From assembly GCA_028823105.1 (NCBI GenBank), contig JAPKCC010000027.1, positions 1 to 35,491 of the forward strand: a DNA stretch of 35,491 nt, read 5' to 3'. Of this stretch, positions 1 to 35,491 are shown piece by piece. The notes under the pieces were generated by a model. That model did not search any database, was not told the DNA's origin, and saw nothing but the letters and a program-made list of their open reading frames with translations. The position numbers and the translations under genes are program-made. Origin of the DNA: Phycisphaerales bacterium (GTDB taxonomy: Bacteria; Planctomycetota; Phycisphaerae; Phycisphaerales; SM1A02). Every line of letters begins with the position of its first letter. Within the stretch, counting starts at the first letter, position 1.

Positions 1-2742
1 GACCCCGAGACCGGGCTGTACATGGGCGAGATCACCGACATCACCGCGGCTGGCAACGCCGGCAAGCTCTCGCTCACCGTCACCGAGGGAACCTTCAACT
101 ACGGCGGCGCCGCCGACTACACCGGCAACACCACGATCAGCGATGGCGGTACGTTCCGAATCGACGGCGACGGTGTCGGCACCGGTCTGGTTGAAAACAC
201 GGAAAACCTGCTGGTCACCGGCGGCACGCTGCTGCTCGAGACCAGTGCTCGTCTGGAAGGCAGCGGAGATGTGGCGGTCTCCAACGGTTCGACAATCGAT
301 ATTACCGCTGACGCGACGAACGGTGCGAACCTTGAGTTCGACGGAGATGCAACCATCGACGGTTCCGTCACGCTTTCCGGCGACCGCGGCGCGACTCACA
401 ACCTCATCTTCGGAAGCAGCGGGGCGGACACGGCCAGGGTTCGGGGATCGATCACCGCGTCCAACAATGCGGGCGCCCTCTTTAATGGCGACCTGAACGT
501 CGGTGGGGAAATCATCCTTGAGGACACCGCGATCGCGGAGGTCAAGGGTATCCTCGAATTGGACGGACTCATCGACCTGAGCGGAACTTCGGGCGACGGT
601 CTCACCATCGGCGACGGACTCGACATCACGGCTGGTGGGCAGGTTCAGGCCGCAGGGTCGCGGACCGTGACGATCACCGGCGACAGTACCGTCGCGCTCG
701 GTGGCGGCGTTCTGCTCGAAGACGACTCAGCCATGACCCTTACCGGCGACCTCGACAATGCAGGTACGTTCTCGCTCACCGACGCGGCCACGCTTTCGGT
801 GACGGGGGACGTGACCGGCAACGGAAACCTCACTCTGGAAGACACCGCTTCGGCCACTGTCGTTGGCGACGCCGCGTTCTCCATCATCCAGGCCAAGGAG
901 GCTTCCATGGTGGACGTGACCGGCAGCCTGGGGCTCACCGGAAACAGTTTCTTCGAAGCAGGTACCACGCTGACCGTCGGGGACATGCTGACCATCGGAG
1001 ATCCGGCGGATCTCACCGCTCCTGCGATGCTCGAGTTACGTGCAGACGGCGTGACGCAAATGTCCCTGACTGCCACCAATGGCATCGAGGTGGTCGCGGG
1101 TTCGACCCTCGTGGCGAACGCGAACATCGACACCGCTATGCTCACGTACGCGGGCAGCGTCTTTGCCGGCGTCTACGGCAACTCAACCGGCGTTCTCAAT
1201 CTCCAGACCGGCGACCTCGTCTCCGACTCTTCGGACGCAAAGATCACCGTGAACCTGACCGGCGACTACGTGAATGATCTTGCTGCCGGCGACTTCGGCC
1301 AGACGTCGGTGGTCAACGTCGCCTCCGGAATGAGTAACTTCACCGACAGCGGAAGCGTCTTCGTCGACGTCCTCGACTTCTCCTACATTCCCGACGACAA
1401 GGACATCGTTCTGTTGAACAGCCCCGGAGGCATCACCGGGGATGCAGACGTCACCACGAGCCAGGACGAATCGGTCACTCGAACTTGGTCGATCAACCCG
1501 GACAACGGGGGTGGATTCGATCCGCTGACTCAGGTCTGGGCCCGATCCGCCGCCGATTACACGAATACGCTCGCAGGAACACCCGAGTATCTTCGCGGTG
1601 TCGAGCTTAACTCCCTGCGACCGTCTGCAAACAGCGATCCCACGAGTGACTCCGGCATCCTGCTCGGGGCATTGGACGCCATCGACGACGCCGCCGAGTA
1701 CGCGGCCGCCCTCGAAGGCGTGGGGCCCACGGTGCAAATCTCGGCCGTCCAACTCGCGACGAACACGCAGTACTTCAACGTACTTCGCAAAGAGATCCAG
1801 CGTCGGCACGCCACCGTCCAGCAGCGCACACCCGCGCCGTTCCGACTGAGTAACGGCACCGACTACATGTCCGCACAGGACGACGCGGTGCAGACCAAGA
1901 TTCGTCGAGCCGTTCGACAGCCCTCGACTGCCGAAGGCTTCGGTGTGTTCTGGGGTCGGAGCATCGATACCCCCGACGAAGGTGACATCGCCGGCATCTC
2001 GGGTAACGAGTACGGCGGGCTCGGTGGTTTCGCGTGGGATCTCAGTGAACAGTGGGTCGCAGGTGTGAACCTTGGCTACTCGCAGCTCTCAGGTGATGTC
2101 AATGGTGGTTTCGGCAACACGCGAGTCGGCACGGTTCGAGGTGGTGGCTTCGTGAGCTGGGACGAGGGAGGCGGGCTCTTCTTGGATATGCAGCTCGCCG
2201 GTGCCTGGAACCACTATGACTTCACTCGATTCGTGCCCAACACCGGACTCAGTGCAACTTCGAAGGCCGACGGATTCGAAGTCGACCTCTCGGTGGGTGG
2301 TGGGTACCGCGTCGAACTCGGTGAGTCGTGGGCGATCACCCCTGAAGCATCGATTCTCTACTCGTACCTGAGCACCGGCGACATCAACGAGGATAGGTCC
2401 TCGGCCGCGGCCCTCGACATCTCACCCGGCGATCTCAACGCACTGATCAGCCGGGTCGGTGGAACGCTCTCCTGGAGTGCGTTGCCCGGGCTGGTCATCG
2501 ACGGTTCGCTCGGTTGGCAGGGCAACTTCAACTTCAACAGCAGCTACGACGTGAGCCTCGCCAATCAGGCCACGAAGCTGAACATCGCGGTCGACAACCA
2601 GACCATTAACACCGCGTACTACGGTCTCGGCGTGAACTGGACCCCGACCTACAACGTCAACGTGAGCCTGCAGTACGAAGGTCGTACCGGCGAAGGGTTT
2701 CACTCAAACATGGTCTACGGCGGCTTTTCGATCGGTTTCTGA
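1..2742 (+). CDS. autotransporter, C-terminal part (type Va secretion), 5' end outside window
   Basis: The frame is open from the first base, so this is the C-terminal 913 or so residues of a larger protein. The first ~560 residues are low-complexity Gly/Thr/Asp/Ala-rich sequence with recurring short strands (DVTGNGNLTLEDTASATVVG style), as in beta-helical passenger domains with autotransporter-associated repeats. From about residue 640 to the end there are alternating amphipathic strands (GGFAWDLSEQWVAGVNLGY, GGGYRVELGESWAITPEAS), and the protein ends in ...YGGFSIGF. A terminal Phe is the usual outer-membrane barrel assembly signal. The expected role is export of its own passenger through a 12-strand barrel onto the cell surface; the ligand or adhesive target cannot be told. 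A terminator follows 45 bases after the stop. The barrel assignment is strong, the passenger function unknown. Confidence 0.85.
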   Translation, partial: DPETGLYMGEITDITAAGNAGKLSLTVTEGTFNYGGAADYTGNTTISDGGTFRIDGDGVGTGLVENTENLLVTGGTLLLETSARLEGSGDVAVSNGSTIDITADATNGANLEFDGDATIDGSVTLSGDRGATHNLIFGSSGADTARVRGSITASNNAGALFNGDLNVGGEIILEDTAIAEVKGILELDGLIDLSGTSGDGLTIGDGLDITAGGQVQAAGSRTVTITGDSTVALGGGVLLEDDSAMTLTGDLDNAGTFSLTDAATLSVTGDVTGNGNLTLEDTASATVVGDAAFSIIQAKEASMVDVTGSLGLTGNSFFEAGTTLTVGDMLTIGDPADLTAPAMLELRADGVTQMSLTATNGIEVVAGSTLVANANIDTAMLTYAGSVFAGVYGNSTGVLNLQTGDLVSDSSDAKITVNLTGDYVNDLAAGDFGQTSVVNVASGMSNFTDSGSVFVDVLDFSYIPDDKDIVLLNSPGGITGDADVTTSQDESVTRTWSINPDNGGGFDPLTQVWARSAADYTNTLAGTPEYLRGVELNSLRPSANSDPTSDSGILLGALDAIDDAAEYAAALEGVGPTVQISAVQLATNTQYFNVLRKEIQRRHATVQQRTPAPFRLSNGTDYMSAQDDAVQTKIRRAVRQPSTAEGFGVFWGRSIDTPDEGDIAGISGNEYGGLGGFAWDLSEQWVAGVNLGYSQLSGDVNGGFGNTRVGTVRGGGFVSWDEGGGLFLDMQLAGAWNHYDFTRFVPNTGLSATSKADGFEVDLSVGGGYRVELGESWAITPEASILYSYLSTGDINEDRSSAAALDISPGDLNALISRVGGTLSWSALPGLVIDGSLGWQGNFNFNSSYDVSLANQATKLNIAVDNQTINTAYYGLGVNWTPTYNVNVSLQYEGRTGEGFHSNMVYGGFSIGF

Positions 2743-2787
2743 TCGTTCGACGCTTCTCCACTCGCTTTGAGTGGTCTTGAGACAACA

Positions 2788-2830
2788 GATCGCCTGCCCC
2801 CTCTTTGAAGAGGGCAGGCGATCTTCCTTT
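2788..2830 (+). terminator. Rho-independent terminator of the autotransporter gene
   Basis: The left arm GATCGCCTGCCC (2788-2799) pairs with GGGCAGGCGATC (2812-2823). The stem can extend by TCTT/AAGA with a CC bulge, and the T-rich stretch TTCCTTT follows. It lies between the autotransporter stop and the next start, which argues against translating the glycosidase frame from any start upstream of 2880. Confidence 0.85.
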
Positions 2831-2879
2831 GAAGCATTTGCGTTTCGGCGTATCGGTTCGAGCGGTAGCATGCCGGTAT

Positions 2880-3890
2880 ATGGACCAATCGCTTCGAACC
2901 CGGGTCGCAAAAATGCTCTGCGTCGGCTTTCCCGGTCATTCACCCGATGCCGACCTCGCCGATCTGGTGACCGAGGGCGTGCGAAGCGTGATTCTCTTCG
3001 CGCGGAATGCCGGTTCGAGAGCAGAAGTCGCCAAAACGATCGCGGCGGTCAAACGGCTTTCGCCCGATCCGCGTGGCGATCCAATCATGGTCTGCGTCGA
3101 TCAAGAAGGTGGGAACACGGTTCGGTTCACGGAGGGATTTGATCCGCCGCCGCCCATGCGTGACGTCGGCGGTGCCGGAGTTGATGCCGCGTCGGCCGTT
3201 GGACGACGGCTCGCCATGGATCTTCTTCCGGTGGGAATCGATCTCGACCTCGCGCCGGTGATGGATGTCGACAGTAATCCGGCCAACCCCGTTATTGGCC
3301 CGCGGTCCTTTGGGATCGAACCGGGGATCGTCTCGGCCTGTGGCGCCGCGATGATCGAGGCGATGCAATCGCGCGGACTCGGTGCCTGCGCCAAACATTT
3401 TCCAGGTCATGGAGACACCGATCTCGACAGCCATCACGATCTTCCGGTGCTGCGACACGGGATGGAACGAATTCGGCAGATCGAACTTCCCCCGTTTGAA
3501 GCCGCGATCGAGGCGGGCGTCGCGGCGATCATGACGACCCATGTCGTCTTTGAAGCGATCGATCCTGGGGTGCCGGCCACCATGAGCCGGGCCGTGATCG
3601 AAGGGCTTCTCCGCGGCGAGCTGGGTTTCCAGGGGGTGGTGATCTCCGATGATCTTGAGATGGCAGCGATCGCGGACCAGACCGAAGTCGGCGAGGCGGC
3701 GATCCGGGCGGTCGAAGCGGGCGTCGATCTGCTTCTCTGCTGCCACCGCCCCGAGCGACAACGGCGAGCGATCGATGCGCTGGCCGAGGCGGTGACCGAA
3801 GGTCGACTGACCGAGGCGCGAATCGACGAGTCGATCCGACGGCTCGAAACGTTCTTTGATGCTTATGTAAAACCCCCGGAGTCCGCATGA
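2880..3890 (+). CDS. nagZ: glycoside hydrolase family 3 beta-N-acetylhexosaminidase (NagZ type)
   Basis: This is a 336-residue single-domain GH3 enzyme, the usual length for NagZ. It would remove N-acetylglucosamine from muropeptide or chitin-derived fragments, typically in the cytoplasm during cell-wall recycling. The family signature KHFPGHGDT is at about residues 171-179, supplying the His/Asp substrate-assisted loop. The nucleophile Asp sits in VISDDLEMAAI near residues 253-259. No signal peptide is visible. I chose ATG 2880 because the earlier in-frame ATG at 2805 lies inside the preceding terminator hairpin and adds non-conserved sequence. The stop overlaps the start of the M28 peptidase gene by ATGA, so the two are probably translationally coupled. 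Exact substrate (peptidoglycan or chitin) is inference. Confidence 0.88.
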   Translation: MDQSLRTRVAKMLCVGFPGHSPDADLADLVTEGVRSVILFARNAGSRAEVAKTIAAVKRLSPDPRGDPIMVCVDQEGGNTVRFTEGFDPPPPMRDVGGAGVDAASAVGRRLAMDLLPVGIDLDLAPVMDVDSNPANPVIGPRSFGIEPGIVSACGAAMIEAMQSRGLGACAKHFPGHGDTDLDSHHDLPVLRHGMERIRQIELPPFEAAIEAGVAAIMTTHVVFEAIDPGVPATMSRAVIEGLLRGELGFQGVVISDDLEMAAIADQTEVGEAAIRAVEAGVDLLLCCHRPERQRRAIDALAEAVTEGRLTEARIDESIRRLETFFDAYVKPPESA

Positions 3891-6076
3891 TCCACCCAAG
3901 ACCGAATTTCTTCCGATCGAGTCGCGTCTCTCGATGTATCGCCGCGCTCGGCGCGGTCATCGTGGTTGGGGGCACTCAGGGAGCCTTCTTCAACGAGCCG
4001 CCCGAATCGGCGTCGCTCGAACCGACGAAGGATCTTTTGACGTCTGTGGTTGAATCGCCCACCGCATCACGCCTTCGAGCCTGGCATGATCTGCTGGGAT
4101 CGGAACCGCACGTGGCGGGGGGAGCGGGAGATGCCGTCGTCATCGCGGCGATCGCGGGCGCGTTTCAAGGGATGGGATTGGAGACCGAGGTCTGGCGATT
4201 CTCTCCGTTGCTCTGTCGGCCGGTCTCCGCAAGTCTCACGATCGTCGAGGGGACCGGCGCATCGGGCGCCGCATCGACATCAAAATCAGGCGATCAAGGC
4301 CGTCGACGTCGTGGGATCATGTCGCTTTCGTTGCAGGAGAAGGAATTGCTCGCTGATCCAGCGACGCGGCATCCGGAACTTGATCGCGGATGGAACGCCT
4401 ACTCCGGAAGCGGCGAGGTGGAGGCGGGCGTGGTCTACGCCAATCGCGGTCGTCGCGAGGACTTCGCCCGGCTTCGTGAACTCGGGGTGGACTGCACGGG
4501 GCAAATCGTTCTGGTGCGGTACGGCGGAAACTACCGTGGCTTCAAGGTTCGATTCGCGGAGGAGGCCGGTGCGGCTGGCCTGGTGATCTTTACGGACCCC
4601 GGCGATTCGGGCGATGACCGGGGCCCCACCTGGCCGGACGGCGGATGGGCCAACGACACCTGTATCCAGCGAGGATCGATCGTCACACTCCCCTACAAGG
4701 GAGATCCGCTGACGCCGTTCGAGCCGTCGATCCCCGGCACCGAGCGTCTCGCAATCGAAGAGGTCGGGCTTCCCGAGATCCCGGTGCAGCCGATCGGCTA
4801 CGCCGCGGCGACTCGGATCATGGCGGCGATGAACGGCAGCCTGGTGGAGGATGCCGCCTGGAAGGGCGGTCTCGATGTTCCGTATCGCCTCGACGGAGGG
4901 GATCTCGAACTCCGATTGGAAGTGCAGCAGACGCGTTCAATCATGGAGACCGCGAACGTCTTTGGATCGATTCGCGGATCGGAGTCGCCCGACGATGTGG
5001 TCATCGTCGGGTGCCACCACGATGCCTGGGGCTTCGGCGCGGCGGATCCATTGGCGGGCACAATTGTGTTGATGGAGACGGCGACCGCCTTCGCCTCCGC
5101 GTTGGAGCAGGGCTTCCGGCCGCGGAGAACCGTGATCTTCGCCGCCTGGGGCGCAGAGGAGTTCGGGATCATCGGGTCCAGTGAATGGTGCGAGGACCAA
5201 CGAGATCGGCTCGGCGCCAACGGCGTCGCGTACATCAACCTCGACATGGCGGCGATGGGGACGACCTTCCGGGCATCGGCCTCGCCGTCCCTGCAGTCTG
5301 CGGTGATTCGTGCCGCCGGACTGGTCGAGCAACCTGGGAACGACACCGGAACCGTGCGGGATGCATGGGCCGGCGATCGGGAGACTCCTCGGCTTGGTGA
5401 TCTCGGAGGTGGGAGCGATCACGTCGGATTCCTTTGTCACCTCTGCATTCCGAGCATCTCCCTGGGCGCTGGTGGCAGCGCAGGCACCTCGTACCACTCG
5501 AATTACGACACGCTGGCCTGGTATCGATCGACCGTCGGCGAGGACTATGACGGCGCGCTGATGGTGACTCGGCTCTGCGCCGCGCTGACGGCGGATCTGG
5601 CAGACGCGCCCGTTCTTCCGATCGAACCGTCGGCGATCGCCCGGGATCTGCCTGCCCGCTTAGAGAAAGTCGCTCGAGCGGCTGATGCGGCCGGGCTGAC
5701 CATTGATCTCTCGCCGCTTCTCGACGAGCTGACCGCGCTGAATCAGGCGCTTCTCGCCGCGCAGAAGGCGGTCGAATCGGTGACGGATGATCGGCGGCGA
5801 TTGAAGGTGAACGCGTCGCTCCGGCTGCTCGAACGGGCTTGGGGGGAGGATTCGGGGCTTCCCGGACGGCCGTGGTTCCGGAATGTCTTTGCCACGAGCA
5901 ATCGAGACAGCGGATACGGGGCCGTGGTGCTTCCGCTGTTCATGGAAGCGATCGTTGATCGTGACCAGGCGGCCTTGGATCAAGCCTTTCTGCGTTATCA
6001 GGACGCTTTTCGGCGTCTCGCCGCATCTGCAAAGGACATTTCGGACAGTCTTGATTCCTCCTCAGAGGACTCCTGA
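3887..6076 (+). CDS. M28 zinc metallopeptidase of the glutamate carboxypeptidase II type, with PA domain
   Basis: A 729-residue exported or membrane-anchored peptidase. The N-terminal hydrophobic stretch near residues 15-35 (CIAALGAVIVVGG) looks like a signal peptide or anchor. A protease-associated (PA) region follows around 170-290, including GQIVLVRYGGNYRGFK. The catalytic M28 domain has the binuclear zinc ligands H377 (VGCHHDAW), D387 (GFGAADP), E425 with catalytic E424 (WGAEEFG), D453 (NLDMA) and H537 (SYHSNYD). The C-terminal ~170 residues are helical, like the transferrin-receptor-type dimerisation domain. Members cleave C-terminal glutamate or N-terminal residues from small peptides. 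It overlaps the GH3 gene by four bases, and the pair could process cell-wall or environmental peptides and aminosugars (inference). All catalytic residues are present. Confidence 0.88.
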   Translation: MIHPRPNFFRSSRVSRCIAALGAVIVVGGTQGAFFNEPPESASLEPTKDLLTSVVESPTASRLRAWHDLLGSEPHVAGGAGDAVVIAAIAGAFQGMGLETEVWRFSPLLCRPVSASLTIVEGTGASGAASTSKSGDQGRRRRGIMSLSLQEKELLADPATRHPELDRGWNAYSGSGEVEAGVVYANRGRREDFARLRELGVDCTGQIVLVRYGGNYRGFKVRFAEEAGAAGLVIFTDPGDSGDDRGPTWPDGGWANDTCIQRGSIVTLPYKGDPLTPFEPSIPGTERLAIEEVGLPEIPVQPIGYAAATRIMAAMNGSLVEDAAWKGGLDVPYRLDGGDLELRLEVQQTRSIMETANVFGSIRGSESPDDVVIVGCHHDAWGFGAADPLAGTIVLMETATAFASALEQGFRPRRTVIFAAWGAEEFGIIGSSEWCEDQRDRLGANGVAYINLDMAAMGTTFRASASPSLQSAVIRAAGLVEQPGNDTGTVRDAWAGDRETPRLGDLGGGSDHVGFLCHLCIPSISLGAGGSAGTSYHSNYDTLAWYRSTVGEDYDGALMVTRLCAALTADLADAPVLPIEPSAIARDLPARLEKVARAADAAGLTIDLSPLLDELTALNQALLAAQKAVESVTDDRRRLKVNASLRLLERAWGEDSGLPGRPWFRNVFATSNRDSGYGAVVLPLFMEAIVDRDQAALDQAFLRYQDAFRRLAASAKDISDSLDSSSEDS

Positions 6077-6451
6077 GACCTCAACGTATAGAGCACTCTG
6101 GAAAGGAGGTTCCTGATCAAGGCTCAGCCCAATGCCATGATTGCGCAAAAAACGGCGATATTGGCGTGGAAACGAGCGTTTATGGTGCTATCGTAAGGGA
6201 CGCAGGATCGGTGTTTTCGCCAGCTTTGAGGCGGTGTTGACGTGAAATCAGTACCCATCATTGGGGTGAAGCATCGGAACCTTTCGTGCTCTACGACGTC
6301 TGAATACAGGCGAAGAAGAGTGATGACTTGATCTCAGACTCATCAGGCTCATCAGGCTGATGTTGCTTGGGAAGGTTCAAAGGTCGGGTTCACTCGAAGA
6401 TCCTCGTTCGTCCTGAAGACTCATCAGCCTCCATTTGGAAAGTTCCTCACC
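6077..6451. other. 375-base intergenic leader with short repeats, no gene seen
   Basis: No convincing reading frame or terminator is visible. It holds repeated ACTCATCAG elements: CATCAGGCT twice in tandem at 6341-6358, running into CTGATG so that CATCAG-G-CTGATG forms an inverted repeat, and ACTCATCAG again at about 6419-6427 shortly before the dehydrogenase start. This could be an operator or a leader structure for the downstream gene. No -35/-10 pair is good enough to call. Confidence 0.4.
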
Positions 6452-7843
6452 ATGTCGATTCGTCGAAACCTCCTTGCCGCTGCCGCCGTCTTCGCCGGCC
6501 TTATGAGCAGTGGCTCGGCTTCTGCTCAAACCCTTTCGACGAAGTTGTTCGCGTCGGGGCTTGCTCGTCCGATCTTCATCACTCAAGCCCCCGGAGATGA
6601 AGATCGACTCTTCATCATCGAGAAGCAGGGACGGATCCGGATTCTTAACACCGTGACAGGAACGCTGAACAGCGACTACTTCCTGAATATCGACTCGATC
6701 ATCACGGGCGGCACCTCGACCAGCAGTGAGCAAGGGCTGCTCGGACTCGCGTTCCACCCGAACTACCAGAACAACGGTTACTTCTACGTCAACTACACGG
6801 CGGTCGCGGGCAGTGGCGACACCGTCGTCCGTCGGTACAGCCGCGGCGCTGACGCGGATCACGCGGTAACCTCCGGCGCCATGACGCTGCTCACGATCAA
6901 CCAGCCTTATTCGAACCACAATGGCGGCATGATCGCGTTCGGTCCCAACGACGGCTACCTCTACATCTTCACTGGTGATGGTGGCTCCGGTGGTGATCCC
7001 GGCGACCGTGCCCAGAACACCTCGAGTTCCCTGCTCGGAAAGACGCTCCGTATCGACGTTGACGGCGGAACCCCGTATTCCATTCCGCAGAGCAATCCCT
7101 TCGCAGGCGGTGGCGGCGAACCTGAAATCTGGAACTACGGCCTCCGAAACCCCTGGCGATCGACGTTCGATATGGCGACGGGAGATCTCTACATCGCCGA
7201 CGTCGGGCAGAACAGCCGCGAAGAAATGGATTTTCAGCCGGCCTCCGCGCCCGGTGGCGAGAACTACGGCTGGCGTTGCATGGAAGGCGCCAGTTGCTAT
7301 ACGAGTTCGAGTGGATGCACCTGCAACGCCTCGAGCCTCACCGACCCCTTCTACACCTACGGTCACAATTCCGCAGGTGGCTACTCGATCACCGGCGGAT
7401 ACGTCTATCGCGGCTGTGAGATCCCAGAGATCGACGGCATGTACTTCTTCGCCGACTACGGGACGTCCAACTTCTGGTCAGCGACCCGGAATAGGAACGG
7501 GTCCTTCAACGTCCAGAGTCGAACCTCCGAACTCCGGTTCTCCAGCGACGGTGGTGGAACCCTGAGCAACATCGCAAGTTTTGGTCAGGATCTGCAGGGT
7601 GAGATCTACATCTGCTGCCAGTCTGTCGGTCGGATTTACAAGATCATTCTCGCCAGTGGCGAGACCGATTGCGGACCCGGACCGATTCCCGGCGACTTCA
7701 ACGATGACGGTCTGGTCAACGGCACCGACCTTGGCTTCTTCCTCTCGCAGTGGGGGCAGTCAGGCGGAGAGGCCGATCTGAACGGTGACCTGATCGTCAA
7801 TGGAGCCGACGCGGGCATCCTCTTCGCGAACTGGACGGGCTGA
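6452..7843 (+). CDS. secreted PQQ-dependent sugar dehydrogenase (glucose/sorbosone type) with C-terminal dockerin
   Basis: 463 residues. A signal peptide (MSIRRNLLAAAAVFAGL...SASA|Q) covers about residues 1-26. The body is a six-bladed soluble-glucose-dehydrogenase-type propeller. Its signatures are EQGLLGLAFHP, the catalytic-His region SNHNGGMIAFGPNDGYLYI, TGDGGSGGDPGDRAQN, LLGKTLRIDVDGG, NYGLRNPWRSTFD and ENYGWRCMEG. Family members oxidise aldose sugars with PQQ in the periplasm or outside the cell. Residues ~411-463 form a duplicated calcium-binding dockerin-like module (GDFNDDGLVNGTDLGFF, ADLNGDLIVNGADAGIL). In planctomycetes such modules sit at the C-termini of secreted enzymes without a known cellulosome. 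Two CxC-type cysteine pairs lie in the insert near residues 280-292. The start is supported by a following ideal signal peptide. It is transcribed alone and ends at a strong terminator. Confidence 0.9.
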   Translation: MSIRRNLLAAAAVFAGLMSSGSASAQTLSTKLFASGLARPIFITQAPGDEDRLFIIEKQGRIRILNTVTGTLNSDYFLNIDSIITGGTSTSSEQGLLGLAFHPNYQNNGYFYVNYTAVAGSGDTVVRRYSRGADADHAVTSGAMTLLTINQPYSNHNGGMIAFGPNDGYLYIFTGDGGSGGDPGDRAQNTSSSLLGKTLRIDVDGGTPYSIPQSNPFAGGGGEPEIWNYGLRNPWRSTFDMATGDLYIADVGQNSREEMDFQPASAPGGENYGWRCMEGASCYTSSSGCTCNASSLTDPFYTYGHNSAGGYSITGGYVYRGCEIPEIDGMYFFADYGTSNFWSATRNRNGSFNVQSRTSELRFSSDGGGTLSNIASFGQDLQGEIYICCQSVGRIYKIILASGETDCGPGPIPGDFNDDGLVNGTDLGFFLSQWGQSGGEADLNGDLIVNGADAGILFANWTG

Positions 7844-7875
7844 ACTCAACCCGCCGGTCGAAGATATGAATTCGA

Positions 7876-7915
7876 GGCGAGCCCGGTCTTCAGACCGGGC
7901 TCGCCTTCTTTTTTC
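7876..7915 (+). terminator. strong Rho-independent terminator
   Basis: A perfect 13-bp stem, GGCGAGCCCGGTC (7876-7888) with GACCGGGCTCGCC (7893-7905), closes a TTCA tetraloop and is followed by TTCTTTTTTC. It ends the dehydrogenase transcript. Confidence 0.95.
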
Positions 7916-8018
7916 TACGTGCCCCGAATCCTGACTTGGTCTTTGCCGAGAGAATGGTGGGGTCATGTGGTTCCGAGGGTCAGCCCGGCGGAGGGCGGAG
8001 AGCATCTACACTATTCGC

Positions 8019-9200
8019 ATGAAAGCCAATCACCCCTTCATTCCCACCCTCGTCCTGCGTTTCGGGGGGATTCTCGGTCTCGCCTTGCTCCCTGTCTCCT
8101 GTGGTGACGATGCAACGCCACCAGCCACCGTGGGATCGACGGGTGAAACGAACCAGCAATCGACCGCGGGCCCCGAGGTTTCCCCTCCCTCGCCAAGCCC
8201 TGCTCGGGCCAGCGGCTCTGAAGACATGCTGGTGCCAGGCGGGTACATCAAGATTTCTCCGGCCCTTCTCGACTTTGGGGCGGTGGGCCCGGGAACCGTT
8301 CATCCCACGACGTTCCGGATCGCAAACATCGGCACCCAAGACGTGGTCGTCGAGAGTGTGACGCCCAGTTGTGTCTGCACCACGTTGACGGATCTCACGG
8401 GCGTGACGATCCCGGCGGGCGCCACGATCGAAATGTCAGCCTCTCTGGACGCCCCGAGACAACCAGGTGAGAAGGAGGCGAAGGTTTTCCTTCGGATCGC
8501 GGGTGTCGATTCGGTTGCCATGGTGAAGATCAAAGGCATGGTGACGTTGCCGATCCAGCCCAGTCCGACCTACGCCGATGCATTGAAGGGTGTGACCACT
8601 GGATTCATCGATCTTGCGTCGCAGGATGGAAAATCGTTCTCGGTCGTCGCATCAAACGGATCACCCCCGGTCTTCGAGGGGTTCGATCCCTCGGTGGATC
8701 AGCCTCGAAGTTCATATCGGTTGAAGTGGTCGATCGCGGGACTCGCGGGCCCGTCCATCCCGCGTTGGTGGATATTCACCACGGATCGAGCCGACTGTCC
8801 GCTCGTCCCATGTCGACTTCGTAACGAGAACACGGGCGCCCGTCGGGACATGGAACGAATGACCCGACATTGGATCATCGACGACGACTTCTTGGATCTT
8901 GGTTCGGTTCGGATCGGTCAGCCGATTGATCTGACCTGCATCATCAAGCACTACAACCCCCGAGGTGGAGGTGCCGTAGAGCAGGCCAACTGGTGGCAGG
9001 TTCTCGGCGTCGGAAGCGCATCGCCGCAGTCGCTCCGGGCGGAATTCAAGGGCGTCGTCCGCCTCAATGATGAGGAGGCGGAAGTGCGGATTCAGGTGAC
9101 GCTGACCGGACCGCCGTCAGACCTGATGGTCGGTCTCATCGGGATCAGGACTTCGACTGGGAACGGCCTACTTGAAGTTGCCGCGAAGGTCGTTCAATGA
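8019..9200 (+). CDS. DUF1573 lipoprotein
   Basis: 393 residues from ATG 8019. The N-terminus has a short basic start, a hydrophobic segment (LVLRFGGILGLALLP) and then VSC, a slightly atypical lipobox, so it is probably a lipoprotein. After a Ser/Pro/Thr-rich linker (residues ~30-75), residues ~80-185 match the DUF1573 Ig-like fold: LDFGAVGPGTVHPTTFRIAN, the paired cysteines PSCVCTTL, and a final VAMVKIKGMV strand. The C-terminal ~200 residues contain a second, weaker Ig-like repeat (DLGSVRIGQPIDLTCIIKH). DUF1573 proteins are envelope proteins of undefined role, abundant in planctomycetes and Bacteroidetes. An in-frame ATG at 7965 would put a hydrophilic Arg-rich stretch ahead of the signal and was not used. 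The stop overlaps the next start (ATGA), making it the first gene of a three-gene operon. Confidence 0.8.
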   Translation: MKANHPFIPTLVLRFGGILGLALLPVSCGDDATPPATVGSTGETNQQSTAGPEVSPPSPSPARASGSEDMLVPGGYIKISPALLDFGAVGPGTVHPTTFRIANIGTQDVVVESVTPSCVCTTLTDLTGVTIPAGATIEMSASLDAPRQPGEKEAKVFLRIAGVDSVAMVKIKGMVTLPIQPSPTYADALKGVTTGFIDLASQDGKSFSVVASNGSPPVFEGFDPSVDQPRSSYRLKWSIAGLAGPSIPRWWIFTTDRADCPLVPCRLRNENTGARRDMERMTRHWIIDDDFLDLGSVRIGQPIDLTCIIKHYNPRGGGAVEQANWWQVLGVGSASPQSLRAEFKGVVRLNDEEAEVRIQVTLTGPPSDLMVGLIGIRTSTGNGLLEVAAKVVQ

Positions 9201-10087
9201 ACGGGACCGATACGTTCAGCGATCGGCGGGTTGGAGACGTGGTGGAGGTATTCCGTGCCGCCGCGGATTCCATGCTCTCCGCGGCGAATCGCGAAGGGTG
9301 CATTTCGAAGATTCCGAGCCAGGGTCGTCTCCTTGCGACGGGAGATCTCCACGACAATCCGATGCACTTTGCGAAGGTGGTATCGCTTGCAAAGTTAGAT
9401 GCCGATCCGGACCATCATGTGATTCTCCAGGAGCTCATCCACGGGGAACGAACCATGAACGGGCTCGACTTCAGCTATCGCATGCTGGTGAAGGTTGCGT
9501 TGCTACTGCTCGAACATCCCGGGCAAGTGCATCCGCTCCTTGCGAATCATGAACTGGCGCAGATGGCGGGCCATTCGGTCTCGAAGGGCGGGGGCTGCAT
9601 GACGGCCCGCTTCGCCGATGGGCTCGAATTCGTCTTCGGCGACGATGCCGACGCCGTCGCGGAAGCGATGGGAATCTTCGTGCGAGCGCTACCGCTCGCG
9701 GCTCGGACCGACCATGGAATCTTCTGTGCACACTCGCTGCCAGGGCCGGCGATGATGACTCGCTTCGACCTCGGCATCGTCGATCGAGATCTCGTTCCCG
9801 ATGACTATCTCCCACTCCATGGGAGCGCGTGGATGATGGTCTGGGGAAGAGGGCATACGCCCGAGCAGATGGAAGCGATCGCCGATCGGTGGGGCGTCTC
9901 CCTCTTTCTGCTCGGCCATGCGTTCGTGGAAAACGGAATCGAGATCGGCGGCCCTCGAACGATCTTGCTCAACACGGACCATGATCGAGCTGCGGTTCTT
10001 CCCATTGATCTTGGGGAGACACCTCCGACGGTCGAGACGGCCATGTTCTCATCGATTCCGCTTGCAGCGTTTGGGCAAGAGGTATGA
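9197..10087 (+). CDS. metallophosphoesterase (calcineurin/PPP-like superfamily)
   Basis: 296 residues with no signal peptide. Motif I is LLATGDLHDNP (residues ~46-56), the metal-binding GDxH. The usual second motif GDxxDRG is replaced by ILQELIHGE (~76-84). The third motif GNHE appears as LLANHEL (~115-121), and a later GHAFVENG (~240) matches the GH(x)H-type motif. It is therefore a member of the phosphoprotein-phosphatase-like fold, but with changes at two canonical places, so activity and substrate are uncertain. It overlaps both neighbours by ATGA, which implies translational coupling with the lipoprotein gene and tsaB. A signalling phosphatase role is inference. Confidence 0.75.
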   Translation: MNGTDTFSDRRVGDVVEVFRAAADSMLSAANREGCISKIPSQGRLLATGDLHDNPMHFAKVVSLAKLDADPDHHVILQELIHGERTMNGLDFSYRMLVKVALLLLEHPGQVHPLLANHELAQMAGHSVSKGGGCMTARFADGLEFVFGDDADAVAEAMGIFVRALPLAARTDHGIFCAHSLPGPAMMTRFDLGIVDRDLVPDDYLPLHGSAWMMVWGRGHTPEQMEAIADRWGVSLFLLGHAFVENGIEIGGPRTILLNTDHDRAAVLPIDLGETPPTVETAMFSSIPLAAFGQEV

Positions 10088-10815
10088 CCACGAGCACGGT
10101 GACAACCCCTGCCGTCGCGATGCTTCCCATGCTGGCCATCGAACTCTCCCAGCGTGCCGGTGGCGCAGCGGTACGGACCATGGACGGGGCGACTCACACC
10201 TGTGGATTCGAGGGAGGACGCCGTGATCGCGACGACGTCCTTCCAGGAATCGAATCGGTATTGACCGATTCCGGAGTTCGAGCCTCTTCGCTGGCCGCCG
10301 TAGCGGTCGACGTTGGGCCGGGTGGATTCACGGGTCTTCGAATCTCTATCGCCGCAGGACAAGCGATTGCGGAGGCTGCTTCGGCAGTGGTGATCGCGGT
10401 TCCCGCGGCACTCGTCGCGGCCGAGTCGACGCCGAGTGTCTCGATGAAGACGGGAACGATCCTCGTGTGCTCCGCCGCCAAGAGCGGAACCGTCTGGTGT
10501 ACCCAGTTGACTCGTGCCTCGGCCGAGACGCCTTGGAGAGTCCTTGGGGATCCCGGAATTGTGGATCGACTGAGCTGCGAGTCGACGCCATCAGCGGTGC
10601 TTGCGGATGAGCATGTCGATGCGTCCTTGCTCGAGACGCTCCGCGGTGCTGGAGTCCTGCTCGCTGAGCCGGTCTTCAAGGCGTCATCCGTGGCGGACAT
10701 CGCCATGCACGGAGGTCCGGACGTTCGCGTCCTCTCCGACCCCGCCTTGCTTCTGCCGTTCTACCCTCGGGAGCCTGAGGCCGTTCGGAAGTGGCGGGAA
10801 CGGCCGACCCGATAA
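10084..10815 (+). CDS. tsaB: tRNA threonylcarbamoyladenosine biosynthesis protein TsaB
   Basis: 243 residues, close to the usual 220-240. TsaB is the ASKHA-fold partner that binds TsaD and TsaE to make the t6A37 modification of ANN-decoding tRNAs in the cytoplasm. The diagnostic motif DVGPGGFTGLRI is at residues ~76-87, where most TsaB have GPGSFTGLR. The N-terminus LAIELSQRAGGAAV corresponds to the first beta-hairpin of the fold (usually LAIDTS). The C-terminus is the shorter half typical of TsaB rather than TsaD. Translation starts at an ATG overlapping the phosphoesterase stop by ATGA. Partners tsaC, tsaD and tsaE are not in this window. Confidence 0.85.
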   Translation: MTTSTVTTPAVAMLPMLAIELSQRAGGAAVRTMDGATHTCGFEGGRRDRDDVLPGIESVLTDSGVRASSLAAVAVDVGPGGFTGLRISIAAGQAIAEAASAVVIAVPAALVAAESTPSVSMKTGTILVCSAAKSGTVWCTQLTRASAETPWRVLGDPGIVDRLSCESTPSAVLADEHVDASLLETLRGAGVLLAEPVFKASSVADIAMHGGPDVRVLSDPALLLPFYPREPEAVRKWRERPTR

Positions 10816-10944
10816 TCTTCCACGGCTTGGCGCAACCCGCAAACCTTGACTGAATCGCCACCGGCAGACGGTCGATGTTCATCGATATGGCCAGTGCTGA
10901 ATCGATTCTTGTCGATTCCTCGGGTCTTTGAGGAGAGACGCGGT

Positions 10945-11541
10945 ATGACCGACAAGAACAAGAAGCGAATACTTGCGGAGAAGCAGGTTCTCACCACCGG
11001 CGAGGCTGCGGAACTCTGCAGAGTGAGCCAGCAGACGATCATTCGTTGTTTTGACAGCGGGCGTCTCACGGGTTTTCGCGTTCCAGGCTCACGTTTCCGC
11101 CGCATCCCAAGGTCGGAGTTGATTCGCTTCATGCGGGTCAACGAGATTCCGGTGGACTTGCTTGATGACGATCAGGTCCGGGTGCTCGTCGTGGACGACG
11201 ATCCCAGCATCGTGCGGATCATCGAGGAAATGCTTGGTCACGAAGAGCGGTTCAAAGTTAGAACCGCGTCCACCGGCTACGACGCGGGCATGATGACTAG
11301 GGAATTCCGGCCGAACATCATTTTGCTCGACTACATGCTTCCGGATGTGAACGGCAACATCGTCTGCGAGCGGATCAAATCTGATCCCGATCTCGCCGAC
11401 ACCAGAATCATCATCATCTCGGGCGTGGTTCGGCAGGAGGAGATTGATGGCCTCCTAAAAGCCGGGGCGGATGCCTTCATTCCGAAGCCTTTTCAGGTCG
11501 AGGAACTCATCCAGAAGATAGACGAGCTCATTCTCGCCTGA
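10945..11541 (+). CDS. response regulator: excisionase-type HTH followed by receiver domain
   Basis: 198 residues from ATG 10945, which has a good ribosome site (GAGGAGAG) 8-12 bases upstream; an in-frame TTG at 10846 adds unrelated sequence. Residues ~15-64 are an excisionase/MerR-like helix-turn-helix (VLTTGEAAELCRVSQQTIIR), with a basic wing (GSRFRRIPRSEL). Residues ~78-196 are a complete receiver: acidic cluster D84-D86 (VVDDDPS), phosphoacceptor D129 (LLDYMLPDVNG), S159 (IISG) and K181 (PKPF). The order, DNA-binding module first and receiver second, is the reverse of the usual arrangement but is seen in planctomycetes. The kinase-like gene follows 13 bases after the stop, so it is the likely phosphodonor system. 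Confidence 0.9.
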   Translation: MTDKNKKRILAEKQVLTTGEAAELCRVSQQTIIRCFDSGRLTGFRVPGSRFRRIPRSELIRFMRVNEIPVDLLDDDQVRVLVVDDDPSIVRIIEEMLGHEERFKVRTASTGYDAGMMTREFRPNIILLDYMLPDVNGNIVCERIKSDPDLADTRIIIISGVVRQEEIDGLLKAGADAFIPKPFQVEELIQKIDELILA

Positions 11542-11554
11542 AGGATTCGCGGCC

Positions 11555-12190
11555 ATGATGGATGCATCACTCGTGCGACGAGCTCAGATCCTGTTCGGAA
11601 GGAGCGGTGACGGCTTCGTGGACGCGGGCATGGAGAAAATCGTCATGCAGACGAAGGTGCTCTCCGGGATCGTTCGAGGTCTGCATCAACACGCCACCGG
11701 AGCCGCGATCGTCGTTGAATCGACCGCGTCGGCTCAATTGCTCAAGCCATGCGCGGAAGCTGCGTGGTCGGAGTTCCCAGAGAACGCCCAAATTACGGTT
11801 CAGCACGATGAGGCCGAGGTGGGACTGTGCGTTGACGTCCGGAGAATCGCCGAGATTGCGATCGAAGCGGTTTGAAACGCCTCAGATGACAAGGAAGACG
11901 TCTGTATTTGCATCCGAGGTTCAATCGACCCGCTCGATGGCCGATGGTCTCTCTTGGTTGAGGATGACGGTTTGGGGTTCGGGCAAGCAGGGCTCGAACA
12001 CGCCTTTGATCCGTTCTTCAGCCAGAAGACCGCCGGACGGCGGACAGGCTTGGGCCTGGCAGTCGTCCGTCGAATCGCGGAAGCGCACGGAGGCTCGGCC
12101 TCGGTGCACAACCGAGCCGAGGGAGGGGGATGCCTCGTGGTGTCCTTTCCGATCCAGAGTCCAGACGAAACAACTCGATCCGCTGCGTGA
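11555..12190 (+). pseudogene. histidine-kinase-type ATPase domain protein interrupted by one in-frame TGA
   Basis: One frame of 211 codons starts at ATG 11555 (GAAGGA ribosome site upstream) and is broken only by TGA at 11873-11875. The interruption falls in the ATP-binding N-box: DVRRIAEIAIEAV, stop, NASDDKED, where N is the Mg-binding Asn. The frame continues without any shift through the G1 box (VEDDGLGFG), F box (AFDPFFSQK) and G2 box (TGLGLAVVRRIAEAHGG) of a HATPase_c domain. There is no sensor domain and no clear phosphoacceptor-His DHp helix; the first ~60 residues are only loosely DHp-like. A single C-to-T change from CGA (Arg) would make the stop. It may be a recent nonsense pseudogene, a read-through gene or a sequence error. 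Without read-through, the products would be a 106-residue piece and, from TTG 11954, a 78-residue piece, neither a complete ATPase. Its neighbours in the same direction are a response regulator and a GAF protein. Confidence 0.75.
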
Positions 12191-12220
12191 AGCGGACGAG
12201 CAGGAGTAGGGGAGCCAACG

Positions 12221-13372
12221 ATGAACTTCGAGCCTGAGATGCCCGGCATGAACACCCATTCTTCGGATGGAACGAAGGAGTCGCACTACCGGATACTGGT
12301 CTGCGCTTCCCGTCCCGAGACATTGACTCTCGCGGCGCTCCTAGAGGCCGCTGATCAGATGTATCGGTGCACGGTCACCAGCGATGTCAAGGAATTCCGC
12401 ACGCAACTGCTTGTAGATCGTTGCGAAGTGATCTTGATCGCCGCCGATGACGTTGATCTGGAATTGACCAACGATATTCGACGCCTCCAACCTCATGCGT
12501 CCATGGTCTTCGCTGCCCCTTCCGTCGGGGTCAAGGATCTGACCAAGGCCATGCAGGCGGGCGCCGTTGACTTCCTGACCGGCCCCTTGAACGCAGAAGA
12601 AGTCGAGGATCGAATCAAACTCGCGGCAACCCGAAGCATCGAGCTCGTCGAACGAGAAGAGCGCATGCATCGGCTTCGCAGTCTGAGTCGCCGCATCGAC
12701 GCTGAAACCGAACAGCTCGAGGACATTCCGACATCGGTGACGAACTTGGATTCCGCTGGCCCGTTTGCCATCGAGTCTGCCGCCCCGCAGGACGATGATC
12801 GTCGTCTCGACGAGGTGGCGATGTGCAGTGAGTTCCGCACGCTCATCCGGCAGGAACTTGACGTCGAAGATCTGCTTCGGACAGCCCTTGAATATCTACT
12901 GGTCAAGACCGGCCCGACGAACGCGGCCGTCTACCTCGCCGGGGGTGATGAGTCATTCGGCCTTGGAGCGTACGTCAACTGCGATCTTTCTCGAAAGTCG
13001 GTCGAGCCCATGCTCAGGCGACTCTGTGACGAAGCCTGCCCGGCGATCTCCGAGCACGCCGACGTGCTCCGATTTGAGGACGCGAAGGAGTTCATCGCGG
13101 AGTGCGACCTTGGTACGGAGGTGTCCACGGACATCGAGATGGTCGCTGTCCCCTGTCACTTCGACGGGGAATGCCTCGCGGTGATGTTCCTTTTCCGGAG
13201 TGAGGCCGAGTCTTTCGAGGACTCCGTGGCTCAGACGCTTGATGCATTGCGGGAGATCCTCGCGGAGCAACTCGCCACGCTTATCCGCGTGCACAATCGG
13301 ATGGAGAACGCCTGGCCCGAGGACGTCGTCGATGAAGAGGGCGATCTTGGATGGGATGACCTCGCCGCGTGA
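12221..13372 (+). CDS. pseudoreceiver plus GAF-like domain protein
   Basis: 383 residues. ATG 12221 has GGGGAG seven bases upstream. Residues ~22-135 have receiver topology but have lost the catalytic residues. The acidic pair is replaced (ILVCASRPE), the phosphoacceptor position reads ILIAAD (Ala74 where Asp is expected), Thr/Ser is Ala (VFAAP) and the Lys is Gly121 (DFLTGPLN). A short helical linker (RSIELVEREERMHRLRSLSR) leads to a region from ~200 to 360 that resembles GAF (ELDVEDLLRTALEYLLVKTGPTNAAVYL ... VAVPCHFDGECLAVMFLFR). The tail is acidic. It lies 30 bases after the kinase-like gene, so it probably belongs to the same signalling operon as a phosphorylation-independent, ligand-sensing or scaffold component (inference). 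Confidence 0.7.
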   Translation: MNFEPEMPGMNTHSSDGTKESHYRILVCASRPETLTLAALLEAADQMYRCTVTSDVKEFRTQLLVDRCEVILIAADDVDLELTNDIRRLQPHASMVFAAPSVGVKDLTKAMQAGAVDFLTGPLNAEEVEDRIKLAATRSIELVEREERMHRLRSLSRRIDAETEQLEDIPTSVTNLDSAGPFAIESAAPQDDDRRLDEVAMCSEFRTLIRQELDVEDLLRTALEYLLVKTGPTNAAVYLAGGDESFGLGAYVNCDLSRKSVEPMLRRLCDEACPAISEHADVLRFEDAKEFIAECDLGTEVSTDIEMVAVPCHFDGECLAVMFLFRSEAESFEDSVAQTLDALREILAEQLATLIRVHNRMENAWPEDVVDEEGDLGWDDLAA

Positions 13373-13408
13373 GCGAAGTGGTCAGGTCCGGCGTGAATGT
13401 GGATAGGT

Positions 13409-14095
13409 TCAGGAGGCCAGGGTCGAATTCGAGTCCGACGCCGGCTCGCGAAGAAGCACGGTGACCCCACCGGTCACTCGGTCTCCCTTCGAGACCAGGA
13501 TCTCGATTCCCGGTCGATCACGAATAATCAACTCGGTCGTGGAGCCGAACTTGATCATGCCGAAGCGGTTGCCGCGTCCGACTCGATCACCGGGAACCAG
13601 CGGGCAGACGATTCGTCTGGCGATCGCGCCTGAGACCTGTCGAACGCCGATCGGCTCGCCCTGCTCTGACTTCAAGACGATGAGATTCGATTCATTGACC
13701 TTCGCCGATTCTTCGGTGCGGGCATCTAGGTATCGGCCCGGCCGATGCGTGACGGAGACCACTTCCGCATCGCAGGGGGCGCGATTGATGTGTACATCAA
13801 GCACGCTCAGGAAGATCCTGACGAGGACCGCAGGCTGTCCATCGGTCGCTTCATGGCCGTCGAGTCGCTCTACCAGGCTGACCTTGCCATCCGCGGGCGA
13901 CAGCAGATCGTGATGATCCTGCGTGGCAGGTCGTCGGCCGAGAGGATCTCGAAAGAAGCCGGCGATGACGATCCAGCAGAGGCCGATGGGGATCAAACTC
14001 CACCACAGCCCCATGATCGCCGCCGGAATCGCGATCAGGACCGCGATCACGGTCGCGATTCCCCATTCGCGTCGGCCGTATTTGCTCAGAAGCAC
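13409..14095 (-). CDS. psd: phosphatidylserine decarboxylase proenzyme, short (archaeal-like) type
   Basis: 228 residues from GTG 14095. The enzyme converts phosphatidylserine to phosphatidylethanolamine at the inner membrane, using a pyruvoyl group made by self-cleavage. Two N-terminal membrane-associated segments (TVIAVLIAIPAAIMGLWW, LIPIGLCWIVIAGFF) come first. SPADGKV (~66-72) and VHINRAP (~101-107) follow, and then the processing site FGMIKFGSTTEL, where cleavage between G184 and S185 would create the pyruvoyl. Length and order match the class-II PSD-A type rather than the ~320-residue E. coli form. The start is not certain: no Shine-Dalgarno is evident and no ATG is in frame. It is 61 bases downstream of the membrane HTH gene and could be co-transcribed with it. 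Confidence 0.88.
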   Translation of the reverse strand: MLLSKYGRREWGIATVIAVLIAIPAAIMGLWWSLIPIGLCWIVIAGFFRDPLGRRPATQDHHDLLSPADGKVSLVERLDGHEATDGQPAVLVRIFLSVLDVHINRAPCDAEVVSVTHRPGRYLDARTEESAKVNESNLIVLKSEQGEPIGVRQVSGAIARRIVCPLVPGDRVGRGNRFGMIKFGSTTELIIRDRPGIEILVSKGDRVTGGVTVLLREPASDSNSTLAS

Positions 14096-14156
14096 GGAGT
14101 GGTGCCCAATCGAAGGCGACGTCGGTCGGCTCCGGGCGATGCCCGGAACCGGTGGA

Positions 14157-15005
14157 TCATTCGGAGGCCTTGCCGATGAAGAAACCGAGCAGGCCGAAGA
14201 TGATGAGGGCGCCGATGAGGCCGCCGAACCAGATCATCATGCCGCTGGTCATCATTTCTGCGAGTGCGGGCAGGGTGCCACTGGAACCGACGAATGCCAT
14301 CAGTGCGACGAGGCAGAGCGAAGCCACTGCGACGATGCCCATGCCGACACCGAGGCCGGACCAGCCGCCTTCGTAGGACTCGACGATCATTGGAACGCCG
14401 CCGATGGGCATGCCGCCGCCAAGATTGTTTCCGCCGCTCTCCGCGCCGGCTGCCTCGAAGAGGCCACTCGAACTTGCGGGGATCGCCGGGTCGTCATCAT
14501 TCGAATAGACCTCGTCGAGGAGTTCCGCGCCGAGGGATGTGTCGTCCGACTCTCGAGTCAGGTCAAGCAAGCCACTTCCACTGCCGACGGTCTCTAGAGA
14601 GAGGTCGTCGTTGAGAAGGTCATCGCCCGAGGCTTCGTTCTCGAACGCGCTGATTCCCGTTCCCATGCCGCTTCCCGCGAGGAAACTGTCGTCAGCACCG
14701 GCGGTCTTGGAGTCTTCGAGTCCGATTTCTCCGCTCATCTCAAGGGAGACTTCGTCGCCGTCGATGCCGGGCGCCGAACCACTCAGGCCGAGTGAGTCGG
14801 CTTCGCCGCTGTCATCGAGATTGATGGAGAGGTCACCGATGTCGTCGGTCGAGGAGATCATGTCGATCTGTTCGACGCGGAACATGTCCTGGCCTTCCTT
14901 CTTGAAGGACTGGACTTCACCGCTTTTCGCCATCGCCATGAGCTCGTCCACGGACTTCCCGAGCTTGCCAGCGGCCTCTTTGGCCGAGTAGAACATCTTC
15001 GCCAT
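14157..15005 (-). CDS. membrane-anchored protein with N-terminal excisionase-like HTH
   Basis: 282 residues from ATG 15005, preceded by an AGGAGA ribosome site ten bases upstream. Residues ~4-50 (FYSAKEAAGKLGKSVDELMA, then VQSFKKEGQDMFRVEQIDM) resemble the same excisionase/MerR-like helix-turn-helix family as the regulator at 10945. Residues ~52-205 are an acidic, Ser/Gly/Asp-rich low-complexity linker. Two hydrophobic segments close the protein, ~219-241 (GMGIVAVASLCLVALMAFVG) and ~258-279 (IWFGGLIGALIIFGLLGFFI), with only a very short tail. The expected topology is a cytoplasmic HTH tethered to the inner membrane. The domain may bind DNA or act as a protein-interaction module; the family function is not known to me. 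Confidence 0.75.
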   Translation of the reverse strand: MAKMFYSAKEAAGKLGKSVDELMAMAKSGEVQSFKKEGQDMFRVEQIDMISSTDDIGDLSINLDDSGEADSLGLSGSAPGIDGDEVSLEMSGEIGLEDSKTAGADDSFLAGSGMGTGISAFENEASGDDLLNDDLSLETVGSGSGLLDLTRESDDTSLGAELLDEVYSNDDDPAIPASSSGLFEAAGAESGGNNLGGGMPIGGVPMIVESYEGGWSGLGVGMGIVAVASLCLVALMAFVGSSGTLPALAEMMTSGMMIWFGGLIGALIIFGLLGFFIGKASE

Positions 15006-15146
15006 CGGATCTACGTCTCCTGGGCCGAAGGCCCGGTCGTGGTCAATCAATGGTACGAGGAGGCCGGATCCGGCCCGCCTTCCTACCTTTGAGGATCATG
15101 GAGGATACCCCGAGTCCGAGGCCCCCGCAAAGCGGGATTCGCAGTC

Positions 15147-16286
15147 ATGTCCTCATGGTTCCCCTCGGGGTTCGGGTTCTTGGGCCACAATGTCCGAATG
15201 TCCGGTTCACCAACACAAACCGAGCCCGGGGTCGGTCCTCTACAGCCTAGGCCTCGCTTCAATGCAGAAAGCACGGTTCAGTGTCTGGAGGAGTGGTTTC
15301 CCGGTCGTTGTCGGGACCTCCCTTGGCGTCGAACGCGGAGTCCGTGGCGGACTCTGGTGAGCGAGCTGATGCTCCAGCAGACCCAGGTCTCCCGGGTCGC
15401 CGAACGGTTCGAATTCTTTCTCGGTCTGTTCCCAGACGCTCACGCCATGGCGGTGGCCGGTGAGGATGCCGTCGTAGCCGCCTGGGAGGGTCTGGGGTAC
15501 TACCGCCGGGCCAGGCTTCTGCATGCGGCCGCAGTCCGGATCTGCGATCTCCATGATGGCGAGGTGCCGGCCTCCACCGAGGCCCTTCTCGCACTGCCGG
15601 GCGTCGGTCGGTACACCGCAGGATCGATCGCATCGATCGCTTTCGGCCGCCGCACCCCGATCGTCGATGGCAACGTGATTCGAGTCGTCGCTCGTCTTGA
15701 AGCGATCGATGCGGCCGCGGACGATTCCGATCTCGTCGCGCGGTGCTGGGAGACGGCCGACACTCTGGTCAGAGCCGCGGCGTCACCCGGAGTCTTGAAC
15801 GAAAGTCTGATGGAGCTCGGAGCGACGGTCTGCAAGCCTGCACTGCCATGCTGCGATCAATGCCCGCTTCAATCGCAGTGCGCCGCTTTTCAGTTTGGCT
15901 CGGCGTCACGAATTCCCCGCCCGAAGCGTCGAACGGTTCGTCAGTCTGTTCATCTCTACCCCGTGGTCATTCGGCGTGGCGATCGCGTGCTTCTTCGTCA
16001 GCGGCCGGATCGAGGGATCTGGGCGGGTCTCTGGGAGATGCCATCCGTCGAGTCTGCGGACCCACTCGACCAGGCGGCGATCGAATTGGGGCTTGGATTC
16101 AAGGTCGAAAAACTCCGCCCGATCGAGACCTTCAAACGATTGCTGACGCATCGTGAAGTCCACTTTCACGTGTATGAGGCGTCGACGCGGATTCGACGAG
16201 GTCACTGGTGCGATCGAGCGGCCGCCTCCAAGCTTGCGATGGCGAAACCCATGCGATCTCTCGTGGATCGCCGTGTCTGGTCTTGA
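15147..16286 (+). CDS. mutY: A/G-specific adenine DNA glycosylase MutY
   Basis: 379 residues from ATG 15147; ATG 15198 (MSGSPTQ...) is a plausible alternative start because homology begins after it. MutY removes adenine mispaired with 8-oxoguanine. Seen in order: LPWRR, the catalytic-Glu region SELMLQQTQV, the helix-hairpin-helix LLALPGVGRYTAGSIASIAF, catalytic Asp in PIVDGNVIRV, and the [4Fe-4S] cluster Cys-x6-Cys-x2-Cys-x5-Cys in CKPALPCCDQCPLQSQC. The C-terminal NUDIX-like 8-oxoG-recognition domain (YPVVIRRGDRVLLRQRP, GIWAGLWEMPS) follows. All functional residues are present and the length is normal. It is divergent from the HTH-membrane gene and convergent with the 7TM-HD gene. Confidence 0.93.
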   Translation: MSSWFPSGFGFLGHNVRMSGSPTQTEPGVGPLQPRPRFNAESTVQCLEEWFPGRCRDLPWRRTRSPWRTLVSELMLQQTQVSRVAERFEFFLGLFPDAHAMAVAGEDAVVAAWEGLGYYRRARLLHAAAVRICDLHDGEVPASTEALLALPGVGRYTAGSIASIAFGRRTPIVDGNVIRVVARLEAIDAAADDSDLVARCWETADTLVRAAASPGVLNESLMELGATVCKPALPCCDQCPLQSQCAAFQFGSASRIPRPKRRTVRQSVHLYPVVIRRGDRVLLRQRPDRGIWAGLWEMPSVESADPLDQAAIELGLGFKVEKLRPIETFKRLLTHREVHFHVYEASTRIRRGHWCDRAAASKLAMAKPMRSLVDRRVWS

Positions 16287-16298
16287 TCGGCCGGTGGG

Positions 16299-18593
16299 TC
16301 AGTTCCTTGAGCCGACGGTCGCGAGCAGTTCATCTTCGTCGCGTTGATCCCGATCCTCGCGCCCGCCCGGATAGGCGATCCGGGAGTGGTAGATCGCGCA
16401 GAGGCTCTTGATGATCGAATCCTCGATCACCCTCAGCTCTCGGAAGGTCAGATTCGAATCATTGAGTTGACCATCATCGAGGCGGCGTCGACTCATCTTC
16501 CTCACGAGCGATTCGATTCGACTTGGCGTCGGGTCGCTCATCGCGCGTGTGGCGCTCTCGATGCCGTCGCAGAGCAAGAGGATCGCTGCTTCGCGGGTCT
16601 GCGGCTTCGGGCCGGGATAACGGAACTCGAATTCGTCGACCGCGCCGCCCTCGTCGGCGGCCTTTTCGCGTGCGGCGTGGAAGAAGTACTCGACGAGCGA
16701 GGTGCCGTGATGACTCTCGATGAAGTGCCGGAGAACTTTCGGAAGGCCGTACTCCTGCGCGAGTTCGAGGCCGTCCTTGACGTGGCCGATGATCACCAGA
16801 AGGCTCATGGCCGGGCTGAGCTTGTTGTGCTTGTTGTTGCCGCCGCCTTGGTTCTCGATGAAGTACTCGGGCTTATTCAACTTGCCGACGTCGTGATAGA
16901 GCCCCCCGACGTAGACCAGGCGACTATCAGCGCCGATCGCTTCCGAGGCATTCTCGGCGATGGAGGCGACGGCGAGCGAGTGGTTATAAGTTCCGGGTGC
17001 CCGGGACTGGAGTTCTCGAAGAAGGGGCTGGCGGGTGTCCCGAAGTTCCGCGAGGGTGAGTCCGGTGGTGATGCCGAAAAGTTTCTCGATGCTCGGCATG
17101 ATGCCGAGCATGAAGAACCCGGCGAAGAGCGTGCCGGCTCCGGCGAGCGCCGCCTGCACCATCACCTGCATGGGAGCGCCGGGTGTGTCGAGTGGAATGG
17201 CGGCGAGGCCCTGCGCGAGGAACACGATGATGGTGGCGATTCCTGAGAGCACCGACGCTCGGACGAACGTGCCGCGATTCGGAATTTCCTTGAGTTGGAA
17301 TGCCAGGCAGGAACTGGCTGCGAGCAGGGCGATCGCATAGATGGTGTGTCCACCGATGGCGACCGCGATCGACACTGAACCAAGCAAGCCGGCGAAGATC
17401 GCGATCCGCCGGTCGTAGGCAAGGGTCAGAGTAATGGCGAGAATCGAGATCGCGAGAGTGGCGCCGAAGGGCGTCAACCGGGGAAACGCGACCGCGAAGA
17501 AGGTGCCCAGGGCCGTGCATCCGACGAGCAGAAGAAGGACGGCGGTCAGCCTCGGAGTGCTTCGTGCGATCCGGGGATAGAAGGCGGTTCCATGTCCGGC
17601 GAGAAGGACGACCACCACCAGGGCGAGGAACATCCAGCCCGCGATTCGACTCCAAGTGCCGCGGATCCCGCCTTCCTGGAGTGCGTTGGCGAGCGCCAAT
17701 CCACCGATCTCGATCCGCGATGCGTCGAGCACGTCTCCTCGGGCATAAATGACTTCGCCGGCAGCGTGTTCGATAAACACGTCGGCGACTCGGTCTGCGG
17801 CTTCGTCCGCGGCGAGGGTGGTCGCAGCCGGATCGAAGAGAACGGTTGGACTCGGACGGTTGATGATCGCGGCGATGACGATCTCCGCGGCATCCCGCGG
17901 GAATCCAGAATAACGAGCGAGTTTGATCAGGCTCTGTCGCACCCGAGTGGTCATTCCATCTGGGACGAGTTCGATGGCTCGCTGTACGGTCACTGCGGTG
18001 GACCGATCCGGAACGCGAGGGGCGATGGCTTCGCTGTCGCCCGGTTTGGGTGCCGTCGCGCCGTCCGACGGATTCGTGTTGTCTGCCGCAAGGGGCTCGA
18101 TCTCAGTAACTTCGATCGATACCGGCGGCAGGACCTTCCGCGTCGAGACGGTCGTGAATTTCTGGAATTCGAGCGTCTCTAGAAGAGGCTCATTCTGCCA
18201 GAGTGCGTCGACGAATTCGTCCACCGATTCTCGCCAGGTCGGCGACGGACCATCAGGAGTCTGGTATCGCTGCAGTACGGAGAGCGAGGCGTCGGTGAGT
18301 CCGAACTGGTCCTGCAGCCCGAGGTCGACATCGTCGAGGATGAGGGCGGAACGAACGGCGACGGGCAGTCCCATCAACTTCGCTCGGAGGTCGGCAAGAT
18401 AGGTCGGGTCGGCGTTGTAGAACCGAGGTGCCGCACGGCGCGCCTCGTCGCGACGTCGTTGAGTCTCGTCGTCGTCGAGCACGCGGAACGCGAGCGGATT
18501 CACGAGACTGTCCGTGGCGACTTCGCCAGGCCAGACCCGGGGACGGGTCCGTGCCCAGGTGGTCACCACCGTCAAGAGCATCGCCGTCACCAC
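16299..18593 (-). CDS. 7TM receptor with intracellular HD hydrolase domain (PgpH-like cyclic-di-AMP phosphodiesterase)
   Basis: 764 residues from the first canonical start (GTG 18593). One N-terminal membrane segment is followed by a ~270-residue extracytoplasmic 7TMR-HDED-type domain. A cluster of about seven membrane helices then runs from ~310 to 500 (MFLALVVVVLLAGHGTAF, LTAVLLLLVGCTALGTFFAV). The cytoplasmic HD domain contains LYHDVGKLNKPEYFIENQ, a conserved His in IIGHVKDGLELA, HHGTSLVEYFF and CDGIESATRAM. PgpH proteins hydrolyse cyclic di-AMP. The last residues are polar and acidic. The reading frame upstream stays open and strongly coding-like to at least 18728, without any ATG/GTG/TTG/CTG. 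Starting at GTG 18593 would cut the first membrane helix short, so the true N-terminus is probably upstream. Confidence 0.85.
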   Translation of the reverse strand: MVTAMLLTVVTTWARTRPRVWPGEVATDSLVNPLAFRVLDDDETQRRRDEARRAAPRFYNADPTYLADLRAKLMGLPVAVRSALILDDVDLGLQDQFGLTDASLSVLQRYQTPDGPSPTWRESVDEFVDALWQNEPLLETLEFQKFTTVSTRKVLPPVSIEVTEIEPLAADNTNPSDGATAPKPGDSEAIAPRVPDRSTAVTVQRAIELVPDGMTTRVRQSLIKLARYSGFPRDAAEIVIAAIINRPSPTVLFDPAATTLAADEAADRVADVFIEHAAGEVIYARGDVLDASRIEIGGLALANALQEGGIRGTWSRIAGWMFLALVVVVLLAGHGTAFYPRIARSTPRLTAVLLLLVGCTALGTFFAVAFPRLTPFGATLAISILAITLTLAYDRRIAIFAGLLGSVSIAVAIGGHTIYAIALLAASSCLAFQLKEIPNRGTFVRASVLSGIATIIVFLAQGLAAIPLDTPGAPMQVMVQAALAGAGTLFAGFFMLGIMPSIEKLFGITTGLTLAELRDTRQPLLRELQSRAPGTYNHSLAVASIAENASEAIGADSRLVYVGGLYHDVGKLNKPEYFIENQGGGNNKHNKLSPAMSLLVIIGHVKDGLELAQEYGLPKVLRHFIESHHGTSLVEYFFHAAREKAADEGGAVDEFEFRYPGPKPQTREAAILLLCDGIESATRAMSDPTPSRIESLVRKMSRRRLDDGQLNDSNLTFRELRVIEDSIIKSLCAIYHSRIAYPGGREDRDQRDEDELLATVGSRN

Positions 18594-18728
18594 GACCGCG
18601 AGGACGCCGTTGACGAAAAGTGGTTGCCGCGCAATCTCGGCGACGGTCGGCCCTTTGGGGCGGATCGCCGCGGAGATTCGGCTCCGTCTGGTCGAACGAG
18701 GCTTGAAGATGCGTGAGAGGAATCCGAT
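18594..18728 (-). other. probable N-terminal extension of the 7TM-HD gene lacking a canonical start codon
   Basis: In frame with the gene, this stretch reads IGFLSRIFKPRSTRRSRI ... ARQPLFVNGVLAVVVTAMLL: a basic cytoplasmic N-terminus that completes the first transmembrane helix. Codon third positions are mostly G or C, as in neighbouring genes. No ATG, GTG, TTG or CTG occurs in this frame before the stop at 18852. Candidate near-cognate starts are ATC at 18728 and ATT at 18635. An assembly error is also possible. Confidence 0.5.
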
Positions 18729-18869
18729 GGTTGTGGTTCTCTTCGGTCGGTCGGCGTGGAAGATCGGTGCGGTTTTGGCTTGGCCGAATTTTAGCGGCGG
18801 TTGCTGGTGGGAATCATCTCCAGCCTCATACGGCCCGCTTGTTCCATCAGTTCATATCGACCATTTTTG

Positions 18870-18903
18870 GGGAGGAGACAGACGCGATACCTCCTCCGGT
18901 ATC
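18870..18903 (-). other. overlapping inverted repeats in the leader of the 7TM-HD gene
   Basis: On the minus strand GATACC-GGAGGA-GGTATC (18903-18886) forms a 6-bp hairpin with an SD-like loop. The GGAGGAG of the same segment (18897-18891) can instead pair with CTCCTCC at 18877-18871. The two pairings exclude each other. The function is unknown. Confidence 0.3.
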
Positions 18904-18944
18904 CAACAGCGGGACAAAACGCCCAACGCTTCGGAGGGTTTTAG

Positions 18945-18950
18945 ATTATA
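18945..18950 (-). promoter_or_regulatory. candidate -10 element for the 7TM-HD gene
   Basis: The minus strand reads TATAAT, a perfect -10 hexamer, about 220 bases upstream of the presumed start of the coding stretch at 18728. No recognisable -35 is found at the right distance, so this rests on the hexamer and its position only. Confidence 0.3.
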
Positions 18951-19064
18951 GGACGTTCTGGGTCCCGCGGCCGATCCTTGGCCGGGTTGCGGGCGTTGAT
19001 CATGATCGGCCTCGGGGGGCGTGAATCTTCGGGGTCATGGCATCGGGGTACCATCGCCCGTGTG

Positions 19065-19958
19065 ATGCCTCGACCGACCCTTCGCCAACTGATTTTTTGC
19101 CTTGCCTCCGGCTCTCTAGTGTCGTTTCCGACGTTGGTGCTTGGTGGCTGCAGCGGCAATCCGCCACCGGCCGCAGCGTCCAACGAGAACTTCACCGCAT
19201 CGGGGGCGACCTCCGCACCCGGCATGGATGATCGTTGGGCGTCGATCGTCCTCGACGCAACGCAGCAGCGTGAGGTTCGGGATGCCCTTCGCGATGTGGT
19301 CTTCGGCGAGATCCCGCCGCTTCGGGTCGCCGAATTCGGCGTGCGTTTCGAGGATGTTCCGCGGGCGATTCTCATCGCCGCTCCCACGGTGGAGATGGCG
19401 GTGATGAAGCAGACCTTTGATCCTGCGATCGTTTCGTTGACGTTCCTTGATCCCTCCGGTCAGGAGGGGGTGGCGAGCATCGTTCTTGGCCGAATGACGG
19501 CGCTTTCCAGCGTGAAGTATCTGGTTCCGGGAGATAACGTCTCGGAACAGACTCTCAGGATGCTGAATGCCATCAATGGCCTACTCTGGTCGAACGACAC
19601 CTTCTTTGCCGGATCGAGCGGGCATCGACAGGCGTCGGCTCGCGCGGAGGTGGAAGGTGTTCAGGCGGTAGGAATCCTCGAAGCCGCGGTCAAGAAGTCG
19701 GGTGGAACACCGCTCGTCAGTGCATTCGAGCCGGAGAAGTACCGGATCGACCTCTTGATGCTCGATGATCAGCCCGCGCGGATCGACGTTCGACGCGAAC
19801 CCGATCCCACGGTTCTCTCCTGGAAGGCCTGGGCGGGAACCTTTCCCATGCCGGCGAAGGCGTCTGCCCTCGGTGCGGCCCTTGATAAGGCGCTCCGGGA
19901 ATGGGGTCGGACCCCGTCGCCGACGGAGATTCGCGACGTTGCCACCGATCAGGACTGA
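19065..19958 (+). CDS. lipoprotein of unknown function
   Basis: 297 residues from ATG 19065 (GTG 19062 is also possible). The N-terminus has basic residues (MPRPTLRQ), a hydrophobic core (LIFCLASGSLVSFPTLVL) and a canonical lipobox LGGC, so it should be a lipid-anchored envelope protein. After a Pro/Ala/Ser linker the mature part (~45-297) is a globular alpha/beta sequence with no motif I recognise. A helix-rich central stretch (SEQTLRMLNAINGLLWSNDT) and a conserved-looking WKAWAGTFPMP near the end are visible. It stands alone, head-to-head with the 7TM-HD gene and convergent with gatA, 13 bases away. I cannot assign a function. Confidence 0.75.
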   Translation: MPRPTLRQLIFCLASGSLVSFPTLVLGGCSGNPPPAAASNENFTASGATSAPGMDDRWASIVLDATQQREVRDALRDVVFGEIPPLRVAEFGVRFEDVPRAILIAAPTVEMAVMKQTFDPAIVSLTFLDPSGQEGVASIVLGRMTALSSVKYLVPGDNVSEQTLRMLNAINGLLWSNDTFFAGSSGHRQASARAEVEGVQAVGILEAAVKKSGGTPLVSAFEPEKYRIDLLMLDDQPARIDVRREPDPTVLSWKAWAGTFPMPAKASALGAALDKALREWGRTPSPTEIRDVATDQD

Positions 19959-19971
19959 TCAACGAAGCCGA

Positions 19972-21483
19972 TCAGGCTCCGGCTGCGATCGGATCAGCCT
20001 GCCGGACCATCGATTCGACGGTTGAAGCGATTCGAAGCAGGGTCGTCTCACAATACGCTGGTGTCTGAAGGTGGAGCCCCATCGGGAGGGATTCGCCATC
20101 CTCATCGATCATGCCGCCAGGAACGGAGATCGCCGGAATTCCGGCGATGTTCGCGTTGACGGTGTACACGTCGTTGAGATACATCGAGATCGGATCGAGT
20201 TCCGCCCCGATTCGAAACGCGGGACACGGCGAAGTCGGGCCGAGAAGAACGTCGCATTTTTGGAAGGCGGAATCGAACTCTTGCTTGATGAGTCGTCGGA
20301 CCTGGAGTGATCGCTTGTAGTAGGCGTCGTAGTATCCGGCACTCAAAACATAGGTTCCGAGCATGATCCGGCGCCGAACCTCCGGGCCGAATCCTTCAGT
20401 TCTGGTGCGGGCGTAGAGTTCCTCAAGGCCTTCGCCGGGGCGGGGATCGGCGCGATATCCGTAGCGGATGCCGTCGTATCTTGAGAGATTGCTGCTCGCT
20501 TCCGCCGGGGCGATGACGTAGTACGTCGAGATGCCGTGATCGGTCAGTGGAAGATCGATGTCTACGATCGTCGCTCCCGCAGCGCGAAGCGATTCGATGA
20601 TTCGTTGGAGGTTCGCCGTGACTCCAGGGTGATTTCGATCCGTGCAATGTTCGCGAGGAATTCCGACTCGTAGTGAAGACGGGTCGATCGGCCCGTCCGC
20701 CAATGGGGGTTCGACGGCAAGATCGGAGGTGGTGGCGTCGTGCGGATCGATGCCACCGAGCACTTCGTAGATCATCGCGGCATCACGGACGCTTCGAGCG
20801 ATCGGCCCGATCTGGTCGAGACTGGAGCCGAAGGCAACCAGCCCGTATCGCGAGATCCGCCCGTAGGTTGGCTTGAATGCCACGCAGCCACAGAAGGCGG
20901 CGGGCTGACGGATCGAGCCGCCGGTATCCGAGCCGAGCGCGGCGTCGGTGATCCCGGCTGAGACCGCCGCGGCGCTTCCGCCGCTCGAACCACCGGGAAC
21001 GCGGTTGATTCCGTGGGGATTCCGCACCGGACCCCAGGCGCAGGTCTCGCTCGAGGAACCCATCGCGAACTCGTCCATGTTCGTCTTGCCGATCAGGGTC
21101 GCGCCGGCATTGAGGAGTCGGGTGACCACGGTCGCGTCGAAGGGAGATCGGTAGTTCTCGAGCATGCGGGAACTGCAGGTCGTGTAGCCCTCGGTCGTGC
21201 AGAGATTGTCCTTGAGCGCGATGACTGATCCCGCCAGCGGGCCAGGATCCTCCCCCGCGGCGAGGCGGGTATCGATCGAGTTTGCGGTCACCCTTGCGGA
21301 GTCGCTGAGGATCTCGTGATAGGCATTCAACGATGGGTTCACGGTATCGATCGCCGTGAGCATCGACTCGAGTCGGAGGCTCGTGGTCGTGTCGCCGTCT
21401 CGAACGCTTTGGACTCTCGCGGTGAGGTCGTCGCCTGGATCGAAGCACGGAGTGGACGTTACGTCGGTGGAAGGTGTGGTCAT
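19972..21483 (-). CDS. gatA: aspartyl/glutamyl-tRNA(Asn/Gln) amidotransferase subunit A
   Basis: 503 residues from ATG 21483, the amidase subunit of the GatCAB complex. It frees ammonia from glutamine to amidate misacylated Asp-tRNA(Asn) or Glu-tRNA(Gln). The Ser-cisSer-Lys triad is intact: K91 (VIALKDNL), S166 (PGGSSGGS) and S190 (SDTGGSIRQPAAF). The length is usual. In-frame sequence upstream of 21483 overlaps gatC and is not conserved, so it was left out. gatC ends 19 bases upstream on the same strand, giving a gatC-gatA operon. gatB is not in this window. It ends 13 bases from the convergent lipoprotein gene. Confidence 0.95.
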   Translation of the reverse strand: MTTPSTDVTSTPCFDPGDDLTARVQSVRDGDTTTSLRLESMLTAIDTVNPSLNAYHEILSDSARVTANSIDTRLAAGEDPGPLAGSVIALKDNLCTTEGYTTCSSRMLENYRSPFDATVVTRLLNAGATLIGKTNMDEFAMGSSSETCAWGPVRNPHGINRVPGGSSGGSAAAVSAGITDAALGSDTGGSIRQPAAFCGCVAFKPTYGRISRYGLVAFGSSLDQIGPIARSVRDAAMIYEVLGGIDPHDATTSDLAVEPPLADGPIDPSSLRVGIPREHCTDRNHPGVTANLQRIIESLRAAGATIVDIDLPLTDHGISTYYVIAPAEASSNLSRYDGIRYGYRADPRPGEGLEELYARTRTEGFGPEVRRRIMLGTYVLSAGYYDAYYKRSLQVRRLIKQEFDSAFQKCDVLLGPTSPCPAFRIGAELDPISMYLNDVYTVNANIAGIPAISVPGGMIDEDGESLPMGLHLQTPAYCETTLLRIASTVESMVRQADPIAAGA

Positions 21484-21502
21484 CGGGTCGTTCCGGGAGC
21501 AG

Positions 21503-21823
21503 TCAAGCTCCACCCTCCCCGAGCACCTTTGGAACGGCGATAAAGTGGCCTTCGGTTTTCGGTGCCATCGCCAGAAGAACATCTCGATCCAGCGTCGGTC
21601 CGGGTTCATCTTCCGCAAGGCGATTCACCGTGTCTTGGGGCCGCGGCATCGGCTCCACGCCCTCCACGTCGAGGGTCTGGAGATTGGCGACGTGCTCGAG
21701 AATCGCCAGCAGATCCACTCTCGCGGAATCGAGAGCGGCGTCATCGAGCGCGAGTCTAGAGAGGCTCGCGACCTTGGCGACATCCTCAAGAGTCGGCTGT
21801 GGTTTGGAATTGGAACTTGTCAT
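21503..21823 (-). CDS. gatC: aspartyl/glutamyl-tRNA amidotransferase subunit C
   Basis: 106 residues from ATG 21823, the usual size of GatC, which wraps around GatA and stabilises the GatCAB complex. Seen: the N-terminal helix VAKVASLSRLALDDA (typically V..IA.LARL.L), the middle ILEHVANLQTLDVEGVEPM (typically ...L...L..VDT.GVEPM), LAEDEPGPTLDRDVLL and the ending APKTEGHFIAVPKVL. These four landmarks are in the normal order. The frame stays open further upstream but without GatC-like sequence. It is followed by gatA after 19 bases and diverges from the RND efflux operon. Confidence 0.93.
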   Translation of the reverse strand: MTSSNSKPQPTLEDVAKVASLSRLALDDAALDSARVDLLAILEHVANLQTLDVEGVEPMPRPQDTVNRLAEDEPGPTLDRDVLLAMAPKTEGHFIAVPKVLGEGGA

Positions 21824-21980
21824 GGAGCGAAGGGTAACGCTCCACGGCAACCTTGGCGGTTGCGGGTACCATTCTCGGTTCGACCCTTGGACGATCTCCT
21901 CCCGACGGGCAGGGGGCTGACGCGACACCGCCACCGTCCAGATCCCACCCCGCTTCCCCCTTGCTACCGGATTCGTCATC

Positions 21981-23297
21981 GTGACCCAGTTCCGCCGAGA
22001 TGTCACCGTTTCCGTCATCACCAGAGTCGTGGTGTGTGGATTCGTCATCGGCATCGGGGTGATGGTGGCGGTGGTTCTGACCAATTCGAGTCCGACCGCC
22101 GCGCGGGTCGAGGGCGGCGAACAAGCGGTCAAGGTACTTTCGATGGAGGTGCCACTGGAAGCGGTCGCCCGGGAGTGGATTGGATTCGGAACCGTTCGAG
22201 CGCTCAATTCGGCCACGGTCCCCGCGGAAGTCGTCTCCACCGTCGTCTCGATTCCGGGCGGAATCGAAGTCGGTCTCCCCGTCTCGAAGGGGCAGGTGAT
22301 TGCGCAGCTGCGTGAGTACGACTACGTTGAAGCCGCCTCGCGGATCATTGAGCAACTTGCAGAGGTCGAGGCGGAAGTCGCTCGCCTGGATACCGAAGAA
22401 CGAGTCTTGGTCGAACGTCAAAGCGTGGCGACTCGGGATCTCGAACTCTCGGAGGTGGACTTCCAACGCGTGACGGATGCCGCGGCCAAGGGCGCCGCGG
22501 TCGCGCGTGAGATTGATGCTGCAGAACAACGAAGGTTGGTCGCCCGACGCGCCGTGATCACGCTTGAAGAGTTGCAGTCTCTGATACCCGTGCGAAGAAG
22601 GGCGACCGTGGCAAAACGTGATGGACTTCTCGCCACGCATCGTCTCGCCCTTGAGCAGGTCGATCGTTGTACGGTCACGGCGCCGATCGCCGGCCTCCTC
22701 TCGGAGGTCATGATCGAAGTGGGCGAGCAGGTCTCGGTGGGAACTCCGGTGGCCCGCGTGGTTGATCCACTCCGCCTCGAGCTGCGACTCCGGATTCCGG
22801 CGTCGTGTCGCGGCCGGGTGGAGGTGGGGGATCGGGTTGTCATCAATCGGACCGTGACCGCGGAACCGATCGAAGCCGCGGTCAGTCGAATCTCGCCGAT
22901 CGACGATGCTACGACGCGGACCATGATGGTCTTCGTTGAGATCGAGGGTGGATCCGGTCGGATCGTGCCCGGACTCTTCGTCAGTGGAACGGTGCATGAG
23001 AGCAAGGCAGTGCTGCGAAGCGTCGTGCCCAGACGATCGGTTCGGCATCAACGCGTCATGTTGATCGAAGACGGACGGATCAGAAGCGTCCAGGCAGAAT
23101 CGCTGTTTGGAATCGCGGGCGACCGCCCGAATTCCGGATTGAACGATCGGCAGTGGATGGTCCTGGCGGATCCTCTTCCCGATGGGGTCTCAATCGTGGT
23201 CGACGGGTCGAGGGTGCTTCCCGACGGAATCGCGGTTGAGCCACGGCTCGTGAAGGTCGAAGATTCCAGCGTCGTCCCGGTTGGAACCGCACCGTGA
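21981..23297 (+). CDS. RND efflux periplasmic adaptor (membrane fusion protein, HlyD/AcrA family)
   Basis: 438 residues from GTG 21981. An N-terminal membrane anchor covers ~11-35 (VITRVVVCGFVIGIGVMVAVVL). A split lipoyl domain follows, with first half near 75-110 (STVVSIPGGIEVGLPVSKGQ) and second half near 225-260 (CTVTAPIAGLLSEVMIEVGE). Between them a coiled-coil hairpin of ~115-210 carries heptad-like Glu/Leu/Arg (IIEQLAEVEAEVARLDTEER). A beta-barrel domain (LRLRIPASCRGRVEVGDRVV) and a membrane-proximal tail complete it. It would link the inner-membrane pump encoded next to an outer-membrane channel encoded elsewhere. The stop overlaps the pump gene start by GTGA, so the two are coupled. 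Confidence 0.9.
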   Translation: MTQFRRDVTVSVITRVVVCGFVIGIGVMVAVVLTNSSPTAARVEGGEQAVKVLSMEVPLEAVAREWIGFGTVRALNSATVPAEVVSTVVSIPGGIEVGLPVSKGQVIAQLREYDYVEAASRIIEQLAEVEAEVARLDTEERVLVERQSVATRDLELSEVDFQRVTDAAAKGAAVAREIDAAEQRRLVARRAVITLEELQSLIPVRRRATVAKRDGLLATHRLALEQVDRCTVTAPIAGLLSEVMIEVGEQVSVGTPVARVVDPLRLELRLRIPASCRGRVEVGDRVVINRTVTAEPIEAAVSRISPIDDATTRTMMVFVEIEGGSGRIVPGLFVSGTVHESKAVLRSVVPRRSVRHQRVMLIEDGRIRSVQAESLFGIAGDRPNSGLNDRQWMVLADPLPDGVSIVVDGSRVLPDGIAVEPRLVKVEDSSVVPVGTAP

Positions 23298-26200
23298 GCC
23301 TTCCGTCATTCGGCGCACGACGTCCCGTTCCCGCAAATCTTCTGATGATGGCTTTGATCCTCGGAGGGATCTACGCGGGGCTCTCGATGCGCCGCGAGTT
23401 CTTCCCCGAGATCGATCCGGAGGCGGCGAGGGTGGAACTGATCTACCCGGGCGCGACTCCAAAGGAACTCGAAGAGTCGATGGCCCGAAAGGTCGAGGAC
23501 GCGATCGGGACGGTTCAGGAAGTTCGGCGGATGGAGTCCACGGTCAGCGAGGGCGCGGGGATCATCGTCGTGAAGTTCGAGGAGGGGACGGATGTCGCGG
23601 AAGCGATTGCCGACGTCGAACGCTCCATCGAGCGACTGTCGGATCTTCCGAGTGATGCGGAACGGATCCGGGTGGTGGAATTCGAGCCGAACCTTCCAGT
23701 CATCATTCTCACTCTCTTCGGGGACATCGACGAGCGGGTCCTAAAGACCTCGATGCGATCGATGATCGACGATCTGGAATCGCTTCCGGGAATGGGATCG
23801 CTTCAGATATCGGGATTACGCGACTACGAGATTCGAGTAGCCGTCGATCCCGATCGTCTGATCGAGAACGCACTTCCGGTGACTGCGGTCGCAGAAGCCA
23901 TTCGAGCCTGGATGCTCGAACTTCCCAGCGGCGCGATTCGCGGGCCCGGCGGGAATGTAAACGTCCGGACCATGGGGGTGGAAGAACGGGCGGAGTCGAT
24001 CGAGTCGATCGTGGTTCGCGCGGGCGTCGAGGGCGACATGCTCCGGGTCGGTGATCTCGCGACGGTGCACGACGGCTTCGCCGATGTGGAGGTCGAAGAG
24101 CGATTCGAAGGGAAGCCCGCGACGAGTATGACGATCTTCAAGACGGGATCACAGGATGCCGTCGCGATCGCCCGCATGGCCTATGCCTACGTCGCGGGAA
24201 GGAGAGGGGAACCCTTCACCGGCCCGGTCTGGGCTCAACCGATGGGAACCACGGAGTGGCAGGCCTATCAACTTGGTATTGATCGGCCGGAACCGCTCGC
24301 CGCGGAGCTGATCGCTCACAACGATCTTTCGCGGTTCATTCAGGGACGGCTCGAGCTACTCTCTCGGAACGCCTTGCAAGGCGCGGGATTGGTCTTCCTG
24401 GCGCTGCTTCTGGCCTTGAATCTTCGGGTCGCCTTCTGGGTCATGGTGGGACTGTTCACCGCGATCTGTGGAACGCTCCTCGCCATGACCGCCCTCGGTG
24501 TCACCCTGAACCTGCTCACCATGTTTGGCCTTCTGGTGACCCTCGGGATGCTCACCGACGATGCGATCGTGGTGAGTGAGAACATCACGGCGCGGGGGAG
24601 TCTGGGCGAATCTCCGGTCGATGCCGCGACCCGCGGCGGGAATCAGGTCTTCTGGCCAGTGGTCGGAACGGTCCTCACCACGATCGTTGCGTTTCTTCCG
24701 TTGACCTTCATTAGCGGAAGCATCGGAAAACTACTCGGCGCTCTTCCGATGGTCGTCTTCTGCGCGCTCTTCATCAGCCTTCTCGAGTCGATGTTGATTC
24801 TTCCATCGCACATGGTCCATGCGCTCAAGGGCATGGTTCATAGTCGCGGGACCGGCATCTTCGGCTTCGCCGATCGGTTCGCCGAATGGCGGGATCAGAC
24901 CGTGGTGAAGCCCGCCACGCAGTTCTACGGGCGCCTCGCGACCAAGAGCGTCGAATATCGATGGATCGCCGCCTCGATCGCCCTCTGCCTTCTGGCGATT
25001 TCGATCGGGATGTATACCGGCGGTCGGGTCCCGTTCGTTTTCCTGCCGACCGAGGACACCGAGAACGTGGTGGTCGACCTCAAGATGCCGACCGGCACGG
25101 AACTCGCCGAGACCAGACGGATCGCTTCGAGGATCGAAGCCGCCGCTCGTTTGCAGCCGGAAGTCCAGTTCACGAGTATGGCACTGGGGGCGAGTTTTGA
25201 TCTCAACACCGGCCTCGCCAATCCGGGGTCGAGTTCAATCGCTCAGATTTTCTTCGAACTCTCGCCGATCGAGAAGCGGGATCGTCCGAGCACGGAGATC
25301 ATCGACTCGATCCGGAAGGCGTCAGGAGATCTCACCGAAGCGGATCAGATCTTCTGGCGAGAGATCGACGGCGGTCCGGGTGGATCGGACATCACTTTCG
25401 AAGTCTCAGGCAACGACCGGGTGGCGGTCGACTCGGCGGTCGCGGACATCCGGGCACTCCTCGCCACTTACGAAGGCGTCTACGGCATCTCCGACGACGA
25501 CGAAGTCGCCCAGCGTGAACTCCGCATCAGTCTGCTCCCCGGTTCGGCATCGCTTGGCATCACGGTGGCAGAGGTCGCGCAGCAGGTGCGGGGCGCGGTG
25601 TACGGCATCGACGCTCATGTCTTCAGCGAGACCAGAGAGGACATCGACGTCCGGGTCTCCTTTGATTCCGAATCCAGGCGAGATCTCGGAGCCGTCGAAC
25701 AGATGTGGATCTCGACCCGGGACGGCCGGTCGATTCCGCTCGCGGAGATTGCGAGGATCGAGGAAGCCGACGGGCGGGCGACCATCCGACGGATCGATCG
25801 GAGGCGAGCGGTCTCGGTCACGGCCGACGTCGATACCCTTACGAATCCGGAGCAAGTCGTCGCCTCGATGAGTCCGGCGCTGGAAGCAATTCGACTCAAA
25901 CATCGGGGCGTCTCGATTGACAGTGGGGGACGGCAGCAGGATGTCATCGATGCCTTCGCGTCGCTTCCGATCGCGATGCTGGCGGCATGCCTGATGATCT
26001 ATGTCATTCTTGCGTGGCTATTCTCGAGCTACGTGCAGCCGTTCGCGGTGATGCTCGCCATCCCCTTCGCGCTGATCGGCGTGATCTGGGGTCACTGGCT
26101 GCTGGGATTCGATCTCACCTTCCTGAGCCTGATCGGCGTCGTCGCGCTCGCGGGCATCGTGGTGAACAATTCACTCATCCTCGTCGAGTTTCTCAACAAG

Positions 26201-26527
26201 AACATCGAGGCCGGGCTTCCACTCTCCAAGGCGCTGGTGGACGCGGGCCAGCGACGTCTGCGTCCCATTCTCCTCACCACGATCACCACCGTGCTCGGAT
26301 TGACGCCATTGATGCTTGAACAGAGTTTTCAGGCTCGGTTCCTCATTCCGATGGCGATCTCGATCACCTTTGGGTTGATCAGTTCGACCTTCCTGACGCT
26401 GCTGGTGCTGCCGGCGATCTTGGTCATCGTCGATGACTTCAGCGCCGCCGCGCATTGGTTGTGGTTCGGCATGACCCGTGCGGATCGAGCGAAGATGTTC
26501 GACTCGCTCGAGCAGAAGTCCAGCTGA
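23294..26527 (+). CDS. RND efflux transporter permease (AcrB-like, HAE type)
   Basis: 1077 residues from GTG 23294, overlapping the adaptor stop. The first membrane helix (VPANLLMMALILGGIYAGL) is followed by the large porter loop beginning FFPEIDPEAARVELIYPGAT. Helices 2-6 cluster at ~355-500, with the proton-relay acidic pair in LGMLTDDAIVVSENI (the AcrB D407/D408 region). A second large loop follows, and then helices 8-12 at ~890-1050, with LAGIVVNNSLILVEFL, where AcrB has Lys940 and this protein has Asn, as in some HAE subfamilies. It should be a proton-driven exporter in the inner membrane. The substrate cannot be read from sequence. No outer-membrane channel gene is adjacent. Confidence 0.93.
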   Translation: MSLPSFGARRPVPANLLMMALILGGIYAGLSMRREFFPEIDPEAARVELIYPGATPKELEESMARKVEDAIGTVQEVRRMESTVSEGAGIIVVKFEEGTDVAEAIADVERSIERLSDLPSDAERIRVVEFEPNLPVIILTLFGDIDERVLKTSMRSMIDDLESLPGMGSLQISGLRDYEIRVAVDPDRLIENALPVTAVAEAIRAWMLELPSGAIRGPGGNVNVRTMGVEERAESIESIVVRAGVEGDMLRVGDLATVHDGFADVEVEERFEGKPATSMTIFKTGSQDAVAIARMAYAYVAGRRGEPFTGPVWAQPMGTTEWQAYQLGIDRPEPLAAELIAHNDLSRFIQGRLELLSRNALQGAGLVFLALLLALNLRVAFWVMVGLFTAICGTLLAMTALGVTLNLLTMFGLLVTLGMLTDDAIVVSENITARGSLGESPVDAATRGGNQVFWPVVGTVLTTIVAFLPLTFISGSIGKLLGALPMVVFCALFISLLESMLILPSHMVHALKGMVHSRGTGIFGFADRFAEWRDQTVVKPATQFYGRLATKSVEYRWIAASIALCLLAISIGMYTGGRVPFVFLPTEDTENVVVDLKMPTGTELAETRRIASRIEAAARLQPEVQFTSMALGASFDLNTGLANPGSSSIAQIFFELSPIEKRDRPSTEIIDSIRKASGDLTEADQIFWREIDGGPGGSDITFEVSGNDRVAVDSAVADIRALLATYEGVYGISDDDEVAQRELRISLLPGSASLGITVAEVAQQVRGAVYGIDAHVFSETREDIDVRVSFDSESRRDLGAVEQMWISTRDGRSIPLAEIARIEEADGRATIRRIDRRRAVSVTADVDTLTNPEQVVASMSPALEAIRLKHRGVSIDSGGRQQDVIDAFASLPIAMLAACLMIYVILAWLFSSYVQPFAVMLAIPFALIGVIWGHWLLGFDLTFLSLIGVVALAGIVVNNSLILVEFLNKNIEAGLPLSKALVDAGQRRLRPILLTTITTVLGLTPLMLEQSFQARFLIPMAISITFGLISSTFLTLLVLPAILVIVDDFSAAAHWLWFGMTRADRAKMFDSLEQKSS

Positions 26528-26536
26528 TTCATCCGG

Positions 26537-27661
26537 TCAGGCCGTCCGAAGCGGATCGCGATCGTTCCGGCTGATCGAGATCTCTGCATGCAGATCGCTG
26601 CGGAGCCGACGGCGCAGAACCTTCAACCAGCCTCGCTCGGTGTTGGTGTGACCCGCAAGAATCACTCCGCAACCGCGGCTTCTGGCGTGCAGCACGTCGT
26701 GATGCTTGAGTTCTCCGGTGACGAAGAGCGTGCATCCTTGATCGATGGCGAGGTCGAGCAGTTCGGCGCCGCTCCCGGCACACAGGCCGATCACCTCGTG
26801 CCGGCGCCGCCGATTGGCGTCATCAGTGGCGAAGCGGTCGGTTCCTAGATGGCCGCGCAGACGTTCGATGATCGTCTCGGCCGTCGCGCCGCGTTCGAGC
26901 GTGACCCGTCGGCCCGCCCCGATGGCCTGATTCGGGCGCGTTGCCTGTCGGTAGATTTCGATCGGCGGCTCTTCGTACGGGTGGAGCGAGCGAAGGCGTT
27001 CGATTGCGGTGGCAAGATCACGATCGCCGCAGACCATCTCCAATCGGACTTCCTCGACCCGTTCCAGTTGCCCACGCTGGCCTCGAACTGGATTTGATCG
27101 CTCGCCGCCGCGATAGGTGCCCATGGCGGCGAGTTCGATTGAGCAGATCTCGTACTCGCCGATGACGCCGGCTCCGGCGTCGGCGAGGCCCGCGCGAATA
27201 CGGTCGACCGATTCGGAAGGGCCGTAGGTGATGATCTTGACCCTCTCCGACCCGGGGAGTTCCTCGGCGGGAATCAACGCTCGGCGACTTCCGTCGCCCA
27301 CGCCGTCCGCCAGCCAGTCGTTGACCCCGTTCGGCGCTGCGTCCGCGGCAGTGTGAGGTGAGTGGATTGCAATACCGGAGGCGATCGCCCGAAGCAGGAT
27401 CCGTCCGCCGGCATCCGCATCCGTGATCGTCTTCCGCGGAGAGAAGATCGGCGGGTGGTAGGCGACGATGGCGTCGATTTTCTTCCGAACGGCTTCGTCG
27501 AGGACCGCTTCGGTGAGATCGATGCAGAGGAGAATCCGTCGCACCTGGTGTTCAGCCGACCCCACCAGGAGTCCAACGTTGTCCCACTCCTCGGCGAGTT
27601 GAACCGGGGCGATCTGCTGCATGGCAGCCGTGAGGGCGGCAAGGTCGGGTGTGGTAGCCAT
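26537..27661 (-). CDS. NIF3/DUF34-family metal-binding protein with central PII-like insert
   Basis: 374 residues from ATG 27661 (ATG 27679 is also possible). The start of the fold reads PVQLAEEWDNVGLLVG. Metal ligands are supplied by IVAYHPPIF, SPHTAADAAPNGVNDWLAD and, near the C-terminus, AGHTNTERG. Residues ~150-260 are an insert (VKIITYGPSESVDRIRAGLA ... LHPYEEPPIEIY) like the CutA1/PII-like domain of the longer YqfO-type members. The length agrees with that class (about 370). The family is often named GTP cyclohydrolase 1 type 2, but its cellular role is not settled. It is convergent with the RND pump gene and divergent from the Bax-inhibitor-like gene. No ribosome site is obvious. Confidence 0.9.
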   Translation of the reverse strand: MATTPDLAALTAAMQQIAPVQLAEEWDNVGLLVGSAEHQVRRILLCIDLTEAVLDEAVRKKIDAIVAYHPPIFSPRKTITDADAGGRILLRAIASGIAIHSPHTAADAAPNGVNDWLADGVGDGSRRALIPAEELPGSERVKIITYGPSESVDRIRAGLADAGAGVIGEYEICSIELAAMGTYRGGERSNPVRGQRGQLERVEEVRLEMVCGDRDLATAIERLRSLHPYEEPPIEIYRQATRPNQAIGAGRRVTLERGATAETIIERLRGHLGTDRFATDDANRRRRHEVIGLCAGSGAELLDLAIDQGCTLFVTGELKHHDVLHARSRGCGVILAGHTNTERGWLKVLRRRLRSDLHAEISISRNDRDPLRTA

Positions 27662-27909
27662 GGAGAAGAGAGTACGCATTTCGTGGATTCGAGGGGTGAC
27701 GGGGCAGGTGCTTGATCTTCGAAATCTCTCCAACATCAGGCGTGATTCGGGGGCTCGTCTTCATCGGGAAGCATCGCCTCCATCTTCTGGACGGAATCGT
27801 GGTTTCGGTGCGATCAAGTCGATATGCTTCCGGGGCGTTCGAAGGTCAGGAGCCTCGCAAGGACTTCCGATTTCACGTCGTTAAACCTGTTCATGGAGAC
27901 CACGTCAGC

Positions 27910-28716
27910 ATGCTCAAGTCAAGCAATCCAGCGTTTGGTAAGGAAACGATCCGCAACGGCGATTGGTGGAGTGATGCCGCGGTCACCGAGACTGCTTCGA
28001 TCTCGGGCATCATCAACAAGACGGGGATGTTCGCCTTCGTGCTCGCGATCGCCGGGGCCGGAGGCTACGCGACGATTCAGGCGAATCCTGGGCTTCTCTG
28101 GCCTGTGACTCTGATTTCGATGGTCGTGGTGTTCGGGTCGTTCTTCTTGATTCGCGGTAGCGCCCGCATGGCTCGGAACGTCGGGTTCATCTACTCGGCT
28201 TTCCAAGGATTCATGCTGGGCGGACTCGCGGTCATGTTCGAAAACATTCTCGCGAGCCAACAAATCGCGGTCCCCGGCGGAATCGTCCTGCAGGCCTTCC
28301 TGGTGACCGCCGGTGTGCTGATCGCGATGCTCGGACTCTTCAAGGCAGGAATTCTCACCGGTGGACCGCTCTTCACACGGGTGGTGATGGTTGCGACCGT
28401 CGGGGTGATGGTGGCGATGCTCCTCTCGTTCGCCGTCAGCCTCTTCGGAGTGAGTATCCCCTTCATGAACCTCGGCGCGGCGTTTGGTGGTGGCAGCGCG
28501 GCGTTGATCGGTCTCGGTATCAGTGGGGCGCTGCTCCTCCTGGCGTCGATGTGGTTGATCATCGACTTCCGGCAGGCCGAGGATCTTGTCGCCTCCGACG
28601 CTCCCAAGGAAGCCGAGTGGTACGTGGCGTTTGGGCTCATCGTGACCATCGCCTGGGTCTATCTTGAAGCGATGCGGCTGATCTTCTACCTCGCCGCGTT
28701 TACCAGTCGGGATTGA
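27910..28716 (+). CDS. Bax inhibitor-1/YccA-like multispanning membrane protein
   Basis: 268 residues from ATG 27910, with GGAGA about 12 bases upstream; the frame is open further up but looks non-coding. After a ~40-residue polar N-terminus there are about seven hydrophobic helices: GMFAFVLAIAGAGGYATI, WPVTLISMVVVFGSFFLI, FIYSAFQGFMLGGLAVMF, GIVLQAFLVTAGVLIAMLGL, VVMVATVGVMVAMLLSF, ALIGLGISGALLLLASMWLI and YVAFGLIVTIAWVYLEAMRL. YSAFQGFMLGG and LIIDFRQAED are characteristic of the BI-1/YccA family (YSAxEGxxLG, ...DF..). These proteins are pH-sensitive ion-leak channels or protease regulators in the inner membrane. Its particular role here is unknown. A terminator follows. Confidence 0.87.
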   Translation: MLKSSNPAFGKETIRNGDWWSDAAVTETASISGIINKTGMFAFVLAIAGAGGYATIQANPGLLWPVTLISMVVVFGSFFLIRGSARMARNVGFIYSAFQGFMLGGLAVMFENILASQQIAVPGGIVLQAFLVTAGVLIAMLGLFKAGILTGGPLFTRVVMVATVGVMVAMLLSFAVSLFGVSIPFMNLGAAFGGGSAALIGLGISGALLLLASMWLIIDFRQAEDLVASDAPKEAEWYVAFGLIVTIAWVYLEAMRLIFYLAAFTSRD

Positions 28717-28740
28717 GACGCACTCCCAACGTTGCTCTTC

Positions 28741-28795
28741 GAACGAGAACCCCCCTGCGTCGTCAAAAGCGGCGCAGGAGGGTTCGTTCTTTTCG
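28741..28795. terminator. terminator between convergent genes
   Basis: GAACGAGAACCCCCCTGCG pairs imperfectly with CGCAGGAGGGTTCGTTC around a short AAAA-containing loop (28741-28789). CTTTTC follows on the plus strand. It lies between the Bax-inhibitor-like gene and the convergent GH15 gene and probably stops the plus-strand transcript. Confidence 0.75.
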
Positions 28796-28812
28796 ATCGA
28801 GGGATCGGACCT

Positions 28813-30840
28813 TTAATTTTCCTGAGCGGCGACGTTTGATGAAGCCGCGGACTTGACCGCACCGCCGTCCGCGAGCGATCGCAATTCGAGTCTCTTGTCG
28901 AGGAAGTTGATCCAGGTCGAGAGCACGGTCGCGTGGCTCCAAGTGAGCGGGCTGACGGAGAGCGAACGTCCGTCACGCGGGTCGAACTGTTCCGCGAGAA
29001 TCCCCGAGGGAAGGGCCCGATCGCGGCACCACCTCAGATAGGGCACGGCCTCTTCGAGCGCTTCAAGGGTTCGAGCACGGGCGATCAGCCATTTCGCATA
29101 CCACAGCGTGCAGATCGCCCAGGGATTTCCGGGAACCTCGTCATTCTGACCTTGGACCACGCGGTGATATGGATCATCGGAGTACCGAGCGATGCCGCCA
29201 ATATCGGTGTGGACCCACAGCTCGCGCCGAATGGTCGTCATGTGCTGCTCGACGCGGGAATCGTCCGGAGGAAGAGCGCCGAACGCGAACAGTGCGTAGG
29301 CCGACGCATCCGCGGTCAGATCCAGCCGGTAGCTTCCATCATCGAGAAGGAAGGCGCATCTCGCGAATCGCTGGCGCTCGGGACACCACATATGCCGGAG
29401 GAGTGAACCACGCATTCGGTCTGCGCCTTCTGCGAATTCGGCGGCTCGATCGAACTCGCCCAATTCCCTTGCGAAAGATGCCGCGGCATCGAGCGCTCCG
29501 ATGGTCGCGGCGACCGTGAAGAGATGCACGCCATGACGTTCTTCCCAGAGATCCCAACTTGGCTTTGGGAGGCCGTTGTGATCTCGGTACTCAAGCATCC
29601 ATTTCGCAGGCCGTTCGACCAGTGGTTCGTGGATCTCCTTGAGAAACTCGATGTCGCCGGAGAGATCGATGTGCTGCCGCAGCGCCCAAGTGACGAGTGC
29701 GGTCTCGTCCTGCTGAATGGGGAGCGATTTTTGGCCATCGATGATCCACGGATGCCAACTGGAGGCGAGGGTGCCGTTCGGGTTGTACTTGTGCAGGAAA
29801 TAGCCGTCGGCTTCGACGACCCTCGCCGCGAATCGGAAGAACTCGTGACTCACCGCGTGTCGGCCGACCAGATCGAGGGCGTTTGCCACTAGAGCGCCAT
29901 CCCGTGGCCACACGTATGAGTACGTGTCGCCTCCCATGTGCGTGATGTCGTAGTCGTTCGCGGCGATGATCCCACCGCCATCGTCGATCTGGGTACGCAC
30001 CACGAGCAGGCTGCGGACGAAGAGGTCCCGGAGATCCTCATCGATCTCTTCGAGGTCCGGCCGTCGGATGTCACCGAACATTTTCCAATAGGCCTCCGTG
30101 CGATCGATCATTCGCTGCGGGCCGGACGTTCGAATGCGGTCGTCCAGACCGGAGACCTCGGCGTACGTCTTCCCGGCGGCGAGCCAGTAGACGAGATTCG
30201 CCTTTCCGTTTGACGGGACGGTGAGATTGAAACCGACCGTGGAGTCGACGGATCCCTGTGCGATCGGGTTTCGACCCAGCAGCCCGTCCTCCGCGTCTCG
30301 CCAGGTTCCTTCGGCGTCCCCGATCCGCTTCTGGCCGGTCGCCCACTGGTCGATTCCCCAGCCGCTGTCGTCTCGGCCGTTGATGAGGAAGTAGGTGTCA
30401 TCCTTGTAGTGGACGAGACCGTTCGTCCGTGGGTCGTAGTTCACGGTGTCGCCGATTGCCGACTCGTTCACGGAGATGTCGTGATGGAAGAAGATGCGGA
30501 CGTCCCGATCGCGACCTCGTCGATCGAAGACCTCGACGGTTCGAAAGTAGACCGGGTGAACATGATCGACGGTGTCGTGGCAGTGCAGTTCTAACCCAAG
30601 CCTGGGATGTTCGAGGCGAACATCGGTCACGAGGGTGTCGGGCTTGTATCTCAGATCTCGAATCCACTCGGAATCGTCGATCCAGGCGAATTCGCCGTCG
30701 GCCCAGACGCCGAATCGTTGCGGATGGCCACCGGTGTGATTCGGCATCCCGACATGCGGCCAGTACAGGTCTCGGACGCGATAGTGCTCGTCGAAGGCGA
30801 CGAGCATGCTGCCATTGCCGACAGGGAGGTCACGAGGCAT
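28813..30840 (-). CDS. glycoside hydrolase family 15, glucoamylase-like
   Basis: 675 residues with no signal peptide, so probably cytoplasmic. The N-terminal ~270 residues form the beta-sandwich typical of prokaryotic GH15 proteins (LPVGNGSMLVAFDEHYRVRD, LYWPHVGM). The (alpha/alpha)6 catalytic barrel follows, with DTYSYVWPRDGALVANAL, the general acid in PSWDLWEERHG (E433 or E434), and the general base probably E617 (GILAEQFDP) ahead of SVSPLTWSHA. Enzymes of this group release glucose from maltooligosaccharides, glycogen or starch, or cleave trehalose or dextran-type glucosides. Glycogen or maltodextrin turnover is the simplest guess. It stands alone on this strand, 110 bases after fliN. Confidence 0.9.
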   Translation of the reverse strand: MPRDLPVGNGSMLVAFDEHYRVRDLYWPHVGMPNHTGGHPQRFGVWADGEFAWIDDSEWIRDLRYKPDTLVTDVRLEHPRLGLELHCHDTVDHVHPVYFRTVEVFDRRGRDRDVRIFFHHDISVNESAIGDTVNYDPRTNGLVHYKDDTYFLINGRDDSGWGIDQWATGQKRIGDAEGTWRDAEDGLLGRNPIAQGSVDSTVGFNLTVPSNGKANLVYWLAAGKTYAEVSGLDDRIRTSGPQRMIDRTEAYWKMFGDIRRPDLEEIDEDLRDLFVRSLLVVRTQIDDGGGIIAANDYDITHMGGDTYSYVWPRDGALVANALDLVGRHAVSHEFFRFAARVVEADGYFLHKYNPNGTLASSWHPWIIDGQKSLPIQQDETALVTWALRQHIDLSGDIEFLKEIHEPLVERPAKWMLEYRDHNGLPKPSWDLWEERHGVHLFTVAATIGALDAAASFARELGEFDRAAEFAEGADRMRGSLLRHMWCPERQRFARCAFLLDDGSYRLDLTADASAYALFAFGALPPDDSRVEQHMTTIRRELWVHTDIGGIARYSDDPYHRVVQGQNDEVPGNPWAICTLWYAKWLIARARTLEALEEAVPYLRWCRDRALPSGILAEQFDPRDGRSLSVSPLTWSHATVLSTWINFLDKRLELRSLADGGAVKSAASSNVAAQEN

Positions 30841-30950
30841 CTATGGGCTCTTTTCCGAATCGAGGAAATGGATCGTCACACTTGGGAGATCGACCCAACC
30901 GCGGACCCGCTGTAGTCCGGCACGCTTGAACGCAGGGGATGGCCGGAATT

Positions 30951-31217
30951 TCAGCTCTTCAAAGCTTCGACTCGACTGGTGAGGTCCCCGACTGCCGCGA
31001 TCCGAACGCCGAAGTTCTCGCCGACTTTCACGGCGGTACCGGTGCCGATGGCCTTGTTGTTGATCAGAATCCGTAGTTCGCCGTTGCTCGCCTGAGGGAA
31101 CTCGACGATCGCGCCGCATACGAGACTCACTGCTTCCGCGAGCGGCATGCGCCTCTGGGCAATCTCGACGATCAAGGGGACTTCAAGCGAGAGGATGGAG
31201 TTGAGGTTCGAGGTCAT
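30951..31217 (-). CDS. fliN: FliN/SpoA-domain protein (flagellar motor switch or type III C-ring type)
   Basis: 88 residues, consisting almost entirely of the SpoA domain. Landmarks are LSLEVPLIVEIAQRRMPLAE, then ELRILINNKAIGTGTAVKVG, then ENFGVRIAAVG, which match FliN (VPLxVxVELGxxxxxL...LxVNGxxIAxGEVVVVxxxFGVRI). FliN tetramers form the lower C-ring and bind the export ATPase complex. It has no flagellar neighbours here: fabF lies 332 bases upstream and the GH15 gene downstream. The acidic N-terminal tail of classical FliN is missing, so it could be a stand-alone SpoA protein of another secretion apparatus. Confidence 0.8.
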   Translation of the reverse strand: MTSNLNSILSLEVPLIVEIAQRRMPLAEAVSLVCGAIVEFPQASNGELRILINNKAIGTGTAVKVGENFGVRIAAVGDLTSRVEALKS

Positions 31218-31549
31218 AGTGGCGGCGTTGGTTCTCGGACGTAGGGTTGGAATTCCGGTCCCTACTTCATCGGCTTCGCGAGGGCATCTGGTGCACTCCC
31301 GGTCCGAACCGCCTCGCCCGCGGCGGCTCCCGAGGTCACCGGACTGCGTTGGAGGAGCCTTCTGGGTGGTCGAGGTTCCGGGGTCGACTTCCAGGATCCC
31401 CCGTCTCGTGGGCTCGGGCGGCCGGAAGGAGGATCAATTTCGGTCGGTGGTGCTCCATCGAGATTCGAATTCCGCGGCGTGACGTCCCCGCGAACCCTGA
31501 ATGGGTCGAGGATGGGTCCGGTCTGGGAATGAATGAGGCGGACGCGGGG
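31218..31549. other. 332-base spacer between fabF and fliN, no gene seen
   Basis: The reading frames crossing this interval have biased composition and match nothing I recognise. A GC-rich inverted repeat, CCGCC-tcgcccgc-GGCGG, lies near 31310-31327 without a T tail. The fliN promoter should be here on the minus strand but no convincing hexamer pair was found. Confidence 0.4.
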
Positions 31550-32809
31550 TCAGTCGCCGCGGTATCGGCTGAAGACCAGGCTGACGTTGTGACCACCGAA
31601 GCCGAATGAGTTGTTGACCGCGTATTCGACTTGCTGCTCCCGGGCGGCATTGGGAACGAAGTCCAGGTCAAAGCCATCGTCGGGATTATCGAGGTTCATG
31701 GTCGGAGGAAGGATGCCGTGCTCAAGTGCCTTGATGACCGCGACCGATTCGATGCCTCCGGCCGCACCGAGGGCGTGGCCGGTCATCGACTTTGTCGAAC
31801 TCATGGCGAGTTTCTTGGCGTGATCACCGAAGACGGAATTCACCGCATAGACCTCGGCGGCGTCGCCCAAGGGGGTGGAGGTTCCGTGGGCGTTGATGTA
31901 GCCGATCTGTTCCGGGGCGACTCCAGCATCTCGGAGGGCCCACTTCATGGCCTTCGTGGCGCCGATTCCGTTCTCTTCCGGTGCAGCGATGTGGTGTGCG
32001 TCGCCGCTACTGGCATACCCGATGATCTCGCCGTAGATCTTGGCTCCACGTGACTTGGCGGATTCGAGCTCCTCCAGGATCAACACCGCGGCGCCTTCTG
32101 CAAGGACGAATCCGTCTCGATCGCGATCAAAGGGGCGAGAGGCCTTCTCGGGCGCGTCGTTTCTGGTGGAAAGCGCCCGCATCGTCCCGAAGGATCCGAT
32201 GCAGAGTCGGCTCACGGCCGCCTCCGTGCCACCCGCGAACATGACGTCGGCGTCACCTCGTTGGATCAACTGGAACGCCGCACCAAGCGAGTGTCCCCCG
32301 GTGGCGCAGGCGGTCGCGACGGCGATGTTGGCGCCACGAAGGTTGTGCCGAATCGACACGTTTCCAGCGCAGGCGTTCACCATCAGTTTTGGGACGGTGA
32401 ACGGGCTGATCTTCTTGGGACTGCTTCGCTCGAGCTTCTGGAGCCCGACTTCGATGGTAATGATGCCACCGATACCCGAACCGATCGCCACGCCACGACG
32501 ATCCGGATCGCCGGTCGCGAAGTCGATTCCGCAATCCTGCGCGGCTTCTTCTGCGGCGACTAGCCCGAGCAGGCTTGCCCGGTCCATGCGTTTGGCTTCA
32601 CGAGTGTCCGCCACATGGGAAAAGTCAAAGTCCTTGACTTCTCCCGCGAAACGGGTGGTCCACTCGTCATCCTGTTCGAATGCAGTGATCGGGCCGATGC
32701 CGGTCCGTCCGGACACCATGCCGTCCCACGTCGAATCGACGTCTCTTCCGAGATCGGTGATCGCACCGAGGCCGGTAATGACGACCCTGCGGAGGGTGAT
32801 GGTCTTCAT
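31550..32809 (-). CDS. fabF: 3-oxoacyl-[acyl-carrier-protein] synthase II
   Basis: 419 residues, the normal KAS II length. FabF condenses malonyl-ACP with acyl-ACP in each elongation round of fatty acid synthesis. The N-terminus RRVVITGLGAITDLGRDVD is typical. The nucleophile is C168 (VATACATGGHS), and the two catalytic His lie in YINAHGTSTPLGD (~308) and STKSMTGHALGAAGG (~345). The glycine-rich end NNSFGFGGHNVSLVF is present. It follows acpP by 63 bases on the same strand, in the usual fabG-acpP-fabF order. Confidence 0.95.
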   Translation of the reverse strand: MKTITLRRVVITGLGAITDLGRDVDSTWDGMVSGRTGIGPITAFEQDDEWTTRFAGEVKDFDFSHVADTREAKRMDRASLLGLVAAEEAAQDCGIDFATGDPDRRGVAIGSGIGGIITIEVGLQKLERSSPKKISPFTVPKLMVNACAGNVSIRHNLRGANIAVATACATGGHSLGAAFQLIQRGDADVMFAGGTEAAVSRLCIGSFGTMRALSTRNDAPEKASRPFDRDRDGFVLAEGAAVLILEELESAKSRGAKIYGEIIGYASSGDAHHIAAPEENGIGATKAMKWALRDAGVAPEQIGYINAHGTSTPLGDAAEVYAVNSVFGDHAKKLAMSSTKSMTGHALGAAGGIESVAVIKALEHGILPPTMNLDNPDDGFDLDFVPNAAREQQVEYAVNNSFGFGGHNVSLVFSRYRGD

Positions 32810-32872
32810 GGTCAGTTGGAGTATTCCGCCTTCGAAGCACCGGAGACTCTTGCCGCCGGTGATCGAGGCCAG

Positions 32873-33121
32873 TCAGCTCTTGTTCAGGTTTTGCTTGATG
32901 AATGCAATCGCTTCGCCAACGGTCTGGATCTTCTCGGCGTTTTCATCCGGGATCGAGGTTTCAAACTCATCCTCGAACTCCATGACGAGTTCGACGGTAT
33001 CCAGGCTGTCGGCGTTGAGGTCGTTGGTGAAACTCGTTGTTCGCGAGATTTCGGCGCGGTCAACGCCCATCTGCTCTGCAACGATGTCAATCACTTTGGT
33101 TTCAATCTCAGCTTCGGTCAC
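32873..33121 (-). CDS. acpP: acyl carrier protein
   Basis: 82 residues from GTG 33121, with TTGGAGA about nine bases upstream. The frame is open further up to 33232 but that stretch is not ACP-like. The 4'-phosphopantetheine attachment Ser is S39 in [19 protein letters not shown]. The sequence is acidic and helical throughout, as expected. It carries the growing acyl chain for FabG, FabF and the other Fab enzymes and lies between fabG and fabF. Confidence 0.95.
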
Positions 33122-33241
33122 GGGTCGGTCTCCAACGAGGCCCTTCCGGGGCCATCGCATTTGATGGGGATGATAGCGGAGGATCGCCTCCCCCTGTGGA
33201 AGGCTCGCCTCGATTTTCGGCGATGCCGCCAAGGATCAAAG

Positions 33242-33976
33242 TCAGAGCGCGAGACCTCCATCGACCACCAAGACCTGCCCGGTGACGTAGGAAGCCCCTT
33301 CAGAGGCGAGATAGGAGACCGCCGCGGAGACATCTGTGGTCTCTCCCAGCCGTCGGGTTGCGATTCGCTTGGTCATCTCCTGTTCGAGATGGGGAATCAG
33401 GGCTGCCGTCATTTCAGTCTTGATGAACCCTGGGGCGACCACGTTGGCGGTCACGCCTTTTCCGCCCAGTTCCTTCGCCACGGTCTTGGTGAGTCCGATC
33501 AGACCGGCCTTGGCGGCCGAGTAGTTCACCTGTCCCGGGTTCCCGGTGATTCCACTCACGGAGCCGATGTTGATAATTCTGCCGTAACGGCCTTTCATCA
33601 TCGGGCGTGCAGCAGCGCGACAGGCGACGAAGGTCGATCGGAGATTGACATTGAGTACGTCATCGAAGTCGGCGTCGCTCATGCGAAGGAGCAAGCCGTC
33701 TCGGGTGATGCCGGCATTGTTGACCAGTACATCGAGTCGGCCGGCGGTCTCCGCGACCTCTTCGATGAGTTCCCCGAGGGCATTGCCCTGGCCGATGTCG
33801 CAGACTCGGAATTCCGCGCGTCCACCTGCTTCGCCGATTTCCTCCACCAGTGATGCGAGCGGGTCCGCGGATCGGGCGATCGCCATCACCTGCATGCCGT
33901 CGGCAGCGAGTTGAAGGGCGATGGCGCGGCCGAGACCGCGACTGGCGCCGGTGACGATGGCGAGGCGGGTATCGAT
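33242..33976 (-). CDS. fabG: 3-oxoacyl-[acyl-carrier-protein] reductase, apparent AUC start
   Basis: 244 residues when read from ATC 33976, exactly the length of E. coli FabG. The N-terminus is then (M)DTRLAIVTGASRGLGRAIA, the complete NADPH-binding TGxxxGxG turn. The catalytic residues are S139 (INIGSVSG), Y152 and K156 (NYSAAKAG), one off from E. coli S138/Y151/K155. The first in-frame ATG (33895) would delete the whole first beta-alpha unit and cannot make an active enzyme. No ATG/GTG/TTG/CTG exists in frame between 33895 and the stop at 34033. A GGAG lies seven bases before the ATC. An out-of-frame ATG at 33989 means a one-base assembly error is the alternative. FabG reduces the beta-keto intermediate of fatty acid elongation. 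Confidence 0.85.
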   Translation of the reverse strand: MDTRLAIVTGASRGLGRAIALQLAADGMQVMAIARSADPLASLVEEIGEAGGRAEFRVCDIGQGNALGELIEEVAETAGRLDVLVNNAGITRDGLLLRMSDADFDDVLNVNLRSTFVACRAAARPMMKGRYGRIINIGSVSGITGNPGQVNYSAAKAGLIGLTKTVAKELGGKGVTANVVAPGFIKTEMTAALIPHLEQEMTKRIATRRLGETTDVSAAVSYLASEGASYVTGQVLVVDGGLAL

Positions 33977-33983
33977 GAGCGGA

Positions 33984-33987
33984 CTCC
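33984..33987 (-). promoter_or_regulatory. Shine-Dalgarno GGAG that decides the fabG start
   Basis: GGAG on the minus strand is separated by seven bases (TCCGCTC) from ATC 33976. The same GGAG overlaps the out-of-frame ATG at 33989. CTCC directly upstream can pair with it (CTCC-CCAT-GGAG), so it may be partly masked. Confidence 0.55.
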
Positions 33988-33990
33988 ATG

Positions 33991-34020
33991 GGGAGGAAGG
34001 GGGAGGAAGGGGGAGGAAGG
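33991..34020. repeat. three perfect 10-bp tandem repeats, all-purine/all-pyrimidine
   Basis: GGGAGGAAGG occurs three times without a mismatch on the plus strand. In the fabG transcript it reads CCTTCCTCCC three times, just upstream of the GGAG ribosome site. The unit contains a CCTCC core resembling the 3' end of 16S rRNA. Confidence 0.95.
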
Positions 34021-34082
34021 CGACTGGTGGTCAGCCGAGGAAGACCGGTTCCCGGTGTGTCGGGAACCCAAGTGGGGTCGAA

Positions 34083-34112
34083 ATTGTACAGATCATCCTG
34101 AGGGTCTGTCGC
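34083..34112 (-). promoter_or_regulatory. candidate sigma-70-like promoter for fabG-acpP-fabF
   Basis: On the minus strand, GCGACA (34112-34107; 4 of 6 matches to TTGACA) is followed after 18 bases by TACAAT (34088-34083; 5 of 6 matches). It would start transcription near 34076, about 100 bases before the fabG start. This is pattern matching only. Confidence 0.4.
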
Positions 34113-34120
34113 GGAATCGA

Positions 34121-34333
34121 GGTTTTCGTGACGGTCCGGGTCGATGTGTCTGATACGTCCACAGCCCGGTTTGGACGGCGAAGAGCGTGATCAAGCCGAA
34201 CGGCGCCACCGCTCAGAAGAGAGCGAGGCCGAGCCAGATGGGAAGCGAGACAAGAAAGACAGAAAAAGTGGCCGGCGAAACTCCGCAAGGGACTGACACC
34301 GACGGTCACAACGAATTGATCGGGGCATGAGAG
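34121..34333. other. intergenic stretch upstream of the fab promoter, no certain gene
   Basis: The minus strand carries two short hydrophobic reading frames in register, separated by one TGA (34215-34213): about 27 residues ending PIWLGLALF, and 38 residues from GTG 34209 beginning (M)APFGLITLFAVQTGLW. Either could be a small membrane protein remnant, but neither has a ribosome site or known homologue. Nothing else was seen. Confidence 0.25.
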
Positions 34334-34369
34334 AAAACCCCTCCAAGCCACAGGCTTGGAGGGGTTTTT
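34334..34369. terminator. bidirectional Rho-independent terminator
   Basis: A perfect stem of AAAACCCCTCCAAGCC (34334-34349) and GGCTTGGAGGGGTTTT (34353-34368) has a three-base loop. T runs follow on both strands. It ends the minus-strand transcript that carries the gdhA relic and dockerin gene. Confidence 0.93.
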
Positions 34370-34397
34370 CGTTGATCGCAGGAAATGAAATCGGAGG

Positions 34398-34520
34398 TCA
34401 GATGCCTTGTGCCAGCATCGAACGGGCGACCTTGAGGAAGCCGGCGATGTTCGCTCCGTGACGGAGATCGTTGCCGAACTCGTCGTGCTTCGCGGCGGAA
34501 GCGATTTCACGGCGGCACTC
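34398..34520 (-). pseudogene. gdhA: C-terminal relic of glutamate dehydrogenase
   Basis: The last ~41 codons before the TGA at 34398 read ...KHDEFGNDLRHGANIAGFLKVARSMLAQGI. This is the very conserved C-terminus of hexameric NADP-type glutamate dehydrogenase (GANIAGFxKVAxAMLAQGV). No start codon or dehydrogenase sequence precedes it: the frame opens only at about 34580 with unrelated sequence, and the dockerin gene ends at 34623. Nucleotides 34530-34575 in another frame (EGIHDLLE) might be a frame-shifted continuation. The rest, over 350 residues, is gone. An intact original terminator follows at 34334. This is most simply a deletion or rearrangement remnant. Confidence 0.65.
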
Positions 34521-34622
34521 GAAAACTGCCAGGCCCTGAGAGGGGCGTCGATGTCTCCAGGAGATCATGGATGCCTTCAAATGACGTGAGGGTCCGGCCC
34601 TCGAGCGTCGCTCAACGAGGAC

Positions 34623-35491
34623 TTACTGGCACGGGCCCCAGTCACCCAGGAGGATCGCGAGATCCTCTGCGTTGACGATGCCATCATCATTCAGATCGGC
34701 GATGGCCCGTTTCGGCTGAGTGACCTTGCCCCAGTAGGCAAGGACAATTGCGAGATCGGCCCCGTCGACGATGCCGTTGTAGTCGAGGTCACCGATGCAG
34801 GTCTCGGCCGGTTCGACAATCACCTTGAAGAGGTAGTTCGAGGCGAAGGTCTCGCCGGACGTCACGATTGCCTGTCCCGTCGAGAGAATACCGCCATAAA
34901 TCCAGGCGATGACGGTGGGCTCGGTGATCGCATCCAGGTCGTAGAGACCTTCGGGGGTGATCGTGACCCGAGGAATCGTCAGGGACTCGGTTCCATGAAA
35001 GTAGAGTTCACCGGTCGAATTGTAGATGTCGGGATACGCCGCTCCCAGCAGGTGCTGAGACCACTCGTTGCTCTCCGGCTTGTAGCGCACGGCGTGAACG
35101 TCGTTGGAATAGGGAATCGTCGGATCCGGGTAGAGATCACCGTTCAAGAGGACCTGGTAGCCGAGCCCTCCGAAGGTCAGGAACCAGTTCTCCTGACGGG
35201 ATTCGGACCACAACGTCAGACGCCCCGAGTTGTAGACGTTGAAACCCTGCCGAAGCGCATTCGGATCGGTCGGGTCATCCATCGTCATCGTGCCGTCACC
35301 GTTGATGACGATGGGCACCGTCCAGATACCCGGATAGCCGCCGGTGAAGTCGGTGAAAACGCCGGCCAACGCCACTCCCCCGATTTCGCCACCGGGGACC
35401 CGGGCAGGCAGGATGTTGAGGTCGCGGCGGCGGGCCCACGTGGGCGGTTCCGCAGTGGCCCCAATGAACTCGGGCTCGGCATCGGGATCAC
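34623..35491 (-). CDS. secreted protein with two C-terminal dockerin-type repeats, 5' end outside window
   Basis: The frame is open to the end of the window (it reads DPDAEPEFIGATAEPPTWAR at the edge), so only the last ~289 residues are seen; the GTG at 35375 is internal. The body (~1-225 of the visible part) is a beta-rich domain with many Tyr/Trp/Asn (LTLWSESRQENWFLTFGGLG, SNDVHAVRYKPESNEWSQHL) and matches nothing I can name. The last ~58 residues hold two EF-hand-like dockerin loops, GDLDYNGIVDGADLAIVLAY and ADLNDDGIVNAEDLAILLGD, ending WGPCQ. One Cys precedes the first loop and one closes the second, possibly forming a disulfide. It should be an exported, calcium-binding-module protein like the dehydrogenase at 6452-7843. 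Function unknown. Confidence 0.75.
   Translation of the reverse strand, partial: DPDAEPEFIGATAEPPTWARRRDLNILPARVPGGEIGGVALAGVFTDFTGGYPGIWTVPIVINGDGTMTMDDPTDPNALRQGFNVYNSGRLTLWSESRQENWFLTFGGLGYQVLLNGDLYPDPTIPYSNDVHAVRYKPESNEWSQHLLGAAYPDIYNSTGELYFHGTESLTIPRVTITPEGLYDLDAITEPTVIAWIYGGILSTGQAIVTSGETFASNYLFKVIVEPAETCIGDLDYNGIVDGADLAIVLAYWGKVTQPKRAIADLNDDGIVNAEDLAILLGDWGPCQ

Follow-up and report, generated by a model that had tools for sequence, protein, structure and literature searches.

Comparative evidence for a conserved, probably weak AUC start codon of fabG in a Phycisphaerales family

In one family of Phycisphaerales, fabG appears to start at AUC. About 30 genera related to one another keep the codon, a pattern that suggests deliberate throttling and not sequencing error. 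Comparison among relatives shows both where the predicted start lies and that it is conserved, and we infer its low initiation efficiency, its response to initiation factor 3 (IF3) and the benefit of that response. The reading that we favor, at a probability of about 0.85, is that fabG carries a conserved weak AUC start that would be used by ordinary fMet-tRNA, would throttle FabG and is probably IF3 sensitive.

The window is a stretch of 35,491 nucleotides, contig JAPKCC010000027.1 of a Phycisphaerales bacterium. The features of its fabG locus are as follows.

33242 to 33976, minus strand: fabG (3-oxoacyl-ACP reductase), 244 amino acids from ATC, TIGR01830, with S139, Y152 and K156
33974 to 33976, minus strand: predicted AUC start codon of fabG, present in 8 of 8 genus species and as ATC at the aligned codon in 69 of 112 family genes (30 of 43 genera)
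33984 to 33987, minus strand: Shine-Dalgarno sequence GGAG, 7 nt above ATC, without variation in all eight genus species
33987 to 33989, minus strand: out-of-frame ATG, judged not to be a start, found in two of the eight genus species and in frame in none
32873 to 33121, minus strand: acpP, GTG start at 33121, control gene, NCBIfam acyl carrier protein models
31550 to 32809, minus strand: fabF, ATG start at 32809, control gene, TIGR03150 at 594.1 bits

A sequence-only reading of this DNA had proposed the AUC start, and its account of the locus was borne out. The fabG frame is open from a TGA at 34033-34031 down to the stop at 33242. No ATG, GTG, TTG or CTG lies in frame between that TGA and ATC 33976, and the first in-frame ATG is at 33895. 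Reading from ATC 33976 gives 244 residues with S139, Y152 and K156 in place, and GGAG at 33987-33984 ends 7 nt above the codon. In the same reading residues 9 to 16 are TGASRGLG, in agreement with TGxxxGxG; ATG 33895 lies downstream of this glycine motif, which would be lost from a protein that started there. If AUC is the start, gene finders limited to ATG, GTG and TTG would drop the nucleotide-binding N terminus of FabG in such genomes. The protein scored 311.9 bits against the NCBIfam FabG equivalog TIGR01830, above the cut-off of 297.75; three narrower FabG equivalogs also matched, each below its own cut-off. Moreover, acpP and fabF lie directly downstream, the context of a fab operon. Judged by equivalog model, motif and catalytic residues, and operon context, the window gene is FabG. 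No other SDR encoded in the genome exceeds 33% identity to it, and thus there is no close second copy and this is the only evident FabG of the genome.

The start is held in place within the genus. Seven further species were found, which with the window species made a set of eight. Relatives that kept ATC together with GGAG were to support the AUC start, and relatives sharing an in-frame ATG to refute it. The outcome favors AUC: all eight read GGAG-N7-ATC followed by GA, and GGAG (-11 to -8) shows no variation. Over the 60 nt from ATC, difference rates at the three codon positions were 0.039, 0.000 and 0.252, while from -60 to -16 they were 0.62, 0.64 and 0.62, the DNA from -16 upwards being saturated with differences. 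Thus, among the eight species, substitution of the coding type starts exactly at ATC, with a third-position pattern below the codon and none above it.

Conservation extends through the family. Of 181 genomes searched, 162 had a FabG match at E <= 1e-60, and fabG starts were read in 112 of these, picked to cover genera and representing 43 of them. At the aligned codon, defined as seven above VTGAS, ATC was present in 69 of the 112 genes and in 30 of the 43 genera. Most of these ATC rows (58 of 69) have no ATG, GTG or TTG in codons -16 to -5, and in 36, from 21 genera, these codons are missing all the way to the stop or the contig end. A Shine-Dalgarno sequence of at least 4 nt stands 3 to 12 nt ahead of 60 of the 69 ATC starts; for the 898 remaining ATC codons read in frame within the same genes, the share is 14%. 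Assigned by hand, the 112 genes comprise 67 with AUC, 5 with AUU (G014, G062, G084, G101 and G184), 32 with a canonical codon, 2 with ACG or ACA, and 6 that are ambiguous because of a nearby canonical codon or the lack of a Shine-Dalgarno sequence (G020, G028, G031, G070, G106 and G108). By that assignment, AUC starts occur in 29 of the 43 genera and AUC or AUU starts in 31. Four of the 67 have AUC at a shifted position (G011, G099, G100 and G136), and in G204 the aligned codon is ATC, yet the gene looks like an ATG start. The Shine-Dalgarno match was little longer in the AUC/AUU group, at 4.6 nt versus 3.9 nt (P = 0.08), a point against the favored reading. We conclude that fabG resembles genes with AUU, AUC or AUA starts in having no usual alternative in the frame above (in the window gene and in 36 of the 69 ATC rows), a well-placed Shine-Dalgarno sequence and a conserved weak start codon, and that the observation of an odd start is confirmed and, given its conservation in relatives, beyond chance.

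The codon itself is not fixed. One aligned start position exchanges codons, with ATG in G183 and ATT in G014 and G184. A FabG tree of 123 rows, built from the sequence from VTGAS onwards and with 45 of 120 inner branches weak, required at least 15 changes between AUC/AUU and canonical starts by parsimony when ambiguous and ACG/ACA rows were left out, a count that does not separate gain from loss. With 32 of 112 starts canonical and 15 changes of state, AUC is not indispensable for fabG. We note that the fabG genes of L207 (G068) and L246 (G079) have ACG and ACA, respectively, neither canonical nor AUC/AUU, and that a relative, G065, has its start ATG at that place behind the same AAGGAA.

Beyond the family, and beyond fabG itself, starts are ordinary. 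The start of fabG was canonical (ATG or GTG) in all 23 genomes read, of 24 from the other families of the order. Among 67 more distant loci (L082 to L148, three of them Phycisphaerae), a canonical codon lay within 20 codons in 66, L103 being the exception, and ATC at the aligned place was found in none of the 67. Within the family, acpP starts at the expected place with ATG, GTG or TTG in 45 of 45 copies read, and all 32 fabF copies read carry a canonical codon no more than 20 codons away. Thus, the odd start is a property of fabG and not of the operon or the assemblies. Motif searches for rpmI and rplT, meant as further control genes, gave no true matches.

A mechanism can be proposed. Translation of fabG would begin at AUC, positioned by the Shine-Dalgarno sequence, and the ordinary initiator tRNA (anticodon CAU) would pair with AUC despite the third-base mismatch, such that the first residue of FabG would be fMet. 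Weak initiation would hold FabG output below the AUG level. In excerpts of PMC13009471 and PMC5559785, AUU, AUC and AUA starts form a class under IF3 control in Escherichia coli. As IF3 rejects such codons, a shortage of IF3 should raise FabG output and an abundance should lower it, in the manner of infC. FabG, however, is a metabolic enzyme, and any IF3 control of fabG would therefore act in trans.

Perhaps AUC is a fixed throttle only, one that keeps FabG scarcer than ACP and FabF, and any IF3 response is irrelevant to the cell. Start strengths in the operon look graded, since a conserved GTG in acpP stands beside the AUC of fabG: GTG is the acpP start in 42 of 45 family copies, always at one position, and fabF has an ATG in 31 of 32. 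Moreover, ATG starts of fabG in several genera would fit the tuning of a constant level. IF3 discrimination against AUU, AUC and AUA is general in E. coli, however, according to an excerpt of PMC13009471, and some IF3 response would thus be hard to avoid. We regard a purely fixed throttle as a serious competitor, at somewhat under even odds.

The gene for IF3 offers a comparison. Of 30 infC loci of the order that were fetched, the N terminus was found in 25, and 24 of these have a near-cognate start behind a Shine-Dalgarno sequence, with the first conserved motif following 16 to 19 codons below it (ATC in 17, ATT in 4, ATA in 2 and CTG in 1). In L192, the only such codon lies 39 above that motif. 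Usual codons occur nearby in some of the 25 loci, nearly all without a Shine-Dalgarno sequence. The infC start is also near-cognate where fabG has ATG (genomes of family f2, and G015). Thus, the two traits do not appear to track each other, which counts against a dedicated IF3 link. Control of fabG by IF3 proofreading nonetheless seems plausible, and it gains a little from the shared start class of infC.

The position of the start has been taken here to be AUC, but ATC might instead encode an internal isoleucine, with initiation further up the frame or at ATG 33989 followed by a +1 frameshift. A canonical codon does occur somewhere further up the frame in 33 of the 69 ATC rows. In six genomes, however (G109, G132, G114, G115, G022 and G010), only 1 to 8 codons, none of them canonical, separate the in-frame stop from ATC, and thus no usual start fits. 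Coding-type signal is absent above ATC in the eight genus species, and ATG 33989 is present in just two of them. Moreover, the third base of the aligned codon is C in 69 cases and T in 1, whereas other isoleucine codons of the same fabG genes are 82% ATC (957 of 1,166), such that C at the start appears somewhat more favored than codon usage would predict, a caveat being that the rows are related. Both an upstream start and a frameshift were rejected on the strength of the short frames and the absent coding signal, and we consider them very improbable.

An AUC start might also be an artifact, an indel in the assembly between 33976 and 33989 that masks an ATG start. Only 13 nt separate the out-of-frame ATG from ATC 33976 below it, its final G being the first base of GGAG, and a perfect 10-nt tandem repeat of 3.1 copies (33990-34020) is close by in the fabG leader. 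The sequence-only reading had named this rival itself, and it failed on comparison. An extra or missing base between 33976 and 33989 was found in none of the eight genus species, GGAG-N7-ATC has the same length in all eight assemblies, and ATG 33989, present in G000 and G007, is missing from the other six. The repeat lies wholly upstream of ATG 33989, such that no slip within the repeat would change the register of that ATG. Given the agreement of the eight assemblies, we reject the indel as having almost no chance of being right. By eye, the tandem repeat was not seen in the seven sister species.

Also negligible is an initiator tRNA with anticodon GAU that would decode AUC, as the initiator-type anticodon arms among the matches listed, found in 51 of 61 genomes by an arm pattern that left the first anticodon base free, all carry CAT, and the one GAT tRNA found in the window's own genome is an ordinary tRNA-Ile. 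No initiator arm matched in 10 of the 61 genomes, including the window's own, where two CAT tRNAs were found and neither fits the pattern. Among the matches listed, there was thus no AUC-reading initiator tRNA.

The start of fabG does not stand alone. When 27 coding-like window genes were compared with syntenic contigs of three sister species, 7 were flagged, fabG and one other likely AUC gene among them.

16299 to 18728, minus strand: gene for a 7TMR-HD membrane protein, predicted second AUC-start gene, PF07697, PF07698 and PF01966, ATC at 18728-18726

Its open frame runs from 16299 to 18851 on the minus strand, and the conserved N terminus begins at ATC 18728. All eight species of the genus share this codon, and 7 of them have no canonical codon up to the stop. 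Difference rates by codon position were 0.086, 0.102 and 0.418 below ATC versus 0.63, 0.71 and 0.70 above it in the eight species. A Shine-Dalgarno sequence of at least 4 nt precedes ATC in 5 of the 8; in the window copy, AAGAGAA is all that stands there. Among 11 copies from elsewhere in the family, 10 have, by eye, a canonical codon close to the N terminus, the eleventh (L408) being left out. AUC starts therefore appear not to be unique to fabG. The product is a predicted membrane phosphohydrolase that, by analogy, may act in cyclic-dinucleotide signaling. Perhaps infC, fabG and, in this genus, the 7TMR-HD gene form an AUC regulon through which free IF3 would tune lipid synthesis and membrane signaling to translation capacity, but we think this unlikely. 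Among G006 genes, 6 of 50 were flagged, again including 7TMR-HD, and two others had no Pfam match.

The remaining flagged window genes were rejected as AUC candidates. The frames at 117-395 and 1863-2075 (minus strand) lie opposite a 913-amino-acid frame, and at 13409-14233 and 14157-15095 the third-position bias is absent upstream of the first usual start. The fifth, 11876-12190, corresponds to the end of a kinase frame whose length in G006 and G003 is 714 codons. This fragment (plus strand) holds an HATPase_c fragment (PF02518), and the kinase seems to be shortened or rearranged in the window's genome.

AUC starts had been said to be rare. That part held in the stretches surveyed, although the survey, based on codon-usage extension, was insensitive and missed known AUC genes (fabG in G026, G006 and G003; 7TMR-HD in G006, G003 and G007), and although the window itself has a further AUC gene in 7TMR-HD. 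Four of 281 genes were flagged in 400 kb of G026, one of them with ATC and a Shine-Dalgarno sequence, an ankyrin-like open reading frame below the Pfam cut-off. In 400 kb of the control G046, 4 of 300 were flagged, none with ATC behind a Shine-Dalgarno sequence and one with CTG behind such a sequence. The counts were 0 of 97 in G006, 1 of 63 in G003, 1 of 39 in G007 (fabG) and 3 of 23 in the window, namely fabG, 7TMR-HD and 1186-2088 (minus strand), which overlaps the 913-amino-acid frame on the other strand. The 400 kb of G026 weakly suggest that AUC starts are rare, and across G026, G046, G006, G003, G007 and the window this insensitive survey gave no support for everyday genome-wide use of AUC.

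Near-cognate starts of this kind are already known, for infC, ccpN and rnhC, and it is the family-wide case of fabG that is new. What is unusual is the combination of a core lipid-synthesis gene, the AUC codon and retention over about 30 genera. In E. coli, pcnB is a chromosomal gene held low by an AUU start; fabG shares with it a chromosomal near-cognate start, but gene and codon differ. Like fabG, infC (AUU, AUC or AUA in E. coli and others) departs from AUG at the third base, has a Shine-Dalgarno sequence ahead and has been retained for long, and it is present in these genomes with the same start class; unlike fabG, it is autoregulated by its own product. An excerpt of PMC13009471 describes near-cognate starts for infC, ccpN (AUA, Staphylococcus aureus and Bacillus subtilis), cvfC1 (AUU, S. 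aureus) and citZ (AUA, S. aureus), and reports that in S. aureus, under poor medium, AUU and AUA reporters reached about 10% of the level obtained with AUG. As far as that excerpt goes, ccpN, cvfC1 and citZ resemble fabG in having a near-cognate codon behind a good Shine-Dalgarno sequence in genes outside translation, with ccpN and cvfC1 conserved, but codons and genes differ, the hosts are Firmicutes, and their Shine-Dalgarno sequences are extended whereas those of fabG are mostly 4 to 6 nt. Listeria rnhC has an experimentally confirmed ATC start in an excerpt of PMC13068326, and thus AUC itself as a fixed start; there it was shown within one species, while the AUC of fabG spans about 30 genera of a family. 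Among the matches listed from the open-licence literature, an AUC start of fabG is unreported, and as subscription papers fall mostly outside that literature, this is weak evidence of absence. If the favored reading is true, nature would offer in fabG a core metabolic gene with a near-cognate AUC start throughout a family, and an IF3-level link between fatty-acid synthesis and translation becomes testable.

The leader of fabG has features of its own.

34083 to 34088, minus strand: predicted -10 box TACAAT of the fabG promoter, TGTACAAT, by eye, in all eight genus species
34047 to 34068, minus strand: leader hairpin GGTTCCCG-acacac-CGGGAACC, scored against shuffles

The -10 box is predicted from consensus resemblance only. 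The hairpin scored 26 against a shuffle mean of 7.2, and 0 of 20 shuffles reached 26; scores of at least 34, above all 20 first-order shuffles of each leader, were found in 33 of 109 leaders. Similar hairpins precede ATG-start fabG genes in family f2, also by eye, and the hairpin was rejected as a cause of AUC. In many genera, about 25 to 80 nt above fabG, a sigma70-like -10 box (TACAAT or TAGAAT, by eye) comes a few bases before a GC hairpin with a T-run, after which the Shine-Dalgarno sequence follows (L019, L025, L030, L034, L036, L163, L209 and others). The predicted 5' end of the mRNA would thus carry a terminator-like hairpin. Genus g26 seems to differ, with its hairpin above the promoter. 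Further up, a protein PQLW...DDWIAAW with a Gly/Pro-rich tail is conserved above fabG in most of 16 loci by eye, including L017, L030 and L034, and it is itself preceded by a FabD-like sequence in L017 and L034.
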